Source: Corynebacterium pseudogenitalium
GTDB taxonomy: Bacteria; Actinomycetota; Actinomycetes; Mycobacteriales; Mycobacteriaceae
Assembly: GCF_024453815.1 (NCBI RefSeq)
Contig: NZ_CP072934.1
Location: forward strand, 310,001 to 374,000
DNA length: 64,000 bases
Direction: 5' to 3'
A program made the position numbers and the translations under genes. Positions 1-64,000 of the stretch are shown piece by piece; position 1 is the stretch's first letter; the number at the start of each line of letters is the position of its first letter. The notes beneath the pieces were generated by a model that was not told the DNA's origin, did no database searches, and worked only from the letters and a program-made list of their open reading frames with translations.

Positions 1-30
1 GTTGTTGGTCATGGCAGCCATTGTGCAGTC

Positions 31-44
31 TGACGTTACGTCAG
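31..44. repeat. Short palindrome downstream of the first gene
   Basis: CTGACG-TTA-CGTCAG is a small perfect inverted repeat just beyond the stop of the leftmost minus-strand gene. It could be a weak terminator hairpin or an operator. There is no U-tract, so its role is undecided. Confidence 0.3.
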
Positions 45-46
45 GG

Positions 47-1924
47 TCAAGCTTTGCTCTCGTCGATCTTGGAAAGCAGCTCGTCCGGGCCATACAGACC
101 GGAGATTTCGACGGGGATGAAGAAGTCTTCGGTGAAGAACTGGCCCTTGGATGCGAACTCCCTGTTCACCCACGCGCCGAATGCATCCACTGGGATGAGT
201 GGTATGCCGTACTGGCTGGCGGTCAGGTCGTCAGTGATGAGGGCGTCGCAAAGTGAGATGGGGATTTCCGGGCTGTACACGAGGCCGAGCTCGTCGCACA
301 GGAGCGCCATGCGTGCACCGTCGGTGATGTGGATCCCGTTGATGACGATCGACCCACGGAACGCCACCTGGTGGCCTTCCTCGAGGATGTCGGCGAGGAA
401 GGTCTCGTAGGGCGAACCCGTGTAGTACCTATACCAGTCCTCAAAATCGGCGAACGAGACGATCGGGATGCCCAGCTCCCGGGCGGTTCTTGCCTTGCGC
501 GACATGGATGCCGGGTCCCACGCTACGAGGACATCGCACGTGGTTGCAGAGACGCTGTCTTCGAAGATGAGCCCGCACGAATCGCAGGCGGAGATGAGCT
601 GCTCTTCGCCGTCGTAGAAGCTGATGGCTTCGCGGCAGCCCGTAAACACCACCCTCATGCCTGGGGAGAGCAGCGCAGCAATGTCGATGTTTTGCTCTTT
701 GCCCTCCGGGAGGGACACCTGCGTCAGCCCTGTCATGATGGCGCGTTTGCGCACCTCCTCTTCGGCCCGCTTCGTCCAAACGCCGCGAGACATCCCCCAG
801 GAAGAAAGCCGCAGGGCAGTCTGCTGGAGCATGCGTTGGTCGCTGACTTCCACGCCGGAGCCGGAGAAGGCTGCCCATGCGTTATCGGAGTCGGTCGCGC
901 GAGTTTGATCGAGCTTGAGAGGAGCGGCGGGCGCCCAAAACGGCTGGAAGAGTGCGCCTTCTTGTGTATCGGATGCGTCGGGTACCGGCCGCACGTAGGG
1001 GATCTCGACGTCCCCCGAGAGGAAATCGAGCGCCATGGAGTGCGCGCGTTCGATGACGTCGCTGCCCTCAATGATGATGTCGAGTGCCTCGGCGTCGATA
1101 CCGTCGCCGAGTTCCATGTCGAGGCCTCGTGCCTGGTAGCGGCCGGCGTCCTGGGCCATCTCCAGGCGATCGCCGACGACAATGCCACCTGCAGCCTGCC
1201 GTAGCAGCAGCGGCCAAAAGTCCTCGAGCTGCGGCGCGATAGCAACCCCACCCGGAGGAACCTCGTTGTCGAGGCCGAACTGCCCCAAGTCAGACATCGG
1301 GTTGAGCCACGTGCCAAAGTCCGCAACGACCTGGCCACGCTCCACAACCACCGCGTGAACGCGAACCACGTGGTAGCTCACATTAAAACTGACACCGTCA
1401 AAGGAGAGGAACACGTAACGCTCGGGATCCTGCCTTGCCTCCTCCAGCATCATCTCCAGCGGTGAGTCGGGCCCAGCCAATTCTCCCGCAGCGATGAGTT
1501 GCACGCCCCCAAACGGTTCGTTGTTCTTTCGCACGCGCTGCAGGGCGACGCTCATCATCAACAGGAGCTCGGTGTTGAGGTTGTGGGCGTCGTCGATAAT
1601 TAATGTCTCAGCCAAGCTGAGCAGCAGCTTGGCATCGTTGATGTCCCAGGAACCGCCCGGCAGGACATCGCCGAGCGTCATGAAGGGATCGAAGTTGAAT
1701 GCAGAGTCGATCGTCAGCCCGCTGATGCCGCTCGCCGCGGGTTCCAGCAGCGCGACGGGCAGCACCCGTTTGCGCAGGTTATCCGGTAGCGCGTCATTCG
1801 CTTCCATGAACGTGCGCAGCAGCGTGGATTTGCCGGTGCCGGGCGCGCCATCGATCACAACGCTTTCGCCGTTGTACATCAACGTAAGCGCATGCTCGAA
1901 GTCCTGCGGCATCGAAATGGCCAT
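47..1924 (-). CDS. P-loop ATPase fused to an exonuclease-like fold and two BRCT-like domains
   Basis: About 625 residues. The start is placed at the ATG 8 nt after GAAAGG; upstream in-frame starts lack a ribosome site. The N-terminal third has Walker A GAPGTGKS (about residues 26-33) and a Walker B-like LIIDDAH (about 109-115), as in AAA/Pif1-type ATPases. Residues about 170-305 follow the layout of a DnaQ/DEDD exonuclease, but the D-x-E motif reads S-F-D and the HNxxFD-like segment reads GDRLEM, so nuclease activity is unlikely. A helical segment leads to two BRCT-like units (about 418-500 and 512-600), the first containing MRVVFTG. The exonuclease-helical-BRCT order matches the intact DnaQ-like protein at 42025-43968. 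The neighbouring HEPN gene lies just upstream on the same strand. The specific function is unknown; nucleic-acid sensing or repair is an inference. Confidence 0.75.
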   Translation of the reverse strand: MAISMPQDFEHALTLMYNGESVVIDGAPGTGKSTLLRTFMEANDALPDNLRKRVLPVALLEPAASGISGLTIDSAFNFDPFMTLGDVLPGGSWDINDAKLLLSLAETLIIDDAHNLNTELLLMMSVALQRVRKNNEPFGGVQLIAAGELAGPDSPLEMMLEEARQDPERYVFLSFDGVSFNVSYHVVRVHAVVVERGQVVADFGTWLNPMSDLGQFGLDNEVPPGGVAIAPQLEDFWPLLLRQAAGGIVVGDRLEMAQDAGRYQARGLDMELGDGIDAEALDIIIEGSDVIERAHSMALDFLSGDVEIPYVRPVPDASDTQEGALFQPFWAPAAPLKLDQTRATDSDNAWAAFSGSGVEVSDQRMLQQTALRLSSWGMSRGVWTKRAEEEVRKRAIMTGLTQVSLPEGKEQNIDIAALLSPGMRVVFTGCREAISFYDGEEQLISACDSCGLIFEDSVSATTCDVLVAWDPASMSRKARTARELGIPIVSFADFEDWYRYYTGSPYETFLADILEEGHQVAFRGSIVINGIHITDGARMALLCDELGLVYSPEIPISLCDALITDDLTASQYGIPLIPVDAFGAWVNREFASKGQFFTEDFFIPVEISGLYGPDELLSKIDESKA

Positions 1925-2022
1925 GACCTGCACCTTTCGCATCAACTATCACTTGTTGATTTATTGAAGCATGCAGCCCCGACATTGCGCGGGCGGTGTT
2001 CGAACGGGGGTTCGCGGTGCTA

Positions 2023-2784
2023 TTACGTGGTGCAGGGGCGTGCAGCGATTAGCCTGGGAACATCGCTGTTTTCTGCTAGCCAGGCGGCCAACTTCGGGTC
2101 AAGCATCCTGGCAAGCTTCAGGGTCTCCTCGTGTGCCTCCGTGCAGGTCATACGGTGAGGCTGTCCAGGCATCGGGAAACCTCTGATGAGCGGTTCATGG
2201 TGGGCTACACGGTTTCGAATGCTATTGACTCGCTTGCAAATCCCGTGCACCCAATCTCTGGTGAAACCAGCATGTTGCTGTCTTGCTACGTTTCTTCCTT
2301 CAGGGAAAGCATGACGTAGGGCGGCTTCCCAGTTGTGCTCGTAATTGACGCGGACCCGTCTGGGAGACTTGCCTGTATGTCCTCCTTTGTCAAAGAGGTT
2401 CGTCCAAAAACCAAATGTACAGTTAGCGAAAAGACGCCCGGGAACATCACCATCGTTTGGACGCTCACGTACCCTCCTGGAAAGTTGCGACCAAGCCACC
2501 GCAAGATTCTGCTCTGACCGTTCATCCAACGGGATATCGAGGTACCAGTGGCTGCCCCATTTTGCAGCTGCCGCTTTATTGATCGATTCCCGTAGTGCAA
2601 CTTCCAAAATGGCAATATCCGCTAGAAATGCAGTAGATAGCTTGATGTTCCATATGTAGAGCTCGAGGGCTTCGTCTATGTTGCCGTTCGGCGATTCGCT
2701 AAGAAAACTGGCTAAACGAGCGGGCGGGAGAGAACCCCAAAGCAAGGCTGCATTTGTCGAAGGCAGTTGTGTAGGAAACGTCAT
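2023..2784 (-). CDS. Abi-like HEPN protein
   Basis: 253 residues, mostly helical. The segment SIRNRVAHHEPL (about residues 188-199) holds R190-N-R-V-A-H195, the R-x4-H motif of HEPN ribonucleases. The protein belongs with Abi-like (AbiD/F-type) actinobacterial proteins, in which HEPN domains commonly act as abortive-infection RNases. No strong ribosome site precedes the ATG. A TATAGC-like -10 lies about 5 nt upstream, so the message may be leaderless. It is transcribed toward the ATPase-BRCT gene with about 100 bp between them, which permits a shared transcript. An IS inserted upstream starts about 120 bp away. Family placement is fairly sure; the biological target is unknown. Confidence 0.75.
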   Translation of the reverse strand: MTFPTQLPSTNAALLWGSLPPARLASFLSESPNGNIDEALELYIWNIKLSTAFLADIAILEVALRESINKAAAAKWGSHWYLDIPLDERSEQNLAVAWSQLSRRVRERPNDGDVPGRLFANCTFGFWTNLFDKGGHTGKSPRRVRVNYEHNWEAALRHAFPEGRNVARQQHAGFTRDWVHGICKRVNSIRNRVAHHEPLIRGFPMPGQPHRMTCTEAHEETLKLARMLDPKLAAWLAENSDVPRLIAARPCTT

Positions 2785-2893
2785 TGCTATAGGCTAGCCA
2801 ATGTAGTCCCCCGGATCCGGACCATAGTTAAATGTCTATGGTTCCCGGGGGTTTTATTATTCTGAAACGCTTATCGGGTGGTAGCCGGATGAT

Positions 2894-2901
2894 GACGTTG
2901 C
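2894..2901. repeat. Target-site duplication, left copy of IS1249-like element
   Basis: GACGTTGC is repeated exactly at 4400-4407. The two copies directly abut the IS ends. Confidence 0.92.
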
Positions 2902-2942
2902 GGGTTAAGCGACAAAATGTGTGCTTTTCTCGGCGTGTCGAC

Positions 2943-2967
2943 TTAAGTGACAAAATGTGTGCTTTTT
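2943..2967. repeat. Second, internal copy of the IS left end
   Basis: A 25-bp direct repeat of the terminal sequence begins TTAAGTGACAAAATGTG, 38 bp inside the outer left end and differing from it by one early base (GTGA for GCGA). The right end has only one copy. It may be a second transposase-binding site or a nested end. Confidence 0.8.
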
Positions 2968-3008
2968 CAGGGGCTGGGATGGGTGGGTTGTGGGGTGTTG
3001 TGCTGGGG

Positions 3009-4235
3009 TTATGAGCGTCCTGCCCAGCCGTGTCGGATGGCCCAGGAGGGGTTGAAGTCGGTGTCGATGCCGGTGTCGTAGACTTTCGGTCGACCGTCGG
3101 GTGAGTTGGCTTGGTCGCGTTCACGCATGTGTGCCTGGCGGGCGTGTGCGTAGCCTGCGTGGCCGAAGTCTTGCTCGATTGCTAGCGCCAGCGGGTCATC
3201 GTGGTGTTGGGTGTGCAGGTAGAGCCACCAGTCCATGATGATTCGCTGGTGTTCGTCAAATGTGCCGCGGTGGGCTCGGGCGAGGTGTTTTAGTTGTGCG
3301 TTTATGCCGCCTTCCAGGCTGTTTGTGGTGGTCTTCAGCGTGGTCGTGGTGCGGTGTGGTGGGTTGAGCCAGACGAAGAGGTGGCCTTGTTGGTAGAGAC
3401 GCTCGAATCGGCGGTAGGCTCTGCGGGCTCTGGGATGGGTGTACCACCATTGCTGGTTGTCGCGGATACGTTTTGGGATCTCTTCTGGGGCGACTTGGTT
3501 GCGGTAGGTGCGTTGTTTGAGCCAGTCACCGTAGAGGTCATGGAAGCGGTTGAGGCGAAGTACCCAGGTGATTGCCTGGTCACGGGTGGTGATGTGGGTC
3601 AGCTGGTTGCCGAGGCGAAGGAGTGCTTTGTGTGCGGTGATTGTGGGTTGGCGTGTGGTGTCTTTGATGGTGTCGCGGCGTACGTGGACGAGGCAGCGTT
3701 GAATGGAGGCGTTTGGCCAGCATTGTTTGATGGCTTTGTGGGCGCCACCGGAGCCGTCTGTGGTCACGACGAGGGGTTCGGCGATCATGTCGAAGAGTTT
3801 GGCGTAGTCGTAGGCGGTTTCTCGTGTGCACCAGTGCCAGGCGACGACGTGCTCGCTGGTTGCAGCGACAAGCAGGCATTTTTTGTGGAAGTAGGTGCCA
3901 TCAATAAAGAGCTGGTCGTAGACGCGGTACGGGTCCGGTTTGCACGGGACGATGATGAACCAAAAGTAGGTGAACCAGCGGATGAGTGTGCGTCTGGAGA
4001 CGTTGTGCGCAGCAGCGACAGCGTCGAGGGGACGCTGGTTGGTGATCCAGTCAATGAAGATGGCAAACCGATATGCGCTGGTCTTGGCTGTGTTGGGGTT
4101 GGTGAAGGTGTGCCCGCAGTCTGTGCAGCGCCATCGCTGTTTTCCGCTGGATGTGGTGCCCATTTTTGTGGCGGTGTGCTCGCATGCCGTGCATAGGGGC
4201 CTGTTGTGTTTTCTCTTTCTGTGTTGAGTTGGCAT
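3009..4235 (-). CDS. IS256-family transposase, IS1249 group
   Basis: 408 residues. An N-terminal zinc ribbon (C15, C18, C37, C40) is followed by a helix-turn-helix-like segment (LDAVAAAHNVSRRTLIRW) and a DDE catalytic core. Candidate catalytic residues are D112 (FIDGTYF), D160 (VTTDGSGG) and E308 (NSLEGG). The IQRCLVHVRRD stretch is typical of the IS256/MULE-like C/H segment. The frame is open from end to end, so the enzyme looks functional. It fills nearly the whole element, stopping about 100 bp from the left end. Confidence 0.93.
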   Translation of the reverse strand: MPTQHRKRKHNRPLCTACEHTATKMGTTSSGKQRWRCTDCGHTFTNPNTAKTSAYRFAIFIDWITNQRPLDAVAAAHNVSRRTLIRWFTYFWFIIVPCKPDPYRVYDQLFIDGTYFHKKCLLVAATSEHVVAWHWCTRETAYDYAKLFDMIAEPLVVTTDGSGGAHKAIKQCWPNASIQRCLVHVRRDTIKDTTRQPTITAHKALLRLGNQLTHITTRDQAITWVLRLNRFHDLYGDWLKQRTYRNQVAPEEIPKRIRDNQQWWYTHPRARRAYRRFERLYQQGHLFVWLNPPHRTTTTLKTTTNSLEGGINAQLKHLARAHRGTFDEHQRIIMDWWLYLHTQHHDDPLALAIEQDFGHAGYAHARQAHMRERDQANSPDGRPKVYDTGIDTDFNPSWAIRHGWAGRS

Positions 4236-4581
4236 GCAGCTGGTTTAACAGTCTGCTGTCATAGCACATCCAACGCCTGAAGTGGTGGACCTTCCGGTCT
4301 ACGGCAGGGAATCCCGATTCAACGAGCACTGTCCCGCCGTAGGCCCAGGCAGGACCTGGAATCCATATCCAAAAAAGCACACATTTTGTCGCTTAACCCG
4401 ACGTTGCGCGGGGTCGCGGTGCCGAAATAATACGAGAGCCCCGGGTGCATGCTTTCGCAGAGGCGCCTCGGGGCGTTCGGGAGTATCCTATCGCGTAAAC
4501 ATGAATGGGGAACGAAGCGTACTGCGTTTAGTTCCGCTTCTTTTACTGCCCTGTACTGATGAGTTCGTCAGTTGAGGAGAA

Positions 4582-4659
4582 ATGCTCATCCCATACTATG
4601 GGAGTGGGGGTTCGAGATTAGTCAGAGTACGGTCAAGCCTCGCGCAGAAAGGAACGTAA
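4582..4659 (+). CDS. Possible 25-residue leader ORF
   Basis: ATG CTC ATC CCA begins 4 nt after a strong GAGGAG ribosome site and runs 25 codons to TAA. The stop lies 6 nt before the next ORF's ATG, a spacing compatible with translational coupling. The peptide resembles nothing recognised. It may be a leader peptide or simply a chance frame behind a good ribosome site. Confidence 0.35.
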   Translation: MLIPYYGSGGSRLVRVRSSLAQKGT

Positions 4660-4665
4660 AGCCCT

Positions 4666-4866
4666 ATGCCAGCATTCTTGATTGAATACCATCGCAAAAA
4701 GGGAACTGTCCGGTGTAAGAAGTTTGATTCGCTTTCTGAGGCTACGCGTGAGCGACTGCGCTTGGATCGATCCAATGCTGACCCCGATGTTGAAATCGTG
4801 GCGGTTGCTAGTGCCAGTGAAGAAAGCCTCCGCCAGTCCCACTCCCGATATTTCTCCGGTGTCTAG
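4666..4866 (+). CDS. Small conserved-looking hypothetical protein (66 aa)
   Basis: 66 residues, charged, no membrane segment. AGAAAGGAAC lies about 12 nt before the ATG. The composition (FLIEYHRKKGTV..., SLSEATRERLRLDR, VEIVAVASASEESLRQSHSRYF) looks like a genuine folded small alpha/beta protein. I recall similar 60-70-residue actinobacterial hypotheticals ending in HSRYF, but cannot name a function. It sits alone between the IS1249-like element and pseudogene debris. Confidence 0.6.
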   Translation: MPAFLIEYHRKKGTVRCKKFDSLSEATRERLRLDRSNADPDVEIVAVASASEESLRQSHSRYFSGV

Positions 4867-4954
4867 CAGATACGTGTCGCAGCTTGTGATGTAATCGACG
4901 TGACGACAAAATATCCCTTCCACCCAGCATTTTTCTTGGATGGAGGGTTTTCTC

Positions 4955-5038
4955 ATGCCCCAGAAGTCGACGGCTAACCCCATCGGCATCACGGCTGCGG
5001 CAGCCCACCAACAACAAAATGTTTACGGAAAAGGCTAA
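4955..5038 (+). CDS. Possible 27-residue small ORF
   Basis: ATG CCC CAG AAG follows GGAGGG at about 7 nt spacing and gives a 27-residue peptide. There is no recognisable family. It may be the broken 5' end of a larger gene, as the flanking sequence is pseudogene debris. Confidence 0.25.
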   Translation: MPQKSTANPIGITAAAAHQQQNVYGKG

Positions 5039-5095
5039 TCAGCACGTCAACGTCAATTCGGAGAAAGAAGCCGATGGGCCGACGCTTCCCCTGCT

Positions 5096-5300
5096 TTACA
5101 ACCCCTCGACTGCCCCGAGAAACACCACAATGAAGTCGCGGTACGTGCCGTGCAGGTCTACGGTGGCACCCGGATAACCCGAACACGTTCCTAAAGGAGT
5201 GTTGTCGGCGATCCATTCTATTGAGCCATAACATTGGCTCGGTGTCCACTGAATGGTTCCCTGTCCCCGGGCGGTACCGTCGACTGATTCTCCAGTTCGG
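5096..5300 (-). pseudogene. C-terminal gene fragment ending DLHGTYRDFI...GAVEGL
   Basis: A minus-strand frame carries the last 40-60 residues of a protein ending in HGTYRDFIVVFLGAVEGL and a stop at 5096. About 60 bp at its 3' end recurs near 14127-14185, encoding HGTYRDIIAGFLGTVEGL. The parent family is not recognised. The upstream part has been replaced by the neighbouring pseudogene. Confidence 0.5.
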
Positions 5301-5329
5301 ACATGAGGTGCTATGGCCAGTTCAGGCAT

Positions 5330-5880
5330 TGAGGGGGGCTGCGAGGGTAGGAGAGAGCGCCTCCATTGTCGCGGTCGGGACCTCCTTGGCCTCTGTGACT
5401 TCGACACGCTGGGTTGGTCGGCACGGTGAAGTGCAGCGCTTGCGTTGCGGGATCGACTGTATAGTCCTTTACCCCGGTCGCCGACCATTTCGCCTTTGTG
5501 GCCAGGGGTTCGCACCGAGTGATCTCGGTGCCGGGTGCCACGTACTCGCCGTACTCGTGCGCGATTTCCGCAGCTTACAGTCGCTGGCTGATCGGCTAAT
5601 CGACGTCCCTGTCCCTTACGACAAAGCGCGTCGACTCCCCAAAAGTCTGTGGTGACGAACCTGCCGTTGACCCAGCGGTTGGCGTTGACGGAGGCTTGGC
5701 AGACGCCGGTGTCGGCGTCGTCGAATTGGACTCCGAGGTTGGGGTGGTGGGTGGCGAGGTCAACGGTGCAGCCGGGGGCGGTGGTGGCGTCGATAGCCTG
5801 GAAGGCGTGCGCGACCGTAACGTTGGTGGTGCACAGTGCGCATAGGGTGGAACACTTTTCGACCTGACGGTATCTTGGGA
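5330..5880 (-). pseudogene. Decayed, internally deleted copy of the surface-protein gene at 10710-11993
   Basis: In shifting frames the minus strand encodes pieces that closely match the intact protein at 10710-11993. They are the signal-peptide end (AHAF.AIDATTAPGCT), then HHPNLGVQFD joined directly to DDADTGVCQASVNANRWVNG, then APGTEIT and GVKDYTVDPATQALHFT. About 560 bp present in the intact gene is missing. The junction falls at a short shared GTCGAA-type sequence, which suggests deletion between microhomologies. At least two frameshifts follow. There is no DtxR-like box in front of it. Confidence 0.82.
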
Positions 5881-5968
5881 ACTTTCTTCGTGGGTAGGCC
5901 GTCGTGGCCTGAGGAATATCACGGCTGGTCGACCGGAACAGGCCTAAAAACCGAAGTAGTTCCCAAGT
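5875..5968. repeat. Dispersed intergenic repeat, copy A
   Basis: 94 bp with ends CTTGGGAACT and AGTTCCCAAG in inverted orientation. It contains GGTCGACCGGAACAGGCC. About 88 bp aligns with 50021-50105, estimated by eye at around three-quarters identity. It is non-coding and folds as a long imperfect hairpin. Confidence 0.6.
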
Positions 5969-6106
5969 GAGGGAAGGGTGGTCATTCTAGCCAGGGGAGA
6001 GATTCTATTCTCACGCCTATTCAGAGAATATCGTAATAGAGTACGAAAAGCCTGATGAAGTTATTTCCATCAGACTTTTGTGTGGTGCTTCTTGCTGCGT
6101 GGGAGT

Positions 6107-8821
6107 TTAGATCAATCCCATGCGCCGAAGTCGTGGTTCGATATAGGGCCAGACAAGTGCACCGATGGTCCCGGTGGCGACGATTACGCTGACCACTATG
6201 CCAGCAATTGCGGCAGCGGAGAGCTCAGTCGGGCCATTCTGAGTGTCGTTCTTAGAACTGCTGCTGGCTGTACTTCCGCTTGAGCGCGAAGAGTTATCTC
6301 CTTCTTGCCAAGGGTTGTTCGTGATCTTGCCGTCACTATCGATTTGGATGGCCTCAGTTGGCCGCAAGAAGCTGTTAGCGGAGGCTCCTTGGATGTCTTC
6401 ATCCTCGGTGTATCGGTTGATTGCAGTGACTCGCAGGTCGACTGGATAGCGTCGGTCGAGGTCTGTGATTGTGATTTCTCGGAGATCAGATGCAGTATAT
6501 GCGAGCGGCACGCTGTTGGAAGAGATGAGCCAGCCGTAGTTTGGCTCTGCTGTTGATGCCCATTCGAGTTTCGCAGAATTGCCGTTGTCGATGGTAGCGA
6601 GGTCGATAGATCCAATTGGTGCGGGTTTTGGTGTTTCAGTTCCAATGTGGACTGGTACGGAGTGGGAACCGATGAGGCCATTCGCATCGGTCACACGGAC
6701 TTGCATTTGGTAATCCCCTACTTTGTTGTAGATGTGAGTTCCGATTTCGCCGGCGTCTGTTACATCCCAAGTGCCGTCTCCGTCGAAGTCGTAGTCGAAG
6801 CGTACGATCTCGGACGCTGGTGAGTAAGAGTACAGGCCAGCGTCAAAAGCAAATTCGGTATTTGGTTGGCCTGAATAATCTTTTTGTGGGAGTTTTGCAA
6901 CCGGTCGATTTTGCACTCTGTCAAAGGCATCGCCGATGGCCTGTTTGATGACTTCTGGACTCTTATCGTTCATGGAGATGACTTGGCCAGAGGTTAGGTC
7001 TGCAAGTTCGGTGTAGCGGCGTTGCTTAGAGTTAGGAACGATTGGGTAAATGTTCACTGGATCGATTTCGAGAGAGCGCTTCGCGATGTATTTCGCCGTG
7101 AGCTTTCCGTCGTAAAAGTCGTCGCGACCGAGCTGGCTGCGTCTAATGTTGTCGGTAGTCGGGTCGGGATCTTTGAAACCAGCGTCAGTGAGAAGGAAGA
7201 CAGCCTTAGTTGCGCCATTTTGCCAATCGAGCTTCTCAAAAGCGGTGTGCAGTCCGTACAGCGCTGTCTCATCAAAATCTCCCCATGCGCCACCACCTCG
7301 GCTGGTATCGATACCGTCGAGTTTGTCGAGAAAGTGCTCGCGGGTGTCGCTGAAATCAGAAAGGACACAGGCAGTGTCTACTGTTCCTGCTGGAATTTTG
7401 CAGTCTTCGATGGTTTCCCAGCCGGGTTGGTACGTTGAGTGATCTTTATATTCGACAAGCGCAATTCGTGTTTGGCTGCTGTTGTCGAGTTCTTTGGCTG
7501 TTTCCCTTACGAACTGCTTTACACCTTCAATGTACGGTTGCATTGAGGTTGTGGAGTCTATAAGAAATACGAGGTCTTGTGGGGTTGACGCATCTGTAGT
7601 TTCACTAGGCTTGAGGAGATTTTCGCTTTTAGATAATGCGATTGATACGTTTCGTTGGATCGTGCGCTGGCTGGTGTTATCGCTGATGCTGCCGTTGAGG
7701 CGCATTTGCGCTTCAATCATGGCTTCTTCTAGCGGAATTCTGCCAGAAGCAGAGTTCTTACGGGCCAAGTCATTGTGATATTTGTGGCCCTCAAGCGTTA
7801 GTGGGTTTTTAGATGATCCACAAACAAAGTCGTTATCGTTGCACCAAAGACCGGTTTTGTAGTCTACTTGCGCATTGAGGTATGGCAAACGTGGTTCCAA
7901 CGACCCGTTGTCTGTTCTGCAATTTTTAACTCCTCGCCTCCAGAGGCTTGAGCTTTTACCCGAGCATGCTGGAGTTCCGCCAGCTTTCCATTCTCCTTCT
8001 GGAAGGTGGAGTTTCGGATCTCCTAGCAGGGCAGAAAAAACAATGTGTTCGCGCAGGTCAGGGCGTAGACCAAGTGAATATCTTTCAATCAAGGTGGAAT
8101 CGTAGTTGTCTGGCTCCACTCCAGGCCAATCACGGTGCGGTTTCTTGCTATCAATCAGGAGATGTCCATTTACTGCCTGGTCGGTGGCGATGGTATCGCC
8201 AACTACTTGAGCACCTTGAGAGAAGCCGAAAAGCAGGAATTTGGGTGTGATGTCAATCTGTTCGCAAACATTTACACGGCGCTCGATCAGGTTTGTAAGT
8301 TCTGCCACGCCCGTCCATACACTTTTCCCGTAGCGGTGGCCATAACCAGCTGAGATTCGAGCACCGAGCGAATTTAGAATACGAGGAGTATGGAAGTAAG
8401 CCTCGTCTTTGACTGGTTCATTTAGATCAGGGGCTTTTGTACCTACAGTGGCGGCTGGGTAGGTCAACGCTGGCGGAATCGAGCGGTGGCTCTCATCTGC
8501 TGCTTCGATGCCTGCTTGGGCTGCAGCCCTGTCGAACACGGCATATTTTTCGGAATTCTCGTACCCATCTCCAACGAATCGACCTAGTTCCAGAAGATTA
8601 GCGCTGTCAGGGGCAATGCCTAGATATTCTTTGGCATACTTCTCCATCTGCCGCACACTTTGATCATTTCTTTCAACTCCCGAACCTCGCACCCAAATAG
8701 CTGTAGGCGTGGAGCAGAGTGTTTGAAGATCAGCTTGGATATCTAATGCATCGGCCGGAGAGGTTACCAATGCCAGGGAGATGCTTATAACCGACATGAT
8801 TGCAGTCGTACGTTTGAACAA
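6107..8821 (-). CDS. Secreted cutinase-like / VWA / PKD surface protein with C-terminal anchor
   Basis: About 904 residues from a TTG start 9 nt after AAGGA. This start gives a proper signal peptide (LFKRTTAIMSVISISLALVTSPADA), whereas the longer reading from 8878 adds a Cys-rich non-signal leader. Residues about 30-365 are cutinase-like: nucleophile S201 in GFSQG, and the later WCNDNDFVC and GHKYH supply plausible Asp and His. Residues about 415-640 form a von Willebrand A domain with MIDAS-like DSTTS at 422-426. A PKD-like domain (about 655-725, FDYDFDGDGTWD) and a further beta domain follow, then a low-complexity Ser linker, a membrane helix (about 868-890) and a short basic tail. There is no LPxTG. 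Base composition is lower in GC than the men region, suggesting transfer. A role in lipid hydrolysis or adhesion is inferred. Confidence 0.85.
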   Translation of the reverse strand: MFKRTTAIMSVISISLALVTSPADALDIQADLQTLCSTPTAIWVRGSGVERNDQSVRQMEKYAKEYLGIAPDSANLLELGRFVGDGYENSEKYAVFDRAAAQAGIEAADESHRSIPPALTYPAATVGTKAPDLNEPVKDEAYFHTPRILNSLGARISAGYGHRYGKSVWTGVAELTNLIERRVNVCEQIDITPKFLLFGFSQGAQVVGDTIATDQAVNGHLLIDSKKPHRDWPGVEPDNYDSTLIERYSLGLRPDLREHIVFSALLGDPKLHLPEGEWKAGGTPACSGKSSSLWRRGVKNCRTDNGSLEPRLPYLNAQVDYKTGLWCNDNDFVCGSSKNPLTLEGHKYHNDLARKNSASGRIPLEEAMIEAQMRLNGSISDNTSQRTIQRNVSIALSKSENLLKPSETTDASTPQDLVFLIDSTTSMQPYIEGVKQFVRETAKELDNSSQTRIALVEYKDHSTYQPGWETIEDCKIPAGTVDTACVLSDFSDTREHFLDKLDGIDTSRGGGAWGDFDETALYGLHTAFEKLDWQNGATKAVFLLTDAGFKDPDPTTDNIRRSQLGRDDFYDGKLTAKYIAKRSLEIDPVNIYPIVPNSKQRRYTELADLTSGQVISMNDKSPEVIKQAIGDAFDRVQNRPVAKLPQKDYSGQPNTEFAFDAGLYSYSPASEIVRFDYDFDGDGTWDVTDAGEIGTHIYNKVGDYQMQVRVTDANGLIGSHSVPVHIGTETPKPAPIGSIDLATIDNGNSAKLEWASTAEPNYGWLISSNSVPLAYTASDLREITITDLDRRYPVDLRVTAINRYTEDEDIQGASANSFLRPTEAIQIDSDGKITNNPWQEGDNSSRSSGSTASSSSKNDTQNGPTELSAAAIAGIVVSVIVATGTIGALVWPYIEPRLRRMGLI

Positions 8822-8981
8822 TATTGTAAATCCTTGAGTGAAGGGGCAAATGCAGCTGCATGTAAACTTACAGCTCACTACTTGTCGGCGCAGCTTAACT
8901 GAATGTTTTCTATCGTGTTACGTATTGATGAATGAGGATCTGACTTTCATCCTTCTTGGGGGCGATGTGAACTGCCTTGCT

Positions 8982-8987
8982 TATATA
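8982..8987 (+). promoter_or_regulatory. Candidate -10 element for the RNA candidate
   Basis: TATATA on the plus strand, ahead of the structured region at 8995-9187. TTGGGG at 8956-8961 is a possible -35, although the 20-bp gap is long. Confidence 0.3.
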
Positions 8988-8994
8988 CTCAAAC

Positions 8995-9187
8995 GGACTC
9001 GTCAACCAAAACGGTACGGGATTAGCTGAGAAACGTGAGTGATGTCTTGCTTCCTATTCGCTCCTCGGTTAACGCGTCAAGCGAGAGAGCGAGTAGAGTC
9101 TCCGACTCGAGTGCGCTCTTGCAGAAGGAACCTCTCCCGAATACCGACGAAGCGTCGGAACATCGGGAGGGGTTCCTTCTTTTTTAC
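8995..9187 (+). ncRNA. Candidate structured small RNA
   Basis: No plausible protein gene lies in this stretch between divergent genes, yet it ends in a very strong plus-strand terminator. Upstream of that are two further hairpins: TCGCTC pairing with GAGCGA (about 9059-9093) and GAGTC-TCC-GACTC (about 9096-9108). A TATATA box precedes them. The arrangement fits an independently transcribed small RNA or a long structured leader that terminates before the DtxR-controlled gene at 9397. Confidence 0.4.
9123..9187 (+). terminator. Strong intrinsic terminator with nested hairpin
   Basis: An 18-bp arm at 9123-9140 pairs with 9163-9180 (TCGGGAGGGGTTCCTTCT). An inner CCGACG-AAG-CGTCGG hairpin caps it, and a T-run follows at 9179-9185. 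It terminates rightward transcription, yet no plus-strand gene is visible upstream. Confidence 0.8.
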
Positions 9188-9269
9188 GCTGTTGCCGGAG
9201 CGCGACAGCATCGTTCAGAGGCCCGCTGATGACCAGATGTAGCGGTATTCCCCGTGTGCGGAGCCAGGT

Positions 9270-9301
9270 GTTCCCGTCGACCGGAAGAGGTCGACGGGAA
9301 C
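9270..9301. repeat. Perfect 13-bp stem hairpin
   Basis: GTTCCCGTCGACC and GGTCGACGGGAAC pair around a GGAAGA loop. The GTCGACCGGAA core is also present in the dispersed repeat at 5875-5968 and 50021-50105. It is about 50 bp upstream of the DtxR-like box. Confidence 0.6.
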
Positions 9302-9352
9302 GAACGCCTCAAAATCTGCCCGGAAACCTTTACTCCAAACCATATATTGCAC

Positions 9353-9371
9353 TAAGGTAAGGCAAGCCTAA
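9353..9371. promoter_or_regulatory. DtxR-like iron box
   Basis: TAAGGTAAGGCAAGCCTAA matches about 14 of 19 positions of the remembered DtxR consensus TTAGGTTAGCCTAACCTAA. It lies 25 bp before the start of the HtaA-collagen gene, so repression under iron-replete conditions is expected. Confidence 0.75.
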
Positions 9372-9396
9372 TATTTACACGAGGAGGGTGAACCTT

Positions 9397-10713
9397 ATGA
9401 AGAAGTCCCAACGCAGGATCTACGCCACGCTACCAGCGCTGCCAGTGCTGCCCGCGGTTGTGCTCGCGGCAAGTCTCGCCGTCGCGCCGCTGGCCGTCCC
9501 TGCCCAAGCACAGGAGGCTGACACTACGGCCGCCGCGTCCGTCGCCGCAGCTCAGCCCGCTGGGTCAACACCGCTTGCTGACGCCCAACCCCAAACCCTG
9601 GAGTGGGAACTGAGCAAACGCGCCCTGCTGTGGGACGCCGCAGTGGAAGGGGAGGGAGTCTCCGTCGTCCCGGTGGACGAGTCCGAGCCGAACAATGGGA
9701 GCCTGAAGCTGACGAAGGCGACCGGCTGGGTCGACGAGGACACCAAAGCGCTGTCGGTGCAGTGGACCGGCCAGGTGACCTACACGATTAACGGGGCGCA
9801 AACGATCTCCTTCAAGGACTTCGCGCTCGAGGTCGATGCGGAGGGCGCCGGTAAGATTACGGCGGTCGTGAGTTCGGCGGACCCGAACCAGGCAGCAAAT
9901 AATAAGGAAGCGAAGCGGGTCACCGTCGCGACGTTCAAGGGTGCCAACGTTGCCGTCGATGGCAAGACAGTGATGGTGGGGGCGACGCCGGAGTACGAAG
10001 GGGTCGTCTATAAGCGGGATGAGGACATTTCCTACCCGGATGCATGGCCGACTGAGCTGGTGAACAACGTGACGGACTCGGTGCGGTCGTGGTTCTACAA
10101 CTCCGGGAGCAGGTGGGAGGACCAGAAGAAGCCGGCGCCGTTTGCTGTGACGCTGGAGCTCGGCGAGAAGCCCGAGAAGCCTGCCGAGCCGGAACCGGCA
10201 CCAGCGCCAGGGCAGCAGCCAGAAGGCGGCATCCGCGATGCCTCGATTAACCGTGACGGCCACCTGATCCTGACCTTCACCAACGGCACGACCAAGGACC
10301 TCGGCAAAGTGGTGGGGAAGGACGGCAAGGACGGCCGCAACGGTGTTGATGGTAAGGACGGTCACGATGGTCGTGACGGCCGCGACGCGCCTGCCGGTCG
10401 AGACGGTAAGGATGGACGCGACGGTACCGCAGGAAAAGACGGCGCCCCAGGCAAGGAAGGCGCCGCAGGCGCGGACGGCAACAACGGCAAGGACGGCCGC
10501 GGTATCGCGTCGGTGAAGGTGGATAAGGACGGCAAGCTCGTCGTGACGCTGACGGATGGGACGGTGCTGCCGCCGGTCGAGATGCCGTCGGTGCAGCAGC
10601 AGGGTATGGCCCCGGAGTCGATTGTGGCGATTGTGCTGGGGGTTATCGCCACGCTGTTGGGTGGGTTTGCCGCGTTGCATACGCTCGCGGCGAGCATCCT
10701 GCCGAAGATCTAA
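9397..10713 (+). CDS. Iron-regulated surface protein: HtaA-like domain plus collagen-like repeats
   Basis: 438 residues from the ATG 10 nt after GAGGAGG; an in-frame GTG at 9388 sits too close to that site. A signal peptide (MKKSQRRIYATLPALPV...AQA) is followed by an HtaA-like domain (LEWELSKRALLWDA onward, about residues 60-245). A Pro/Glu linker, then a nucleator-like segment (DASINRDGHLILTF) and about 20 Gly-x-y triplets (GKDGKDGRNGVDGKDG...) follow. The protein ends with a second short beta segment and a C-terminal membrane helix. HtaA domains bind haem in corynebacteria. Here the usual His of the F-x-G-H-x-G region seems replaced (VTYTINGAQ), so haem ligation may differ. Its stop overlaps that of the convergent gene. 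Confidence 0.85.
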   Translation: MKKSQRRIYATLPALPVLPAVVLAASLAVAPLAVPAQAQEADTTAAASVAAAQPAGSTPLADAQPQTLEWELSKRALLWDAAVEGEGVSVVPVDESEPNNGSLKLTKATGWVDEDTKALSVQWTGQVTYTINGAQTISFKDFALEVDAEGAGKITAVVSSADPNQAANNKEAKRVTVATFKGANVAVDGKTVMVGATPEYEGVVYKRDEDISYPDAWPTELVNNVTDSVRSWFYNSGSRWEDQKKPAPFAVTLELGEKPEKPAEPEPAPAPGQQPEGGIRDASINRDGHLILTFTNGTTKDLGKVVGKDGKDGRNGVDGKDGHDGRDGRDAPAGRDGKDGRDGTAGKDGAPGKEGAAGADGNNGKDGRGIASVKVDKDGKLVVTLTDGTVLPPVEMPSVQQQGMAPESIVAIVLGVIATLLGGFAALHTLAASILPKI

Positions 10714-11993
10714 CGCTGCAGGCGCTTCAGTAGCGCCGCGATCACGGGGGACTGGGTAGCCAGGCCAGCAACGACGGCGAGTAGGGCTGCCCCGCCCGCG
10801 ATCAGCACCGCGCCCCAGGCCGGGAACTTGGTAGGGGCAGCAGGGGTAGTGGGCTCAGCAGGCACGGTAGGCGCTGCAGGCGCAGTGGTCGTCGAAGTCG
10901 GGGTGGTCGGGGTGGTCGTCGGCGCCTCCTTGGCCTCTGCAACTTCGACCTGCACGGGGTTGGTCGGCATGGTGAAGCGCAGCGCCTGCGTCGCGGGGTC
11001 GACTGTGTAGTCCTTCACCCCGGTCACTGACCATTTCGCTTTCGCGGTCAGGGGATTCGCTAGGGTGATCTCGGTGCCGGGTGCCACGTACTCGCCGTAC
11101 TCGTGCGCGATGCCGGCCGCGTACAGTCGCTGGCTGATTGGTTTATCGACGTCCCCTACGACAAAGCGCGTCGACGTCCCGAAGTCCGTGGTGACGAACT
11201 TGCCGTTGACCCATCGGCTGGCGTTGACGGAGGCTTGGTAGACGCCGGGGTCGGCATCGTCGAACTTGGCGGTGCGGGCGTTGGGGTCGGAAAGGTCGAG
11301 GCTGCGGAGGGTTTTTGTGCTGGTGCAGTGTTCGACGCATTCGATTTGGGCGCGCCACGCGGTGCCGGGGACGGACTCGGGGTAGTCCCACGCGACGGTG
11401 ACGTTGCGCTGCTGGTCGATCTCGCCGCGGACGTTGGATGGCGTCGCTACGTGGTCCGTTGTTACCGACGGCACCTTGAAGGTGACGCCGCGGTCGAAGT
11501 AGCGCTCGCTGAGCGCCAGGGCGTGCGCCGCCATGATCCCGACCGTGTATGTTTGCCCCGGTTGCAGCGTGTTTGCCTCCACGAGTAGATCGAGGTCCAG
11601 CTTTCCGCCGTTGTCTTCCAGTACGGCGGCGGGGATCCAGCGTGCGACGAGCGCGTCGCCGTCGCCGGTCATGGTGGAGCAGTGGTTGAGGCGCCACACC
11701 CGCGTCGGCGTGAGCACCACGTAGACGCCGTTGGACGCCCCGGGCGTCGACGCCGGGTTGATTCCCGAACCCTTCAATTTGAACGTGATGTCCTTGGTTG
11801 GGTCGATGGTGTCGGGGCCGGTGACGTCGAATTGCACGCCGAGGTTCGGGTGCCGCGTGTCGAGTTCGCCGGTGCAGCCGGGGGCGGTGGCGGCGTCGAT
11901 AGTTGGGAAAGCGTGCGCGGCCGCAATGTTAGTGCTGAACAGCGCGAATAGAGCAGTGCCCGTTGCGACGCGACGCCGTGTGGATACGTTCAA
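10710..11993 (-). CDS. Iron-regulated membrane-anchored surface protein, unknown function
   Basis: 427 residues. The start is TTG, 7 nt after GAGGGGAG. The signal peptide is MNVSTRRRVATGTALFALF...AHA. An all-beta extracellular part has an N-terminal unit with two Cys, a fibronectin III-like unit (about 185-275, VTVAWDYPESVPG...), and a third domain (about 280-345). A Thr/Pro-rich linker leads to a C-terminal membrane helix and basic tail. A DtxR-like box precedes it. It faces the HtaA-collagen gene tail to tail with stops overlapping by about 3 nt, so the pair may work together in iron or haem capture at the surface. This is inference; I do not recognise the family. A decayed copy lies at 5330-5880. 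Confidence 0.8.
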   Translation of the reverse strand: MNVSTRRRVATGTALFALFSTNIAAAHAFPTIDAATAPGCTGELDTRHPNLGVQFDVTGPDTIDPTKDITFKLKGSGINPASTPGASNGVYVVLTPTRVWRLNHCSTMTGDGDALVARWIPAAVLEDNGGKLDLDLLVEANTLQPGQTYTVGIMAAHALALSERYFDRGVTFKVPSVTTDHVATPSNVRGEIDQQRNVTVAWDYPESVPGTAWRAQIECVEHCTSTKTLRSLDLSDPNARTAKFDDADPGVYQASVNASRWVNGKFVTTDFGTSTRFVVGDVDKPISQRLYAAGIAHEYGEYVAPGTEITLANPLTAKAKWSVTGVKDYTVDPATQALRFTMPTNPVQVEVAEAKEAPTTTPTTPTSTTTAPAAPTVPAEPTTPAAPTKFPAWGAVLIAGGAALLAVVAGLATQSPVIAALLKRLQR

Positions 11994-12019
11994 GATGAGA
12001 CTCCCCTCATTAGATAACT

Positions 12020-12038
12020 TAGGTTAGCCTTATCTTAA
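12020..12038. promoter_or_regulatory. DtxR-like iron box
   Basis: TTAGGTTAGCCTTATCTTA matches about 16 of 19 positions of the remembered DtxR consensus. It lies 27 bp upstream of the TTG start of the minus-strand surface-protein gene. Confidence 0.85.
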
Positions 12039-12450
12039 ATGTCTATCGCTATTGTGTGCAACGGCTGGCACGCTTTTTGATACTGCGAGACTGTGTCTGG
12101 CCAAGTCGTCCCGGGGGACACGACCCGAATTACGGAGGACATGATAACGAAAGCTCCGAAAATGTGTTCACGTTGTCCTTCTGGAAGCGAGGAGAACTTG
12201 CGATTTGTTGCGAAACGGTTGTAGCTGGTTTGATCTTGCAGCTTGGCGAAGTATATTCCCCGATTGCAATAAGAAATCCAGCCCACACTCTGAGCTTGGC
12301 TCGGAGGCGGGCTGAACGATTGACATGAATCCTAGCGTTCGTGAGGTTAGTTCCACAAGCATGAAAACTCGTTTGTATCAATTTGCTAGCTGTAGCTACC
12401 CAGAGATGTTTGTCGGGCTCCTCCGCTAAGGTAAAAACTACGTAACTAGC
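12039..12450. other. About 410 bp without a convincing gene
   Basis: Several open frames exist on both strands, but none has a good ribosome site, recognisable sequence or supporting context. TAAAAACT at about 12432-12439 could be the -10 for the ImmA/IrrE gene. Otherwise nothing is seen. Confidence 0.5.
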
Positions 12451-12462
12451 GGGAGGTGAGTG

Positions 12463-13608
12463 ATGGCTGTTCGAGTCGACATTGCAGAGCCGACGCTGCG
12501 CTGGGCGCTGCAGCGTACCGGCAGCACGGTGGAAGAACTTGCCCAAAGAAGTGATTTCCGGTTGGTCCGGCAATGGCTGGAAGGCAAGGTGTCGCCGACG
12601 CTGCGTCAGGCTGAGCACTTGGCATCGCTCGCATGTATCCCGTTTGGTTACTTGCTTCTCGACGGCCCCACGGACGATCAGCCGGATTTCCCAGATTTTC
12701 GCACCGTGGATAGTAAGAAAGTAACTGAGTTCAGCCCAGCGTTGAAGGAGACGATTTATACCTGTGAGCGCCGCTTGAGCTGGTATGCAGAATTTGCGCG
12801 CGCGGAAGGAATTGATCCTCCAAATTTCGGTGGTGCCTGGACACTGCGTGATAGCCCGGACGATGCGGTGTGTGCATTGTTACCCCAGCTTGCCGATGTC
12901 GGATGGAGGCCGGGTAAAGCGCCCACTGGTCGGGAGAATGTGCTGGAATTAGCGGATGCAATTGAGCACTGCGGTGTCTTAGTGATGCGAAACTCCGTAC
13001 TTGGAAATAACAACCACCGCAAACTCGACATCGACGAGTTTCGAGCTTTCACACTGTTTGATGGTCCCTATCCCTTGATCTTCGTTAACGGCAGTGATTA
13101 CAAAGTTGGGCAGTACTTCAGCCTTGCTCACGAGCTAGGCCACGTACTGCTCGCTGCAGAAGGTCTCACAGGTGCCATGAATGATCATCACGATGTGGAG
13201 CGATGGTGTAACAGGTTTGCAGCTGCCCTGCTTCTGCCACAGCATGCGTTGTTGCAGGAGTGGGACCGTAATCCCGACCTGAATAACATAACTCAGTGGG
13301 CATACGATGCGTACCGCGTGAGTGCGGATACGGCGCTGTGGTCACTGGTGGGGCAGCGTCGCCTTGGCAAACCACAAGTGCAGGAATTCCTTCGGCAACG
13401 TCCCTCGAACCTCAAGCCTCCAGTTGTTGGCGGAGGCGGCGACTTTTTCGTCACGTTGAAGTCGCGGCTGGGTGGCCGATTTTTGGACACCGTCACCGGG
13501 GCATATGTAGACGGTGCAATTTCTGAAGAGGAGGCTTCGCGTCAACTGGGGATTGCCAAGACCGAGACGTTGAAGAATACGGTTACTCGTGCGCAGGGGG
13601 TCGCATAG
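12463..13608 (+). CDS. Xre-type HTH plus ImmA/IrrE metallopeptidase
   Basis: 381 residues. The ATG is 4 nt after GGGAGGTG; the adjacent GTG is too close. Residues 1-65 form an Xre-like DNA-binding segment. The C-terminal half is an ImmA/IrrE-type zinc peptidase with H223-E-L-G-H227 (LAHELGHVLLAAEG) and a downstream WCNRFAAALLLP helix typical of the family. The stop directly abuts the DUF4411 gene start. Large HTH-ImmA proteins next to DUF4411 proteins are a known toxin-antitoxin-like arrangement. Self-cleavage control of the HTH domain is possible but unproven. Confidence 0.88.
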   Translation: MAVRVDIAEPTLRWALQRTGSTVEELAQRSDFRLVRQWLEGKVSPTLRQAEHLASLACIPFGYLLLDGPTDDQPDFPDFRTVDSKKVTEFSPALKETIYTCERRLSWYAEFARAEGIDPPNFGGAWTLRDSPDDAVCALLPQLADVGWRPGKAPTGRENVLELADAIEHCGVLVMRNSVLGNNNHRKLDIDEFRAFTLFDGPYPLIFVNGSDYKVGQYFSLAHELGHVLLAAEGLTGAMNDHHDVERWCNRFAAALLLPQHALLQEWDRNPDLNNITQWAYDAYRVSADTALWSLVGQRRLGKPQVQEFLRQRPSNLKPPVVGGGGDFFVTLKSRLGGRFLDTVTGAYVDGAISEEEASRQLGIAKTETLKNTVTRAQGVA

Positions 13609-14094
13609 ATGTACCTCATCGATACGAATATCGTGATTGGTGCGTTCAATCATCGGCCACGGGACATTTTTGAAACGTACTGGCGGCAGTTCGATTCGTT
13701 TTTCTCCAATGGTCAGTTTTATTTTCACCAGACTGTAGAAGATGAGTTGCTGAAACGAGATGACGAAAAGTCACAGTGGCTGAGAAGCTTCGTCCCTACG
13801 TCGCAGATTCTCACTGTGACGCAAGAAGAGGTTGACTCCTATCGTGCGGTAACACAATGGGTGCGTGATCGTAAGGATGCTCCCTATGAAGAAAGCGCAA
13901 TTCGAGAATTTCTGCGCGTTGCAGATTCTTGGATAGTGGCGAGTGCGCATGCCCGAGACTTCACCGTGATTACGAACGAGACCCCGAGTCCGCGAAAACA
14001 AACGCGGGTCAAGCTGCCTGACGTTGCCAATGGTTTGGGAGTGCAGTGCATGACAGAGTTTGATTTCTTAAGGCAACAAAGCATTATTTTTTAA
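13609..14094 (+). CDS. DUF4411 PIN-like protein (probable toxin)
   Basis: 161 residues beginning immediately after the previous stop. N-terminal YLIDTNIVIGAF carries the first PIN Asp, and VEDEL supplies an acidic residue. ADSWIVASAHARDFTVITNE provides the later conserved Asp/Glu positions of PIN-like nucleases. It pairs with the HTH-ImmA protein as a two-gene unit and is most likely a metal-dependent RNase toxin. This is from family knowledge, not direct evidence. Confidence 0.85.
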   Translation: MYLIDTNIVIGAFNHRPRDIFETYWRQFDSFFSNGQFYFHQTVEDELLKRDDEKSQWLRSFVPTSQILTVTQEEVDSYRAVTQWVRDRKDAPYEESAIREFLRVADSWIVASAHARDFTVITNETPSPRKQTRVKLPDVANGLGVQCMTEFDFLRQQSIIF

Positions 14095-14126
14095 AACGGC
14101 CAATCCGACCCCACGCCACGCTCTAT

Positions 14127-14185
14127 AACCCTTCGACCGTCCCGAGGAACCCCGCGATGATGTCCCGGTACGTGCCGTGCACACA
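14127..14185 (-). pseudogene. Second copy of the HGTYRDII...GTVEGL gene tail
   Basis: About 60 bp encode HGTYRDIIAGFLGTVEGL and a stop on the minus strand, matching the fragment ending at 5096. Similarity ends abruptly where phage-like sequence begins. Confidence 0.55.
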
Positions 14186-14189
14186 CTAG

Positions 14190-14376
14190 GAGCGGCCATA
14201 TCTGGAACTGGGTTAAAGAGGACGGCGAGATCAAGTGGTTTGAGGGCCAGTCATCAGATGGACTAATCAATGTTGACGAACGGTTGAAGAAGTTGAAGGC
14301 GGGTTCGCTGACGATGATGCGCACGGACGATTTGACACCTACGGATGAAGTTTTGGCGGTGATTAGCGTTGATTGA
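14190..14376 (+). pseudogene. Truncated phage-like ORF, 3' end only
   Basis: An open frame without a start encodes about 60 residues (HIWNWVKEDGEIKWFEG...DEVLAVISVD). Its stop overlaps the TTG start of the next ORF, as in phage morphogenesis operons. The 5' part was lost at the junction with the HGTYRD fragment. The exact phage function is not recognised. Confidence 0.5.
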
Positions 14377-14629
14377 CGTTGCAGCACGGGCGGTGGAGCG
14401 CGCTAGGGAGCCGCTGCCCGAACGCCTGTGGTCTAACCGGGTGGTTGTTTACGGTGACGAGGCGATGGTAATGCCGGAGGAAACAGTGCCCATGGTGGTT
14501 GGTGACGCTCCCGCCTGGGTAACCCCTACAGGGGTTGTGGCTTTGCCTTCCAACGCTGATACGTGGCCGGAGTGGTACTGGCAGGTGTGTGAGGACGATT
14601 CCGCCTGGGTGACCGTCACGCAACACTGA
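14369..14629 (+). CDS. Phage-type hypothetical protein (86 aa)
   Basis: 86 residues from a TTG overlapping the previous stop. The sequence is soluble and Trp/Val-rich (YGDEAMVMPEE, WPEWYWQVCEDDSAW). It sits directly before the scaffold and capsid genes, a place where phages carry small head-assembly proteins. I cannot assign a function. Confidence 0.55.
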   Translation: MIDVAARAVERAREPLPERLWSNRVVVYGDEAMVMPEETVPMVVGDAPAWVTPTGVVALPSNADTWPEWYWQVCEDDSAWVTVTQH

Positions 14630-14714
14630 CCGCCACCCTGACTCCGCGATACTCCTCCCCGTTACCACCAAGGCGTGGAACACCACCCAAGCCCCCAATG
14701 AGGAGACAAACCAC

Positions 14715-15441
14715 ATGTCGGATGAAAACACCACCCCCGCAGACCTCGCACAGCAGGCCGCTGACAAGGCGCAGCAAGCCCAGCACGACACCGAGCAGGG
14801 CAACTACACCCAAGCCGGTGAACACCTAGGCGAGGCGCAGGCCAACGAGGCGGACGAAGCCGTAGACCTTGACGCGCTACGTAAGCAGCTCGCCCGATAC
14901 GAAGCGGAAAACCGCAAGTTGAAGAACGAGAACGGCGACCGCCGAGTGAAGGCGAAGCAGGCGGAAGAACAGGCAGCGACGTTGAAGAAACTCGCGCAGG
15001 TACTCGGTTTGAACCGTCCGACGAAGACTCGGAGGAACAAATCAAGCAGGCCAAGGCCGCCGCGCAGGAACGAGAAGCCGAGCGTGACAAGCTCCAGGCC
15101 GAACTCGACCGAATGCGCGAGGACAACACCCTACGCAAGCTGGCGAAGGAAAACGGGGCAGCCCCCGACATGCTTGTGCCGTATCTCCGTGGTGTAGGTG
15201 ATCTCCCGAAGTGGGGCAGCGACGAGTGGGACAGTAAGGCTGGCGAACTCGTCACCAACACGCTCAACTCATTCCCACAGTTCAAGGCGGGTGGGGTAGC
15301 ACCCCGCACCAGCGGAACCCCAGCCCCACGAACAACAACGATGGCCGAATCCTCACCGCCGATGACCTCAACCGCCTGTACGCACAGGGCAAGTTTGAGG
15401 AAATCAACAAGGCAGTGGAGGAAGGCCGTATCAGCCGCTAA
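14715..15441 (+). pseudogene. Phage scaffolding-like protein, broken by two frameshifts
   Basis: Starts with GAGGAG and ATG (MSDENTTPADLAQQAADKAQ). A long Ala/Glu/Lys/Gln coiled coil runs through the middle, and the C-terminal part ends LTADDLNRLYAQGKFEEI...GRISR. A one-base loss near 15009 and another near 15290 shift the frame; joining the three frames restores about 240 residues. Composition, length and position just before the capsid gene fit a scaffold or capsid-assembly protein. Confidence 0.75.
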
Positions 15442-15466
15442 CAGTTTCCACTAGGAGGAACACACT

Positions 15467-16343
15467 ATGGCAACTCCACAGTCCCACAAGAACTGGGATC
15501 CGGTAATTGGCCCCGTTGTCGCGTCCGCGCTCATGCAGCCGCTCAAGGAGACCTGGGCATTCGCGCAGGAAGGCGTGACGAACCGCGAATTCGAAGGTGA
15601 AATCAAGGGCAAGGGTGACGAGGTTGTTGTCTCCAACCTTGGCCGTCCCCACCATCCGTAAGTACGACGAGTCCGAAGACATGATTGTTGAAGATGTCGA
15701 GTTCGGAGAGCGTAAGTTCAAGACCGACCAGGGCGACTACTTCAACTTCAAGATTCCGCTGGTATCTTCCGTCCAGTCTGCTCTGGACGTGAAGCCGGAG
15801 GCAGTCAGCGAGGCAGAGGAAGGCATGTCCGAGCAGGTCGATACCTACATCGGCAAGCTCATGAAGGACGGAGTGAAGAACTCCAACAAGGTGGGCACCC
15901 TCCCGCTCGACATTGAGAAGAAGGACGCGTACAAGACGCTGGTGGCGCTGCGTAAGAAACTCAACGCCACTTCGGTTCCGAAGACTGACCGTTTCGTGAT
16001 GGTTGGCCCGGAGATGGAATCGGCGTTGCTGTACGACGAGCGCCTGGACAAGGCAGTGAACAACAGCAATCTCTTGAACGGTGAGATTGGTCGCCTGCTC
16101 GGGTTCCGCATCATTTCCGCGCCGACGGTGCCGGGCCGTGAGGTGGTCATTGCGGGCCACCCGATGGCTACCCCGTTCGGCTACCAGATCACGGAGGTGG
16201 AGGAATCGTCCATGCTGCCGTTCCGTTTCACCCGTGCGATTACGGGCCTCCAGGTGTACGGCGGTTCCGTGATCCGCCCGGAGGCGCTGGCGACGGCTGA
16301 ACAGGATGTGGTGGAGCCGACCACGGCGGGTGCTACCGAGTAG
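15467..16343 (+). pseudogene. Phage major capsid protein (P22 coat-like), one frameshift
   Basis: Begins MATPQSHKNWDPVIGP after TAGGAGGA. An extra G near 15640 breaks the frame at VVSNL|AVPTIRKY; merged, it gives about 291 residues. Features of P22-type coat proteins include an N-terminal helix, a TIRKYDESEDMIVEDV segment, a DQGDYFNFKI motif, and a late GYQITEVEESSMLPFRFTRAITGLQVYGGSVIRPEAL domain. With the scaffold gene this is the clearest mark of a dead prophage. Confidence 0.82.
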
Positions 16344-16424
16344 ACGCTAGCCCGTAGCAGACAGCGAAGGGGTCAGGGTGTGTGCCTTGGCCCCCTTTAC
16401 CCATACCTGGATGAAGGGCACACC

Positions 16425-16499
16425 ATGAATAATCCGTATCAGGAAGAACTACTTAACCGTCTCCGTGACCATGAGAACGCGGGGGTGAACGTGAACTGA
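16425..16499 (+). pseudogene. Stub of a phage ORF (24 codons)
   Basis: MNNPYQEELLNRLRDHE... stops after 24 residues. A further phage-like stretch without a start continues (INWATSAVLKYTAVRALTKTMIEK) before the TetR gene. It is probably the truncated head-tail connector gene after the capsid. Confidence 0.4.
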
Positions 16500-16589
16500 C
16501 CCGGCTTATCAACTGGGCTACATCCGCTGTGTTGAAGTACACAGCTGTGCGGGCGCTCACTAAGACGATGATTGAGAAGTGGGTCAGAG

Positions 16590-17267
16590 TTAAGGCAGCA
16601 GGGTGTGTTCGATGCCGTCTAGAATCACATCGATGACGAGGTCGTAGTATTCCTCGGACATCGCTTCTTCTTCATCAGGGTGTGAGAGAGGCTCCAGGTA
16701 AGAGTTGACAATACTGGTCAGTCCAACAGATTGAGCCATCATAGGCTCAAGCCTGACAAGCATTTCGTGCAGGTTGTGGCGAGGCTGGATTTGATTGGAT
16801 GCGCGCAGGTTTCTCGCTCCGATCGTGTGGATGATCGAGTTCGCGATAATTGTGTAGGCCACAGGCGAATTGTCACCAAACCCAGCTTCTTGTAGTTTGG
16901 CCCAGGCTCCATCGATCATCGGCAAAAACTGTTCGGTGAACTTGCCCCGCGCGAACCTGTCGGTAATCCCCGGATATGCTAACAATGCGGGGCGTAGATT
17001 GTGAGCCATAGCTCGAAACCAGGCCTTCCATTCAAGGTCCGGGTCGGGAACTTCAATCCCGACACATACCCGGTCTACAACAGCATCACAAATGGCTTCC
17101 TTGTTTGGAAAATAATGATAAATCACTGAGGGAACCACGCCCAGTTCACGGGCAATGTCCCGTACTGACCATCCCTCAACGCCACTGATCGCGCTTAACT
17201 GTACAGCTTGTTTGACAATCAGCTCGCGTGATAGCCCAGCCCTTCGCCCCGTTAGCGCAGTGTTCAT
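16590..17267 (-). CDS. TetR-family repressor of the adjacent MFS gene
   Basis: 225 residues. The N-terminal helix-turn-helix (WSVRDIARELGVVPSVIYHYFPNKEAICDAVVDRV, about residues 38-72) is classical TetR. The C-terminal part is a helical ligand domain. It is divergent from an MFS transporter with only about 90 bp between them, which contains a 12-bp inverted repeat. Local repression of itself and the efflux gene, relieved by an unknown compound, is the natural model. Confidence 0.9.
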   Translation of the reverse strand: MNTALTGRRAGLSRELIVKQAVQLSAISGVEGWSVRDIARELGVVPSVIYHYFPNKEAICDAVVDRVCVGIEVPDPDLEWKAWFRAMAHNLRPALLAYPGITDRFARGKFTEQFLPMIDGAWAKLQEAGFGDNSPVAYTIIANSIIHTIGARNLRASNQIQPRHNLHEMLVRLEPMMAQSVGLTSIVNSYLEPLSHPDEEEAMSEEYYDLVIDVILDGIEHTLLP

Positions 17268-17295
17268 AAGGTGACCCTAACTTATTCCTTGACCC

Positions 17296-17346
17296 TTACT
17301 AGAACACCATTCTACAATATCCCTAAGTGAAACAGTGTTCTAGTAA
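17296..17346. promoter_or_regulatory. Candidate TetR operator (12-bp inverted repeat)
   Basis: TTACTAGAACAC (17296-17307) and GTGTTCTAGTAA (17335-17346) are perfect inverted copies 27 bp apart. The left half is itself part of a short palindrome, TAGAACACCATTCTA. The site covers the divergent promoters. Confidence 0.8.
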
Positions 17347-17358
17347 TGGAGTGTAGTG

Positions 17359-18588
17359 ATGCCCGACCCTCGTAGTAATAAGCCGACACAGAGCTCTATT
17401 GATCCAGGAGCGCAAGCAAACCTGGTAGTGGGAATCGTTTTTCTCGCCTTTATGGGGCAAATGATTCTCAATCCGATCATCGCGCCACTGTCACGACAGA
17501 TGGGATTGCGGGAATGGCATATTGGCGCCACTATCTCTTTGGCAGCGATTGTACTAGCGAGCTTGAGTGCTTATTGGGGGCGAGCTTCCCAACGTGTCGG
17601 CGCTAAACGTGTACTCGCTGCCGGGCTTGTGATCGCGATCATCGCTTTGAGCGCCTTCGGTATTGTCTCCTACCTGGGGATGAACCAGGTAGTTGGCGGT
17701 GTCGGACTAGTTTTTGGTGTTGTGATCACTCGTGGTTTGCTCTATGGTGGAGGGATTTCAGCGATCGCCCCGACCGCGCAAGCCCACCTGGTCACGCATG
17801 CTGCCAGCGAGAACGGGCGGGTAAAAGCACTGGGCATGATTGGAGCGGCTCAAGGGATGGCCTCCATTGTTGGAGGTGTTACTGGAGGTGTGTTAGCCGC
17901 TGCTGGTGGCCTGCTCTTGCCCTTGGTGGTCATGCCCGTTGTGATGGTGATTGGTCTGGTTGTTCTCTTGGTGAGTTTCGCACCTCAAAGCCGAGGGCAA
18001 CTTTTTGCAAAGCCTCAACGGATTCGCTTCACTGATCCGCGTGTAGCTCCCTGGCTAGCAACTGGTCTGGTGATGTTTCTTGTGTTTTCTTCTGTTGCTA
18101 CGATTTTTGGATTCACTGTCCAAGACCGCTTCGCCCTGTCGGCAACTGCGACCGCAGGTATTTCCGCGATTTACCTGACCATCATGGGCGTGACCATGAT
18201 CATTGCCCAAGCGGTGATTGCTCCAAAGACAGGGTGGGGAGCAGCGAAGCTTTTACGTACTGGTCTGGCCATTACACTAGTTGCAACTGTGCTCATTTGG
18301 CCTACCTCCTCGCACGCTTTACTGGTTGTCGGGTGTATCGTGCTGGGGGTAGGTATGGGACTGGCGATGCCCGGGTACAACACTGGCCCAACCTTGAAGA
18401 TGAGTGCAGATGAGCAAGGCGCAGTGGCTGGCATCATCAACGCTAATAATGGGTTGGCGTACGCGATTGCCCCGCTGGCTTCGACCGCCCTTTACGGGTG
18501 GAACCCGCTGGCACCCTTCGCCGTCTGTATCGCCTTGATTGCAGTGGTCGTCATCTACGCCCACACCGCACCCGCACTACGCCAATAA
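17359..18588 (+). CDS. MFS drug-efflux transporter
   Basis: About 409 residues with 12 predicted hydrophobic segments. Motif A-like RASQRVGAKRVLAAG lies between helices 2 and 3, and a helix 5-like stretch (GMIGAAQGMASIVGGVTGG) resembles the antiporter motif C of tetracycline-type drug pumps. It is next to a TetR regulator with shared control DNA. The substrate is unknown; structure and context point to proton-driven drug export. Confidence 0.88.
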   Translation: MPDPRSNKPTQSSIDPGAQANLVVGIVFLAFMGQMILNPIIAPLSRQMGLREWHIGATISLAAIVLASLSAYWGRASQRVGAKRVLAAGLVIAIIALSAFGIVSYLGMNQVVGGVGLVFGVVITRGLLYGGGISAIAPTAQAHLVTHAASENGRVKALGMIGAAQGMASIVGGVTGGVLAAAGGLLLPLVVMPVVMVIGLVVLLVSFAPQSRGQLFAKPQRIRFTDPRVAPWLATGLVMFLVFSSVATIFGFTVQDRFALSATATAGISAIYLTIMGVTMIIAQAVIAPKTGWGAAKLLRTGLAITLVATVLIWPTSSHALLVVGCIVLGVGMGLAMPGYNTGPTLKMSADEQGAVAGIINANNGLAYAIAPLASTALYGWNPLAPFAVCIALIAVVVIYAHTAPALRQ

Positions 18589-18765
18589 CTATGAGCGTGC
18601 CTGAAGTAGCCGTTCCATCACGTTATCCGCAGGAGTCGGCCCCGAGTAGTCCACCAGCGAGTTGGCTTTGACGACATCGAAAATCTCGTACCAGAGCGTA
18701 TTCGCCTGCTTGCTAAACGACTGAGACATGGCCACGAATGGGGACGCGATAGCTGTTAGGACCAC
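18589..18765 (-). pseudogene. C-terminal fragment of an unidentified gene
   Basis: A minus-strand frame reads VLTAIASPFVAMSQSF... to LLQARS and a stop at 18589, without a start. It is cut off at the IS21-like end repeats. The parent is unknown. Confidence 0.4.
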
Positions 18766-18772
18766 GGATTTA

Positions 18773-18830
18773 GTAACACCCGGGTGAGTATCCAGTAACG
18801 CCCGGGTGAGTATCGGGTAACACCCGGGCG
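18773..18830. repeat. 22-bp tandem repeats at the IS21-like end
   Basis: Two full 22-bp copies and a 14-bp partial third, each starting GTAAC(A/G)CCCGGG. They adjoin istB and match the multiple terminal repeats typical of IS21-family ends. Confidence 0.8.
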
Positions 18831-18844
18831 TTGACTATGAGCCG

Positions 18845-19621
18845 CTACTGCGTATTGGCTTCGAGGCGCATGTTTGGTCCTTCGAGTGTGATGATCTCAG
18901 CGCCAACGACAAGCCGATTCAGGATCGACCCGGCGATGACAGCATCCGGGATGGACTTGTACCACTCATCGGGTGTGAACTGGGAGGTGACAATCGTTGA
19001 GCCCCGGTGTTCACGCTCAACAAGAATGTTGAGCAGCTGGTGTGCTGTGGCAGCATCAATCGGCGTTGTTAAGAAGTCATCAAGTACGAGTACGTCTGCC
19101 AGGTGGAGATCTTGAAGAAACTCCATGCGTGCTGTGTCATCATGGCGTAGCACCATGAGCTGGTTGGCCAGGGTGTCTGTGCGGAAGAAACGAGCAGAGT
19201 AGTCGTTTCTGCACGCAGCGGTAAGGAGTGCTTGGGCCAGGTATGTTTTGCCGACGGATGATTTGCCGAGGATGACAATGCTTTGCGCTTTTTGACACCA
19301 TTGGCAGTGAGCGAGTCTGGTGATTTGCTCTTTGTTGAGGTTGCGGCCGGGTGCGTAGGTGATGTCTTCGATACACGCATCGAGATTTGGCGATCGGGAT
19401 GCTTTGAGTAATTTGTTGACTCGTCGTTCACGCTTGGCCGCGACTTCTTTATCGAGCGCGTAGAGCACTTTGTCAGAAAAGCTCCACGAGTCGAAGATGG
19501 GATCTGCTGCAATATCAATCACGGTTCGGCCAAAAGCCGTCATACGTAGATCGGTAAAGACAGGTAGGATCGATTCATCAAGAAAGCGCGCTGATGCTGA
19601 TGCTGGTTGTGGCTGTGTCAT
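18845..19621 (-). CDS. istB: IstB-like ATPase of IS21 family
   Basis: 258 residues. Walker A-like GKSSVGKT (about 119-126) and Walker B VLVLDDFL (about 175-182) are present, with IstB sequence throughout (LAHCQWCQKAQSIVILG, REHRGSTIVTSQFTPDEWY). It is the AAA+ transposition helper. The frame is intact, but its partner istA is broken, so the element is not autonomous. Confidence 0.92.
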   Translation of the reverse strand: MTQPQPASASARFLDESILPVFTDLRMTAFGRTVIDIAADPIFDSWSFSDKVLYALDKEVAAKRERRVNKLLKASRSPNLDACIEDITYAPGRNLNKEQITRLAHCQWCQKAQSIVILGKSSVGKTYLAQALLTAACRNDYSARFFRTDTLANQLMVLRHDDTARMEFLQDLHLADVLVLDDFLTTPIDAATAHQLLNILVEREHRGSTIVTSQFTPDEWYKSIPDAVIAGSILNRLVVGAEIITLEGPNMRLEANTQ

Positions 19622-20345
19622 GACTGTAGGGGTCCTTTCTTCGTGAGGTTTTCCATACTGAACTGGGCAGACCCACCCAGATATGCGCCGCGGGTATCGC
19701 GTGCGTGTTCCACCGGTGGTGTTTCAGGCGCTGTTGTGGCTGGCAGATCATGGCCTGTCGGGCGGGTTGATTGGTCTTTGCGTACCGCGGCCATCATGTT
19801 TTTCACCGCGGTATACGACACAGCCCTCCTGGTGCCATCAGGTGCGATCAGGCGTGCACAGGCTTGTTCCAGAATCACTTTGTTGGCGTGTTTGCCCATA
19901 TTCAGTACGTTTCGTCACGACTGAAATACCTGGGCAGGGATTGCCTTTGCGCTGATGAGTTCTTCGATGACTGTCCGGGTTGCGGGCCCGATCTTGGCTG
20001 CTTCACGGTAGAAGTACTCACTGGTCCACAACCCTGTGGTGTCAGCCATGTTGGCAGGAATATGATCCACATCGGTGACATAGATCCCCCGGGCTTGGGC
20101 AAGCCGGTGGGTTGCAACACGCTGCCCGGCATCAAAAACGGTTACTTCATTGCCAGTGATACGTACATCGACAGTCCGGCCGACAAGCTGGTAAGGCACT
20201 TAAGTAACGTGCTGTGTTGACGGTGATGTGGAAGTTGGGGGCGACTTTCGCACGTTTCCATTCGGTATGCTGCCACGGTGTTGTAGGAAGTTCGCCGAGT
20301 ACGCCGCGTTCAAACTCGTCAAAGAGCATCCTTCTGCTGGTGTTG
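19618..20345 (-). pseudogene. istA: istA transposase, 3' portion, inactivated
   Basis: The remaining C-terminal part reads MLFDEFERGVLGELP...NTARYL, then PYQLVGRTVDVRITGNEV after a one-base loss near 20202. An in-frame TGA at about 19916 follows (VFQS-stop-RNVLNMGKHANKV). It ends just over the istB start with 4 bp overlap, as normal for IS21 pairs. The catalytic domain is absent. Confidence 0.82.
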
Positions 20346-20984
20346 TGAATCGGCCTGACTTTTTGAGAGTGGCGTGTTACGCGGCGTGAAGGCCTGCGTG
20401 GTTTTCTCGTTGGTAGTTGGTGTAGTGCTTGATCGGCGGGATATGCCCGAGCGAGGAATGCAACCGCTCGTGATCGTACCAGTGGACCCATCCGGCTGTG
20501 GCGCGTTCCACCTCCCCCCCAGTTCGTCCACGTCTCTGCCTCGAAATCAATGAGTTCAGACTTGTACAGCCCGATCGTTGACTCCATCAGACCGTTGTCG
20601 TAGGCGTCGCCGACAGTGCCGATGGACCCGTCTATCTGATGGACGGCAAGCAGACGGCGGAGATGTGTGGGAGTGTACTGTGAGCCCGCCCGAGTGATGG
20701 GGCACCCCGGCCGACTCAAAGTACGGGTCCTGGCGCTGGCGTAGTGCCAGTGCCTGTCGCAGCGCACGGATGGCCAAAGATTTCGTGGCTCGGGTGTCCA
20801 CGACATACGCCAGGATCTCACGGGTGAATACGTCGGTGACAGAAGCCACGTAGCTGAAACCGCAGCTGGTGTGCACATACGTGAAATCCGCGATCCACCA
20901 CTGATCGGCGGATAGAGGCCGGACGGGCTGAGCAGAGGCGTGTTTGGTGTATTGGTGATGTGATTCCAGCAGGTATCTAGGCAT
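20346..20984 (-). pseudogene. IS3-family transposase (orfB) fragment with frameshifts
   Basis: The integrase-type core is visible in broken frames: WWIADFTYVHTSCGF, SVTDVFTREILAYVVD, a damaged HHSDAGSQYT-like stretch (GSQYTPTHLRRLL), then GTVGDAYDNGLMESTIGLYKSELI and a tail ending near 20381. The N-terminal part and orfA are missing. A TGAATCGG end at 20346 may be the IS terminus. Confidence 0.82.
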
Positions 20985-21270
20985 TTTGTGTAGCGAGAGT
21001 TATTTTGAGTCCCAGGGCTTTCATGATTTTCGTGATAGCCGCAAAGGACGGGTTACCGTCTTTTGATAGTGACTTGTAGAGGGATTCACGGTTGAGTTGA
21101 GTCTCTTTAGCGAGCTGGCTCATGCCGTGTGCCCTTGCAATGTCACGCAAAACCACCTGTACGGTTTTCGTATCGCCGTCTTCGAGTGCGATAGCCAGGT
21201 AATCGTTCACTGCTTCTTGGCTATCGAGATATTTGCTTGCATCGAACGCTGAAAATGTTACTTCCTTCAC
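20977..21270 (-). CDS. HigA-type antitoxin
   Basis: 97 residues with an Xre helix-turn-helix (GMSQLAKETQLNRESLYKSLSKDGNPSFAAITKIMKALGL). The opening FSAFDASKYLDSQEAVNDYLAIALEDGD is typical of the putative addiction-module antidote family. It follows the toxin gene with 4-bp overlap. Its last codons overlap the IS3 fragment, so the natural C-terminus may have been altered. Confidence 0.88.
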   Translation of the reverse strand: MKEVTFSAFDASKYLDSQEAVNDYLAIALEDGDTKTVQVVLRDIARAHGMSQLAKETQLNRESLYKSLSKDGNPSFAAITKIMKALGLKITLATQNA

Positions 21271-21575
21271 GACTGTTCCTCCCTTACCTGTTGTGCGAGC
21301 TTTTGAGCGGTTCGAATATCTTTAGCCTGGCTGGATTTATCTCCTCCGGCCAGCAGGAAAACCGTTATTGCGCCTAGTCGGGTGTAGTACACCCGATAGC
21401 CGGGCCCGAAATGAAATCTCATCTCGCTAACCTTCTCGCCAACGGGTTTGATGTCTCCAATCATTCTTCCGTGTGTTTCGCATCGGGCTATTGCATACAA
21501 AATGCGTCGCTGAGCATGTTTGTCTTTTAGCTCACCTAACCAGGCGTCAAACAAGCTGCTGGAAATGATCTCCAC
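21267..21575 (-). CDS. HigB/RelE-type toxin
   Basis: 102 residues of the RelE/ParE-like fold (FDAWLGELKDKHAQRRILYAIARCE, EMRFHFGPGYRVYYTRLGAITVFLLAGGDKSSQAKDI). This is the phage-derived Gp49/HigB-like addiction-module killer family, probably a ribosome-dependent mRNA endonuclease. Toxin-first order and 4-bp overlap with the antitoxin support a functional pair. Confidence 0.88.
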   Translation of the reverse strand: MEIISSSLFDAWLGELKDKHAQRRILYAIARCETHGRMIGDIKPVGEKVSEMRFHFGPGYRVYYTRLGAITVFLLAGGDKSSQAKDIRTAQKLAQQVREEQS

Positions 21576-21738
21576 ACGCCCAAGTGTAGCCTAAAAGCTA
21601 CATGGCTCAAGTGGGGGATACGCCTCTCATGGCTGACTCCTCTTTCGGTTTGAAGATTGGTGATGACGCCAGGAAAGCGTCTAAAGACGCTAAAGACGCA
21701 TGCAGACTTGAGGGTGCGGTTGATGAGTTGAGGTCGAG

Positions 21739-21870
21739 GTGGATGACACGTCCGCTACGGCCCGGATCTTCGGTGAGGTGTTCAAGGTCAACCTGACGAC
21801 TGAGGGGCCACCGCACCGCTTTTCGATCATCCGTGATGAAGCCACGCTCTCGAGCCTCAACTGTCAATGA
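21739..21870 (+). pseudogene. Short fragment of unknown origin
   Basis: A frame of 43 codons (VDDTSATARIFGEVF...SLNCQ) lies in the gap between the HigB gene and the restriction gene. It resembles the 3' end of a phage or plasmid gene. The rest of 21576-21881 shows no gene. Confidence 0.3.
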
Positions 21871-21881
21871 AGCAAACGGCG

Positions 21882-23892
21882 TTATTCTCGCAGCCCCTCC
21901 ACGATCCGCACCGTCTCCACCGCAACCCGCGTGACCTTGCCAATCAGATCCACGATGTAGCGCGGGTTGCCAACCTCATCGGCCCAATCGTTCGGGTCGT
22001 TGACAATCCCGGACGCCTTGTCCTTCTTCACCTGGTAGCGATCAATCAGCCACGCCAGCGCAGAGCGTGACCCCAGCATGTACTCATCAGCCTCAGCCGG
22101 GATACCGGTGATGGTCACGCGCTTGTTGTAAATCAACTTGGTCACGTCGTTGACGTTCTTACCCGTCTCTGGGTCCTTCTTGCGTGCCCACTTCATCTTC
22201 AACACACGCCAGGTGTCTGGGTCGGACTCGTCGCCCTTGACCGCGATGTCCAGCGGGTACGGCTCCACATCCTCGTACCCAACGTGCAGGTCCATGAGTT
22301 CCTTGCCGGCGCGCGCAAACTTGTCGAACTCTTCCCGCGTTCCCGGTATCTCAATGTGCGGCAGCATCTTTTTCAAGTCCGTCGCGTACGCCTCCCGATA
22401 GTTCGGGTCGTGCAGCTTGCCGTAGACGAAGTGGAAGATGTCGTCACCAGTGACATCGGCACCCAGCGCATCGCGGTAGAGCGCCTTGATCGCATCAGTG
22501 ATGTTGTCCTTGCGCACATGCCCCGCAACAACCTCACCGACCTGCCCATACATCGAGGATTCACCCTCGCTTATCGACGCCCCCTCGCCAAACAACGCAC
22601 CATCCGAAGCCTCAACGAGCTCCCAAGTGAAGCGTGGGAAGAACTGTGTTCCTTCTGAGCCAAACAGATTAAGGTCAAGGAGCATATCAGCTGCAAAAAT
22701 ACTGTAAGGCTTCACTGCGCCCACGGTCATCTGGGCAAACCCAATGTTGTGGTGGTGCTGCGTCGGGAACATCGACGGCAACTGGTACACCATGTCGTTG
22801 AGTTCTTTCGCAAAGTAACTGCGCTGTTTGAAAAACGGGCGGTACAACGAGGTGTAGACACGGTCCGTATCGACCGTAATCTCGGTTCCGCGGGCTAACT
22901 CCTGTTTCAGGCTGCGGTTCCATGAACCTTTCGCGCTATCGACTAACTCAGGATGCTGCGCAAACAACGCGTCAACACCCCGCTTGTTTTCTTCAAACCC
23001 CTCGGCTCGCAACACAGCCTGTGCCTGGTTGTAGTTCGCGATATGCGTGCCGATATTCTCCGCTAAGTCAAAGGTGGAAGAAGAATACGACCACGCATCA
23101 CGCGCAGTTGAAAGGCCACGTGAATGCTCTTCAAAGAACTTCGTCGCATCACCCTTCTTCTCGCCGATGACCGGCCAGGTCGCGAACTCGTCGCTGCGCT
23201 GGTTCAACCAATCACCGTGCTGATTCGGGGTAATTGAACGCCACTGAATCTGGCCCACCGTCGCGTTTTCAACAAACGCCAGTTTCTCATCGCGGTTTTG
23301 ATAATCAGCCGTTTGGGCATAATGCAGGTGGAAGCCGGTCTTGGAAGGATCCTTCACACCGATCAGCACCGCAACGCCAACCCGGATATCAAAGACATTG
23401 TCGCCCTCACGCTTGGCTTGTTCGCCACCACCCAAAGAGTTGCCGCGCAGATTGAAAACATAGAGGTCGGTGAAATCCTCGGCCATCGACAGGCGGACAC
23501 CATCTCCGGTGTTGCCGTCTACCCAGCCGTTATTTGCGATAAACGCCACGACGCCATGATCCCCGATTCGGTCCGTCGCCCACCGGAATGCGCGCAAATA
23601 TGAGTCGTATAGCGAGTTCTTATTCGTCGCCGTTGACTTCGCCGCGTACGTCTCCGCGATACGTGCATCCAGCGTCGGGTACTTCAGGTTCGCGTTGTTA
23701 TCGTTCGCGCTTGCCTGGCCCACCGAGTACGGCGGGTTGCCCACGATGACATTGATCGGGGCTTCCTTCTGGCGAACAATGCGTTCGTTGTTGTTCCTGA
23801 ATACCGTGAGGTCGAGGATGTCTCCTTCCTCGTGGATCTGGAATGTATCTGCAAGCGCGATGCCTTCGAAGGAAACATAACGGGGGGGGGGG
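21882..23892 (-). CDS. Type ISP restriction-modification enzyme, methylase/specificity part (out of frame)
   Basis: About 667 residues continuing the reading frame broken at the C tract. It opens RYVSFEGIALADTFQIHEEGD and has the N6-adenine methylase motif IV NPPY (IVGNPPYSVGQ), then a long C-terminal target-recognition region. With 10 rather than 11 C in the tract, this joins the upstream part without any other change. No independent start or ribosome site is evident. As assembled the methylase lacks this half, so the system is presumably off in this state. Confidence 0.88.
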
Positions 23893-26838
23893 TGCGCTTT
23901 CGCAGCGTTTGGCGGCCTCAGCCTGCAACGCGTTAAACGTCGTTTCGATGTTGACGGCCGCGACGTAGTATGCCAGCAAAATGATCTCGGTGGCGTGCAA
24001 CTCGTTGGCGTACTTGCGCGCCAGATCCTTCGGATCAATCAACCCGGACTGCAGCAGGCGGACCATAAAGGTGCCCGTGCCCGTAAACGGATCCAGAATA
24101 TGCACGCTCTCATCGCTTAAACCCCGGCCGAAGTGTTGCCTCGACACATCGTCGGCGGCGCGCAGGATAAAGTCCACGATCTCGACTGGGGTGTAGACAA
24201 TGCCCAGCTTGTCAGCGTCGCGCTTGAACGCCTTCTGGAAGAAACGCTCATAGAGCTCCTTGATCACCTGCTGCTTCCCGGACGCGCTCGTAACCTCAGA
24301 AGCACGCACACGCACCGAGGCGTAGAACTTCTCCAGCGAATCAGTCTCAGCATCCAGGTCACTGTCGTCGAGGGCGTCGACCATGCGCTGCATGACCTGG
24401 GAGACCGGGTTGTGGGCGGCGAAGTCGTGCTCGCTAAACAGGGCGTCAAATACTGGGGCGGTAATCAGGTGCTGCGAAAGCATGCTGATCGCTTCGTCCT
24501 CAGAAATCGAGTCGTTGAGGTTGCCGCGCAGGCCCTCGACGAAGGTGTCGAACTCACCGCGCAGTGTCGCATCCGCCTGGTCAAGCAGCGCGCGGATGCG
24601 GGTGACCTGCGCCTTGGAGATGTCGGCGACGTCGTCGGCCCAATCCTCCCAGTAGGTGCGGGTACCCACCTTGTCCACCAGCTTGGTATAGATCGCTTCC
24701 TGCCACTGCTCAAGCGAGAACAACGCGATCTGCTGGGCAGTGACCTGGTCGGGTTCGTAGGCCTCGGTCCGCTCGCTGTTCGCGAGTTTCTTCTTCGCCT
24801 CCTGCAAAGGATCCACGACCGGCTGGACGGAAATCGGCAAATCTTCCTGCAGGTTCTCGTTCAGCGAAATCGAGTTCACCTTGGCGTTGAAACGATCATC
24901 GTGCGCACGCAGCGCGTTGAGGATCTGCCACACGACCTTGAACCGCTGGTTGTCGTTCAGCGCCTCCGACGGCGATGTATCCGGCGCCACCGCCACCGGC
25001 AAAATGATGTAGCCGTAGTCCTTGCCTTCCGCCTTCCGCATCACGCGACCAACGGACTGCACCACGTCCACCATCGAATTACGCGGGTTGAAGAACACCA
25101 CCGAGTCGAGGGCGGGGACGTCGACACCCTCGGAAAGGCACCGAGCGTTCGTAAGCACACGGGTCTCATTCGTCGGCATATCCGACTCAAGCCACGTCAG
25201 TTTCGTGTTGCGCTCCAGGGCATTCATCGCGCCATCAACATGTTGCGCCTGCACGTCAAGATCCATGTTCAGCGTCTGAGCGTCATTGAGCACCGCTTTT
25301 TCCTGCAACAACTCGCGATGCGACTTCACCAGCAGTGGGAACGCCTCCGTAATCGCCTTCGATGTCTTGATATCCTTCGCAAACGCTACCGTGCGGCGCA
25401 TCGGCTCCGCACCCTCATCGAAGCCGCCCTTCTTGCCCTGCAACGACCCCGAGCGCTTCGCCAACGCATTCCAGACGCCGATCATCGCGGAGCCCGTCGT
25501 TAAGTTGATGTCCTTGCCGCCAGCGGCGTTGAACTTGCCCATCGCATCAGCGCCCAGTGACTCATCCACAGTCATGATGAGCACCTTGTAGTCCGTCAAC
25601 AACCCCTTATCGACGGCCTCTCCGAACCCCAAACGGTGAAACTCAGGACCGTACACGGCCTCGTCATCCATGGAGTACAGTTCCGCCGAATGCTCGATGG
25701 CCTTGCCCTTCACGGTCTCGTCGAAAAGGCGGGGAGTGGCTGTCATGTACAGGCGCTTCTTCGCCTTGATGTAGTCGTTGTCGTGGATGCGGGAGAAATT
25801 CGACGGATCCTCTCCAGCGAGCGTCGCCCCTGTGGTGCGGTGGGCTTCGTCGCAAATGACAAGATCGAAATCCTCAAGGCCGGCCTCCTGCGCGTCGTGG
25901 ATCGCGGGCAGCGACTGGTATGTCGAAAACACGACGCTCAACCCCGCCGCGCGCTTTCGCTTCGACAACCGCTCTGCAATATCCTCGCCATTCGTCGACA
26001 CGGGCACCTCAAGGTCGTACGAGGCGATATCCTCCGCTTTCTTCCCCACCTTGCTGTCGGAACACACCGCGTAGCTGCGAAGATCGACCTGCGCCTGTGC
26101 CGTCCACTCCTTCAACGATTGCGACAGCAAACTAATCGATGGCACCAAAAACAGCACCCGCGCCTTGCCATATTGTTCCTTTGCAACACGCTCAGCCAAG
26201 CGCAGCGCGGTGAACGTCTTCCCCGTACCGCAGGCCATAATCAGCTTGCCGCGATCGTGCGCCTTGAACCCCTCCAGCGACTTTTCAATCGCCGTCGCCT
26301 GATGTGGGCGTGGCTCAAACGTCTCCCGCAAGGTGAGGTTCACCGACATCTCACTGCCTGGGTAGGCGATATCCCAGTTAATCGGGGACTCCGCAATCGC
26401 CGACGTGCCGATCCGGTTCGTGGCGATCAACTGGTTCTCCAACATCGCCTCAGCATTCGACGACCAACGGTCCGTCGTCGAAATGATCAGGCGGTTCGCA
26501 AACTGCTCCACCCCACGATCAGTGTGGAACGAGCGCCCCGATGCCTCAAAAAACGAATCCAGCTGCCCCTTCTGGATATGCGTCGTAGGCAGGTAAAACT
26601 TGCACTGAATTGCCGTCCACTCGCCGTCATCCACCCGCTTCGCGACGAGGTCAATCCCCACGTCCGCCTTGCCGCCGTTGAACGGCCAGTCCACCCAGCG
26701 GTACACCTCAGAGTATTCACTGGACAGCGTCGGGTCTGTCTTGAAATAATTGACCATCAACTTTTCAAACGCCAGGCCCTGCTCTGACTTCGACGGCAGC
26801 TTGCGGAGTTCTTCGATGGCATCAGTGAATGTCGACAT
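23698..26838 (-). CDS. Type ISP restriction-modification enzyme, nuclease/helicase/methylase N part
   Basis: The true sequence runs about 982 residues to the C tract, after which 60-odd frameshifted residues precede a stop. The start is ATG 26838, with TTG 26844 possible. Domains in order: an Mrr-like nuclease (DVGIDLVAKRVDDGEWTAIQCKFY, D...Q-x-K), an SF2 translocase (Walker A MACGTGKT, DEAH in ICDEAHRTTG, later SVGRVMRKAEG), a helical coupler, and methylase motif I (DPFTGTGTFMVRLLQ). The single-chain nuclease-translocase-methylase-specificity layout and about 1,650 residues in total fit LlaGI/LlaBIII-like Type ISP enzymes. Confidence 0.9.
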   Translation of the reverse strand: MSTFTDAIEELRKLPSKSEQGLAFEKLMVNYFKTDPTLSSEYSEVYRWVDWPFNGGKADVGIDLVAKRVDDGEWTAIQCKFYLPTTHIQKGQLDSFFEASGRSFHTDRGVEQFANRLIISTTDRWSSNAEAMLENQLIATNRIGTSAIAESPINWDIAYPGSEMSVNLTLRETFEPRPHQATAIEKSLEGFKAHDRGKLIMACGTGKTFTALRLAERVAKEQYGKARVLFLVPSISLLSQSLKEWTAQAQVDLRSYAVCSDSKVGKKAEDIASYDLEVPVSTNGEDIAERLSKRKRAAGLSVVFSTYQSLPAIHDAQEAGLEDFDLVICDEAHRTTGATLAGEDPSNFSRIHDNDYIKAKKRLYMTATPRLFDETVKGKAIEHSAELYSMDDEAVYGPEFHRLGFGEAVDKGLLTDYKVLIMTVDESLGADAMGKFNAAGGKDINLTTGSAMIGVWNALAKRSGSLQGKKGGFDEGAEPMRRTVAFAKDIKTSKAITEAFPLLVKSHRELLQEKAVLNDAQTLNMDLDVQAQHVDGAMNALERNTKLTWLESDMPTNETRVLTNARCLSEGVDVPALDSVVFFNPRNSMVDVVQSVGRVMRKAEGKDYGYIILPVAVAPDTSPSEALNDNQRFKVVWQILNALRAHDDRFNAKVNSISLNENLQEDLPISVQPVVDPLQEAKKKLANSERTEAYEPDQVTAQQIALFSLEQWQEAIYTKLVDKVGTRTYWEDWADDVADISKAQVTRIRALLDQADATLRGEFDTFVEGLRGNLNDSISEDEAISMLSQHLITAPVFDALFSEHDFAAHNPVSQVMQRMVDALDDSDLDAETDSLEKFYASVRVRASEVTSASGKQQVIKELYERFFQKAFKRDADKLGIVYTPVEIVDFILRAADDVSRQHFGRGLSDESVHILDPFTGTGTFMVRLLQSGLIDPKDLARKYANELHATEIILLAYYVAAVNIETTFNALQAEAAKRCESAPPPPLCFLRRHRACRYIPDPRGRRHPRPHGIQEQQRTHCSPEGSPDQCHRGQPAVLGGPGKRER
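23882..23892. repeat. 11-bp poly-G tract inside the Type ISP gene
   Basis: Eleven consecutive G on the plus strand (C in the coding strand) sit exactly where the frame breaks. Ten (or 7, or 13) would restore one continuous frame through ESAPPPRYVSFEG. This is a classic slipped-strand contingency tract. Confidence 0.9.
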
Positions 26839-26886
26839 GGGCAATATTATGCCCCAGCGACACCCCGTGGGGAGAGTATTGGTTGC

Positions 26887-27179
26887 CTAGAACGGCAGTG
26901 CCTGCGCAACCTGTGGAGGCAGCACGCCTGCGACCTTCGCGCCGTAGCCGATGGCGCCCAGGCCCGCTGCGGCAACGGCGATCCAGGTCAGGATCCAGCC
27001 GGCCTGCGTTGCCCGGTAGGCCTCCTCGGCGGAGGAACCGTTCTCCACGGAACCGTACACCCAATCCCTGGTGGTCTGAGTGTCTGGTGCGGCGCCGGTA
27101 CCCTTGTCGTGCGGATAATCGTGATTTTTCCAGGCAACCCAGTCGGTGTTTTTGGTCGCGCGGTAATGAACCGCGAGGA
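26887..27179 (-). pseudogene. C-terminal fragment of a membrane-anchored protein
   Basis: An open frame without a convincing start encodes NTDWVAWKNHDYPHDKG, then DWVYGSVENGSSAEEAYRATQAG and a membrane helix (WILTWIAVAAAGLGAIGYGA). It ends AQALPF and a stop. The design resembles the tails of corynebacterial surface proteins, but the extracellular part is gone. It could be a short intact gene from an internal GTG. Confidence 0.4.
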
Positions 27180-28103
27180 TTAGGCGCGCCAGAGAGGCAA
27201 CTCGCGCCAGTTGCCAGGTGCGCCTGTGCGAGAAATCGGCACGATGGGATTGTGCGGGTAAGTGTCGAAGAGCTTCGGTAGCCGGTCGGCTGGGGACAAG
27301 CCCAGTTGGCGGTGCAAGTATTGGATAAGGGAGAGCTGCCCGAACACGCGATTCATTCCTTCAGCTACCGGAGCCAGCCTGACGTCATTGTTCAGTTTCG
27401 GTTTGATGTCGTAAACGCGGTTGAACATCCTCGCATGATGAGCTGCGTAGTTGCGCAGAATATTCAAGGATTTCAGCCATGATTCGAGCTGAGGACCGGT
27501 TAGGCCGCAAGGGTGGGCAATCCGGTTGCGCACGATATTGGGCGACATGCCGTACAGGTATGACAGCATTCCCCAATCCATGATTTCGACGGCCGCCCAG
27601 ATGGGTAGAGTCCCGCCATATTTGGATTTATGGTGGGCGACGAAGTCCTCCTTCGACGCTTTCAATGCCGACTGGTACTTTCTCACTCATACCTCATGCA
27701 CGCTACGCCCGTCTTTGTTTCGTTGCCGTGCCCGGGCGCTCAAACGTTGAGGATCCAAATAGATCAGCGGGTCAAGGCGGCCCAGTTCGTGACCGAGCTT
27801 GGTTCGAATAGCCAACTCCACGCGATCAAGCTCGATGAACACGCTGTGGCGCAATTGTTCGTCAAACCCATAGAGCGCTACCACCAGGTCAAACGACGCT
27901 CCGTCAACGAATTCATCTCGGGCGGTGCCGTCGCCTTGGGAGAAGCGGCGCATCGGGTACCAGTATCCGGACAAGCGGTAGTAGTTCAATCGCGCCAGCA
28001 GCATCTCGGCATGCTCGGGATCATTCACTCGCATCCCACGCTGACGAAGCAATTCAACCTGTTCACCGTAGGTCTTGAACTGCTTTACCTGCTCCACGCG
28101 CAC
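27180..28103 (-). pseudogene. Abi_2 family (AbiD/F-like) gene interrupted by one in-frame TGA
   Basis: From a GTG after AGGGGG, the frame reads VKQFKTYGEQVELLRQRGM, then LLARLNYYRLSGYWYPMRRF and YGFDEQLRHSVFIELDRVELAIRTKL, to HEV and TGA (27687-27689). The very next codon begins VRKYQSALKASKEDFVAHHKSKYGG in the same frame and runs to 27180. The whole matches one Abi_2 protein of about 307 residues; a TGG (Trp) to TGA change explains the break. HEPN-like R-x4-H motifs (RNRIAH, RNYAAH) lie in the second half. Separate expression from the GTG at 27686 is possible. Confidence 0.82.
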
Positions 28104-28189
28104 CCCCTGTTTGATACGAAAAACGAAGACCGGCCCTGGACTCCCACCGAGGCGGGCAGCGGAACCGGTCATGTTGCTTGCAAGGCTAC

Positions 28190-28720
28190 CTAGTTGACGA
28201 CGGCGAAGCAAGAACACGGGGCACAGAGCCATCGGTACGTTCACACACCAGTGTGCTCTCTGATCCGTCCGGGTTCGTCGGTCCTCGGGGGCGTATGGGC
28301 GAGAGCCTTCCTCACGCTGTGTCCGGTTTCCCAATCACCCAGGTGACAGAGTCTGAGGCGTATGCGGGGTCGAAGCGCCGCCTGGCGGCCAGGTTCGAGT
28401 TCTTTGACCAACAGGCGTTCGATGCTGGCAGGTTCATCCACGGCGCCACTAACCCGAGACCACCATCCACGACGGCACGAAGCTGCTGGACGCCTGGCTG
28501 GACGAGGCCGACGGGATTGACCAGTTCGGCCGGAAAGCATCCCTGTGCGAACCGGCCCGGTCGGATCACGAGCGGAGTCGATCTGGAATTCGGCGTGCCG
28601 GTTCGCCGCCAAGGTCGAGGCACAGCCGGGTTATCTGTCGCCGGAAGCCTACGCGGAGCTGACGAGCCTACGACCGGATGATTTTACCGATGTGGGGCAA
28701 GCATCCGTGCTTACCGCAGA
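28190..28720 (+). other. About 530 bp of gene debris, no intact gene
   Basis: Scraps of plausible coding sequence occur in different plus-strand frames (SKRRLAARFEFFDQQAFDAG; TIHDGTKLLDAWLDEADGID), consistent with a frameshifted phage or plasmid gene. I cannot identify the parent. Confidence 0.35.
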
Positions 28721-28724
28721 ATCG

Positions 28725-28970
28725 CGCGTCGGTTTGGAAAGCTCAGGTCGCGTAATGAACCGGGCGGGCGAATCTGGCGTCTTGCGTGAATGGGGAGTGC
28801 CAAAGGGCGCAATTTTTGGCGGGGAAGGGGGCAAAAGCCCAGGTCGTGAAAAAGGGGTTGCGTCCTTTGGCACTCACTCTGTGGAGAGGGCACCAAATTC
28901 CTAGATTTTCGCGCGGCGGTTTGGAAAAGCCCAGGTCACGCAAACTGCGTGAGGGAATTTGGTGCGTAGC
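28725..28970. repeat. Three-copy array of hairpin-forming repeats
   Basis: The core (A)AGC(C/T)CAGGTC(A/G) recurs at about 28740, 28835 and 28927, a period of roughly 94 bp. The second and third units are enclosed by their own inverted repeats: GTGCCAAAGGGCGCAA with TTGCGTCCTTTGGCAC (28797-28873), and GCACCAAATTCC with GGAATTTGGTGC (28890-28964). No good protein frame explains the pattern. Confidence 0.7.
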
Positions 28971-28996
28971 CCCCGCAAAACCACATACAACCAGCC

Positions 28997-29899
28997 CTAC
29001 GCGTACGGGACGACCATCCCGCCGAACGCCAGCGCAACAGCTGTGAGCACGGCCCAGGCCAGCATGGCCTTGCCGTTGAGCCCGAGGACCGGGATGAGGG
29101 CGGTGCCGGTCGCGCCGCTGCGAACCTTCATGATGGCGGCGATCGCCAGTGGCAGCGCCACCAGGCCGACCAGGGCAGGCGCGTACACCAGAGCCAGCAG
29201 TACGCTGACTACGAACGGGACGCAGGTCAGGACCGTGAACAGGGTGCGGGCGCGGCTGTCGCCGAGGCGAACCGCGATGGTCTGCTTGCCGGAGGCGGCG
29301 TCGGTGGGGATGTCGCGGATGTTGTTGACTAGGTTCACGGATGCGGAGATTGCGCCGATCGCCACGGCGACGAGCAGGCCCTCCCAGGACAGGAAGCCGG
29401 TCTGGACGAACTCGGTGCCCATCACGGCGACGAGGCCGAAGAAGATGAAGACACTGACTTCGCCGAGTCCGATGTAGCCGTAGGGGTTGTTACCGCCGGT
29501 GTAGAACCATGCGGCGGCGATGCAGGCGGCGCCGACCAGGATCAGCCACCACGCCCCGGCCAACACGGACAGGATGATCCCGAACAGCCCTGCAACGCCG
29601 AACGCGATGAAGGCGGCGAGTTTCACGTCCTTGGGGTCGGCGAGTCCGCTGGCGGTGATGCGTGTGGGGCCGGAGCGGTCGTCGTCGGTGCCGCGGATGC
29701 CGTCGGAGTAGTCGTTGGCGAAGTTCACGCCGATGATGAGGGCCCACGCCACGAGCAGCGCCAACAGTGCCCGGCCGAGGTTGGCGTGCGCGGTAAAGGC
29801 TGCGACGCCGGTGCCGGCGATGACGGGCGCGAAGGCGTTTGGCCAGGTGTGGGGGCGGGAGGCTTCCCACCACGCGTGCAGGTTGGGTTGTGCGTTCAT
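28997..29899 (-). CDS. menA: 1,4-dihydroxy-2-naphthoate polyprenyltransferase MenA
   Basis: About 300 residues, polytopic, of the UbiA family. The first Asp-rich motif is NFANDYSDGIRGTDDD and the second is DIPTDAASGK. It attaches the polyprenyl chain to DHNA at the membrane, yielding demethylmenaquinone. The start is taken at MNAQPNLHAWW after GATGGAAACC; ATG 29911 is an alternative. It is divergent from the glycosyltransferase-like gene at 29948 and marks the beginning of the conserved men region. Confidence 0.92.
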   Translation of the reverse strand: MNAQPNLHAWWEASRPHTWPNAFAPVIAGTGVAAFTAHANLGRALLALLVAWALIIGVNFANDYSDGIRGTDDDRSGPTRITASGLADPKDVKLAAFIAFGVAGLFGIILSVLAGAWWLILVGAACIAAAWFYTGGNNPYGYIGLGEVSVFIFFGLVAVMGTEFVQTGFLSWEGLLVAVAIGAISASVNLVNNIRDIPTDAASGKQTIAVRLGDSRARTLFTVLTCVPFVVSVLLALVYAPALVGLVALPLAIAAIMKVRSGATGTALIPVLGLNGKAMLAWAVLTAVALAFGGMVVPYA

Positions 29900-29947
29900 G
29901 GTTTCCATCATGCCCCGTGTCGGGCCTGTCGGCTAAAGTGGTGCGCC

Positions 29948-30787
29948 ATGTGGGTCGATTATGCGGCGCGGCAGGCGGTGGCGTCGATAGGCGCGGTGGC
30001 GCGTTTGCCCTCGTTACGGTTGGCGGTGCGCTCTGGGCGTCTGGAGTTTCCCGCCGCGGGGCATACCGTGATCAGCCTGACCTCGCACGGCACCCGCTTA
30101 TCGACGGTCCACCACACCCTCGCATCGCTGTTGGTGGGGACTCGCCGCGTGCCCACCATCCTGTGGCTGGACGCGGAGGACTTCGATGCACCCTGGCCCG
30201 AGCCGCTGCAGGAGCTGGTGCAGCGCGGCCTGCAGGTGCGGCGTTCCGACGGCCACTACGGCCCGCACACCAAGTACTACGGTACGTTCCGGCAGCTGGC
30301 GGGCACGGGGACGAGCGTGATTACGGTGGATGATGATGTGTTGTACCCGCGGTGGTTCGTCGAGAAGCTGGTGGTGGATCCGCTGGCGGTGACGGCCTAC
30401 CGTGCCCACGAGATCGCGCTGGTGGGCGAGGGGTTTGCGCCGTATACGCAGTGGCGCAGTGTGCGCACCACCGCGCCGAGCCCGCGACACTTCGCCACCG
30501 GCGTGTCCGGGGTGGCGTACCCGCCCGCGATGGTGGACTACGTGGCCGCCCAGGGCGACGCCTTCCTGCGCGCCGCCCCCAGCGCCGACGACGTCTGGCT
30601 CAACATGTGCGCGGTGCGCTCGGGGCACTTTGTGCGCCAAGTCTTTGACAAACCGAAGGAGTTTCCGCTGGTGCCGGGCTCGCAGTCGGTGGCGCTGGTG
30701 CGGAAGAACCTGCGCGGTGGCAACGACGCCCAGCTCGCCGCAAGCTACAGCGCAGAGGACATCAGCGCAGTCGTCAACGCAGGCTAG
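29948..30787 (+). CDS. Putative glycosyltransferase-like protein
   Basis: 279 residues from MWVDYAARQAV. The core HTVISLTSHGTRLSTVHHTLASLL, then VPTILWLDAEDF, YGPHTKYYGTFRQ and VITVDDDVLYP (DDD around residue 127) resembles a GT-A nucleotide-sugar transferase with its metal-binding acidic motif. DDVWLNMCAV offers a later acidic patch. No signal peptide or membrane segment is seen. Its stop overlaps that of menE by 4 nt. Substrate unknown. Confidence 0.7.
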   Translation: MWVDYAARQAVASIGAVARLPSLRLAVRSGRLEFPAAGHTVISLTSHGTRLSTVHHTLASLLVGTRRVPTILWLDAEDFDAPWPEPLQELVQRGLQVRRSDGHYGPHTKYYGTFRQLAGTGTSVITVDDDVLYPRWFVEKLVVDPLAVTAYRAHEIALVGEGFAPYTQWRSVRTTAPSPRHFATGVSGVAYPPAMVDYVAAQGDAFLRAAPSADDVWLNMCAVRSGHFVRQVFDKPKEFPLVPGSQSVALVRKNLRGGNDAQLAASYSAEDISAVVNAG

Positions 30788-31911
30788 AACAGGTCGCGCA
30801 CCGCGGCCCGGTCCACCTTGCCCGGCCCCAGCAACGGCAGCGCCGCGACGCGCTTGAGCTCCTTCGGCACCTGCCACCGCGGCAGGTCCTGCAGGGCGTC
30901 CATCACGTCCGGTACCTGCGCCTCACCCGCATACGCGGCGCAAATGCGCTGCCCGAAACGCTCGTCGGGCACGCCCACCACGCACGCATCCGTCACACCT
31001 GGCACACCCAGCAGGAAGCGCTCCAGCACCTCCGGCTGCAGCTTCAGCCCACCCGAATCAATCACATTATCGACGCGCCCTTCGACCGTGAGGTGGCCGT
31101 CGACAAGCTGGCCTGCGTCTGAGGTGCGGAACCACCCTGGCTCGGCGAAGTCGGGGTGCTCCGGCTGGTTGCGGTAGCCCTGCGCGACCAGGGGGCCGCC
31201 GAGCCAGATGCGGCCGTCGCGGATGCGCACGTTGGCGCCGGCGATGGGCACCCCGTCGTAGACGCAGCCGCCGGAGGTTTCCGAGGAACCGTAGGTGGTG
31301 ACCACGTTGATGCGCAGCTTGGTCGCCGAGTCCAGCAGTGCCGGATTCGTGGCGGCCCCGCCGACGAGCACCGCGTCGAAGCTGCGCAGCGCGTCGATGC
31401 CGGTGAGCGTGGACATCGCCTTGTCCAGCTGTAGCGGGGTCAGCGCCGTGTAGCAGCGGTCCCCAGTCGCGGCGATCTCCGCGGTACGCGCCGCGAACTC
31501 GTCCACGTGGAACCCGTGCGTCAGGTCCACAAAGGCGGGCTCCACGCCCGCGACCATGCTGCGCACCAACACCTGGATGCCCGCAATGAACGCGGCGGGC
31601 ATCGCCAGCAGCCACTGGCCCGGCCCGCCGAGCGCCTGGTGGGTTGCGTCCGCGCTGGCTATCAGGTTCGTCGGGGTCAGCAGCGCTCCCTTCGGAGTGC
31701 CCGTGGACCCGGAAGTCGCCACCACGAGGGCGACGTCGTCGGCGATCGGCTCGCCCACGCCCTGTGTGTTGCGCAGCAGGTTGGCGCGCGCCGGGTCGTT
31801 CGTCGGCACGGGCAGTAGCGCACGCTGGCCGGTCAGCGCCTCCTCAAGAGCAGGAAGGATCGTGAGCGGCTTGGCGGGGTCAACGGGGAGGAGTTCCAGG
31901 AGCTTCGTCAC
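30784..31911 (-). CDS. menE: o-Succinylbenzoate-CoA ligase MenE
   Basis: 375 residues from GTG. Adenylate-forming enzyme motifs: VVATSGSTGTPKGALLT (P-loop-like), TTYGSSETSGGCVYDG, and GWFRTSDAGQL with a later GRVDNVIDSGGLKLQPEVLE hinge. C-terminal Lys in KVDRAAVRDLF. It activates o-succinylbenzoate to its CoA ester in menaquinone synthesis. Short compared with many acyl-CoA ligases, but typical for actinobacterial MenE. Confidence 0.92.
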   Translation of the reverse strand: MTKLLELLPVDPAKPLTILPALEEALTGQRALLPVPTNDPARANLLRNTQGVGEPIADDVALVVATSGSTGTPKGALLTPTNLIASADATHQALGGPGQWLLAMPAAFIAGIQVLVRSMVAGVEPAFVDLTHGFHVDEFAARTAEIAATGDRCYTALTPLQLDKAMSTLTGIDALRSFDAVLVGGAATNPALLDSATKLRINVVTTYGSSETSGGCVYDGVPIAGANVRIRDGRIWLGGPLVAQGYRNQPEHPDFAEPGWFRTSDAGQLVDGHLTVEGRVDNVIDSGGLKLQPEVLERFLLGVPGVTDACVVGVPDERFGQRICAAYAGEAQVPDVMDALQDLPRWQVPKELKRVAALPLLGPGKVDRAAVRDLF

Positions 31912-31917
31912 GAAGCG

Positions 31918-33132
31918 TTAGTCTAGCGCCCCGCCTGCGAGGACCTCGATGGCGTCGCGCCATGTGACGTTGCCGGTGTCGGGGGCGAAGCGGTCCATCG
32001 ATAAGAGGATGCAGCGGGACCAGGCGGGCAGGGCGTCGAACGGTGCGAGTTCGCGCGCGAGCGTTGCAGGCTCGGCAACCGTGAGCGCCACCTGGATGTA
32101 GAGTGTGTGCTGGCCGTCGTTGGCGATGAAATCAATCTCCCCACCGGGAACCTTACCGGTGGCAACCTGGTATCCACGGCGGCGAAGCTCAAGGTAAACC
32201 ATGTTTTCCAAGTCGTGGCCGAAGTTGAAAGGGCGAGAGCCCAGCAGCGCGGTGCGCAGCCCCGGGTCGACGAAGTAGAACTTGCCGTTTGTACTCAGCC
32301 ACCGCTTGCCCTTCGTGTCGTAATCCCGGCACTGATAAATAAGGTGCGCGTCCGCCATCAGTCCGAGGTAGCGGTCCACCGTTTCACTCGACGCCTTGAG
32401 CCCCTCGTGCTTGAGGTGGCCCACGATGCGGTGCGTGGACACCGGGTTTCCGGCGTTGTCGAAGAGGAAGCGGGCCACGCGCAGGAAAGCGTCGGTGTCG
32501 CGGATCTGGCCACGCAGGGAAATGTCGCGAGTGAAGATGGAATCGAACAGGGAGGAGTTCGCCTGACGAATCACCACCGGGTCCGCGAGCTGTACCGTGG
32601 CGGGGAAGCCGCCGATGGTGACCCACTCCTGAAACGCACTGTCAAGGCCAGGGCGCGCATCCGCCGGGTAGCGGAACTCCATGAACTCCGCCAGGGAAAG
32701 AGGCAGCATCGGGATCTCGATGTAGCGCCCCGCCAAATACGTCAGCGACTCGCCAACGAAAAGGGAAGCGTTGGAGCCGGTCACACAGATCTCCAGTTGC
32801 TCGTTGAGCCGCAGCGAGTTAATCACGCGTGCCCAGTCCTCGAGCTCCTGCACCTCATCGACGTGGAGGTAGCGCAGCCCTTGTGCGAGCCGTTGCGTAA
32901 CGGCGTCGTGGAAGGTTGTCGGGTCCCGCAGCGCGGCGTTGGCCTGGTCCTCGAAGTTGATCACCATGATGGCGTCGTCTGGGGTGCCGTGCTCGCGCAG
33001 GTGGCGGCGGTACAGCTCGAGGAGGGTCGATTTCCCGCAGCGCCGCACACCGGTGATGATGCGAACAAAGTCGCTATCGGTGACTGCCAGCAGGTTGTCG
33101 AAGTACTGCTGTCGCGGGTACAGGGCTCTCAT
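31918..33132 (-). CDS. AAA ATPase of the DUF4143 type
   Basis: 404 residues. N-terminal ATPase with Walker A GVRRCGKSTLLELY (about 28-41) and Walker B-like LHVDEVQEL; the C-terminal DUF4143 domain includes VYLELRRRGYQVATGKVPGGEIDFIA, a degenerate PD-(D/E)xK nuclease-like fold. Function in this family is poorly known. The ATG has no ribosome site and lies 2 nt from a palindrome containing TATACT, so the message is probably leaderless. Confidence 0.88.
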   Translation of the reverse strand: MRALYPRQQYFDNLLAVTDSDFVRIITGVRRCGKSTLLELYRRHLREHGTPDDAIMVINFEDQANAALRDPTTFHDAVTQRLAQGLRYLHVDEVQELEDWARVINSLRLNEQLEICVTGSNASLFVGESLTYLAGRYIEIPMLPLSLAEFMEFRYPADARPGLDSAFQEWVTIGGFPATVQLADPVVIRQANSSLFDSIFTRDISLRGQIRDTDAFLRVARFLFDNAGNPVSTHRIVGHLKHEGLKASSETVDRYLGLMADAHLIYQCRDYDTKGKRWLSTNGKFYFVDPGLRTALLGSRPFNFGHDLENMVYLELRRRGYQVATGKVPGGEIDFIANDGQHTLYIQVALTVAEPATLARELAPFDALPAWSRCILLSMDRFAPDTGNVTWRDAIEVLAGGALD

Positions 33133-33134
33133 GA

Positions 33135-33194
33135 GTTTCGAGTATACCTGAAACTATCTCCAAAACCGGCAAGAGTTTCAGGTATACCTGAAAC
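33135..33194. promoter_or_regulatory. Duplicated palindromic operator before the DUF4143 ATPase
   Basis: GTTTCAGGTATACCTGAAAC (33175-33194) is a perfect 20-bp palindrome. A near copy, GTTTCGAGTATACCTGAAAC, is at 33135-33154, centred 40 bp away. The near copy contains the probable -10 (TATACT on the minus strand). Confidence 0.75.
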
Positions 33195-33200
33195 GCGCCG

Positions 33201-33959
33201 CTACCTTCCCAGCTCGTGGCTGAGCGCCTCGAGCTCCCCGCCACCAGCCATCTGGTGGGTCAGCTCCTCCAGGGTCACGTTCTCCCGGGGCTCGTCGAGT
33301 TCCTGGCGGCCCAGCTTCAGGATGGTGAAGTGGTCACCGACCAGGAACGCGTGGTGCGGGTTGTGGGTGACCAGGACGACGGCGATGCCGCGGTCGCGGG
33401 CAGCTGCGACGAAGCGCAGGACCACGCCGGACTGCTTCACGCCAAGCGCCGCGGTCGGCTCGTCCAGGATGAGCACGCGGGCGCCGAAGTACACCGCGCG
33501 TGCGATGGCCACGACCTGGCGCTGGCCGCCGGAAAGGTTCCCGGCGTCCACCTCGACGTCGGGGATGTCGATGCCCATCTCGAGGAGCTGCTTGGCACAG
33601 ATCTGCTTCATCTCGGCGTCGCGGAGGACGCCGAAGCGGCCGGTGAGCTCCTGGCCGAGGAAGAAGTTGCGCCACACGCTGAGCTCATCCACGATCGCCA
33701 GCGTCTGGTGCACCGTTGCGATGCCGGTATCGATCGAATCTCGGGGGGAGGTGAAGGTGGTTGGCTGGCCGTCGATAAGCACTTCGCCCGAGGTCGGCTG
33801 GTGCAGGCCAGCGAGAATCTTGATCAACGTGGACTTGCCGGCGCCGTTGTCGCCGAGCACGCAAGTGACCTCCCCTTCACGCACTGCGAGGTTCACCCCG
33901 CGCAGCGCATCGAAGCTGCCGTAGGACTTGGTGATGTTCTTCAGTTCAATGACAGCCAC
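33201..33959 (-). CDS. Sugar ABC transporter ATPase (single domain)
   Basis: 252 residues. Walker A GDNGAGKS, signature LSGGQRQ, Walker B VLILDEPTAALG, then the H-loop in VLVTHN. It resembles one half of RbsA/MglA-type ATPases, as in fructose/inositol-type uptake systems with a single ATPase domain. It is last in a three-gene operon, directly abutting the permease gene. Confidence 0.9.
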   Translation of the reverse strand: MAVIELKNITKSYGSFDALRGVNLAVREGEVTCVLGDNGAGKSTLIKILAGLHQPTSGEVLIDGQPTTFTSPRDSIDTGIATVHQTLAIVDELSVWRNFFLGQELTGRFGVLRDAEMKQICAKQLLEMGIDIPDVEVDAGNLSGGQRQVVAIARAVYFGARVLILDEPTAALGVKQSGVVLRFVAAARDRGIAVVLVTHNPHHAFLVGDHFTILKLGRQELDEPRENVTLEELTHQMAGGGELEALSHELGR

Positions 33960-35006
33960 TTAGCGCCCCTTGGTGTACTTAGCGAAGGACATATTCGTAA
34001 ACACGGCGACCAGCAGTGTTGCGCCGAGGAAGAACTTGAACCAGTCAGGGTTCCAGCCGGCGTAGACGATGCCCTGGTTCGTCAGGCCGAAAATCAGCGC
34101 GCCGATCGCGGTACCCACCGCGGTGCCGCGCCCGCCCGTCATAGCGCAGCCGCCGATGACGGCAGCGATGATGTAGAGAAACTCGTTGCCCACGCCCTGG
34201 CCTGCCTGGATGGAGTCGAAGGCGAACAGGGTGTGCATGCCCACGAACCAGGCCGCGAAGCCCACGCCCATGAACAGCAGAATCTTCACCCGACGCACCG
34301 GCACGCCCACGGCACGCGCGGCGTTTTGGTCCCCGCCGACCGCCGTGATCCAGTTGCCGAACTTCGTGCGGAACAGCACAAACGAGGCAATCGCGACGAG
34401 CAGCAACCACCACAGCACCGTCACATTCAAGGTGACGCCGCCAATGTCGAAGGTGCCCGCGAACACCACGTGCGCCGACGGGAAACCCTCCATGTCGGAG
34501 ATGATCGGTGTCGCCACCTGGCCGGTCACCAGCTTGGTCACCGCTAGGTTGAGGCCCTGCAGCATCAAAAACGCCGCCAGCGTAATCAGGAAGCTATCGA
34601 TGCCGGTGCGGGTGACCAGGTAGCCGTTCAGCGCGCCGATCGCCAGCGAGATCCCGAGCGCCATGAACGCGCCAACCCACGAGTTGAGGTGCAGGTTGTA
34701 GTTCAGCATCGTCGCGGCCAGCGCGGCCGTGGTCACGGCGACGCCCGAGGAAAGGTCGAACTCGCCGCCGATCATCAGCAGCCCCACCGCGAGCGCCACG
34801 ATGCCCAGCGTCGAGGACGCGTACAGGGTGGTCGCGAGCGCCTCAAAGGAGCGGAACGCGGGGGCGACGGTCAGGAAGAACGCAAAGATCGCGATGAAGC
34901 CCAGCATCGAAGCGAACTCGGGGCGCCGGATGAGCTTGGAAAAGCCAGTGTGCGTTCGTAGCCGGTCATCGCTTGTCGACGCCCCTTCGCTCACTGCCGC
35001 GCTCAT
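33960..35006 (-). CDS. Sugar ABC transporter permease
   Basis: 348 residues with 8-10 hydrophobic segments, RbsC/FrcC family (GGEFDLSSGVAVTTAALAAT; AVGGDQNAARAVGVPVRRVK; AVIGGCAMTGGRGTAVGTAIGALIF). It overlaps the binding-protein gene by 4 nt. The substrate is likely a monosaccharide or polyol and cannot be settled from sequence. Confidence 0.92.
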   Translation of the reverse strand: MSAAVSEGASTSDDRLRTHTGFSKLIRRPEFASMLGFIAIFAFFLTVAPAFRSFEALATTLYASSTLGIVALAVGLLMIGGEFDLSSGVAVTTAALAATMLNYNLHLNSWVGAFMALGISLAIGALNGYLVTRTGIDSFLITLAAFLMLQGLNLAVTKLVTGQVATPIISDMEGFPSAHVVFAGTFDIGGVTLNVTVLWWLLLVAIASFVLFRTKFGNWITAVGGDQNAARAVGVPVRRVKILLFMGVGFAAWFVGMHTLFAFDSIQAGQGVGNEFLYIIAAVIGGCAMTGGRGTAVGTAIGALIFGLTNQGIVYAGWNPDWFKFFLGATLLVAVFTNMSFAKYTKGR

Positions 35007-35992
35007 CGCATGCCCGCCTTCGCTGCCTCGGCGACCTTGTCCACGTTGTCCTTATCTACGAAGCTCGGGCCTGTGTAGACGGGGCGGCCGCCGCCGAGGG
35101 TGCCGCCGTTGCGCTTCGCGATCCACAGTGAGTCGACGGCCAGGTAGCCCTGCAGGTACGGCTGCTGGTCGACGGCGAAGGCGACACGGCCGTCGGCGAT
35201 GGCGTCGACAAGCTCGGCGTTGGTGTCAAACGTGGCGACCTGCGCCTTGGACCCGGACTGCTTCACGGACTCCGTCGCGCGCATCGCCACCGGCGCCTGG
35301 AGGGCGAAGACGGTGTCGAAGCTCTTGTCCTGCGACAGTTTCGAGGTGATGGTGGACTGCACGGACGTCAGATCCTGGCCGTTGACGTAGAGCAGTTCGA
35401 CGTTGCCATCGAGGCCCTTGCGGACGCCGTCGCAGCGCGCTTCCTGGGAGGAGTTGCCCTGCTCGTGGATGACGCACAGGACGTTCGACTTGCCTTCCTC
35501 CTTGAGGCGCTCGCCAGCGGCGTTGCCCGCCACCGACTCGTCCTGGCCGAAGAAGCCGGTCATCCCGTAGTCCTGGTACTTGCCCATACCGGCGTTCAGG
35601 CCGACGACGGGGATGCCGCGGTCGACAGCGTTGCGCGCCGCAGGGCCGATTGCCTCGGCGTTCGGCATGGTCACGGCGATGCCGTCGACGCCAGCGTCCA
35701 CCGCCGAGCGCACCAGGTTCGCCTGGTTCGGCGCCTGCGGGTCGGAGGAGTAGCGCAGCTCGATGTTGTCCTTCTTCGCCGCGTCCTCCGCGCCCTTGCG
35801 CACGAGGTCCCAGTAGGTGTCGCCCGGCGCACCGTGCGTGACCATGGCCACCACGTACCTCGGCGTATCGACGCCACCAGCGGTCCCTTCAGTGTTCTCG
35901 GAGCGGGGTGCGCCGCCTGTTGAAGAGCACCCAACAAGCAGCGCCGCAGCCATCAGTGCTGCGGCAAAAAATGTAGTCCGTGTCTTAGCCAT
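35003..35992 (-). CDS. Sugar-binding lipoprotein of the ABC transporter
   Basis: 329 residues from ATG 35992 (MAKTRTTFFAAALM). The lipobox LLVGC places the lipidated Cys at about residue 22. A periplasmic-binding-protein fold of the RbsB type follows (YVVAMVTHGAPGDTYWDLVRKGAEDAAKK; DGIAVTMPNAEAIGPAARNAVDRGIPVVGLNAG). First gene of the operon. TTGACA lies upstream as a possible -35. Confidence 0.9.
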   Translation of the reverse strand: MAKTRTTFFAAALMAAALLVGCSSTGGAPRSENTEGTAGGVDTPRYVVAMVTHGAPGDTYWDLVRKGAEDAAKKDNIELRYSSDPQAPNQANLVRSAVDAGVDGIAVTMPNAEAIGPAARNAVDRGIPVVGLNAGMGKYQDYGMTGFFGQDESVAGNAAGERLKEEGKSNVLCVIHEQGNSSQEARCDGVRKGLDGNVELLYVNGQDLTSVQSTITSKLSQDKSFDTVFALQAPVAMRATESVKQSGSKAQVATFDTNAELVDAIADGRVAFAVDQQPYLQGYLAVDSLWIAKRNGGTLGGGRPVYTGPSFVDKDNVDKVAEAAKAGMR

Positions 35993-36029
35993 TGTACGAG
36001 TGTGATCCACCGCACCATGTTTGTCAAGG

Positions 36030-36932
36030 CTAGAACACCCCCGCGATCAATAACATCGCAGGCAGTGACAGGAACGTGGTGAGGAAGACGGTGTCCCGGC
36101 AGATCACCTCCCCCGAGCGGTACGTCGCCGCGTAGTTGTACACGTTCTGCGCCGTCGGCAGCGCGCACAGGATGAGGGCCGCGTACATATCGGAGCCGGT
36201 CAGGCCCAGAAGCGACGCCACTACCCACGCTACGGCCGGCATGCCGATCAGCTTGAGGATGGTAGCGGTGGTCGTCGCTAAGCGCTGGCTCTGCAGCACC
36301 TTCTCCCCGGTGAGCGAGGCGCCGAAGCTCATGAGGATCATCGGGATGGACGCGCCACCCAGAATCTGCAGCGGGGCGAGCACCGGCTCCGGCACCGTCC
36401 ACGACGACGCCGACACCGCAAACCCCGCAAACGCCGCAACCACCACCGGCGCCTTCAACCCCGCAATCACTGACTTCAGCACCCCCGACGCCCCACGGTC
36501 CAGGCCAGCGATCACGATGGGGGAGAGCACCGCCATCTGCAACACCAGCGCCGGAATCACGTACGTCGGATCCCCCAGCACGTACGTGGCGATGGGCAAC
36601 CCGATATTGACCGAGTTGTAATAACTCGACGACGCCGCCCCCGCCATGGTCTCCGCAGCATCCTGCTTGAACCACACCGCACTGATCGTCCAATAGATCA
36701 GCATCGTGGTCACTGTCGCGATTGCGATCACCAGGATCACCGGGGAGAAGAACGCATCCGTGTCCGAAACCGCCACCGATGAAAAAATCAACGACGGTGT
36801 TGCCACATGGAACGCGATGCGGTTGAGCTGCAGCCGCTGCTCGCCCGGGCCGATCACCTTCTTCTGGGCAAGCCACCAGCCCGCCGCGATCACGGTGAAG
36901 ATGATGGCGAAACCAGTCAGAACGTCAAGCAT
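36030..36932 (-). CDS. AEC-family (auxin efflux carrier-like) transporter
   Basis: 300 residues with about 10 hydrophobic helices and the AEC pattern (FAIIFTVIAAGWWLAQKKVIG; YYNSVNIGLPIATYVLGDPTYV; ALILCALPTAQNVYNYAATYRSG). Such carriers move small organic anions. It is separate from the adjoining sugar operon and its substrate is unknown. Confidence 0.88.
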   Translation of the reverse strand: MLDVLTGFAIIFTVIAAGWWLAQKKVIGPGEQRLQLNRIAFHVATPSLIFSSVAVSDTDAFFSPVILVIAIATVTTMLIYWTISAVWFKQDAAETMAGAASSSYYNSVNIGLPIATYVLGDPTYVIPALVLQMAVLSPIVIAGLDRGASGVLKSVIAGLKAPVVVAAFAGFAVSASSWTVPEPVLAPLQILGGASIPMILMSFGASLTGEKVLQSQRLATTTATILKLIGMPAVAWVVASLLGLTGSDMYAALILCALPTAQNVYNYAATYRSGEVICRDTVFLTTFLSLPAMLLIAGVF

Positions 36933-36973
36933 GTCGAATGAGTGTAGTGGCTACGCGCCCGTGAAACTGGCGC

Positions 36974-37306
36974 CTAGTCCATCTGCAGGACGGTGCGCAG
37001 TTCCGCGAAGGGAGCCGGGCAGATTTCGTGCGTGACGGTTCGGCCTGTCCGGGACTTTTTGAGTAGTCCGGCTTCGGCAAGCTTCTTGAGGTGGTGGGAG
37101 ACCGTCGGTTGGCTGAGCCCGGAATACTCGGTAAGCGCGGTCACGCTCATCGGCTCGCACCCTTCTGCGGCGAGGCGGGAGAGGAGGCGCAGCCGGGCGG
37201 GATCTGCCAGCACTTTGAACAGGGCCGCGAAGCGCTCGGCGTCTTCTGGGGGGAGTGGGCCGGAGCCGAGTGAGCAGCAGTCTGGGGCGGGGGATTGTTC
37301 GTGCAT
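36974..37306 (-). CDS. arsR: ArsR-type arsenite-responsive repressor
   Basis: 110 residues from ATG 37306, behind AGAAGGTAGAAGTC. The winged helix is SVTALTEYSGLSQPTVSHHLKKLAEAGLL. Cys10-Cys11 and Cys50 reproduce the C15/C16/C55 spacing of the Corynebacterium glutamicum ArsR metal site; it lacks the E. coli ELCVCDL site. Divergent from the arsenite exporter with an operator between them. Confidence 0.92.
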   Translation of the reverse strand: MHEQSPAPDCCSLGSGPLPPEDAERFAALFKVLADPARLRLLSRLAAEGCEPMSVTALTEYSGLSQPTVSHHLKKLAEAGLLKKSRTGRTVTHEICPAPFAELRTVLQMD

Positions 37307-37354
37307 GACTTCTACCTTCTCATATTGACAGCGGTCTATGCGCCCCTCTATTTT

Positions 37355-37380
37355 CACATATTGATAGTTATCGATATGTG
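37355..37380. promoter_or_regulatory. ArsR operator candidate
   Basis: CACATAT-TGATAGTTATCG-ATATGTG is an imperfect 26-bp palindrome between arsR and the exporter gene, ending 10 bp before the latter's ATG. Confidence 0.75.
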
Positions 37381-37390
37381 AGGTGATTAG

Positions 37391-38476
37391 ATGACCAACC
37401 CAGAGCCGACCCCCGCTCGAATGTCGTTCCTCGACAGATTCCTACCAGTATGGATCATCTTGGCGATGGCATTCGGTCTGCTGCTGGGCCGCGCCGTTCC
37501 AGGGCTCAGCAGCACGCTTGAGCGTTTTGAAGTCGGCGGGATATCGCTGCCTATCGCGCTTGGCCTTTTGGTGATGATGTACCCGCCGTTGGCCAAAGTC
37601 CGCTACGACAAGACCCGCGAGATCGCCACCGACAAACGGCTCATGACCGTCTCCATCATCTTGAACTGGATCGTCGGTCCCGCGTTCATGTTCGCCCTGG
37701 CCTGGCTGTTTCTGCCGGACCAACCAGAGCTACGCACAGGCCTCATCATCGTCGGACTGGCGCGCTGCATCGCCATGGTGCTGGTGTGGTCCGACCTGTC
37801 CTGCGCCGACCGGGAAGCCACGGCCGTCCTGGTCGCCATCAACTCAGTATTCCAGGTGCTCATGTTCGGCGTGCTCGGATGGTTCTACCTGCAGATCCTG
37901 CCGAGCTGGCTGGGCCTGGAGACCACCTCTGTGGAGTTCTCCTTCTTCTCCATCGTCACCGCGGTACTGGTGTTTCTCGGTATCCCGCTACTTGCCGGAG
38001 TGCTCTCCCGCATCATCGGTGAGCGAGTGAAGGGCCGTGCGTGGTACGAAGAGACTTTCCTGCCAGCGGTTTCCCCGCTTGCGCTCGTGGGGTTGCTGTA
38101 CACGATCGTGCTGCTGTTCTCCCTGCAAGGCGATCAGATTACATCCCAACCGTGGACCGTTGCTCGAGTCGCCCTGCCACTGCTGGGGTACTTCGTGGGC
38201 ATGTTCCTGATCGCCCTGGTGGTGTCGAAGGCGTCGGGGATGGGCTACGCCCAATCCGCCTCCGTGTCCTTTACCGCCGCGGGCAACAACTTCGAGTTGG
38301 CCATCGCGGTGGCGATCGGCACGTTTGGCGCCACCTCGGCTCAAGCGCTGGCAGGTACGATCGGTCCGCTCATCGAAATCCCCGTCCTCGTCGGACTTGT
38401 CTACCTCATGCGCGGCATCGGGCAGAGACTCTTCCCAGGCGATCCCACCCTGCCAGCTGCAAGGAGCCGTTCATGA
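37391..38476 (+). CDS. ACR3-family arsenite efflux permease
   Basis: 361 residues with 10 hydrophobic segments. ACR3 signatures: [31 protein letters not shown] (with the conserved Cys) and [28 protein letters not shown] ribosome site precedes the ATG. It expels arsenite produced by the downstream reductase. Overlaps arsC by 4 nt. Confidence 0.94.
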
Positions 38477-38889
38477 ACCCCAGTGTCTTGTTCGTCTGCG
38501 TCAGCAACGGCGGTAAATCACAAATGGCGGCGGCGCTTGCGCGACACTACGCAGGCGACCAGGTCAGCGTCTTCTCCGCTGGCACGAAACCGGGCACCGC
38601 GCTGAACCAAGAATCCGTCGCCGCAATTGCAGAACTCGGTGCCGACATGTCGCGCGGCACACCAAAACCCATCGACCCAGAACTGCTGCGCACAGTCGAC
38701 CGAGTAGTAATAATTGGCGACGCCGCCCAGCTCAGCATGCCAGCCGACGCCGCCGGCACCCTGGAACGCTGGCACACCGACGAGCCGTCCACCCGTGGCA
38801 TCGAAGGCATGGAGCGGATGCGCCTCGTACGCGACGATATCGACGCCCGCGTGTGCGCCCTCCTGCGCGAGCTGTATCACACGCTTTGA
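38473..38889 (+). CDS. arsC: Low-molecular-weight phosphatase-like arsenate reductase
   Basis: 138 residues starting at the ATG within the ATGA overlap. The active-site loop is [18 protein letters not shown]: the nucleophile Cys9 is followed after five residues by Lys instead of the usual Arg, a form I recall from the mycothiol-dependent corynebacterial enzymes. The expected role is reduction of arsenate using mycothiol/mycoredoxin. Operon with the exporter. Confidence 0.9.
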
Positions 38890-38902
38890 GCGGTTTGGGG
38901 CG

Positions 38903-39589
38903 CTACGCGCGTGCTCGGCGGGCGAGTGTGTTACCCAATGACTGGATGGCCTGCACCACGATAATCAGGATGATCACGGTGGTGAGCATTGCCACGGAGT
39001 CGAACTGCTGGTAGCCGTAGGCAATCGCAAGATCGCCCACGCCGCCGCCACCGATCGTTCCGGCCATCGCCGTCGCGGAGATGAGGCCGACGGTTGCCGT
39101 CGTGACCGCGAGAATGATGGAGGATTTCGCCTCCGGCAGGAGGAAGTGGCGGATGGTCTGCCACATGTTCGCGCCCATCGATTCGGCGGCCTCGGTGATA
39201 CCGGGGTTGACCTCGAGCAGGGACTGCTCGATGAGCCTTGCGATGAACGGGGCGATGTACAGGGTGAGCGGCACCAGCGCGGCCGTCGTGCCTATTGAGG
39301 TGCCCACAATAGAGCGGGTAAACGGCGAAATCGCGACCAGCAGAATGATGAACGGCAGGGAACGGATGATGTTGACCACCACGTTGAGCACCCCGTACAC
39401 CAGCCGGTTCGGGCGCAAGCCGCCCGGGCGGGTAATCACCAGCGCCAGCGCCAGCGGGATACCAACCAGCGCACCAATGAACAGGGCGACCCCCACCATG
39501 TACACGGTCTCCCCGAAGGAGTCGAGGTACATCGACGGAGTCACGCGCGAGCCCGTGAGGTCGCGCCACCAGGAGTTCAGCGGTTCCAT
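38903..39589 (-). CDS. metI: Methionine ABC transporter permease MetI
   Basis: 228 residues with five to six hydrophobic helices. The MetI/BPD loop reads ITEAAESMGANMWQTIRHFLLPEAKSSII. It follows metN with no gap. Part of the metQNI uptake operon for D/L-methionine. Confidence 0.93.
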   Translation of the reverse strand: MEPLNSWWRDLTGSRVTPSMYLDSFGETVYMVGVALFIGALVGIPLALALVITRPGGLRPNRLVYGVLNVVVNIIRSLPFIILLVAISPFTRSIVGTSIGTTAALVPLTLYIAPFIARLIEQSLLEVNPGITEAAESMGANMWQTIRHFLLPEAKSSIILAVTTATVGLISATAMAGTIGGGGVGDLAIAYGYQQFDSVAMLTTVIILIIVVQAIQSLGNTLARRARA

Positions 39590-40630
39590 TTACGCCTCCA
39601 CCTCATTCACAGTCACACCTTCCAGGCTCGACAGCCACGCCACCGCGCCGTCCGCCTCGCCGCCACGCAAGCCGACGATGGTGGTGCCCACGGTGGTCTC
39701 CGCAAGCTCAGTACTTGACGACGCCAGCAGCCGCGCATCCACACCAAACCTGCCAACGAGCTGCGTGAACACCTCTTGCGCAGCCCCTCCCGTGTGGACG
39801 AGCTGCACCGCGCGGTCAAACCTTCCTTCGCGGATGGTCTCGCGCACGTGCTCAGGGACCTCGCGCTGGATGACCGTCTCCACGAACCGCTGCGTCAACG
39901 GGTGCTGCGGGTCGGCGAACACCTCGGCGACGGGGCCCGACTCCACCAGGTGGCCCTCGGACAGTACCGCGACCTCGTCCGCGAGCTGCGCCACCACGTC
40001 CATCTGGTGCGTGATCAGGAGGATCGTCACGCCCAGCTCCGAATTGATCTTGCGGAGTAGCTCCAGGATTTGTGTTGTGGTGAGCGGATCCAAGGCGGAC
40101 GTGGGCTCGTCGCAAAGCAAAATACTCGGATTGGTCACGAGCGCACGAGCGATGCCGACGCGCTGCCGCTGACCGCCCGAAAGCTGGCGTGGCTTGTGAC
40201 TTGCGCGATCGGTGAGCCCCACCATTTCGAGGGCCTCCGCGACACGGCGCTGCATCTCCGCCTTCGGCGTCTTCGATAGCAGTAGGGGCGTGGCGACATT
40301 CTCCGCAACCGTCTTGGTCTCCAGAAGGTTGTAGTTCTGGAACACCATCGACACCTTGCGTCGCAGGTCACGCAGCTGCTTCGCGTTCAGCTTCGCGGGT
40401 TCCTCGCCGAGCACCGACACCGAGCCCGACGTCGGCACCTCCAACCCATTGACGGTACGAATCAGCGTGGACTTGCCAGCACCAGACGTCCCCACCACGC
40501 CGGAGATACCTCCTGCTGGCACAGCAAACGAGATGTCCTCGAGCGCAGTAAAGGTGGTGTCCCCGGTGCCGAACACCTTGGTCACACCGTCAAAGACGAC
40601 GGCGCTACCGCTACCGGTTGCGATGGTCAT
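39590..40630 (-). CDS. metN: Methionine ABC transporter ATPase MetN
   Basis: 346 residues. Walker A GTSGAGKS, signature LSGGQRQ, Walker B ILLCDEPTSALD, H-loop LLITHQ. The C-terminal ACT-like regulatory domain (about 270-346, VDARLLASSSTELAETTVGTTIVGL) is characteristic of MetN and senses methionine. Confidence 0.94.
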   Translation of the reverse strand: MTIATGSGSAVVFDGVTKVFGTGDTTFTALEDISFAVPAGGISGVVGTSGAGKSTLIRTVNGLEVPTSGSVSVLGEEPAKLNAKQLRDLRRKVSMVFQNYNLLETKTVAENVATPLLLSKTPKAEMQRRVAEALEMVGLTDRASHKPRQLSGGQRQRVGIARALVTNPSILLCDEPTSALDPLTTTQILELLRKINSELGVTILLITHQMDVVAQLADEVAVLSEGHLVESGPVAEVFADPQHPLTQRFVETVIQREVPEHVRETIREGRFDRAVQLVHTGGAAQEVFTQLVGRFGVDARLLASSSTELAETTVGTTIVGLRGGEADGAVAWLSSLEGVTVNEVEA

Positions 40631-40652
40631 GCGAGCCTTTCTAGCGCTTTGT

Positions 40653-41489
40653 CTACTTCAGGGAATCCGGAAGGAACCAGTAGTTGTTCTCGTTGTGTTC
40701 GTCGAAGTACTGCTTGAACTCCTCCGAGCGGTACGCGTCCGCGACCGCCTTCGCCCACGGCTGATCCTTCTTGTCCTCGGTGGTCACCGCGACAAGAATC
40801 AGCTCCGGACGCAGCGTCTCCTGGAACACCTGCAACTTCGGGTCCAACCCGGCGGAATACGACATGGAGCCCGGGATCACCGCCCAGTCAAAGTCCGGCA
40901 GCGTGCGCGACAGGTTGCCCGAATCAATGGAGATAATCTCCAGGTTGTGGGGGTTGTCCTTAATATCCGACTCCGCGACCAGCGTCGCATCCGGATCATT
41001 CAAGGTAATCCAGCCAGCATCCACCAACAGGTGCAGCGCGCGGGACTTATTCGACCCATCCAGCGGGATACCAACCTTGTGGCCGTCGGCAACCTCGGTG
41101 AGCTGCGTGTACTTATCGGAGTACAACCCAGCCGGCACCGTCGGCACCTCAGTAATGGAAGCGAGGTTGCCGCCCTTCTCCTCATTAAAGACGTTCAGCC
41201 AGGCAGTGTGCTGGTCAACGTTCAAGTCCGCGGACCCCTCGTTGAGCGCAGTATCTGCCTGGGTCAGGTCAGTAAACGACTGGTACTCCACTTCGTAACC
41301 CTGCCCCTCCAGGATGGGGCCGACCGCGTCCGTGAACAGCTCCGAGTACGGGCCAGGCGAAGTAGCGACACGGATCGTCTGCAAGTCGCCGTCCGGGGTA
41401 GCGGTGGCGTCGGTGGAATCACCGGAGCAGGCGGTAAGGCCAAGCGTTAACGCGGCAGCCGCGGTGATGGCAGTGAGTTTCTTCAGCAC
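40653..41489 (-). CDS. metQ: Methionine-binding lipoprotein MetQ
   Basis: 278 residues from GTG 41489, 6 nt after GAAAGGAAAC (a longer reading from 41504 bypasses this site). The lipobox is LGLTAC. The NlpA/MetQ fold is evident (VATSPGPYSELFTDAVGPILEGQGYEVEYQSFTDLTQADTALNEGSADLNVDQH). First gene of metQNI. Confidence 0.94.
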   Translation of the reverse strand: MLKKLTAITAAAALTLGLTACSGDSTDATATPDGDLQTIRVATSPGPYSELFTDAVGPILEGQGYEVEYQSFTDLTQADTALNEGSADLNVDQHTAWLNVFNEEKGGNLASITEVPTVPAGLYSDKYTQLTEVADGHKVGIPLDGSNKSRALHLLVDAGWITLNDPDATLVAESDIKDNPHNLEIISIDSGNLSRTLPDFDWAVIPGSMSYSAGLDPKLQVFQETLRPELILVAVTTEDKKDQPWAKAVADAYRSEEFKQYFDEHNENNYWFLPDSLK

Positions 41490-41551
41490 GATGTTTCCTT
41501 TCAAGTTTTTTCAAGCTGTACCGAAGAATAAACCACTCGGTTTGTTATTGC

Positions 41552-41567
41552 AAGACTGGTCGGTCTA
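41552..41567. promoter_or_regulatory. McbR-like box upstream of metQNI
   Basis: On the minus strand TAGAC-CGACCA-GTCTT fits the remembered McbR consensus TAGAC-N6-GTCTA at all but the last base. It lies about 60 bp upstream of metQ, suitable for sulfur/methionine repression. Confidence 0.75.
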
Positions 41568-41696
41568 GTTGTTGGGGGTGTGAGGCGGTCGGGGCGGTCT
41601 GGTTTGGGCTTGTGCTGGGTTGGGGTGGGGTGCGGCAGAGGGTTGGAAGGTTGAGCGGCTGGGGCTGGATGGCTGGGCGCCTAAAAGTGAGCAATA

Positions 41697-41748
41697 GGAT
41701 TGTAGTAATCCCCGTTTCGCTCGAAATTTTCGAGGATTACTACAATCC
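41697..41748. repeat. Perfect 15-bp stem with 22-nt loop
   Basis: GGATTGTAGTAATCC (41697-41711) pairs exactly with GGATTACTACAATCC (41734-41748). It has no T-run, so a simple terminator is doubtful. It stands alone in the metQ-exonuclease intergenic stretch. Confidence 0.75.
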
Positions 41749-41749
41749 A

Positions 41750-42024
41750 CCTACTACAGTTTGGATTTTTGGGAGCTCGCGCCGCTGTTTTCGAGCGCGC
41801 GGCATGGCGGCGAGCGTGTTCCTAGTGCTGCAGAAAACGTGCAGTTCACGGGCGGCGTACCCGCTTTTGCAATTTGCGGACTGTGAGTGGCGGTACGGAC
41901 GTGCTTTTGCGGAAGCGGCTGTTCTCGACTGTAGGGAAGGGGGTGAGGTGAATGCCTAATGCTGATTTCGGTCACCAGCCGGACAAGCCTAACTGAATAT
42001 CAGACACGCACAAGGCCTGGCGCT
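41750..42024. other. Intergenic stretch with no clear gene
   Basis: Contains repeated motifs such as TGCTTTTGCGG/CGCTTTTGCAA and TGCAGAAAACGTGCAG, and short open frames on both strands without ribosome sites. It could be a decayed gene or an RNA; nothing firm can be said. Confidence 0.3.
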
Positions 42025-43968
42025 CTATCCCCGCAACTTGCTGATTAGCGCCATCACACCCGAGACCCCCGCCGTCAGCATTCCAACCAATGTTGCCAGA
42101 GCGAGCATCCCGGCGATGAAGGACTCGGCCTCCGGGTCGAAGGTTTCCATGCACAGCCCGAAGAGCATAAACGACACCACTGTGATGATCACCGACCACT
42201 TGAATACCTTCCCGGACTTGGAGTGTCGCTTCGGGGCAGCAGCAGGCGTGACTAGCGCGGGATCGTACGGTGCCGATTGGGCGGGGACCGGTGCGTGCAG
42301 CGGGGCATACGCTGCGGCAAGCAGCTCCTCCGGTGTCAGTTCATTGGTGGCAGGCCGAGACTTGGCGGCTGCAGGGCGTGGCTCCGGGGCAGGCTGCGCG
42401 GGCAGCTCAGAGAGGTCCGGAGCGGCCTCCTCAACAACCGGCTCCTCGACGCCGTCGACGGCGAGGTCCACCACCATCTCCACGAGCTGGCTGCACCGCT
42501 TCGGGCCGACGCCGTGCAGGTCAAGTAGGTCGTCGGCGCTGGCGTTGAGCATCACCGGGTGCTCGAGGCTCCACATGGCGAGGTAGCGGTCGATGCCGCG
42601 TCCGGTCGCTTCGGGGACGTGGTGGGGTTTGAGGTTGTCAGCGATCTCGTGCAGTGGGCGGTCCGGGTGTTGTTCGATCCACGCGGCGGCGATGCGCGCA
42701 CTCGACGCGCCAACAGCGTGCGACTGCTCGGTGGTCAGCCAAGAGAACTGCTCCGGGGCTGAAACAGGCGCAGCGGCATCAGGGGCAGCAACCGGTGCGT
42801 CCTCGGTCGAATCCTCCATGGCCTTCAGTAACTGGGCGAAGTGGGTCTCGCTGATGATCGGCACGTTGTTCTCGCGTGCTTGCTTCGCCTTCCCGCTCAT
42901 CGAGTCCGGATTCGCCGCAACAAGGACGGCGCACGTGCGGGTCACGCCACCGACGTCGAGGCCTGCGGCGGTGGCGCGGTCGGTCCAGACGTCGCGAGGG
43001 ATGTCGAGGGCTCCGGTGAACGCGACGCGGTCGCCCGGGCGCAGGGCGAAGGTGGCGGGGGTGGGGCCGGAGGTGGGCTCGTCGAGAAGCGAGCGCACGA
43101 GCTGCGCATCGACGTTGAGCGCCTCGGCGATGTCGAGCAGCGTGGCGCGCTCCTCGTCGGTGATGACGCCATCGGCCCAGGCTTCGACGGCGAGCTGGCG
43201 CGTGAACTCCTCGTTGATGGCGTCGACGTCGTCGGCGCTGAGGCCCGCGGCGATGGCGGTGGATTCGAGGCGGCGCATTTCGGTGCGGGAGATGGCGCGG
43301 TCCACAAGTGCGCAGGTCAGCTCGGCGCGGTAGTCGGCTTCGTTCTTGGTGGTGGCCGTCGGCAAGGTGCGCGAAAGCTGTCCCGCCCAGGAGGGCTCGC
43401 CGCCGCGGGGGAGGCACGGTGCCTCGGCTGCGGGGGAGGTGAACGTCGCCGACGGATACTTCTCGACGTCCACTCCGTTGCCCACGCACAAGTAGCGGAG
43501 GAGCTCCGCGGTCGCCTCGGCGTCCGCGAGCGCCGAGTGTGCAAACCGGTTCCGAATCCTCGCGATATCCAGCGCTTCACTTAACTTGCTCACGCCCATG
43601 TACTGCTTGGTCAACCGCATCGTGTCCAGCCACTCGCACAAGCCGTCCTCCGCGCCGGCGCGCGCGAACTCGTTGGTCAGGAAGCGGTGCTCAAACGACG
43701 CATTGTGCGCCACCAGCGTGCGGCCATTGAGCAGCGAGCCCAGGTACGGAGCGACGTCGCAAAATAATGGTGCATCCACCACATCGGTCGCCGTGATCTT
43801 ATGGATGTAACTATTCGGAATGTCGCGCTCCGGCTGGATCAGGGTCTCCCACGTGCGCTCCACGGAGAAGTCGGGGCACAGCAGCACCACGCCGATCTCC
43901 ACAATGCGGTCCTGGTTGCTCAGCCCTGTCGTCTCCAAATCGACGACCGCAAACCCATTCCGGCCCAT
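42025..43968 (-). CDS. DnaQ-like 3'-5' exonuclease with BRCT domain and C-terminal membrane segments
   Basis: 647 residues from ATG 43968, 5 nt after AAAGGAGCAG. The active DEDDh exonuclease reads VVDLETTGL (D, E), VAHNASFE, and HSALADAEAT with the late His/Asp (residues 1-170). A TerB-like helical part (ISRTEMRRLESTAIAAGLSADD...TDEERATLLDIAEAL) is followed by a BRCT domain (RVAFTGALDIPRDVW, about 330-405). Then come a HRDC-like helical region (WIEQHPDRPLHEIADNL; LLDLHGVGPKRCSQLVEMV), an acidic/proline linker, and two membrane helices at the end. Such DnaQ-BRCT proteins occur in corynebacteria and are presumed repair nucleases. A membrane-tethered tail is unusual. Confidence 0.88.
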   Translation of the reverse strand: MGRNGFAVVDLETTGLSNQDRIVEIGVVLLCPDFSVERTWETLIQPERDIPNSYIHKITATDVVDAPLFCDVAPYLGSLLNGRTLVAHNASFEHRFLTNEFARAGAEDGLCEWLDTMRLTKQYMGVSKLSEALDIARIRNRFAHSALADAEATAELLRYLCVGNGVDVEKYPSATFTSPAAEAPCLPRGGEPSWAGQLSRTLPTATTKNEADYRAELTCALVDRAISRTEMRRLESTAIAAGLSADDVDAINEEFTRQLAVEAWADGVITDEERATLLDIAEALNVDAQLVRSLLDEPTSGPTPATFALRPGDRVAFTGALDIPRDVWTDRATAAGLDVGGVTRTCAVLVAANPDSMSGKAKQARENNVPIISETHFAQLLKAMEDSTEDAPVAAPDAAAPVSAPEQFSWLTTEQSHAVGASSARIAAAWIEQHPDRPLHEIADNLKPHHVPEATGRGIDRYLAMWSLEHPVMLNASADDLLDLHGVGPKRCSQLVEMVVDLAVDGVEEPVVEEAAPDLSELPAQPAPEPRPAAAKSRPATNELTPEELLAAAYAPLHAPVPAQSAPYDPALVTPAAAPKRHSKSGKVFKWSVIITVVSFMLFGLCMETFDPEAESFIAGMLALATLVGMLTAGVSGVMALISKLRG

Positions 43969-44122
43969 TCCTGCTCCTTTGTCCATCCGTGTTGGGGCGT
44001 CATTCAATATAAGGCACGCCGCCGACACACCGAGGCGGAGTCGGTCGGATGTTCGATGGAACCGGCGGGGGAGTTGTGGTCGCCGCGTAACGCCCGGCAC
44101 CGTCTGTGCCGATTACAGGGGC

Positions 44123-45103
44123 ATGAAGAAGATCATCGCATCGGCCGTCGCTGCGGCGACCGCCTTCACTGCCCTCGCTACGACCCCGTCCCACGCCGCC
44201 CACCTTGACCGCACCGAAAGTGGCCAGTGCCGCGTCGTCCTCAACGACGCTGAGCGCGGCCCCGCCTGGCAGGCCGAACGCATCGCAAAAACGCTCACGC
44301 ACGGCATGTACGCCACCGCCGTCGCCGAAGCATTCGAGGCAACCTTCGAGGGGCTCAAACCACTTGGCGACGCCCACCTCGACCAACCAGCCATCATCTC
44401 CTACCAGCAACTCCGCCTGGAAGGGCAGGAGCCCGGCGAGCGTCCCGACTACGACGCCGCCCGCGCCGCCACTAAGGAAAAACTGGCCAAGCTAGGCCTG
44501 GTTTCCACCGACGCCGACTTCTACCTGGACATGAAGCAGGGCGCCCAGATTCCGCTTTCACCAGCGGGCAAGGCGCTGCAGGGCTCGGCGCGCTGGTACA
44601 TCGGTATCGACGGATCCGTGCCGGAGGTGACCAGCCTCGGGGCGAACTACGTGTTTGGCCGCACCGGCGACAACACTGCTCGGTTCCTGAATCACGTCCC
44701 CGACTGGAAGCGCACGGCGTTCGCGTCGAACATGTCCGGCACCTACTTTGCCAAGGCTGCCGACTCGCTCGAGTCCCGGTACTACTACCTGCTTAAGCAG
44801 GCGCAACAGTGCAGCGACAACCCACCGCTTATCTTCAGCACCCAAAACGCGGACCTGCCAGCACCGCCGGTACTGAAGAACACCCTGCCGGGCCAACCAG
44901 CGGATCCCTCCGCGCCGGAAACGCCAACCCCGGAGCAGCCCACGCCGAAGCCGGAGCAGCCGCAGAACTTTGACGCCAAGCTCGGCCAGATCATCGGCAT
45001 CATCGCTGCGGTACTGGCAGCGCTGGGCGGGTTGTTCGCGCTGCTCAAGAACGCCGGCATCAATGTGCCGGAGCTTCCGAAGATTCCCGGGCTGAACAAG
45101 TAG
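44123..45103 (+). CDS. Secreted, C-terminally anchored protein of unknown function
   Basis: 326 residues. Signal peptide MKKIIASAVAAATAFTALATTPSHA; two Cys (QCRVVL and QQCSDN) could form a disulfide. A largely helical extracellular region leads to a Pro/Glu/Thr linker (PETPTPEQPTPKPEQP), then a membrane helix (IIGIIAAVLAALGGLFALL) and a short tail. It lies between divergent dnaQ-like and a two-component operon. I do not recognise the domain. Confidence 0.75.
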   Translation: MKKIIASAVAAATAFTALATTPSHAAHLDRTESGQCRVVLNDAERGPAWQAERIAKTLTHGMYATAVAEAFEATFEGLKPLGDAHLDQPAIISYQQLRLEGQEPGERPDYDAARAATKEKLAKLGLVSTDADFYLDMKQGAQIPLSPAGKALQGSARWYIGIDGSVPEVTSLGANYVFGRTGDNTARFLNHVPDWKRTAFASNMSGTYFAKAADSLESRYYYLLKQAQQCSDNPPLIFSTQNADLPAPPVLKNTLPGQPADPSAPETPTPEQPTPKPEQPQNFDAKLGQIIGIIAAVLAALGGLFALLKNAGINVPELPKIPGLNK

Positions 45104-45105
45104 AT

Positions 45106-45123
45106 CTCCTCCCCTGGGAGGAG
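45106..45123. promoter_or_regulatory. Palindrome upstream of the sensor-kinase gene
   Basis: CTCCTCCCCTGGGAGGAG is an 8-bp perfect inverted repeat around CT. It is about 21 bp upstream of a TAGGCT -10-like element (45145-45150) that would yield a leaderless message at ATG 45158. A sister site lies at 46896-46913. Confidence 0.65.
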
Positions 45124-45157
45124 GCGCGTGTTCGGTGTTGCCGATAGGCTTACGGCC

Positions 45158-46270
45158 ATGCGCTACAAACCGGGTGACCTTGTGCTCGCGGTCGCTGTTG
45201 CCATCTTGGCGGCGGTGTACACCGCGAGTGCGTTTACCCAACCCACGCATGCGGCCAGTTGGGGCCAGGCCGTGCTGTCGTGGGGCTTCGTCGCGGTGTG
45301 CGTGGTGCTCACGAGCAAACCCAAGTTCTCCTCGATTGCGCTTATCGCGCTGAATGTTGCCTGGTCTGTGATGTGGCTGGCCGCGCCGGTCAACCTTGGC
45401 TTTTCGCCGTGGGTGTTGGCGGTCCCGGTGGCGACCTTTATTGCCGGGCTGTTTACAGGGAAGCGCTTCGCGCTAGTTGTTCTCGCTGCCGCGTGCGGGT
45501 GGGCACTGCTGTCGCCGTTCATGTGGACGTGGGACGACAACTTTGTGTTGTTCTACCGGCACGGGGTCGATCTCGGGATCACGCTTGCGCTGCACTGGGG
45601 TGCGAGTGCGGTGGGGTATCTCCTGGGGGCGAATGTGGCGGCTGAGGATGAGGTGCGTCGTCGAGAAGCACACGCGAAAGAGCAACGTCTCGCAGCGGCG
45701 CGCGAGGAGGAACGCCGCGCCATTGCCCGCGATATTCACGACCTTCTCGGCCACTCGCTGACCCTGATCAAAGCGCAGGCGAATGCTGGTTTGGCGGCCG
45801 GACAGGAGCGGGAGGCGCTGCAGCAGATCAACGAGGCCGCCGGGCAGTCGTTGTCGGAGATTCGCCTGCTTGTGCGGGGTCTGCGTGAGAGCGATCATGC
45901 GTTTTCGCCGGCGGCGGGGATCCCTGACCTGCCGTCGTTGGTGCAGCGTTACCGCGACGCCGGCCTGGAAGTGTCGCTGGAAGCACCAGCAGTGGATGTC
46001 TCCCCGGTGACCTCGCTTGCTACTTATCGCATCGTGGCGGAGGCGCTGGCAAACGCGGCGCGCCACCAAGTCGATCCCACTGTGACGGTTCGGGTCGTAC
46101 CGGACGAGACCGTGGTGGTAGAAGTCGTTTCTACCGGCCAGATTCGACCTCAGCCAGGCACCGGCGTCGGGCTAGAGGGGCTGCGTGAACGCGCGGCGAG
46201 CGCCGGTGGCACGCTGAAGACATGGCAGTCAGGGGAGACGTTTACCGTGCGGGCGGAGTTAGCAGCATGA
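45158..46270 (+). CDS. Sensor histidine kinase (HisKA_3, LiaS/DesK-like)
   Basis: 370 residues. Five or so N-terminal membrane helices are followed by the phospho-acceptor REEERRAIARDIHDLLGHSLTLIKAQA (His at IHDLLGH) and an HATPase with IVAEALANAARHQ (N-box) and GTGVGLEGLRERA (G-box). It pairs with the LuxR-type regulator by ATGA overlap. An earlier GTG at 45128 has a good ribosome site and is a second possible start. Confidence 0.92.
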   Translation: MRYKPGDLVLAVAVAILAAVYTASAFTQPTHAASWGQAVLSWGFVAVCVVLTSKPKFSSIALIALNVAWSVMWLAAPVNLGFSPWVLAVPVATFIAGLFTGKRFALVVLAAACGWALLSPFMWTWDDNFVLFYRHGVDLGITLALHWGASAVGYLLGANVAAEDEVRRREAHAKEQRLAAAREEERRAIARDIHDLLGHSLTLIKAQANAGLAAGQEREALQQINEAAGQSLSEIRLLVRGLRESDHAFSPAAGIPDLPSLVQRYRDAGLEVSLEAPAVDVSPVTSLATYRIVAEALANAARHQVDPTVTVRVVPDETVVVEVVSTGQIRPQPGTGVGLEGLRERAASAGGTLKTWQSGETFTVRAELAA

Positions 46271-46905
46271 TCCGCCTGCTCCTTGCCGACGACCAACCGC
46301 TCCTCCTCAGCGCCCTCCGCACCATCTTGGACGCCCAGGACGACATCACCGTCGTCGCCAGCGCCGCCGACGGCGCCGAAGCCGTGGAGAAAACGCGCGC
46401 CCACCGCATCGACGTGGCAGTGCTGGACATCCGCATGCCAGTGCTCGACGGCATCACCGCCGCCCGCGCGATCATGGAGATGGGCCCACGCGTGATCATG
46501 CTGACCACCTTCGACGACGACACCTTGATCCATGCAGCTATCGACGCCGGCGTGCAAGGCTTTCTCCTCAAAGACGCCGAACCCGACATCCTGGCCAACG
46601 CCGTACGCGCCGTCGCCCGCGGCGAATCGGTCCTGGCCCCCGGGGTGACCGGCCGCGTGATGGAGTGGGTCCGCGATGGGGCGGGCACTGCAGAATCCGC
46701 CGCCGCGCTGGAAGCGCTGACGCAACGCGAACGCGATGTACTCGCGGAGATTGGCTGCGGCGCCACGAACGCTGAAATCGCCGCCACGCTGTTTATTGCA
46801 GAGACCACGGTGAAAACGCACGTCTCTAACCTGCTTGCCAAACTCGGCGCGCGCGACAGGGTGGCGCTTGCCTTGATCTCCCAGCGCGCCGGGATCTCCT
46901 CCTAG
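46267..46905 (+). CDS. LuxR-type response regulator
   Basis: 212 residues. Receiver domain: DD at 8-9 (LLADDQPLL), phospho-acceptor D in VAVLDIRMP, Thr in MLTTFDD, and Lys in GFLLKDAEP. C-terminal NarL/LuxR DNA-binding domain: LTQRERDVLAEIGCGATNAEIAATLFIAETTVKTHVSNLLAKLGARDRVALA. Presumably drives the downstream ABC transporter genes and perhaps its own operon. Confidence 0.94.
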   Translation: MIRLLLADDQPLLLSALRTILDAQDDITVVASAADGAEAVEKTRAHRIDVAVLDIRMPVLDGITAARAIMEMGPRVIMLTTFDDDTLIHAAIDAGVQGFLLKDAEPDILANAVRAVARGESVLAPGVTGRVMEWVRDGAGTAESAAALEALTQRERDVLAEIGCGATNAEIAATLFIAETTVKTHVSNLLAKLGARDRVALALISQRAGISS

Positions 46906-46913
46906 AGGAGGAG
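46896..46913. promoter_or_regulatory. Palindrome upstream of the ABC transporter genes
   Basis: CTCCTCCTAGAGGAGGAG, overlapping the regulator's stop codon. Same design and flanks (GAT before, GCG after) as 45106-45123. It could also supply the ribosome site for a GTG at 46917. Confidence 0.6.
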
Positions 46914-46970
46914 GCGGTGTGGTCCCGCCGGCCGATGTGGTGGCCTTGCTCAGCGACGACCATGAATGCC

Positions 46971-47672
46971 ATGACTGATACGCAACTTGCTTGCCGCGGC
47001 GTGACCGTGTCCTTCGGGGACCACCACGTACTTCGCGACGTGTCGTTGACCACCACTCCGGGCCGAGTCCACGCACTGTTGGGCCCTAACGGCGCGGGTA
47101 AATCGACGTTGATGTCGGTGCTGCTCGGCCTGATCAAACCCGATGCCGGCGGGGTGACCTTGATGGGCCAGCCGTTTGACCGTTCGGCGCTGCGCCACGT
47201 TGGCGCCTCCATCAACGACCCCGCCTTTTTCAGCCACCTCAGCGCCCGCAACAACCTCCGCGTCCACACCACGCTCCTGGGCCTGCCGGACAGCGAAGCC
47301 GACCGAGTCCTCGAACTGGTCGGCCTCCAAACCGCGGGCAAGAAGAAAGCCGGAACGTTTTCCACCGGCATGAAGGGACGCCTCGCACTCGCTCAGGCAC
47401 TGCTCGGTGAGCCGGAGGTGCTTATTCTCGACGAACCACAAAACGGTCTCGACCCCGAAGGCATTGCCCACCTGCGCGACTACCTCCGCGAATACGCACG
47501 TGCCGGGCGCACCGTCCTGGTCAGTTCCCACCAACTCGGCGAAGTGCTGCACATGGCCGACGACGCCACAGTCATCGCAGGCGGCAGCGTCCGCTTCGCA
47601 GGCGAGCTCGCGGAACTGGGTCCAAACCTAGAAGAGTCGTTCTTTCGGCTCACCTCCGGTGGTGAACGATGA
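46971..47672 (+). CDS. ABC exporter ATPase
   Basis: 233 residues from MTDTQLACRGVTVSFG; ATG 46962 and GTG 46917 are alternatives. Walker A GPNGAGKS, signature FSTGMKGRLALAQAL (an STGM variant), Walker B VLILDEPQNGLD with Gln-Asn in place of the usual Thr, and H-loop VLVSSHQ. Resembles bacitracin/lantibiotic-type ABC-2 systems under LuxR two-component control. Overlaps the permease gene by 4 nt. Confidence 0.9.
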   Translation: MTDTQLACRGVTVSFGDHHVLRDVSLTTTPGRVHALLGPNGAGKSTLMSVLLGLIKPDAGGVTLMGQPFDRSALRHVGASINDPAFFSHLSARNNLRVHTTLLGLPDSEADRVLELVGLQTAGKKKAGTFSTGMKGRLALAQALLGEPEVLILDEPQNGLDPEGIAHLRDYLREYARAGRTVLVSSHQLGEVLHMADDATVIAGGSVRFAGELAELGPNLEESFFRLTSGGER

Positions 47673-49084
47673 ACCTCCTACACGCCGAATGGATCCGTGC
47701 TCGCGGCTCCATACTGTGGTGGCTCGCTGGGGCAGGTTTGCTGGTCGGTGTGCTGCTGACGTTGTTCGCCCTGGCCGGAAATGTGGAAACCGCCACGAAC
47801 CTGCTCTACCCGCAAGGCCTGTTGGTCACCGGCATGGCTGCGCCTGCCGCCGCACTGTTCGCAGGCTTGGCCGAGACCCGCGAGCGTGACGCCCGAGGCG
47901 GTGGCACTTGGTGGCGGCCGGTCTCACGGGTGCGAACGCGAGCCGCCCGCATCGCCGTGGTGTGGCTGGCGCTGGCCGTGTTCGTTGCCCTTGACTTTGT
48001 CGTACCGGTTGCCGCCGGCCTCGTATTCAACCTGGACAACACAGCCCCGATCGCACTCGTCGGCCTATTTGTGTGGCTGGGCATGCTCGGCCCCGCAGGC
48101 CTTGCCGCCGCTGCCACGCGACGCATCGGGATGCTGCCGACCATCATCCTCGGCTTTTTCTTCACCATCGAGCTTGGCTACTTCGCCGAACGCGACTGGT
48201 GGTGGGCCAACCCCGGCGCCTGGCCAATTCGGTTGGTGCTGCCGACCATGGGCCTGCACTTCAACCTGCTGCCCCTCGACGCCACGGATCCGATGGCGGG
48301 GGAGTCTCCTGTGCTTGCCCTCATCCTCACGCTGGTGCTCGCAGCAATTGGCTTTGTAGTGGCCGCCCTCGTACCACCGCGCACCCGACCTATATTGCGC
48401 CGCCGCCGAGTCCACCACGTCACCGCACCGCTGGCCACTTCTCCGGCGACGCCACGCACCGAAGCCACCGGATACGTGGCTGCGGTGAAGGGGGTTGCGA
48501 TGGCGGCGAGGGTGTCGCCGATACGCGTCTTGCTCCTGCTCACCGCCCTGGTGCTGCTGTTCTCGCTGGCATATCCGGTGGATGTGCGTGAGGCGATGTT
48601 CACCTACATCATCCTGCCGATAGGGGCGGGCGTGCTTCCCACACTGGTGTGGCCGAAACTGCGTCCCGCCTGGGCGCTCATGCAGGTCGAACACCCACAC
48701 GTCCGCGCCGCATTGGCCACTTGGTGCGTTGGAGTCGTCGCACTCGTCTGCGCGTTCGGAGCGGCCGTGGTTGGCGACGCGCGCTTCGGACTCCTCGCGT
48801 TCCTCGCCGGCAGCGTATTGGCCCTCACCGCACTTGCCATCACCGTCCGCTTCGGCGTGGCATGGGCGCTGGCTGCGGCGATCCTGGTCACGATCGTCTC
48901 CGCCACGATCGGCGGCGACGTCCTCGCGCAATCTGCGTTATGGATCCTTGCCGTCCCCGCATGGCCAGCTACCGCCACCGGTACACGAGTGTGGGTTGCG
49001 GCTGCGGTGGGGCTGGTGCTGCTGGCGGTGGTTGTAGTGCTGCTGATGCGGACGCTGCGCGGGATGCGCCCAGTACGACGCTAA
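47669..49084 (+). CDS. ABC-2-like membrane permease
   Basis: 471 residues with about 12 hydrophobic segments in two halves joined by a basic linker (PPRTRPILRRRRVHHV). It is coupled to the ATPase gene. Its stop overlaps that of the convergent lipoprotein gene by 4 nt. Likely peptide-antibiotic resistance or cell-envelope stress export; substrate unknown. Confidence 0.85.
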   Translation: MNLLHAEWIRARGSILWWLAGAGLLVGVLLTLFALAGNVETATNLLYPQGLLVTGMAAPAAALFAGLAETRERDARGGGTWWRPVSRVRTRAARIAVVWLALAVFVALDFVVPVAAGLVFNLDNTAPIALVGLFVWLGMLGPAGLAAAATRRIGMLPTIILGFFFTIELGYFAERDWWWANPGAWPIRLVLPTMGLHFNLLPLDATDPMAGESPVLALILTLVLAAIGFVVAALVPPRTRPILRRRRVHHVTAPLATSPATPRTEATGYVAAVKGVAMAARVSPIRVLLLLTALVLLFSLAYPVDVREAMFTYIILPIGAGVLPTLVWPKLRPAWALMQVEHPHVRAALATWCVGVVALVCAFGAAVVGDARFGLLAFLAGSVLALTALAITVRFGVAWALAAAILVTIVSATIGGDVLAQSALWILAVPAWPATATGTRVWVAAAVGLVLLAVVVVLLMRTLRGMRPVRR

Positions 49085-49959
49085 CCCGCCGGAGTGAGGC
49101 GTCCGTCCGCCGTGTAGCGACCATCGGGGGAGTTGTAGAAGGCGTGGGCGTGGTTGTCGTCGATAAGTAAGTGCCACGTGCCGCCGTTATCGCAGGTGCC
49201 CTCGGTGATCGTCTCCCGGAAGCCATCCTCGGTTCTCGTGAGCTGCCCTGCACAGCCGAGCTCAGGGTAGGTCACCGCGATACCGTCCGCGGTTGGCGCG
49301 AACCAGACACGGAACTGCTGCCCCTGTAGGTGCTCGACCTCGGATACCTGACCCATCGTGCCCTCCATTGGACCTTTGAGTTCTGGAGGTTTGATTGTGC
49401 CCAGCGCCGCCGCGGCCGTCGTCGGGTGCCAGGTGATACGGGTGAACTCGCTGAGCGGATTGCCGACGACCGTCTCCTCCGGACCCCACACCTTCTCCAA
49501 ACGCTGACCCCGCAGCTCGAAGTGCGTCACGTGCAAGAGAGGGCTTTCGGCTTCGTACTGGTCCAAGCCCGGCTGCGTGCCGTTGGTGAACACAGTCGGG
49601 TACGGGTCGTCCGAGTCGATGAGGTAGTCCTTCGTCCAGCTCAGCGTGCCGTCCTGGGCCCGCAACACGCGAATTGGAGAAGGGCCGTCAGCACCAGCGC
49701 GCAGCAGCAGTTCCGGCTCAAGATCGCCGTTGATATCTAAGACGTCGTAGGCGAACGTGCCGTCCAAGCCGTCGAGATCTGCGAAGAACCGCGCCGGGTC
49801 CGCGATGGCGTCGGCGTACAGATCACGGGTGGAGGGCACCGGTGCTTCAGTCGCGGGCGTGCCCAGTGTTGTTTCCGGCACGGGCGCTTCCGGCACAGGC
49901 GCCGTGCCGCAGGAAGCCAGCAGGAGAGTGGCGGTGATGAGAGGCAGATAGCGCTTCAT
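49081..49959 (-). CDS. Putative secreted lipoprotein, unknown function
   Basis: 292 residues. Signal peptide MKRYLPLITATLLLASC with lipobox LLASC (Cys17). A low-complexity Pro/Glu/Ala stretch is followed by an extracellular domain that contains an FG-GAP-like LDINGDLEPELLLRAGADG segment, possibly binding calcium. Ends DGRYTADGRLTPAG. Function not recognised. Confidence 0.78.
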   Translation of the reverse strand: MKRYLPLITATLLLASCGTAPVPEAPVPETTLGTPATEAPVPSTRDLYADAIADPARFFADLDGLDGTFAYDVLDINGDLEPELLLRAGADGPSPIRVLRAQDGTLSWTKDYLIDSDDPYPTVFTNGTQPGLDQYEAESPLLHVTHFELRGQRLEKVWGPEETVVGNPLSEFTRITWHPTTAAAALGTIKPPELKGPMEGTMGQVSEVEHLQGQQFRVWFAPTADGIAVTYPELGCAGQLTRTEDGFRETITEGTCDNGGTWHLLIDDNHAHAFYNSPDGRYTADGRLTPAG

Positions 49960-50020
49960 GGCACCACGCTACAGAAAACTAGAAACCCGAAGAAAGTTCC
50001 CAACCTATTCGTGATCGCCG

Positions 50021-50105
50021 GAACCATTTTCGTGGACAGCCGTTGTGACCTAGGGAAATGTAACCGTTGGTCGACCGGAACCGGCCCCAAACGCAAAATA
50101 GTTCC
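50021..50105. repeat. Dispersed intergenic repeat, copy B
   Basis: Aligns with 5878-5965 across about 88 bp, sharing TTTTCGTGG, AGCCGT, TGGTCGACCGGAAC and TAGTTCCC. It forms part of a larger nested set of inverted repeats (50045-50160). Confidence 0.6.
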
Positions 50106-50160
50106 CCGGCGGCGGGAACTATTTCAAAGGGGCACGAAGGGGAGAAAACCGCTAGGTCAC
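50045..50160. terminator. Nested inverted repeats between lipoprotein and menB genes
   Basis: The outer pair GTGACCTAG (50045-50053) and CTAGGTCAC (50152-50160) encloses a perfect 11-bp stem, AAATAGTTCCC/GGGAACTATTT (50096-50124). The position just downstream of menB suggests a terminator, although the T-run is short. Confidence 0.45.
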
Positions 50161-50168
50161 ATACCTAC

Positions 50169-51101
50169 CTAGTAGTAGAACGGGAAGTCGTCCCAACGGG
50201 GCTCGCGTTTTTCCAGGAAGGAGTCGCGGCCTTCGACGGCCTCGTCGGTCATGTAGGCGAGGCGGGTTGCTTCACCGGCGAAGACTTGTTGGCCCATGAG
50301 GCCGTCGTCGACAAGGTTGAAGGCGAATTTGAGCATGCGCTGTGCGGTGGGGGACTTGCCGTTGATTTCGCGGGCGACCTGGATGGCCTCCTCTTCCAAG
50401 GAAGCGTGCGGGGCGACGATGTTGACGGCGCCCATGCGCTGCATCTCCTCGGCAGAGTAGGTGCGGCCGAGGAAGAAGATCTCGCGGGCGAACTTTTGAC
50501 CCACCATCTTGGCCAGGTAGGCGGAGCCGTAGCCGGCGTCGAAGGAGCCGACGTCGGCGTCGGTTTGTTTGAACCTGGCCTCCTCCTTCGAGGCGATGGT
50601 CAGGTCGCACACGACGTGGAGTGAGTGGCCGCCGCCGGCTGCCCAGCCGCTCACCACCGCGATGACCACCTTGGGCATGGTGCGGATGAGGCGCTGGACC
50701 TCAAGGATGTGCAGGCGTCCGCCCTCGGCCTTGACGCGCGCTTCATCGACGGTGTCGGCGGTGTCGCCGCCCGCGTACTGGTAGCCGGAGCGGCCACGGA
50801 TGCGCTGGTCGCCGCCGGAGCAGAACGCCCAGCCGCCGTCCTTCTCGGAAGGCCCGTTGCCGGTCAGCAACACCACGCCCACAGAAGGGTCGCGCCTGGC
50901 GTGGTCGAGTGCCCGGTAGAGTTCGTCGACGGTGTGGGGGCGGAACGCGTTGCGTACTTCGGGGCGGTCGAAGGCGATGCGGACGATGCCGTCGGCGCGT
51001 GTGGTTCCTACGTGTCGGTGGTAGGTGATGTCGGTGAAGTCAAAACCTTCGACCTCGCGCCATTGGGTTGGGTCGAATGGTTGCGCAGTGGAATAGCTCA
51101 T
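50169..51101 (-). CDS. menB: 1,4-dihydroxy-2-naphthoyl-CoA synthase MenB
   Basis: 310 residues from MSYSTAQPFDPTQWREVEGF; no ribosome site is evident, so perhaps leaderless. Crotonase fold with the MenB signatures FCSGGDQRIRGRSGYQ, VVIAVVSGWAAGGGHSLHVVCDLTIAS and DADVGSFDAGYGSAYLAKMVGQKFAREIFFLGRTY. Cyclises o-succinylbenzoyl-CoA to DHNA-CoA. Confidence 0.95.
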   Translation of the reverse strand: MSYSTAQPFDPTQWREVEGFDFTDITYHRHVGTTRADGIVRIAFDRPEVRNAFRPHTVDELYRALDHARRDPSVGVVLLTGNGPSEKDGGWAFCSGGDQRIRGRSGYQYAGGDTADTVDEARVKAEGGRLHILEVQRLIRTMPKVVIAVVSGWAAGGGHSLHVVCDLTIASKEEARFKQTDADVGSFDAGYGSAYLAKMVGQKFAREIFFLGRTYSAEEMQRMGAVNIVAPHASLEEEAIQVAREINGKSPTAQRMLKFAFNLVDDGLMGQQVFAGEATRLAYMTDEAVEGRDSFLEKREPRWDDFPFYY

Positions 51102-51164
51102 GGCTTTGTAGTCTACGGTGCCGACGGCAGCTCGGGGCACCCCCACAGGGAGGCAACCACTGTA

Positions 51165-51183
51165 TAAGGCATTGCTTACCTAA
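51165..51183. promoter_or_regulatory. Weak DtxR-like box before feoABC
   Basis: TAAGGCATTGCTTACCTAA matches about 12 of 19 positions of the remembered DtxR consensus, 25 bp before feoA. Iron control is expected for this operon. Confidence 0.55.
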
Positions 51184-51207
51184 TGGGCTCGGAGTTAAAT
51201 CAAACGT

Positions 51208-51456
51208 ATGAGTCTGATAACGAAAACTGCCGAGGGCACCCTTGCCCGCATCCCCGTCGGCGACAGCGCCGTTATCGCGGCGCTTGACACTACCCCTACC
51301 GTCGCGCGTCGCCTGCAGGAGCTTGGTCTTCGCCCAGGCCAGCGCGTGAGCATTATGCAGTCCACGGCTGGTGGTGGCCGCGTGATCAAGGTGGCAACCT
51401 CCCGCTACGCCCTCAGCGCTGACGCGCTGCGTGGCATCAAGGTGAGCGTGGCATAG
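51208..51456 (+). CDS. feoA: FeoA
   Basis: 82 residues, SH3-like small cytosolic partner of FeoB (LARIPVGDSAVIAAL...ARRLQELGLRPGQRVSIMQSTAGGGRVIKV...YALSADALRGIKV). First gene of the ferrous-iron uptake operon, 2 nt before feoB. Confidence 0.94.
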   Translation: MSLITKTAEGTLARIPVGDSAVIAALDTTPTVARRLQELGLRPGQRVSIMQSTAGGGRVIKVATSRYALSADALRGIKVSVA

Positions 51457-51458
51457 CC

Positions 51459-53366
51459 ATGGCCGATTTCACCCAGGTTCCGTCGTGTTGCGGGCCGCAC
51501 GCAGATACCGCCGTCAAGGGCGAGCCCACCATCGCGCTGATCGGAGCTCCGAACGCCGGCAAGTCCACCTTGTTTAATGCGCTGACTGGCGCGAACGTGA
51601 AGATGGGCAACTGGCCTGGCACCTCCGTGGAGATTTCTCGCGGCGTGTGGGCGGGTTCCTATAACGTGATTGATTTTCCTGGCGCCTACTCGCTGGATCC
51701 GCAGAGCCCTGACGAGGAGCTCACTCGCGAGCTGCTGCTGGAGCGTTGCCCGGCGGAGCGTCCGGATGCGGTGGTGGTCGTCGTTGATGCGGCGAACCTT
51801 GCGCGTGGTTTGTATATGGTGGCGCAGCTCGCGGAGACGCCGTACCGCATCGTGGTTGCGTTGACCAAGATGGATGTGGCCCGCGCGGAGGGCATTGCGG
51901 TGGATGCGGCGGCGCTGCAGAACGCGCTTGGGTTGCCCGTGGTCGCGGTCGATCCGCGTAAGAGGGATGTGCGCGGTCTGCGCGAAGTTATCGACGCCCA
52001 GCTCGTCGAACCAGCGGTCACCCTGCGCCCAGTGGCTACCACTGACGACTTCGAGCTTGCCGACGCCCGCTTCGCCTGGGTCGACGCCGCCGTCGAGCGC
52101 GCCGCGAGCGACACCGGCCACCAGCAGACTTTCACCGAGCGCCTGGACCGTTTCGCGCTGCACCCGGTGATCGGCCCGCTGATGTTCCTGGTGGCGATGT
52201 GGATGGTCTTCGAGATCACCACCACGGTGGCGAAGCCGTTGCAGGATGGCCTGGAGGGCTTTTTTGGCGGCCCAGTTTCTGACGCGGCGCTCGCGGTGCT
52301 GCCGGATATTGGCTGGCTACGCGGCCTGGTCGTCGATGGTCTGATTAACGGCGTGGGCATGGTGCTCACGTTCGCTCCGCTGATGGCGCTGATGTTCCTG
52401 TGCCTCGCCGTGCTTGAGGATTCTGGTTATATGGCGCGCGCGGCGGTCGTCGCGGACCGTGTGATGCGCGCGATGGGCTTGCCGGGTAAGGCGTTCATCC
52501 CGCTCATTGTTGGTTTCGGTTGTAACGTGCCGGCGATTTCGGCGACGCGCGTGATGGGGGATCCGCGTCACCGCTTGATGACGGCCCTCTTGGTGCCGTT
52601 CACGTCCTGCAGTGCGCGGTTGACGGTGTACGTCATGCTGGCTGCGACGTTCTTCCCGGACCACGCGGGCACCGTCGTCTTCGCGATGTATGTCATTTCT
52701 ATCCTGCTTGTCGTGCTGACGGGCTTGGCGCTTCGTAAGGCGCTGTGGTCCATGATGGGCACCGAGCCGCTGGTCATTGACCTGCCGGTGTACCAGCTGC
52801 CGGGCGCGCGCCTGGCGCTGTCGGTGATGTGGGCTCGCCTGCGCGGCTTCCTGGAGACTGCCGGCAAGATCATCGTCGCAACTGTCGTCGTGGTGTGGGC
52901 GCTGCAGTCCACCCCGGTGACTTCCGAAGCAGAGTTCGGCGAGGTGGCCCCGCAGGAGTCGGTGTACGGCACCGTCTCTGACGCGATCGCGCCGGTCTTC
53001 GCGCCGGCTGGCTTCAACTCCTGGTCCCTGGCTGGCCCGCTCATCACCGGCTTCGTGGCCAAGGAGGCCGTCATTTCGAGCTGGGCGCAGACCTACGCAC
53101 TGGAGGAGCCTGAGGAGGGCGATGGCAACTCGCCACTGAGCCAGGCGATCCGTGAAGACTTCAACCAGGCCTCGGGCGGGCATGCCGTGGCAGCAGTGTG
53201 GGCGTACATGCTCTTCCTGCTGGCGTACACCCCGTGCGTGGCCACGCTTGCTGCGCAGCGTCGGGAGATCGGCCTGAAGTGGACGCTGTTCGGCGTCGCA
53301 CTGCAGATGGTGATGGCGTGGGGCCTGGCCGTCGGCGCGTTCCAGCTGTTGAAGGTGTTCTTCTGA
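51459..53366 (+). CDS. feoB: Ferrous iron transporter FeoB
   Basis: 635 residues. N-terminal G domain: G1 GAPNAGKS, G3 DFPGAYSL, G4 TKMD. The C-terminal membrane part has gate motifs, including FGCNVPAISATR and TSCSARLTVYV, with about eight helices. GTP-dependent Fe2+ uptake. Confidence 0.96.
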   Translation: MADFTQVPSCCGPHADTAVKGEPTIALIGAPNAGKSTLFNALTGANVKMGNWPGTSVEISRGVWAGSYNVIDFPGAYSLDPQSPDEELTRELLLERCPAERPDAVVVVVDAANLARGLYMVAQLAETPYRIVVALTKMDVARAEGIAVDAAALQNALGLPVVAVDPRKRDVRGLREVIDAQLVEPAVTLRPVATTDDFELADARFAWVDAAVERAASDTGHQQTFTERLDRFALHPVIGPLMFLVAMWMVFEITTTVAKPLQDGLEGFFGGPVSDAALAVLPDIGWLRGLVVDGLINGVGMVLTFAPLMALMFLCLAVLEDSGYMARAAVVADRVMRAMGLPGKAFIPLIVGFGCNVPAISATRVMGDPRHRLMTALLVPFTSCSARLTVYVMLAATFFPDHAGTVVFAMYVISILLVVLTGLALRKALWSMMGTEPLVIDLPVYQLPGARLALSVMWARLRGFLETAGKIIVATVVVVWALQSTPVTSEAEFGEVAPQESVYGTVSDAIAPVFAPAGFNSWSLAGPLITGFVAKEAVISSWAQTYALEEPEEGDGNSPLSQAIREDFNQASGGHAVAAVWAYMLFLLAYTPCVATLAAQRREIGLKWTLFGVALQMVMAWGLAVGAFQLLKVFF

Positions 53367-53617
53367 TGAGCGGCGGACCGATGTCGGCGGTGCTCGGCGC
53401 GCTGCGCGAAGGCTGCGTGAGCCGCGAGGAAATTGCGCGCTGCACCAACCTGTCACCCATGACTATCGACGCCGTCATGGCCCACCTCGAGGCCACCGGC
53501 GAAGTGCAGCGCCGCGCCCTCAACGACTCCTGCGCAGGCGGCTGCGGTGGCTGTTCCTCGCGGGGTGCGTGCTCGATCCAGCAGGGGCCCGTCGCGCTGG
53601 TGCTCGGCCGGCGCTAG
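53366..53617 (+). CDS. FeoC-like winged-helix protein with Cys cluster
   Basis: 83 residues starting one base inside the feoB stop (TGATG). A winged-helix-like N-terminus (ALREGCVSREEIARCTNLSPMTIDAVMAHLEATGEV) is followed by a Cys-rich loop CAGGCGGCSSRGAC, four Cys in the FeoC pattern for an iron-sulfur cluster. Confidence 0.82.
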   Translation: MSGGPMSAVLGALREGCVSREEIARCTNLSPMTIDAVMAHLEATGEVQRRALNDSCAGGCGGCSSRGACSIQQGPVALVLGRR

Positions 53618-53626
53618 CCTGGCCCT

Positions 53627-54586
53627 ATGCCTTCTTTATTGCCTTCCGTTGACGAGATCCTTGAGCGCTCCCACGTTGTAGCCCTGCCCATGGTAGTGAA
53701 GTTCCGCGGGATCACCACCCGTGAGGCCCTGCTTATCGACGGCCCCTCCGGCTGGGGCGAGTTTTCTCCCTTTGTGGAGTACGGCCCTGAGGAGTCCGCG
53801 CAGTGGCTGCGCTCCGGTTTGGAGGCCGCGTTCGATGGTCTGCCGGAGGCTTCCGGCCCGGTGCCGGTGAACGGCACGGTGCCCGCGGTGGACGCCGCCC
53901 AGGTGGAGGAGGTGTTGGAGCGTTTCCCGGGGATCGGGACGTTCAAGATTAAGGTGGCCGAGGCTGGCCAGACGCTCGCCGACGATGTTGCGCGCGTCGA
54001 GCGGGTGCGCGAGCTGCGTCCCGACGCGACCCTGCGCGTGGACGCGAACCGGGGGTGGAGCGTCGAGGAGGCGGTGCGCGCCGCCGACGCGTTGGGGGAG
54101 CTGGAGTACATCGAGCAGCCCTGCGGGAGCGCGGAGGAGCTCGCGGAGGTGCGTGCGCGGGTGCGTACGCCGATCGCGGCGGACGAATCGATACGCCGGG
54201 CCGCTGACCCGCTGCGTGTCGCCGAGCTGGGTGCGGCGGATGTTGCCGTGTTGAAGGTTGCGCCGCTCGGGGGAGTGCGCCGCCTGCTGGCGCTGAAGCG
54301 GGACCTGGGGATGGATGTGACGGTGGCCAGCGCCCTGGACACCGCGGTGGGGATGTACGCGGGGCTGGTAGCGGCGCAGTGCGCGGATTCGCGTGCAGCG
54401 GGATTGGCTACGCAGCGGCTGTTCGTAGAGGACGTCGCGAAGCCGCGGCCGCTTGTAGACGGCTGCCTCGAAGCCACCCCTGTTACCCCCGATCCGGCGC
54501 GTCTGCACGAGTTGCGGGCTCCCGCGGAACGTCGCGACTGGTGGTTTCAGCGCGTTCGGGACTGCATGGACACCATGCGGGGGTAA
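53627..54586 (+). CDS. menC: o-Succinylbenzoate synthase MenC
   Basis: 319 residues of the enolase superfamily. Catalytic Lys in FKIKVAE, metal ligands in LRVDANRGWS, EYIEQPC and IAADES, and the second Lys in AVLKVAPLGGV. Dehydrates SHCHC to o-succinylbenzoate. It begins 9 bp after feoC, so some read-through from the feo operon is plausible. Confidence 0.94.
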   Translation: MPSLLPSVDEILERSHVVALPMVVKFRGITTREALLIDGPSGWGEFSPFVEYGPEESAQWLRSGLEAAFDGLPEASGPVPVNGTVPAVDAAQVEEVLERFPGIGTFKIKVAEAGQTLADDVARVERVRELRPDATLRVDANRGWSVEEAVRAADALGELEYIEQPCGSAEELAEVRARVRTPIAADESIRRAADPLRVAELGAADVAVLKVAPLGGVRRLLALKRDLGMDVTVASALDTAVGMYAGLVAAQCADSRAAGLATQRLFVEDVAKPRPLVDGCLEATPVTPDPARLHELRAPAERRDWWFQRVRDCMDTMRG

Positions 54587-54732
54587 AAACGTGCCCGGGC
54601 GGGGGTGGAAATGTTTGATTAATCTGTGCATTCTTGCGACATTTGATGTGTGAGGGCGTAACGTCTCCCACGCGAGGGTGTGAAAGATCACCTTTTTAGC
54701 TGTTGTGTGAATCCTGTTCGAAAGGATCGAAA

Positions 54733-56313
54733 ATGTCGACTCCCGTGATGCACGAATCGTCCGCGCTCTCCGACGGCGAGCTTGCCAAGTCGCCCGAACC
54801 GGGTGAGTGGCGTCGCCAACTCATTGGTTTGATCGCAGGTGTGCTGCTTGCGCTGCTGGTGTACTACATCTTCCCGGGCAGCGCTGCCGAAACAGTGCAG
54901 CAGTCCTCGGGCGCCGACCCTGAAACGACCTACGACGCCGACGTAATGCGCGTCGTCGCCGCTACCACCGTGCTCATGGCGGCGTGGTGGATGACGGAGG
55001 CGATCCCGCTGGCGGCAACCGCCTTGCTACCGATAGCGATCTTCCCGGTGATGGGCGTGGCAAAGTTCAGCGCGGTCTCCGGGCCGTACGCGTCGTCCAC
55101 GATTTTCCTCTTCATGGGTGGCTTCCTGATGGCCCTCGGGTTGCAGCGTTGGAATCTGCACCGCAGGCTCGCGCTGGTGGTCGTGCGCATTGTGGGTACC
55201 AGCCCGAAGCGCATCATCTTGGGCTTCATGCTGGCCACTGGCTTCATGTCCATGTGGGTATCCAACACCGCGACCGCGGTGGTCATGCTCCCGATTGGTG
55301 TTTCCGTGTTGACCCTGACCGCTGACTCCGTTGGCGGCATGCAGAACCAGAAGAAGTTCGCTACCTCGCTCATGCTGGCAATCGCGTACTCCGCGTCGAC
55401 TGGCTCGCTCGGCACTCTGATCGGTACCCCGCCGAACGCCCTGCTGGCTGGCTACATGAAGGAAGCACACGACATCACGATCGGCTTCGGCCAGTGGATG
55501 CTCGTCGGTATGCCGATGGCGATCCTGCTGACCGTGATCGCCTGGTTTGTCCTGATTAACGTGTTCAAGCCTGAGATCGACCGGATCCCCGGTGGCAAGG
55601 AGCTCATCGATGAGGAGTACCGCAAGCTGGGCGCATGGACCTTCCCGCAGGTGGCCGTCGGCATCATCTTCCTGATCGCGGCACTCGCTTGGATCTTCAT
55701 CCCGCTTGGTATCAAGCAGTTCGGTTGGGAGTTCCCGTACAACGACGCCATCGTCGGCATCATTGCCGGCCTGCTGATGTTCATCGTGCCGGGCACGAAG
55801 GAAGGCAAGCGCCTGATGGACTGGGAGACCGCGAACGAGATGCCGTGGGACGTCCTGCTGCTGTTCGGTGGTGGCCTGTCCCTGTCCGCGATGTTCACCT
55901 CCACCGGCCTGTCCCTCTGGATCGGTGAAGCCGCAAAGGGCCTCGCTGTGCTGCCGACGATCCTGCTCATCATGGCTGTCGCCGCACTGGTGCTGGGCCT
56001 GACCGAGCTGACCTCGAACACGGCGACCGCCGCCACCTTCCTCCCGATCATGGGCGGTGTCGCGGTTGGTATCGGCCTGACCGAGGCGACCGAGATGAAC
56101 ATCTTGCTGCTGGCCATCCCGGTGGCGCTGTCCGCAACCTGTGCGTTCATGCTCCCGGTGGCAACGCCGCCGAACGCGATCGCGTACTCCTCGGGCTACG
56201 TCACTATGAGCGAGATGCTCAAGGGCGGCCTGTGGCTGAACATCATCTCCCTCGGCCTGATCACCGTGGTGACCTACTTCCTGGCGGTGCCGGTGTTTGG
56301 TTTGGTGCTCTAG
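54733..56313 (+). CDS. DASS-family (SLC13-like) carboxylate transporter
   Basis: 526 residues from ATG 54733, after GAAAGGATCGAAA. About 12 helices with the family SNT motifs: MWVSNTATAVVMLPIG and ELTSNTATAATFLPIM, the two Na+/substrate sites. TGSLGTLIGTPPNALL and MLPVATPPNAIAYSSG are also typical. Likely sodium-coupled uptake of dicarboxylates such as succinate or malate. Confidence 0.93.
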   Translation: MSTPVMHESSALSDGELAKSPEPGEWRRQLIGLIAGVLLALLVYYIFPGSAAETVQQSSGADPETTYDADVMRVVAATTVLMAAWWMTEAIPLAATALLPIAIFPVMGVAKFSAVSGPYASSTIFLFMGGFLMALGLQRWNLHRRLALVVVRIVGTSPKRIILGFMLATGFMSMWVSNTATAVVMLPIGVSVLTLTADSVGGMQNQKKFATSLMLAIAYSASTGSLGTLIGTPPNALLAGYMKEAHDITIGFGQWMLVGMPMAILLTVIAWFVLINVFKPEIDRIPGGKELIDEEYRKLGAWTFPQVAVGIIFLIAALAWIFIPLGIKQFGWEFPYNDAIVGIIAGLLMFIVPGTKEGKRLMDWETANEMPWDVLLLFGGGLSLSAMFTSTGLSLWIGEAAKGLAVLPTILLIMAVAALVLGLTELTSNTATAATFLPIMGGVAVGIGLTEATEMNILLLAIPVALSATCAFMLPVATPPNAIAYSSGYVTMSEMLKGGLWLNIISLGLITVVTYFLAVPVFGLVL

Positions 56314-56328
56314 CGGTACGCTAGCAGC

Positions 56329-56766
56329 ATGGATAACCAGCAACGTCCAAAGCAGTACTTCCCGGACCCGGAGCATCAAACGCAGTACTACGAGCCGGAA
56401 GCCTATTACGAACCCCAGTCCTATTACGAGCCGGAGCCGCAGCGCTCCAACGGGCTCGCAATTGGGCTGGGCATTGCCCTTGCTATCGCACTGTGCGCTG
56501 GCACGGTGCTGTTCTTCCTGTGGCGCAGCGCCGCAGCCGAGGCGGACAAGCCGCCGGTGACCTCCACGGTGACCGAGACTGCCGTGTCTACGGAGACGGT
56601 CACGGAGACCACGACGAAGCGGCCGAAGTTGCTGCCGGACCGGGGGCGCGGGGAGAGCGGGGAGACCGTGGCACCGACCGAGCCAGCCGTCGAGGTGCCG
56701 ACCGAGCTTCGCGGCCTTTTCGACGACATCGTCTCCGGTGCAGAGAGCGCCCTGCAAGGACAGTAA
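56329..56766 (+). CDS. Small membrane protein with Tyr/Glu-rich N-terminus
   Basis: 145 residues. The N-terminal 45 residues repeat YYEPE-like units (QYYEPEAYYEPQSYYEPEPQ). A single membrane helix (GLAIGLGIALAIALCAGTVLFFLW) is followed by a Thr/Val/Glu-rich outer region. No known domain. Lies directly before menD. Confidence 0.75.
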   Translation: MDNQQRPKQYFPDPEHQTQYYEPEAYYEPQSYYEPEPQRSNGLAIGLGIALAIALCAGTVLFFLWRSAAAEADKPPVTSTVTETAVSTETVTETTTKRPKLLPDRGRGESGETVAPTEPAVEVPTELRGLFDDIVSGAESALQGQ

Positions 56767-56777
56767 GGTAGGTGGCC

Positions 56778-58394
56778 ATGAACTCGATGGATATTGCCCG
56801 CCAGGTCGCCGAGTCGCTCTCGCAGCACGTCACGGACGTGGTGATGTGCCCAGGTTCGCGCAACTCGCCGCTGGCGTACGCGCTGCTCGCACGCAGGGAC
56901 ATCACCGTCCACATGCGTATCGACGAACGCTCCGCCTCCTTCACCGCCCTCGGCCTGGCGCGCGTGCAGCGCCGCCACGTTGGCGTAGTGATGACGTCCG
57001 GCACCGCGGTTGCCAACACGCTTCCGGCCATGGTGGAGGCGCACATGGCGCACGTGCCGTTGGCCGTTATCAGCGCCGACCGGCCCGAGTGGATGGTCGG
57101 CACTGGGGCCTCCCAGACGATTTGGCAGCAGGGCATCTTCGGCCACTACGCCAAGACGCAGCAGGTCACCAGTGTGGAGGAGGCCCGCGCGCTGGACTTC
57201 GGCGCAGCCCAGGTGCACGTCAACGTGGCCCTGGACACCCCGCTGGTGCCCGACGCCCTGCCGGAGCCGGTGGGGAAGTCGCGCCGGGTTGGTCCGGGTC
57301 GCCTGGCCACGAAGCCCGCGTGGAGTGACCACGGCGCCGTCGACGTCGACCTGACGAAGGACACGCTGGTTATCGCCGGCGACGAGGCCTGGGACGTTCC
57401 CGGGCTGGAGCACGTGCCCACCATCGCGGAGCCCACCGCGCCGACACCGTTCCACCAGGTGCACCCGCTGGCCGCGCGCTTCTTTGCGCAGAGCGAGGTC
57501 TCGATTAGCCACGACGGCGGCGATTTCGCAGCGTCGACGAAGCCGGAGCAGGTCATCGTGGTGGGACACCCGACCCTGCACCGCGACGTGATGGCGTTGC
57601 TCGCCGACCCGGACATCACCGTGATCGGCATTTCGCGCACGGAGACGTTCACGGGCAATCCGCAGCTGCGCGGTTCGCGAGTCAACGCGACCGGCCAGCC
57701 GCGCCAGCAGTGGATCACTATCTGCGAGGCCGCGGGCGGCGTCGGCGCGAACACGGTGCGCGACGCTCTCGCCGACGCCGACTACGGGTTCACCGGCATG
57801 CACGTCGCCGCCGCCGTGTGCGACACCCTCGGGGTCGGGGACACGCTGGTGTTGGGGGCCTCCAACCCGGTCCGGGACGCCTCCTTCGTCGGCATGCCGT
57901 TCGACGGCGTGCCGACCTTCTCCCCGCGCGGCGCCGCGGGCATCGACGGCACGGTCTCCCAGGCAATCGGCATTGCCCTTGCCACGCAGCGCCTGCACCC
58001 GGACGAGATCCGCGCCCCGCGCACCGTCGCGCTCATGGGGGACCTCACCTTCCTCCACGACGCCGGCGGGCTGCTCATCGGGCCCGACGAGCCACGCCCC
58101 GGCAACCTCACCATCGTGGTCGCCAACGACGACGGCGGTGGCATCTTCGAAACGCTCGAGGTCGGGGCGGAGTCCGTCCGGGACGACTTTGAGAAGGCGT
58201 TTGGTACGAGGCACGAAGTGGACGTCGAAAAGCTGGCGGAGGCCTACGGAGCCGACTACCGCCGTGCCGAAACCCTTGCCGAGCTGCACGAGGTGCTGCT
58301 TGAGCTGGAGGCGCAGCCCAGCCCGATCACCGTCGTGGAAGCGCGCACCACACGGGCCACCCGGCGAGCGCTCGCGCAGCGGCTGCAAAAGTGA
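56778..58394 (+). CDS. menD: SEPHCHC synthase MenD
   Basis: 538 residues from ATG 56778, 5 nt after AAGGTAGG; a GTG 6 nt earlier is too close. ThDP-dependent enzyme: N-terminal [16 protein letters not shown] and [21 protein letters not shown] with [12 protein letters not shown] (catalytic Glu). C-terminal cofactor site [14 protein letters not shown]...[15 protein letters not shown]. Condenses isochorismate with 2-oxoglutarate. Confidence 0.96.
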
Positions 58395-58819
58395 TCCGCT
58401 GGAAGCGACGCGCCCAGCAGCTCGTGTTGGCGCTGTATACGTGCGCGATGCTCGGCTGCCTCGCGATGGTCGCAGGGCCAGCCATCAACGACTGGCGCAT
58501 CGCCCGCGATCCCGGACGAGGCCTCGCCACCGTGACTGGTGTGAGCAAGATCCGCACCGCCGTGGAGTATCAGGATGACCGCGGGCGCACACATTCGCCG
58601 GCGACCGGTCTGCTGTACCCGACTGGGCTCAGCGAAGGCCAACAGGTGTGGGTGACGTACTCGCGCACCGACCCCGACCTGGTCAAGGTTGAGGGCCGCG
58701 GCTGGACGCTGTCGCTGATCCCTGCGCTGTCCGTCGCCGTGGTGGCAACGCTTGTGGCTGCCGCGGCCTGGAAGGGCGTGGGGCGCTTCGTGCGCGAGGA
58801 CAGCGAGGGGGAGGCGTAG
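58391..58819 (+). CDS. DUF3592-type membrane protein
   Basis: 142 residues from GTG overlapping the menD stop by 4 nt. Two membrane helices flank a beta-rich outer loop ([57 protein letters not shown]). The same gene follows menD in other corynebacteria as I recall. Function unknown. Confidence 0.78.
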
Positions 58820-58822
58820 CGG

Positions 58823-59944
58823 ATGCGCGTGGCCATCGTTGCCGAGTCCTTCCTGCCGAACGTCAACGGGGTGACCAATTCCGTGTTGCGCGTGCTCGAC
58901 CACCTTCGCGAGTACGGCCACGATGCCCTCGTGATCGCCCCCGGGGCGCGCGAACACCAGGAGGAAATCTCCCACTACCGGGGCTTCCGTGTGGTGCGCG
59001 TGCCCACCGTGCGCGTGCCGATGGTCAACTCGCTGCCCATCGGGGTCCCCACCAGTGCCGTGCGCGCCGCGCTCGCTTCCTTTCAGCCGGATGTGGTGCA
59101 CCTGGCCAGCCCGTTCGTGCTCGGGGCGGCCGGCGCGTTCGCCGCGCGCCAGCTGAAGGTGCCTGCGGTAGCGCTCTATCAAACCGACGTGGCCGGGTTC
59201 GCCACGAAATACCACCTTCCGGCGCTGGCGAAGCTTTCGTGGGACTGGACACGGCGCCTCCACAACGCCTGCCAGCTCACGCTCGCGCCGTCGTCGGCAG
59301 CGGTGGAGCAGCTGCGCAGGCACGGCATCGAGCGCGTCCACACGTGGGGCCGAGGTGTCGACGCCACTCTCTACCACCCCCGCCGCCGCAGCGAGGAGCT
59401 GCGCCGCACTTGGGACCCGAGCGGGCGCAAACGCATCGTCGGGTTCGTCGGCCGCCTCGCCGCCGAGAAGAGCGTGCACCGCCTCGCACCACTCTGTGGC
59501 CGCGAGGACCTGCAAGTGGTGATCGTCGGCGGCGGCCCCGAGGCCGACGAGCTGCGCGCCGTATTGCCGGGCGCGGTGTTCTGCGGCCCGCTCACCGGCG
59601 AGGAGCTCGCCCGCGCCTACGCCAGCTTCGACGTCTTCGTACACCCCGGCGAGTTTGAAACCTTCTGCCAAACCATCCAAGAAGCTCAGGCCAGCGGCGT
59701 GCCCACCATCGCGCCGCGCGCCGGCGGGCCCATCGACCTCATCGCCGAGGGCACCAACGGCCTCCTTCTCGACGTCCCCACGTTCACCACCGAACTGCCC
59801 CACGCCGTCGCGTGGTGCCTCGACGAGATCAGGTGGCAGGACCTTCGGGTCGCGGCCCGCGAGTCCACTTCCGGCAAAACGTGGGAGGCGCTGTGCCGAC
59901 AACTCGTCGAGTATTACGAACAGGCACAGCGCGCGCTACAGTAG
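58823..59944 (+). CDS. mgtA: GT4 mannosyltransferase, MgtA-like
   Basis: 373 residues, GT-B fold. N-terminal VAIVAESFLPNVNGVTNSVLRVLDHLREYGHD; C-terminal nucleotide site IVGFVGRLAAEKSVHRLAPL and HPGEFETFCQTIQEAQASGVPTIAPRAGGPIDLI (the E-x7-E motif). In C. glutamicum the gene next to menD (MgtA) transfers mannose from GDP-mannose to a glucuronosyl-diacylglycerol, feeding lipomannan-like glycolipids; the same role is inferred here from context. Confidence 0.85.
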   Translation: MRVAIVAESFLPNVNGVTNSVLRVLDHLREYGHDALVIAPGAREHQEEISHYRGFRVVRVPTVRVPMVNSLPIGVPTSAVRAALASFQPDVVHLASPFVLGAAGAFAARQLKVPAVALYQTDVAGFATKYHLPALAKLSWDWTRRLHNACQLTLAPSSAAVEQLRRHGIERVHTWGRGVDATLYHPRRRSEELRRTWDPSGRKRIVGFVGRLAAEKSVHRLAPLCGREDLQVVIVGGGPEADELRAVLPGAVFCGPLTGEELARAYASFDVFVHPGEFETFCQTIQEAQASGVPTIAPRAGGPIDLIAEGTNGLLLDVPTFTTELPHAVAWCLDEIRWQDLRVAARESTSGKTWEALCRQLVEYYEQAQRALQ

Positions 59945-59950
59945 AGCGTT

Positions 59951-60643
59951 ATGGCCAAGGCAGATCTGGAGAAGAAGCCCTTCGACGTAGCGGGCATGTT
60001 TGACGGCGTCGGCGAGAAGTACGACATCACCAACACCGTGTTGTCCTTCGGGCTGGACAAGTACTGGCGCAGGCGCGCCCGCGAGCGCCTCAACCTAAAG
60101 CCGGGGGAGAAGGTGCTCGACCTCGCCGCAGGCACCGCCGTGTCCACCGTGGAGTTGGCGAAGTCCGGCGCGTGGGTCGTCGCCTGCGACTTCTCCCAGG
60201 GCATGCTGGCCGCCGGTCGCGACCGCGACGTGCCCAAGGTCGTCGGCGACGCGATGCACCTGCCGTTCGCCGACAACACCTTCGACGCCGTCACCATCTC
60301 CTACGGCCTGCGCAACGTCTACGACTTCGAGGCGGGCCTGCGCGAAATGGCGCGCGTGACCAAGCCCGGCGGGCGCCTTCTGGTCAACGAATTTTCGACG
60401 CCCATCGTCCCCGGCTTCCGCACCCTGTACAAGCAGTACCTGCCGGTGGCGCTGCCGCTGCTGGCGAAGGTGTTCTCCTCCAACGCGGAGGCCTACGAGT
60501 ACCTCGCCGAGTCCATCCGGGCGTGGCCACACCAAGAAGAGCTGGCCGCCGCCATCAACCACAACGGGTGGGCAGGCGCCGGTTGGCAGGACCTCTCGCT
60601 CGGCATTGTGGCGCTGCACAGCGCCGTGAAACCTACAAAGTAG
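59951..60643 (+). CDS. menG: Demethylmenaquinone methyltransferase MenG/UbiE
   Basis: 230 residues. SAM motif [20 protein letters not shown]; UbiE signatures [18 protein letters not shown] and [43 protein letters not shown]. Final methylation in menaquinone synthesis. Its 3' end overlaps that of the convergent menJ-like gene by 11 nt. Confidence 0.95.
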
Positions 60644-61859
60644 CGTCCCACAGCGGCGCGTTCACCGGCACCGCGCGCCCGGCCGCGCGCCACGCACGCG
60701 AAATCAGGTCCGTGTCTTCTTCGGTGACCAGGTTGCCCATCAGGCGTGCCGCCGCCGGCATCAGGTGGCGTCCTGCCACCCCGCGCAGCGCCAGCGGGCC
60801 CGCCACCGGCAAGAACTGCGGGTAGGTAAGCAGGCGGGCCGCCGTGCGCGCCAGCGCGAACGCCTGGCCGTAGGCCTCCCGCAGGATGAGCGGCCACGCC
60901 AGCGTGCAGTCCTTGCCCTCCTGCAGCAGTTCCACCGCCATGACGGCGGTTTCCATGCCGTAGTCGATACCCTCGCCGTTGAGCGGGTTCACGCACGCCG
61001 CCGCATCCCCGATGAGCACCCAGTTCGGACCCGCCACGTTCGAGACTGCCCCGCCCATCGGGAGCAGGGCGCTGGTGACCTGCTGCGGCTCGCCCAAGGC
61101 CCAGGTGTCACGCTGCTGGTCCGCGTACTGGTGCAGCAGCTTCTTCGTGTTCACACGCGCCGGGCGGGCGTCCGTGGACAAGGCGCCGCAGCCAAGGTTC
61201 ACCGTGCCGTCGCCGAGCGGGAAGATCCAGCCGTAGCCGGGCTGGATGGTGCCGGTGTCGTCGCGAAGCTCCACGTGCGAGTGCATCCACGGCTCCCCGG
61301 ACATGGGGGAGGTGCAGTAGGAACGCGCCGCGATACCGAAGACCTCGCCCTTGTGCCACGTACGGCCCAACAGCTTGCCGAACGTCGAACGAACCCCATC
61401 CGCCACGATCACCCAGCGGGTGCGCACCTCGCCGCGCGCGGTGTGCACGGACTCGATCAGGCCGTCCGCTCCGAACGCCACGTCCGTTGCTGGGCAGTCC
61501 TGCCACACAGTGGCACCCGCGGCCTCAGCCTCCGCGACCAGCGCGGCATCGAAGGTTGCGCGCGGGCTCGCGGAGCCCTCCGTGCCGTAGACCCCGTCCG
61601 GCCACGGCGCCGTCACATCGCCCCCGTACCCGTGCAGTCGAAGGCCCTTGTTGCGGTAGGCGGGCAGCACGTGCTCCAGGCCCAGGCGGCGCAGCGTATG
61701 CACGGCGCGTGGGGTCAGGCCGTCGCCGCAGGTTTTGTCGCGGCCAGGCGAAGCGGCGTCGAGAAGCAGGGTAGAAAACCCAGCTCTCTGGGCGGCAATG
61801 GCCGCCGTGGCCCCCGACGGGCCCGCGCCCACAACTACGCAATCAACAAACTCAGTCAC
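60633..61859 (-). CDS. FAD-dependent geranylgeranyl-reductase-family protein (menaquinone reductase MenJ-like)
   Basis: 408 residues from GTG 61859 ([23 protein letters not shown], dinucleotide-binding GxGxxG). Later motifs are [31 protein letters not shown] and [25 protein letters not shown]. The mycobacterial homologue MenJ reduces one isoprene of menaquinone. Position between menG and the prenyl synthase supports this here. Confidence 0.87.
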
Positions 61860-62004
61860 GAGTCCACATTGTGCCAGATAGCGCAGGCACACCCCATTAC
61901 TGCAAAAAATGGAGGGTGTGGACTACGGTTAGTGATGTTAACCGCGCGCAGCACATGCCCCGGGCATGGCGCAATGAGTACTTTAACCTGCAAGGACATC
62001 ATCG

Positions 62005-63021
62005 ATGACCAACGGCATAACACCGTCACCACGCCATGGATTTCGCATGGACCTAGGCGACGACGCCCTCACCGAGCGTGTTACGAAGGGCATGGGCGAC
62101 GTTGAAACGCTGCTCAGGGAACGCCTCCAACAAGGTGAAGCGTTCATTACCGACAAAGTGATGCACCTAGCAGTCGCTGGCGGCAAACGCTTTCGTCCCC
62201 TCGTGGCGCTGCTCTGCAGCGAGTTCGGCCCCAACCCGGGCGCCACCAACGTCATCAAAGGCGCCACCACCACCGAGATGGTGCACCTGGCCACCCTCTA
62301 CCACGACGACGTCATGGACGAAGCCGAGAAGCGCCGCGGCGTCGACTCCGCCAACATGCGGTGGAACAACACCGTCGCCATCCTTGCTGGCGACATCTTG
62401 TTCGCACACGCCTCCCGCCTCATGAGCGAAATCGACACCGACACCGTCGCCCACTTCGCCGACACCTTCCAGGGCCTGGTCACCGGCCAAATGCGCGAGA
62501 CAGTCGGCGCCCAGGGGGAGGACCCAGTCGAGCACTACCTCAAAGTTATCGACGGCAAAACCGCCGTCCTCATCGCGTCCGCGGCTTACCTCGGCTCGCT
62601 GCACTCCGGGGCGTCGCGCGACATCGTCGAGAGCTGCTCCCGAATGGGCAGCGCCATCGGCATGATCTTCCAGATCGTCGACGACATCATCGACATCTAC
62701 TCCGACAGCGCCCAGTCCGGGAAAACCCCAGGCACCGACCTCCGCGAAGGCGTGTTTACCCTCCCCGTGCTGTACGCGCTCGAAGAGGACTCGCCCGCGG
62801 CAGAGGAGCTTCGTAGCCTCCTCACTGGCCCACTCGAAAACGACGCCGACGTCGAACGGGCCATCACTCTGCTCGGCCAGACGCAAGGGCGCCAACGCTC
62901 CCTCGCCACCGTGCACGAGTATCTCGACATCGTCGAGCGCGAACTCGACTTCCTTCCCGACGGCCCCGCAAACCAAGCACTGCGGCAGGTCTCCGTGTAC
63001 GCTATCGAACGCGTCGGATAG
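62005..63021 (+). CDS. All-trans polyprenyl diphosphate synthase
   Basis: 338 residues. First Asp-rich motif LYHDDVMDEAEKRRG and second IVDDIIDIYSD; GGKRFRPLVALL binds IPP. It makes the C40-C45 side chain donor used by MenA. Gene names ispB/hepT/grcC are used for relatives. Confidence 0.92.
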   Translation: MTNGITPSPRHGFRMDLGDDALTERVTKGMGDVETLLRERLQQGEAFITDKVMHLAVAGGKRFRPLVALLCSEFGPNPGATNVIKGATTTEMVHLATLYHDDVMDEAEKRRGVDSANMRWNNTVAILAGDILFAHASRLMSEIDTDTVAHFADTFQGLVTGQMRETVGAQGEDPVEHYLKVIDGKTAVLIASAAYLGSLHSGASRDIVESCSRMGSAIGMIFQIVDDIIDIYSDSAQSGKTPGTDLREGVFTLPVLYALEEDSPAAEELRSLLTGPLENDADVERAITLLGQTQGRQRSLATVHEYLDIVERELDFLPDGPANQALRQVSVYAIERVG

Positions 63022-63050
63022 CGGTGGGATATGCCCTCTGTGCACGCGAT

Positions 63051-63081
63051 TTGCCTTATCGCGGGTGCGTTGATGTAAAGT
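63051..63081 (+). promoter_or_regulatory. Candidate promoter of tRNA-Tyr
   Basis: TTGCCT at 63051-63056 and TAAAGT at 63076-63081 with a 19-bp spacer, 22 bp ahead of the tRNA. Confidence 0.45.
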
Positions 63082-63103
63082 AGTCCACGCACTTACGGTG
63101 CAT

Positions 63104-63186
63104 GCCAGGTTGTCCGAGTGGCCAAAGGAAGCGGACTGTAAATCCGCCGGCGTACGCCTTCAGAAGTTCGAATCTTCTACCTGGCA
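63104..63186 (+). tRNA. tRNA-Tyr (GTA)
   Basis: Acceptor GCCAGGT pairs with ACCTGGC. Anticodon GTA in GGACTGTAAATCC, long variable arm typical of type II tRNAs, T-loop TTCGAAT. CCA is not encoded. Confidence 0.95.
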
Positions 63187-63192
63187 CCGCAA

Positions 63193-63229
63193 GCCCGTCT
63201 CTCACAGAACGTGAGGGGCGGGCATTTTT
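63193..63229 (+). terminator. Terminator after tRNA-Tyr
   Basis: GCCCGTCTCTCAC and GTGAGGGGCGGGC form a GC-rich stem (with G-T pairs) around AGAAC, followed by ATTTTTC. Confidence 0.85.
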
Positions 63230-63295
63230 CATGTTGTAGTGACGCGTTATAGCGTGCACGAAGAAGGCGTCGAAAAGCTATTGCTACCTGGCGAT

Positions 63296-63325
63296 TTGCG
63301 TTCAATGATAGAACCGGGTTAGTCT
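63296..63325 (+). promoter_or_regulatory. Candidate promoter of the Thr-Met-Trp tRNA genes
   Basis: TTGCGT (63296-63301), 18-bp spacer, TAGTCT (63320-63325), 59 bp before tRNA-Thr. Confidence 0.5.
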
Positions 63326-63384
63326 TTCAAAGGCTTCAACGGAGCGGACACACCAAAACGGTGAGTTCACAACATAGAGGCTGT

Positions 63385-63457
63385 GCCCCCTTAGCTCAGT
63401 CGGCAGAGCGTTTCCATGGTAAGGAAAAGGTCGTCAGTTCGATTCTGACAGGGGGCT
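63385..63457 (+). tRNA. tRNA-Thr (GGT)
   Basis: Acceptor GCCCCCT/AGGGGGC; anticodon GGT in TTTCCATGGTAAGGAAA; T-arm GTTCGATTC. Confidence 0.95.
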
Positions 63458-63493
63458 CTGTTGTTTGTATGGCCCTCGTGGCGGCAAACACAT

Positions 63494-63565
63494 GGCGGTG
63501 TAGCTCAGTGGTAGAGCAAGCGACTCATAATCGCTGTGTCGCGAGTTCAATTCTCGCCATCGCTA
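63494..63565 (+). tRNA. tRNA-Met (CAT)
   Basis: Acceptor GGCGGTG with CATCGCT (one terminal G-U and one internal G-U pair). Anticodon CAT in GCGACTCATAATCGC; T-arm GTTCAATTC. Likely elongator Met, because the first acceptor pair is not the mismatch typical of initiators. Confidence 0.93.
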
Positions 63566-63576
63566 CTCACCTCAAA

Positions 63577-63596
63577 ACGGGAAACGCGTTTCCCGT
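63577..63596. repeat. 20-bp palindrome between tRNA-Met and tRNA-Trp
   Basis: ACGGGAAACGCGTTTCCCGT is a perfect palindrome. It may act as a processing or attenuation hairpin; there is no T-run. Confidence 0.6.
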
Positions 63597-63628
63597 GGTA
63601 GGGTTAGGAGCACTGTTCACAGTGTCCT

Positions 63629-63701
63629 AGGGGCGTGGCGCAATTGGTAGCGCAACGGTCTCCAAAACCGTAGGTTGCAGGTTCGAGTCCTGTCGCCCCT
63701 G
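63629..63701 (+). tRNA. tRNA-Trp (CCA)
   Basis: Acceptor AGGGGCG/CGCCCCT; anticodon CCA in CGGTCTCCAAAACCG; T-arm GTTCGAGTC. The 3' CCA is encoded at 63702-63704. It sits just before secE, the usual actinobacterial order. Confidence 0.96.
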
Positions 63702-63728
63702 CCAAAACTTGTAGTTAGAGGAGTTCTT

Positions 63729-64000
63729 TTGACTAATCCGCAAGAACACAACCCAGCACAGCCCACCGGCAAGCGCCAGCTGCGCGGGGTTTCCTCTGTT
63801 TCATCCGCTTCCTACGAAGAGAAGCACGCGCCCGCCAAGCAGGAAGAGGACCGCGAAGAATCCCTCGGCGGCGGCCCAGGTGCGTTCCCGGGCGAAGTCG
63901 TCCAGGAAATGCGCAAAGTCATCTGGCCAACCGGAAACCAGATGCTCAACTACACCCTCGTCGTATTCGCATTCCTCATCGTGCTCACCGCACTCGTGTG
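63729..64000 (+). CDS. secE: Preprotein translocase subunit SecE (5' part)
   Basis: Starts at TTG 63729, 5 nt after TAGAGGAG. The charged N-terminal extension (TNPQEHNPAQPTGKRQLRG) is followed by the SecE signature GEVVQEMRKVIWPTGNQMLNYTLVVFAFLIVLTAL. The gene runs off the window before its stop. nusG would be expected next. Confidence 0.95.
   Translation, partial: MTNPQEHNPAQPTGKRQLRGVSSVSSASYEEKHAPAKQEEDREESLGGGPGAFPGEVVQEMRKVIWPTGNQMLNYTLVVFAFLIVLTALV

Follow-up and report, generated by a model that had tools for sequence, protein, structure and literature searches.

A Type ISP gene split at a homopolymer tract

The window, a 64,000-nucleotide stretch of a 2.39 Mb single-contig genome of Corynebacterium pseudogenitalium, contains a long minus-strand restriction-modification gene that occupies two reading frames meeting at a run of cytosines:

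21882..26838, minus strand: Type ISP restriction-modification gene, its two frames split at the tract (open reading frames, Pfam, PDB sequence match)
23698..26838, minus strand: N-terminal open frame of 1046 aa, with its ATG at 26838
26350..26742, minus strand: Mrr_cat_2 nuclease domain (PF13156), residues 33-163 (Pfam, coordinates converted)
25729..26319, minus strand: ResIII/SF2 motor domain (PF04851), residues 174-370 (Pfam, coordinates converted)
25033..25281, minus strand: Helicase_C (PF00271), residues 520-602 (Pfam, coordinates converted)
24280..24654, minus strand: ISP_coupler (PF22240; Pfam)
24067..24093, minus strand: DPFTGTGTF, upstream of the tract, which we take to be methyltransferase motif I
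23882..23892, minus strand: homopolymer tract of 11 C on the coding strand (11 G on the plus strand), the proposed slippage switch
21882..23893, minus strand: C-terminal half, which lies in the other frame and extends from tract to stop
23727..23738, minus strand: NPPY, downstream of the tract, presumably methyltransferase motif IV
21945..23138, minus strand: Type_ISP_C specificity domain (PF18135; Pfam)

The N-terminal frame resembles its protein family to about residue 985, beyond which the tract leads into a foreign, out-of-frame tail that stops at 23698; in the C-terminal frame, which stops at 21882, family-like residues start at the tract itself. A sequence-only reading of this DNA had proposed that one gene is split solely at an 11-G run and that its halves can be joined through ESAPPPRYVSFEG with no other defect. 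Both proposals hold: the plus strand has exactly 11 G at 23882-23892, the sole homopolymer of at least 8 in the window; neither half contains an internal stop; and ESAPPPRYVSFEG is found as such in two natural in-frame relatives, L002 and L004. The window gene thus contains a repeat tract inside its coding sequence whose length sets the reading frame.

Pfam places Mrr_cat_2, ResIII, Helicase_C and ISP_coupler in the first half and Eco57I and Type_ISP_C in the second, and a profile search finds no match to Type_ISP_C in the genome other than the window gene. Among PDB sequences, the N-terminal half matches LlaBIII (4xqk; E 1.7e-224; residues 3-973) and LlaGI (5ffj; E 3.4e-203; residues 167-974). 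Nuclease, SF2 motor, coupler, methylase and specificity domains follow one another in order, and in the in-frame relatives they form one chain. PADLOC ranks a model labelled Type IIG first and one labelled Type I second; preferring the Pfam and PDB results, we classify the enzyme from its domain order and its match to LlaBIII and LlaGI as Type ISP, as originally assigned. LlaBIII and LlaGI are likewise single-chain enzymes, running from nuclease through SF2 motor, coupler and N6-adenine methylase to specificity domain, and the text consulted on them mentions no length-variable tract (PMC7049714). When the methylase part of L002 was modelled with AlphaFold (mean pLDDT 67), the PPP stretch came out as a coil between two helices; this model was set aside as evidence because of its low confidence around that stretch.

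Upstream, the gene adjoins an Abi_2-like gene (PF07751; window 27180-28334, minus strand) with an in-frame TGA at 27689-27687. Pfam scans of ten neighbouring open reading frames matched this broken Abi_2-like gene, a TetR regulator, an MFS transporter, an IS21 helper and a UbiA prenyltransferase, with no Pfam match for four of the ten; we claim no defence island here.

Tract length and reading frame among relatives

The closest relatives of the gene come from Corynebacterium sp. NML130628, NML140438 and HMSC29G08, from C. riegelii FDAARGOS_1114 and from a genome of the same species, G135 (Corynebacterium sp. NML98-0116). Sequence across the junction was readable for 43 of the 49 loci that come from named genomes. 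The tract is present in five of these, while the other 38 have no run of at least 6 at the junction and are in frame there. Tract length and frame vary together among the five: L001 has C9 and is shifted, L002 and L004 have C10 and are in frame, L005 (the G135 gene) has C14 and is shifted, and L003 has C11 beside a gap of undetermined bases. The lengths read from DNA are 9, 10, 10, 11 (the window) and 14, with 11 on each side of the gap in L003. In that locus (about 5141-5185), where a C11 run stands on each side of 20 N, the assembly most likely broke at this tract.

Database proteins extend the series. The tract motif appears in 18 of the best 120 of 7999 scored proteins, four further pattern matches elsewhere in the protein having been left out of this count. 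Length could be inferred for 17 of the 18 (one is cut off) from the residues that follow the prolines, a procedure that assumes CCC codons and admits sequencing and assembly error. Nine are in frame (eight C10 and one C13) and eight out of frame (C6, C8, four C9, C11 and C12). Two pairs bring both states onto nearly the same sequence: P0008 (OFF) and P0011 (ON), a 9-C/10-C pair, show no difference over the 600 residues before the tract in ungapped comparison, and P0007 (OFF) and P0013 (ON) show one. Near-identical alleles with ON and OFF lengths therefore exist, as judged from protein-inferred lengths and 600 residues of pre-tract sequence, and each pair looks in effect like one allele in two states. 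The window gene and L005 are not a pure slippage pair, because besides three additional C in L005 the bases after the tract differ as well.

With lengths of 9-14 in DNA and 6-13 inferred from proteins, the search in relatives returned the length-variable tract that the sequence-only reading anticipated: its length is not fixed at 10 throughout, and the closest relatives of the gene carry it.

Constraint and mosaic structure

Comparison of the window gene with L001, both of them OFF, gives Nei-Gojobori dN/dS values of 0.052 for the N-terminal half and 0.088 for the C-terminal half, in line with the earlier impression that both halves are constrained. Across the six tract-bearing genes the second halves have dN/dS of 0.079-0.161 and contain no stops. 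Both halves are thus under strong purifying selection between OFF copies. Ordinary mutation also causes loss, as shown by L004 (locus L083 of the coupler set below; C. riegelii FDAARGOS_1114, 2201-7147), which has C10 and is in frame at the tract yet carries a TGA at codon 48, and by L131 and L174, with one internal stop apiece.

Compared with L003 or L004 in blocks of 50 residues, the window gene is 48-90% identical as far as roughly residue 800, and identity then rises to 94-98% until the tract is reached. Within the C-terminal halves of L002-L005, some stretches fall to 66-82%. By this pattern of identity the gene is a mosaic, and its alleles may therefore differ in target site.

Runs in other Type ISP genes

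A profile search for the ISP coupler returned 97 matches in 89 of 242 Corynebacterium genomes. All 97 were examined: the window gene, its five tract-bearing relatives and 91 others, 84 of the 97 aligning over more than 1400 residues. This set overlaps the named loci (L083-L087 are L001-L005; L121 is L028, L149 is L038, L181 is L015, L163 is L017, L142 is L007 and L179 is L022). A G/C run of at least 8 lies inside the gene in 16 of the 84 loci, at about eight positions, whereas no A/T run of at least 8 occurs in any of the 84. Residue numbers for the runs are approximate and refer to differing reference proteins:

near residue 223: L163, G8, in frame; L166, G9, shifted
near residue 228: L172, G10, shifted
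near residue 320: L115, G10, in frame
near residue 557: L121, G8, shifted
residues 690-700: L149 and L181, C11, shifted, with differing flanks
near residue 973: L175, C9, shifted
near residue 983: six loci including the window gene
near residue 1100: L189, G11, shifted
near residue 1546: L186, G11, in frame

L163 and L166, which have like flanks, share one common site. Leaving out L084 with its N gap, 10 of 15 loci are out of frame at the run. Conversely, the frame is broken in 15 of the 84 loci, in two of them at N gaps; 10 of the remaining 13 breaks fall at runs of at least 8, and the others at a G7, a C6 and a position with no run above 4. Outside the genus, the reading frame breaks at a G10 near residue 293 in the genes of Actinotignum sanguinis and A. 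schaalii (L039 and L040).

Runs of at least 8 number 17 in 418 kb of these genes (L084 contributing two) against 3 in 300 kb of flanks of the same loci (p = 0.02), and runs of at least 10 number 12 against 0 (p = 0.002), counts in which related loci enter several times. Per independent site, the excess is not significant for runs of at least 8 (about 10 against 3; one-sided p ~0.14, by hand) and persists for runs of at least 10 (7 against 0; p ~0.02, by hand). The central claim of the sequence-only reading, a phase-variable Type ISP gene held OFF, is supported, but the case is not an isolated one, with runs elsewhere in Type ISP genes of Corynebacterium and Actinotignum.

G/C runs in the genome and mismatch repair

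The chromosome contains only five G/C runs of at least 8, with lengths of 8, 10, 11, 12 and 13. Under a first-order Markov model of window composition about 96 would be expected per genome, with 6.7 runs of at least 10 and about 1.8 of at least 11; long G/C runs are avoided overall, and those that survive are long. A run of 10-11 G is not unlikely under this model, and we dropped the existence of the run as an argument: because one 11-G run alone is unremarkable, the case rests on the length series and the frames.

Profile searches of the genome gave no match to MutS_V (PF00488) and one to NucS_C (PF01939), the same profiles matching in 11 of 14 and 7 of 14 control genomes, respectively. EndoMS/NucS cannot correct insertions and deletions (PMC8228993). 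Two reports count against rapid slippage: most short indels may be removed by DnaE proofreading (PMC8228993), and in the actinobacterium P. acnes variation in the 54 homopolymer tracts went with clade, which suggests that changes build up slowly and not by fast switching (PMC4746626).

A slippage switch and its alternatives

We consider it very probable, from the sequence comparisons above, that this Type ISP gene is phase-variable by slipped-strand mispairing and is OFF in this assembly; the isolate itself may be a mixed culture or hold a one-G assembly error. Mispairing at the poly-C tract would change its length by one or more bases, and the NucS-type mismatch repair of the genus would leave such slips uncorrected. 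A tract of C10 or C13 would yield a single chain of about 1650 residues in the order nuclease, motor, coupler, methylase, specificity (ON), while at the other lengths seen translation would end shortly past methylase motif I (OFF). Such an OFF product would keep nuclease, motor and coupler and lack NPPY, a complete methylase and the specificity domain, and we infer that it neither methylates nor cuts. It should not cut because a Type ISP motor needs a recognised site to set off from: LlaBIII begins to translocate only at an unmodified target, and recognition of that target falls to the methylase and specificity domains (PMC7049714). Restriction and modification would therefore both be shut off by a single tract, which may in turn affect phage defence and the methylome. 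The stretch around the tract varies in length across the family, so whole extra prolines are tolerated. A Type ISP fragment of Helicobacter pylori that has the methylase and specificity domains works by itself (PMC3936762), a route that looks closed to the C-terminal half in the window because it lacks motif I.

An alternative is that the tract is a mutational hotspot at which the gene is lost, one break per lineage, the OFF copies being young pseudogenes due to decay. Restriction-modification genes are often lost, and the separate nonsense codon in L004 and the single stops in L131 and L174 are what such loss would leave, as are the five independent inactivations of one restriction-modification system in P. 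acnes, found together with clade-wise tract variation (PMC4746626). Yet the C-terminal halves past OFF tracts are stop-free and strongly constrained, the tract is kept across several species with all three frames represented, and the protein sequence ahead of the tract is identical between a C10 and a C9 allele. The share of loci out of frame at a run (10 of 15, the loci being partly dependent) is, moreover, near the two thirds expected of random length. Taken with these observations, loss at a hotspot seems unlikely.

Homopolymers of this length are also prone to consensus error, and the true chromosomal tract might be in frame, with the gene ON in this isolate. Lengths from 6 to 14 in separate assemblies and contigs go beyond a one-base error, which makes this account of the tract very improbable, and an error in this isolate could hold without touching the phase-variation reading. 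Bacterial transcriptional slippage on A/T runs has been described (PMC1088944), and slippage of ribosome or RNA polymerase at the C tract might in principle supply some full-length enzyme at length 11, as a programmed or leaky frameshift that tunes dosage. Tract lengths, however, are not fixed at one value, and slippage is not needed for the product, because the same stretch is encoded without a run of at least 6 in 38 of the 43 readable relatives; we regard frameshifting of this kind as extremely improbable.

Known phase-variable systems

Phase-variable Type I and Type III systems are known. For a phase-variable Type ISP system we found no report in the literature searched, which lay mostly outside subscription journals, so that this absence is weak evidence. 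The Type IIG enzyme Cj0031 of Campylobacter jejuni is not known to carry a helicase motor. It resembles the window gene as a single-chain restriction-modification enzyme with a coding polyG tract that is absent from homologues, G9 being ON and G10 OFF, and differs in being Type IIG and from a Campylobacter (PMC4889913). In Streptomyces coelicolor the methylase gene pglX, likewise actinobacterial and engaged in phage defence, shows phase variation ascribed to a G tract, which goes from 8 to 7 G in some mutants, with switching at 10^-2 to 10^-4; unlike the one chain considered here, it belongs to the multi-protein Pgl phage growth limitation system (PMC4365076). The H. pylori genes HP0667-0669 and JHP0612-0613 are Type ISP genes with frameshifts, but the two frameshifts in strain 26695 are not due to sequence repeats (PMC3936762).

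If our reading is correct, Type ISP joins the restriction-modification types that switch by homopolymer slippage. A single-chain enzyme would avoid cutting while marking is off, and one tract could therefore give safe, all-or-none control of defence and methylome. Type ISP genes annotated as 'frameshifted' may be live alleles, which matters for transforming these strains and for methylome studies.

Other poly-G runs in the genome and its relatives

The three other runs of at least 10 in the genome all lie upstream of genes, those of a pilin, an adhesin and a secreted protein. In L080 (G000:C1:1986700-1992700; tract 2999-3008, minus strand), a G10 separates TTGGAC from TTAAAT ahead of a SpaA-type pilin gene, which is followed by a sortase-like open reading frame, recognised as such by eye only. 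In G135, the genome of the same species, this promoter carries G12 (L090), and G160 and G161 have G10 in like promoters (L092 and L100). Replication slippage governs pilus genes in another actinobacterium, Bifidobacterium breve, where, in line with the pilin promoter of L080 and unlike the Type ISP tract, the switch acts on surface pili and not on restriction (PMC9187656). In L081 (G000:C1:2047600-2053600; tract 3018-3029, minus strand), a G12 precedes a long gene for a Rib-repeat surface protein by about 160-200 bp. In G160 (L097) and G161 (L101, L102 and L103), runs of G10-G14 stand before genes whose N-termini are alike, and the two of these genes that were checked both have RibLong domains. 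In L082 (G000:C1:2245800-2251800; tract 3042-3054, plus strand), a G13 lies between TTGACA and TTAAAT before a gene for a 177-aa protein, probably secreted, that has no Pfam match; like promoters in relatives have G11 (L093) and G10 and G13 (L099).

On balance we favour a broader proposal, though less firmly than the single switch: that Type ISP genes of Corynebacterium and Actinotignum have gained G/C slippage tracts repeatedly and independently, at about eight positions from motor to specificity domain, since one tract would switch cutting and marking off together and bacteria with NucS and not MutS would be unable to repair the slips. In the C. riegelii group, the Type ISP tract would be one arm of a larger poly-G switch set, with further members ahead of pilin, Rib-repeat adhesin and small secreted-protein genes. 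Such repeated gain would be of more interest than any single switch and, if true, would provide a testable set of switches for the genus.

In G160, in-frame G10 runs also lie in a PF01555 DNA methylase gene, possibly a Type III Mod (L094, tract at 2577, plus strand), and in an HsdM gene (L096, tract at 2519, minus strand). The HsdM tract showed no other length in the 109 readable of the best 120 of 1946 homologues, and with no second allele among these we keep it as a lead and do not count it as a second switching methylase. Further G10-G11 runs, in L091 (G153), L095 (G160) and L098 (G161), fall outside the pattern of runs upstream of surface genes: that in L091 lies inside a Glucosamine_iso-family open reading frame on the other strand, and those in L095 and L098 lie beside other genes.
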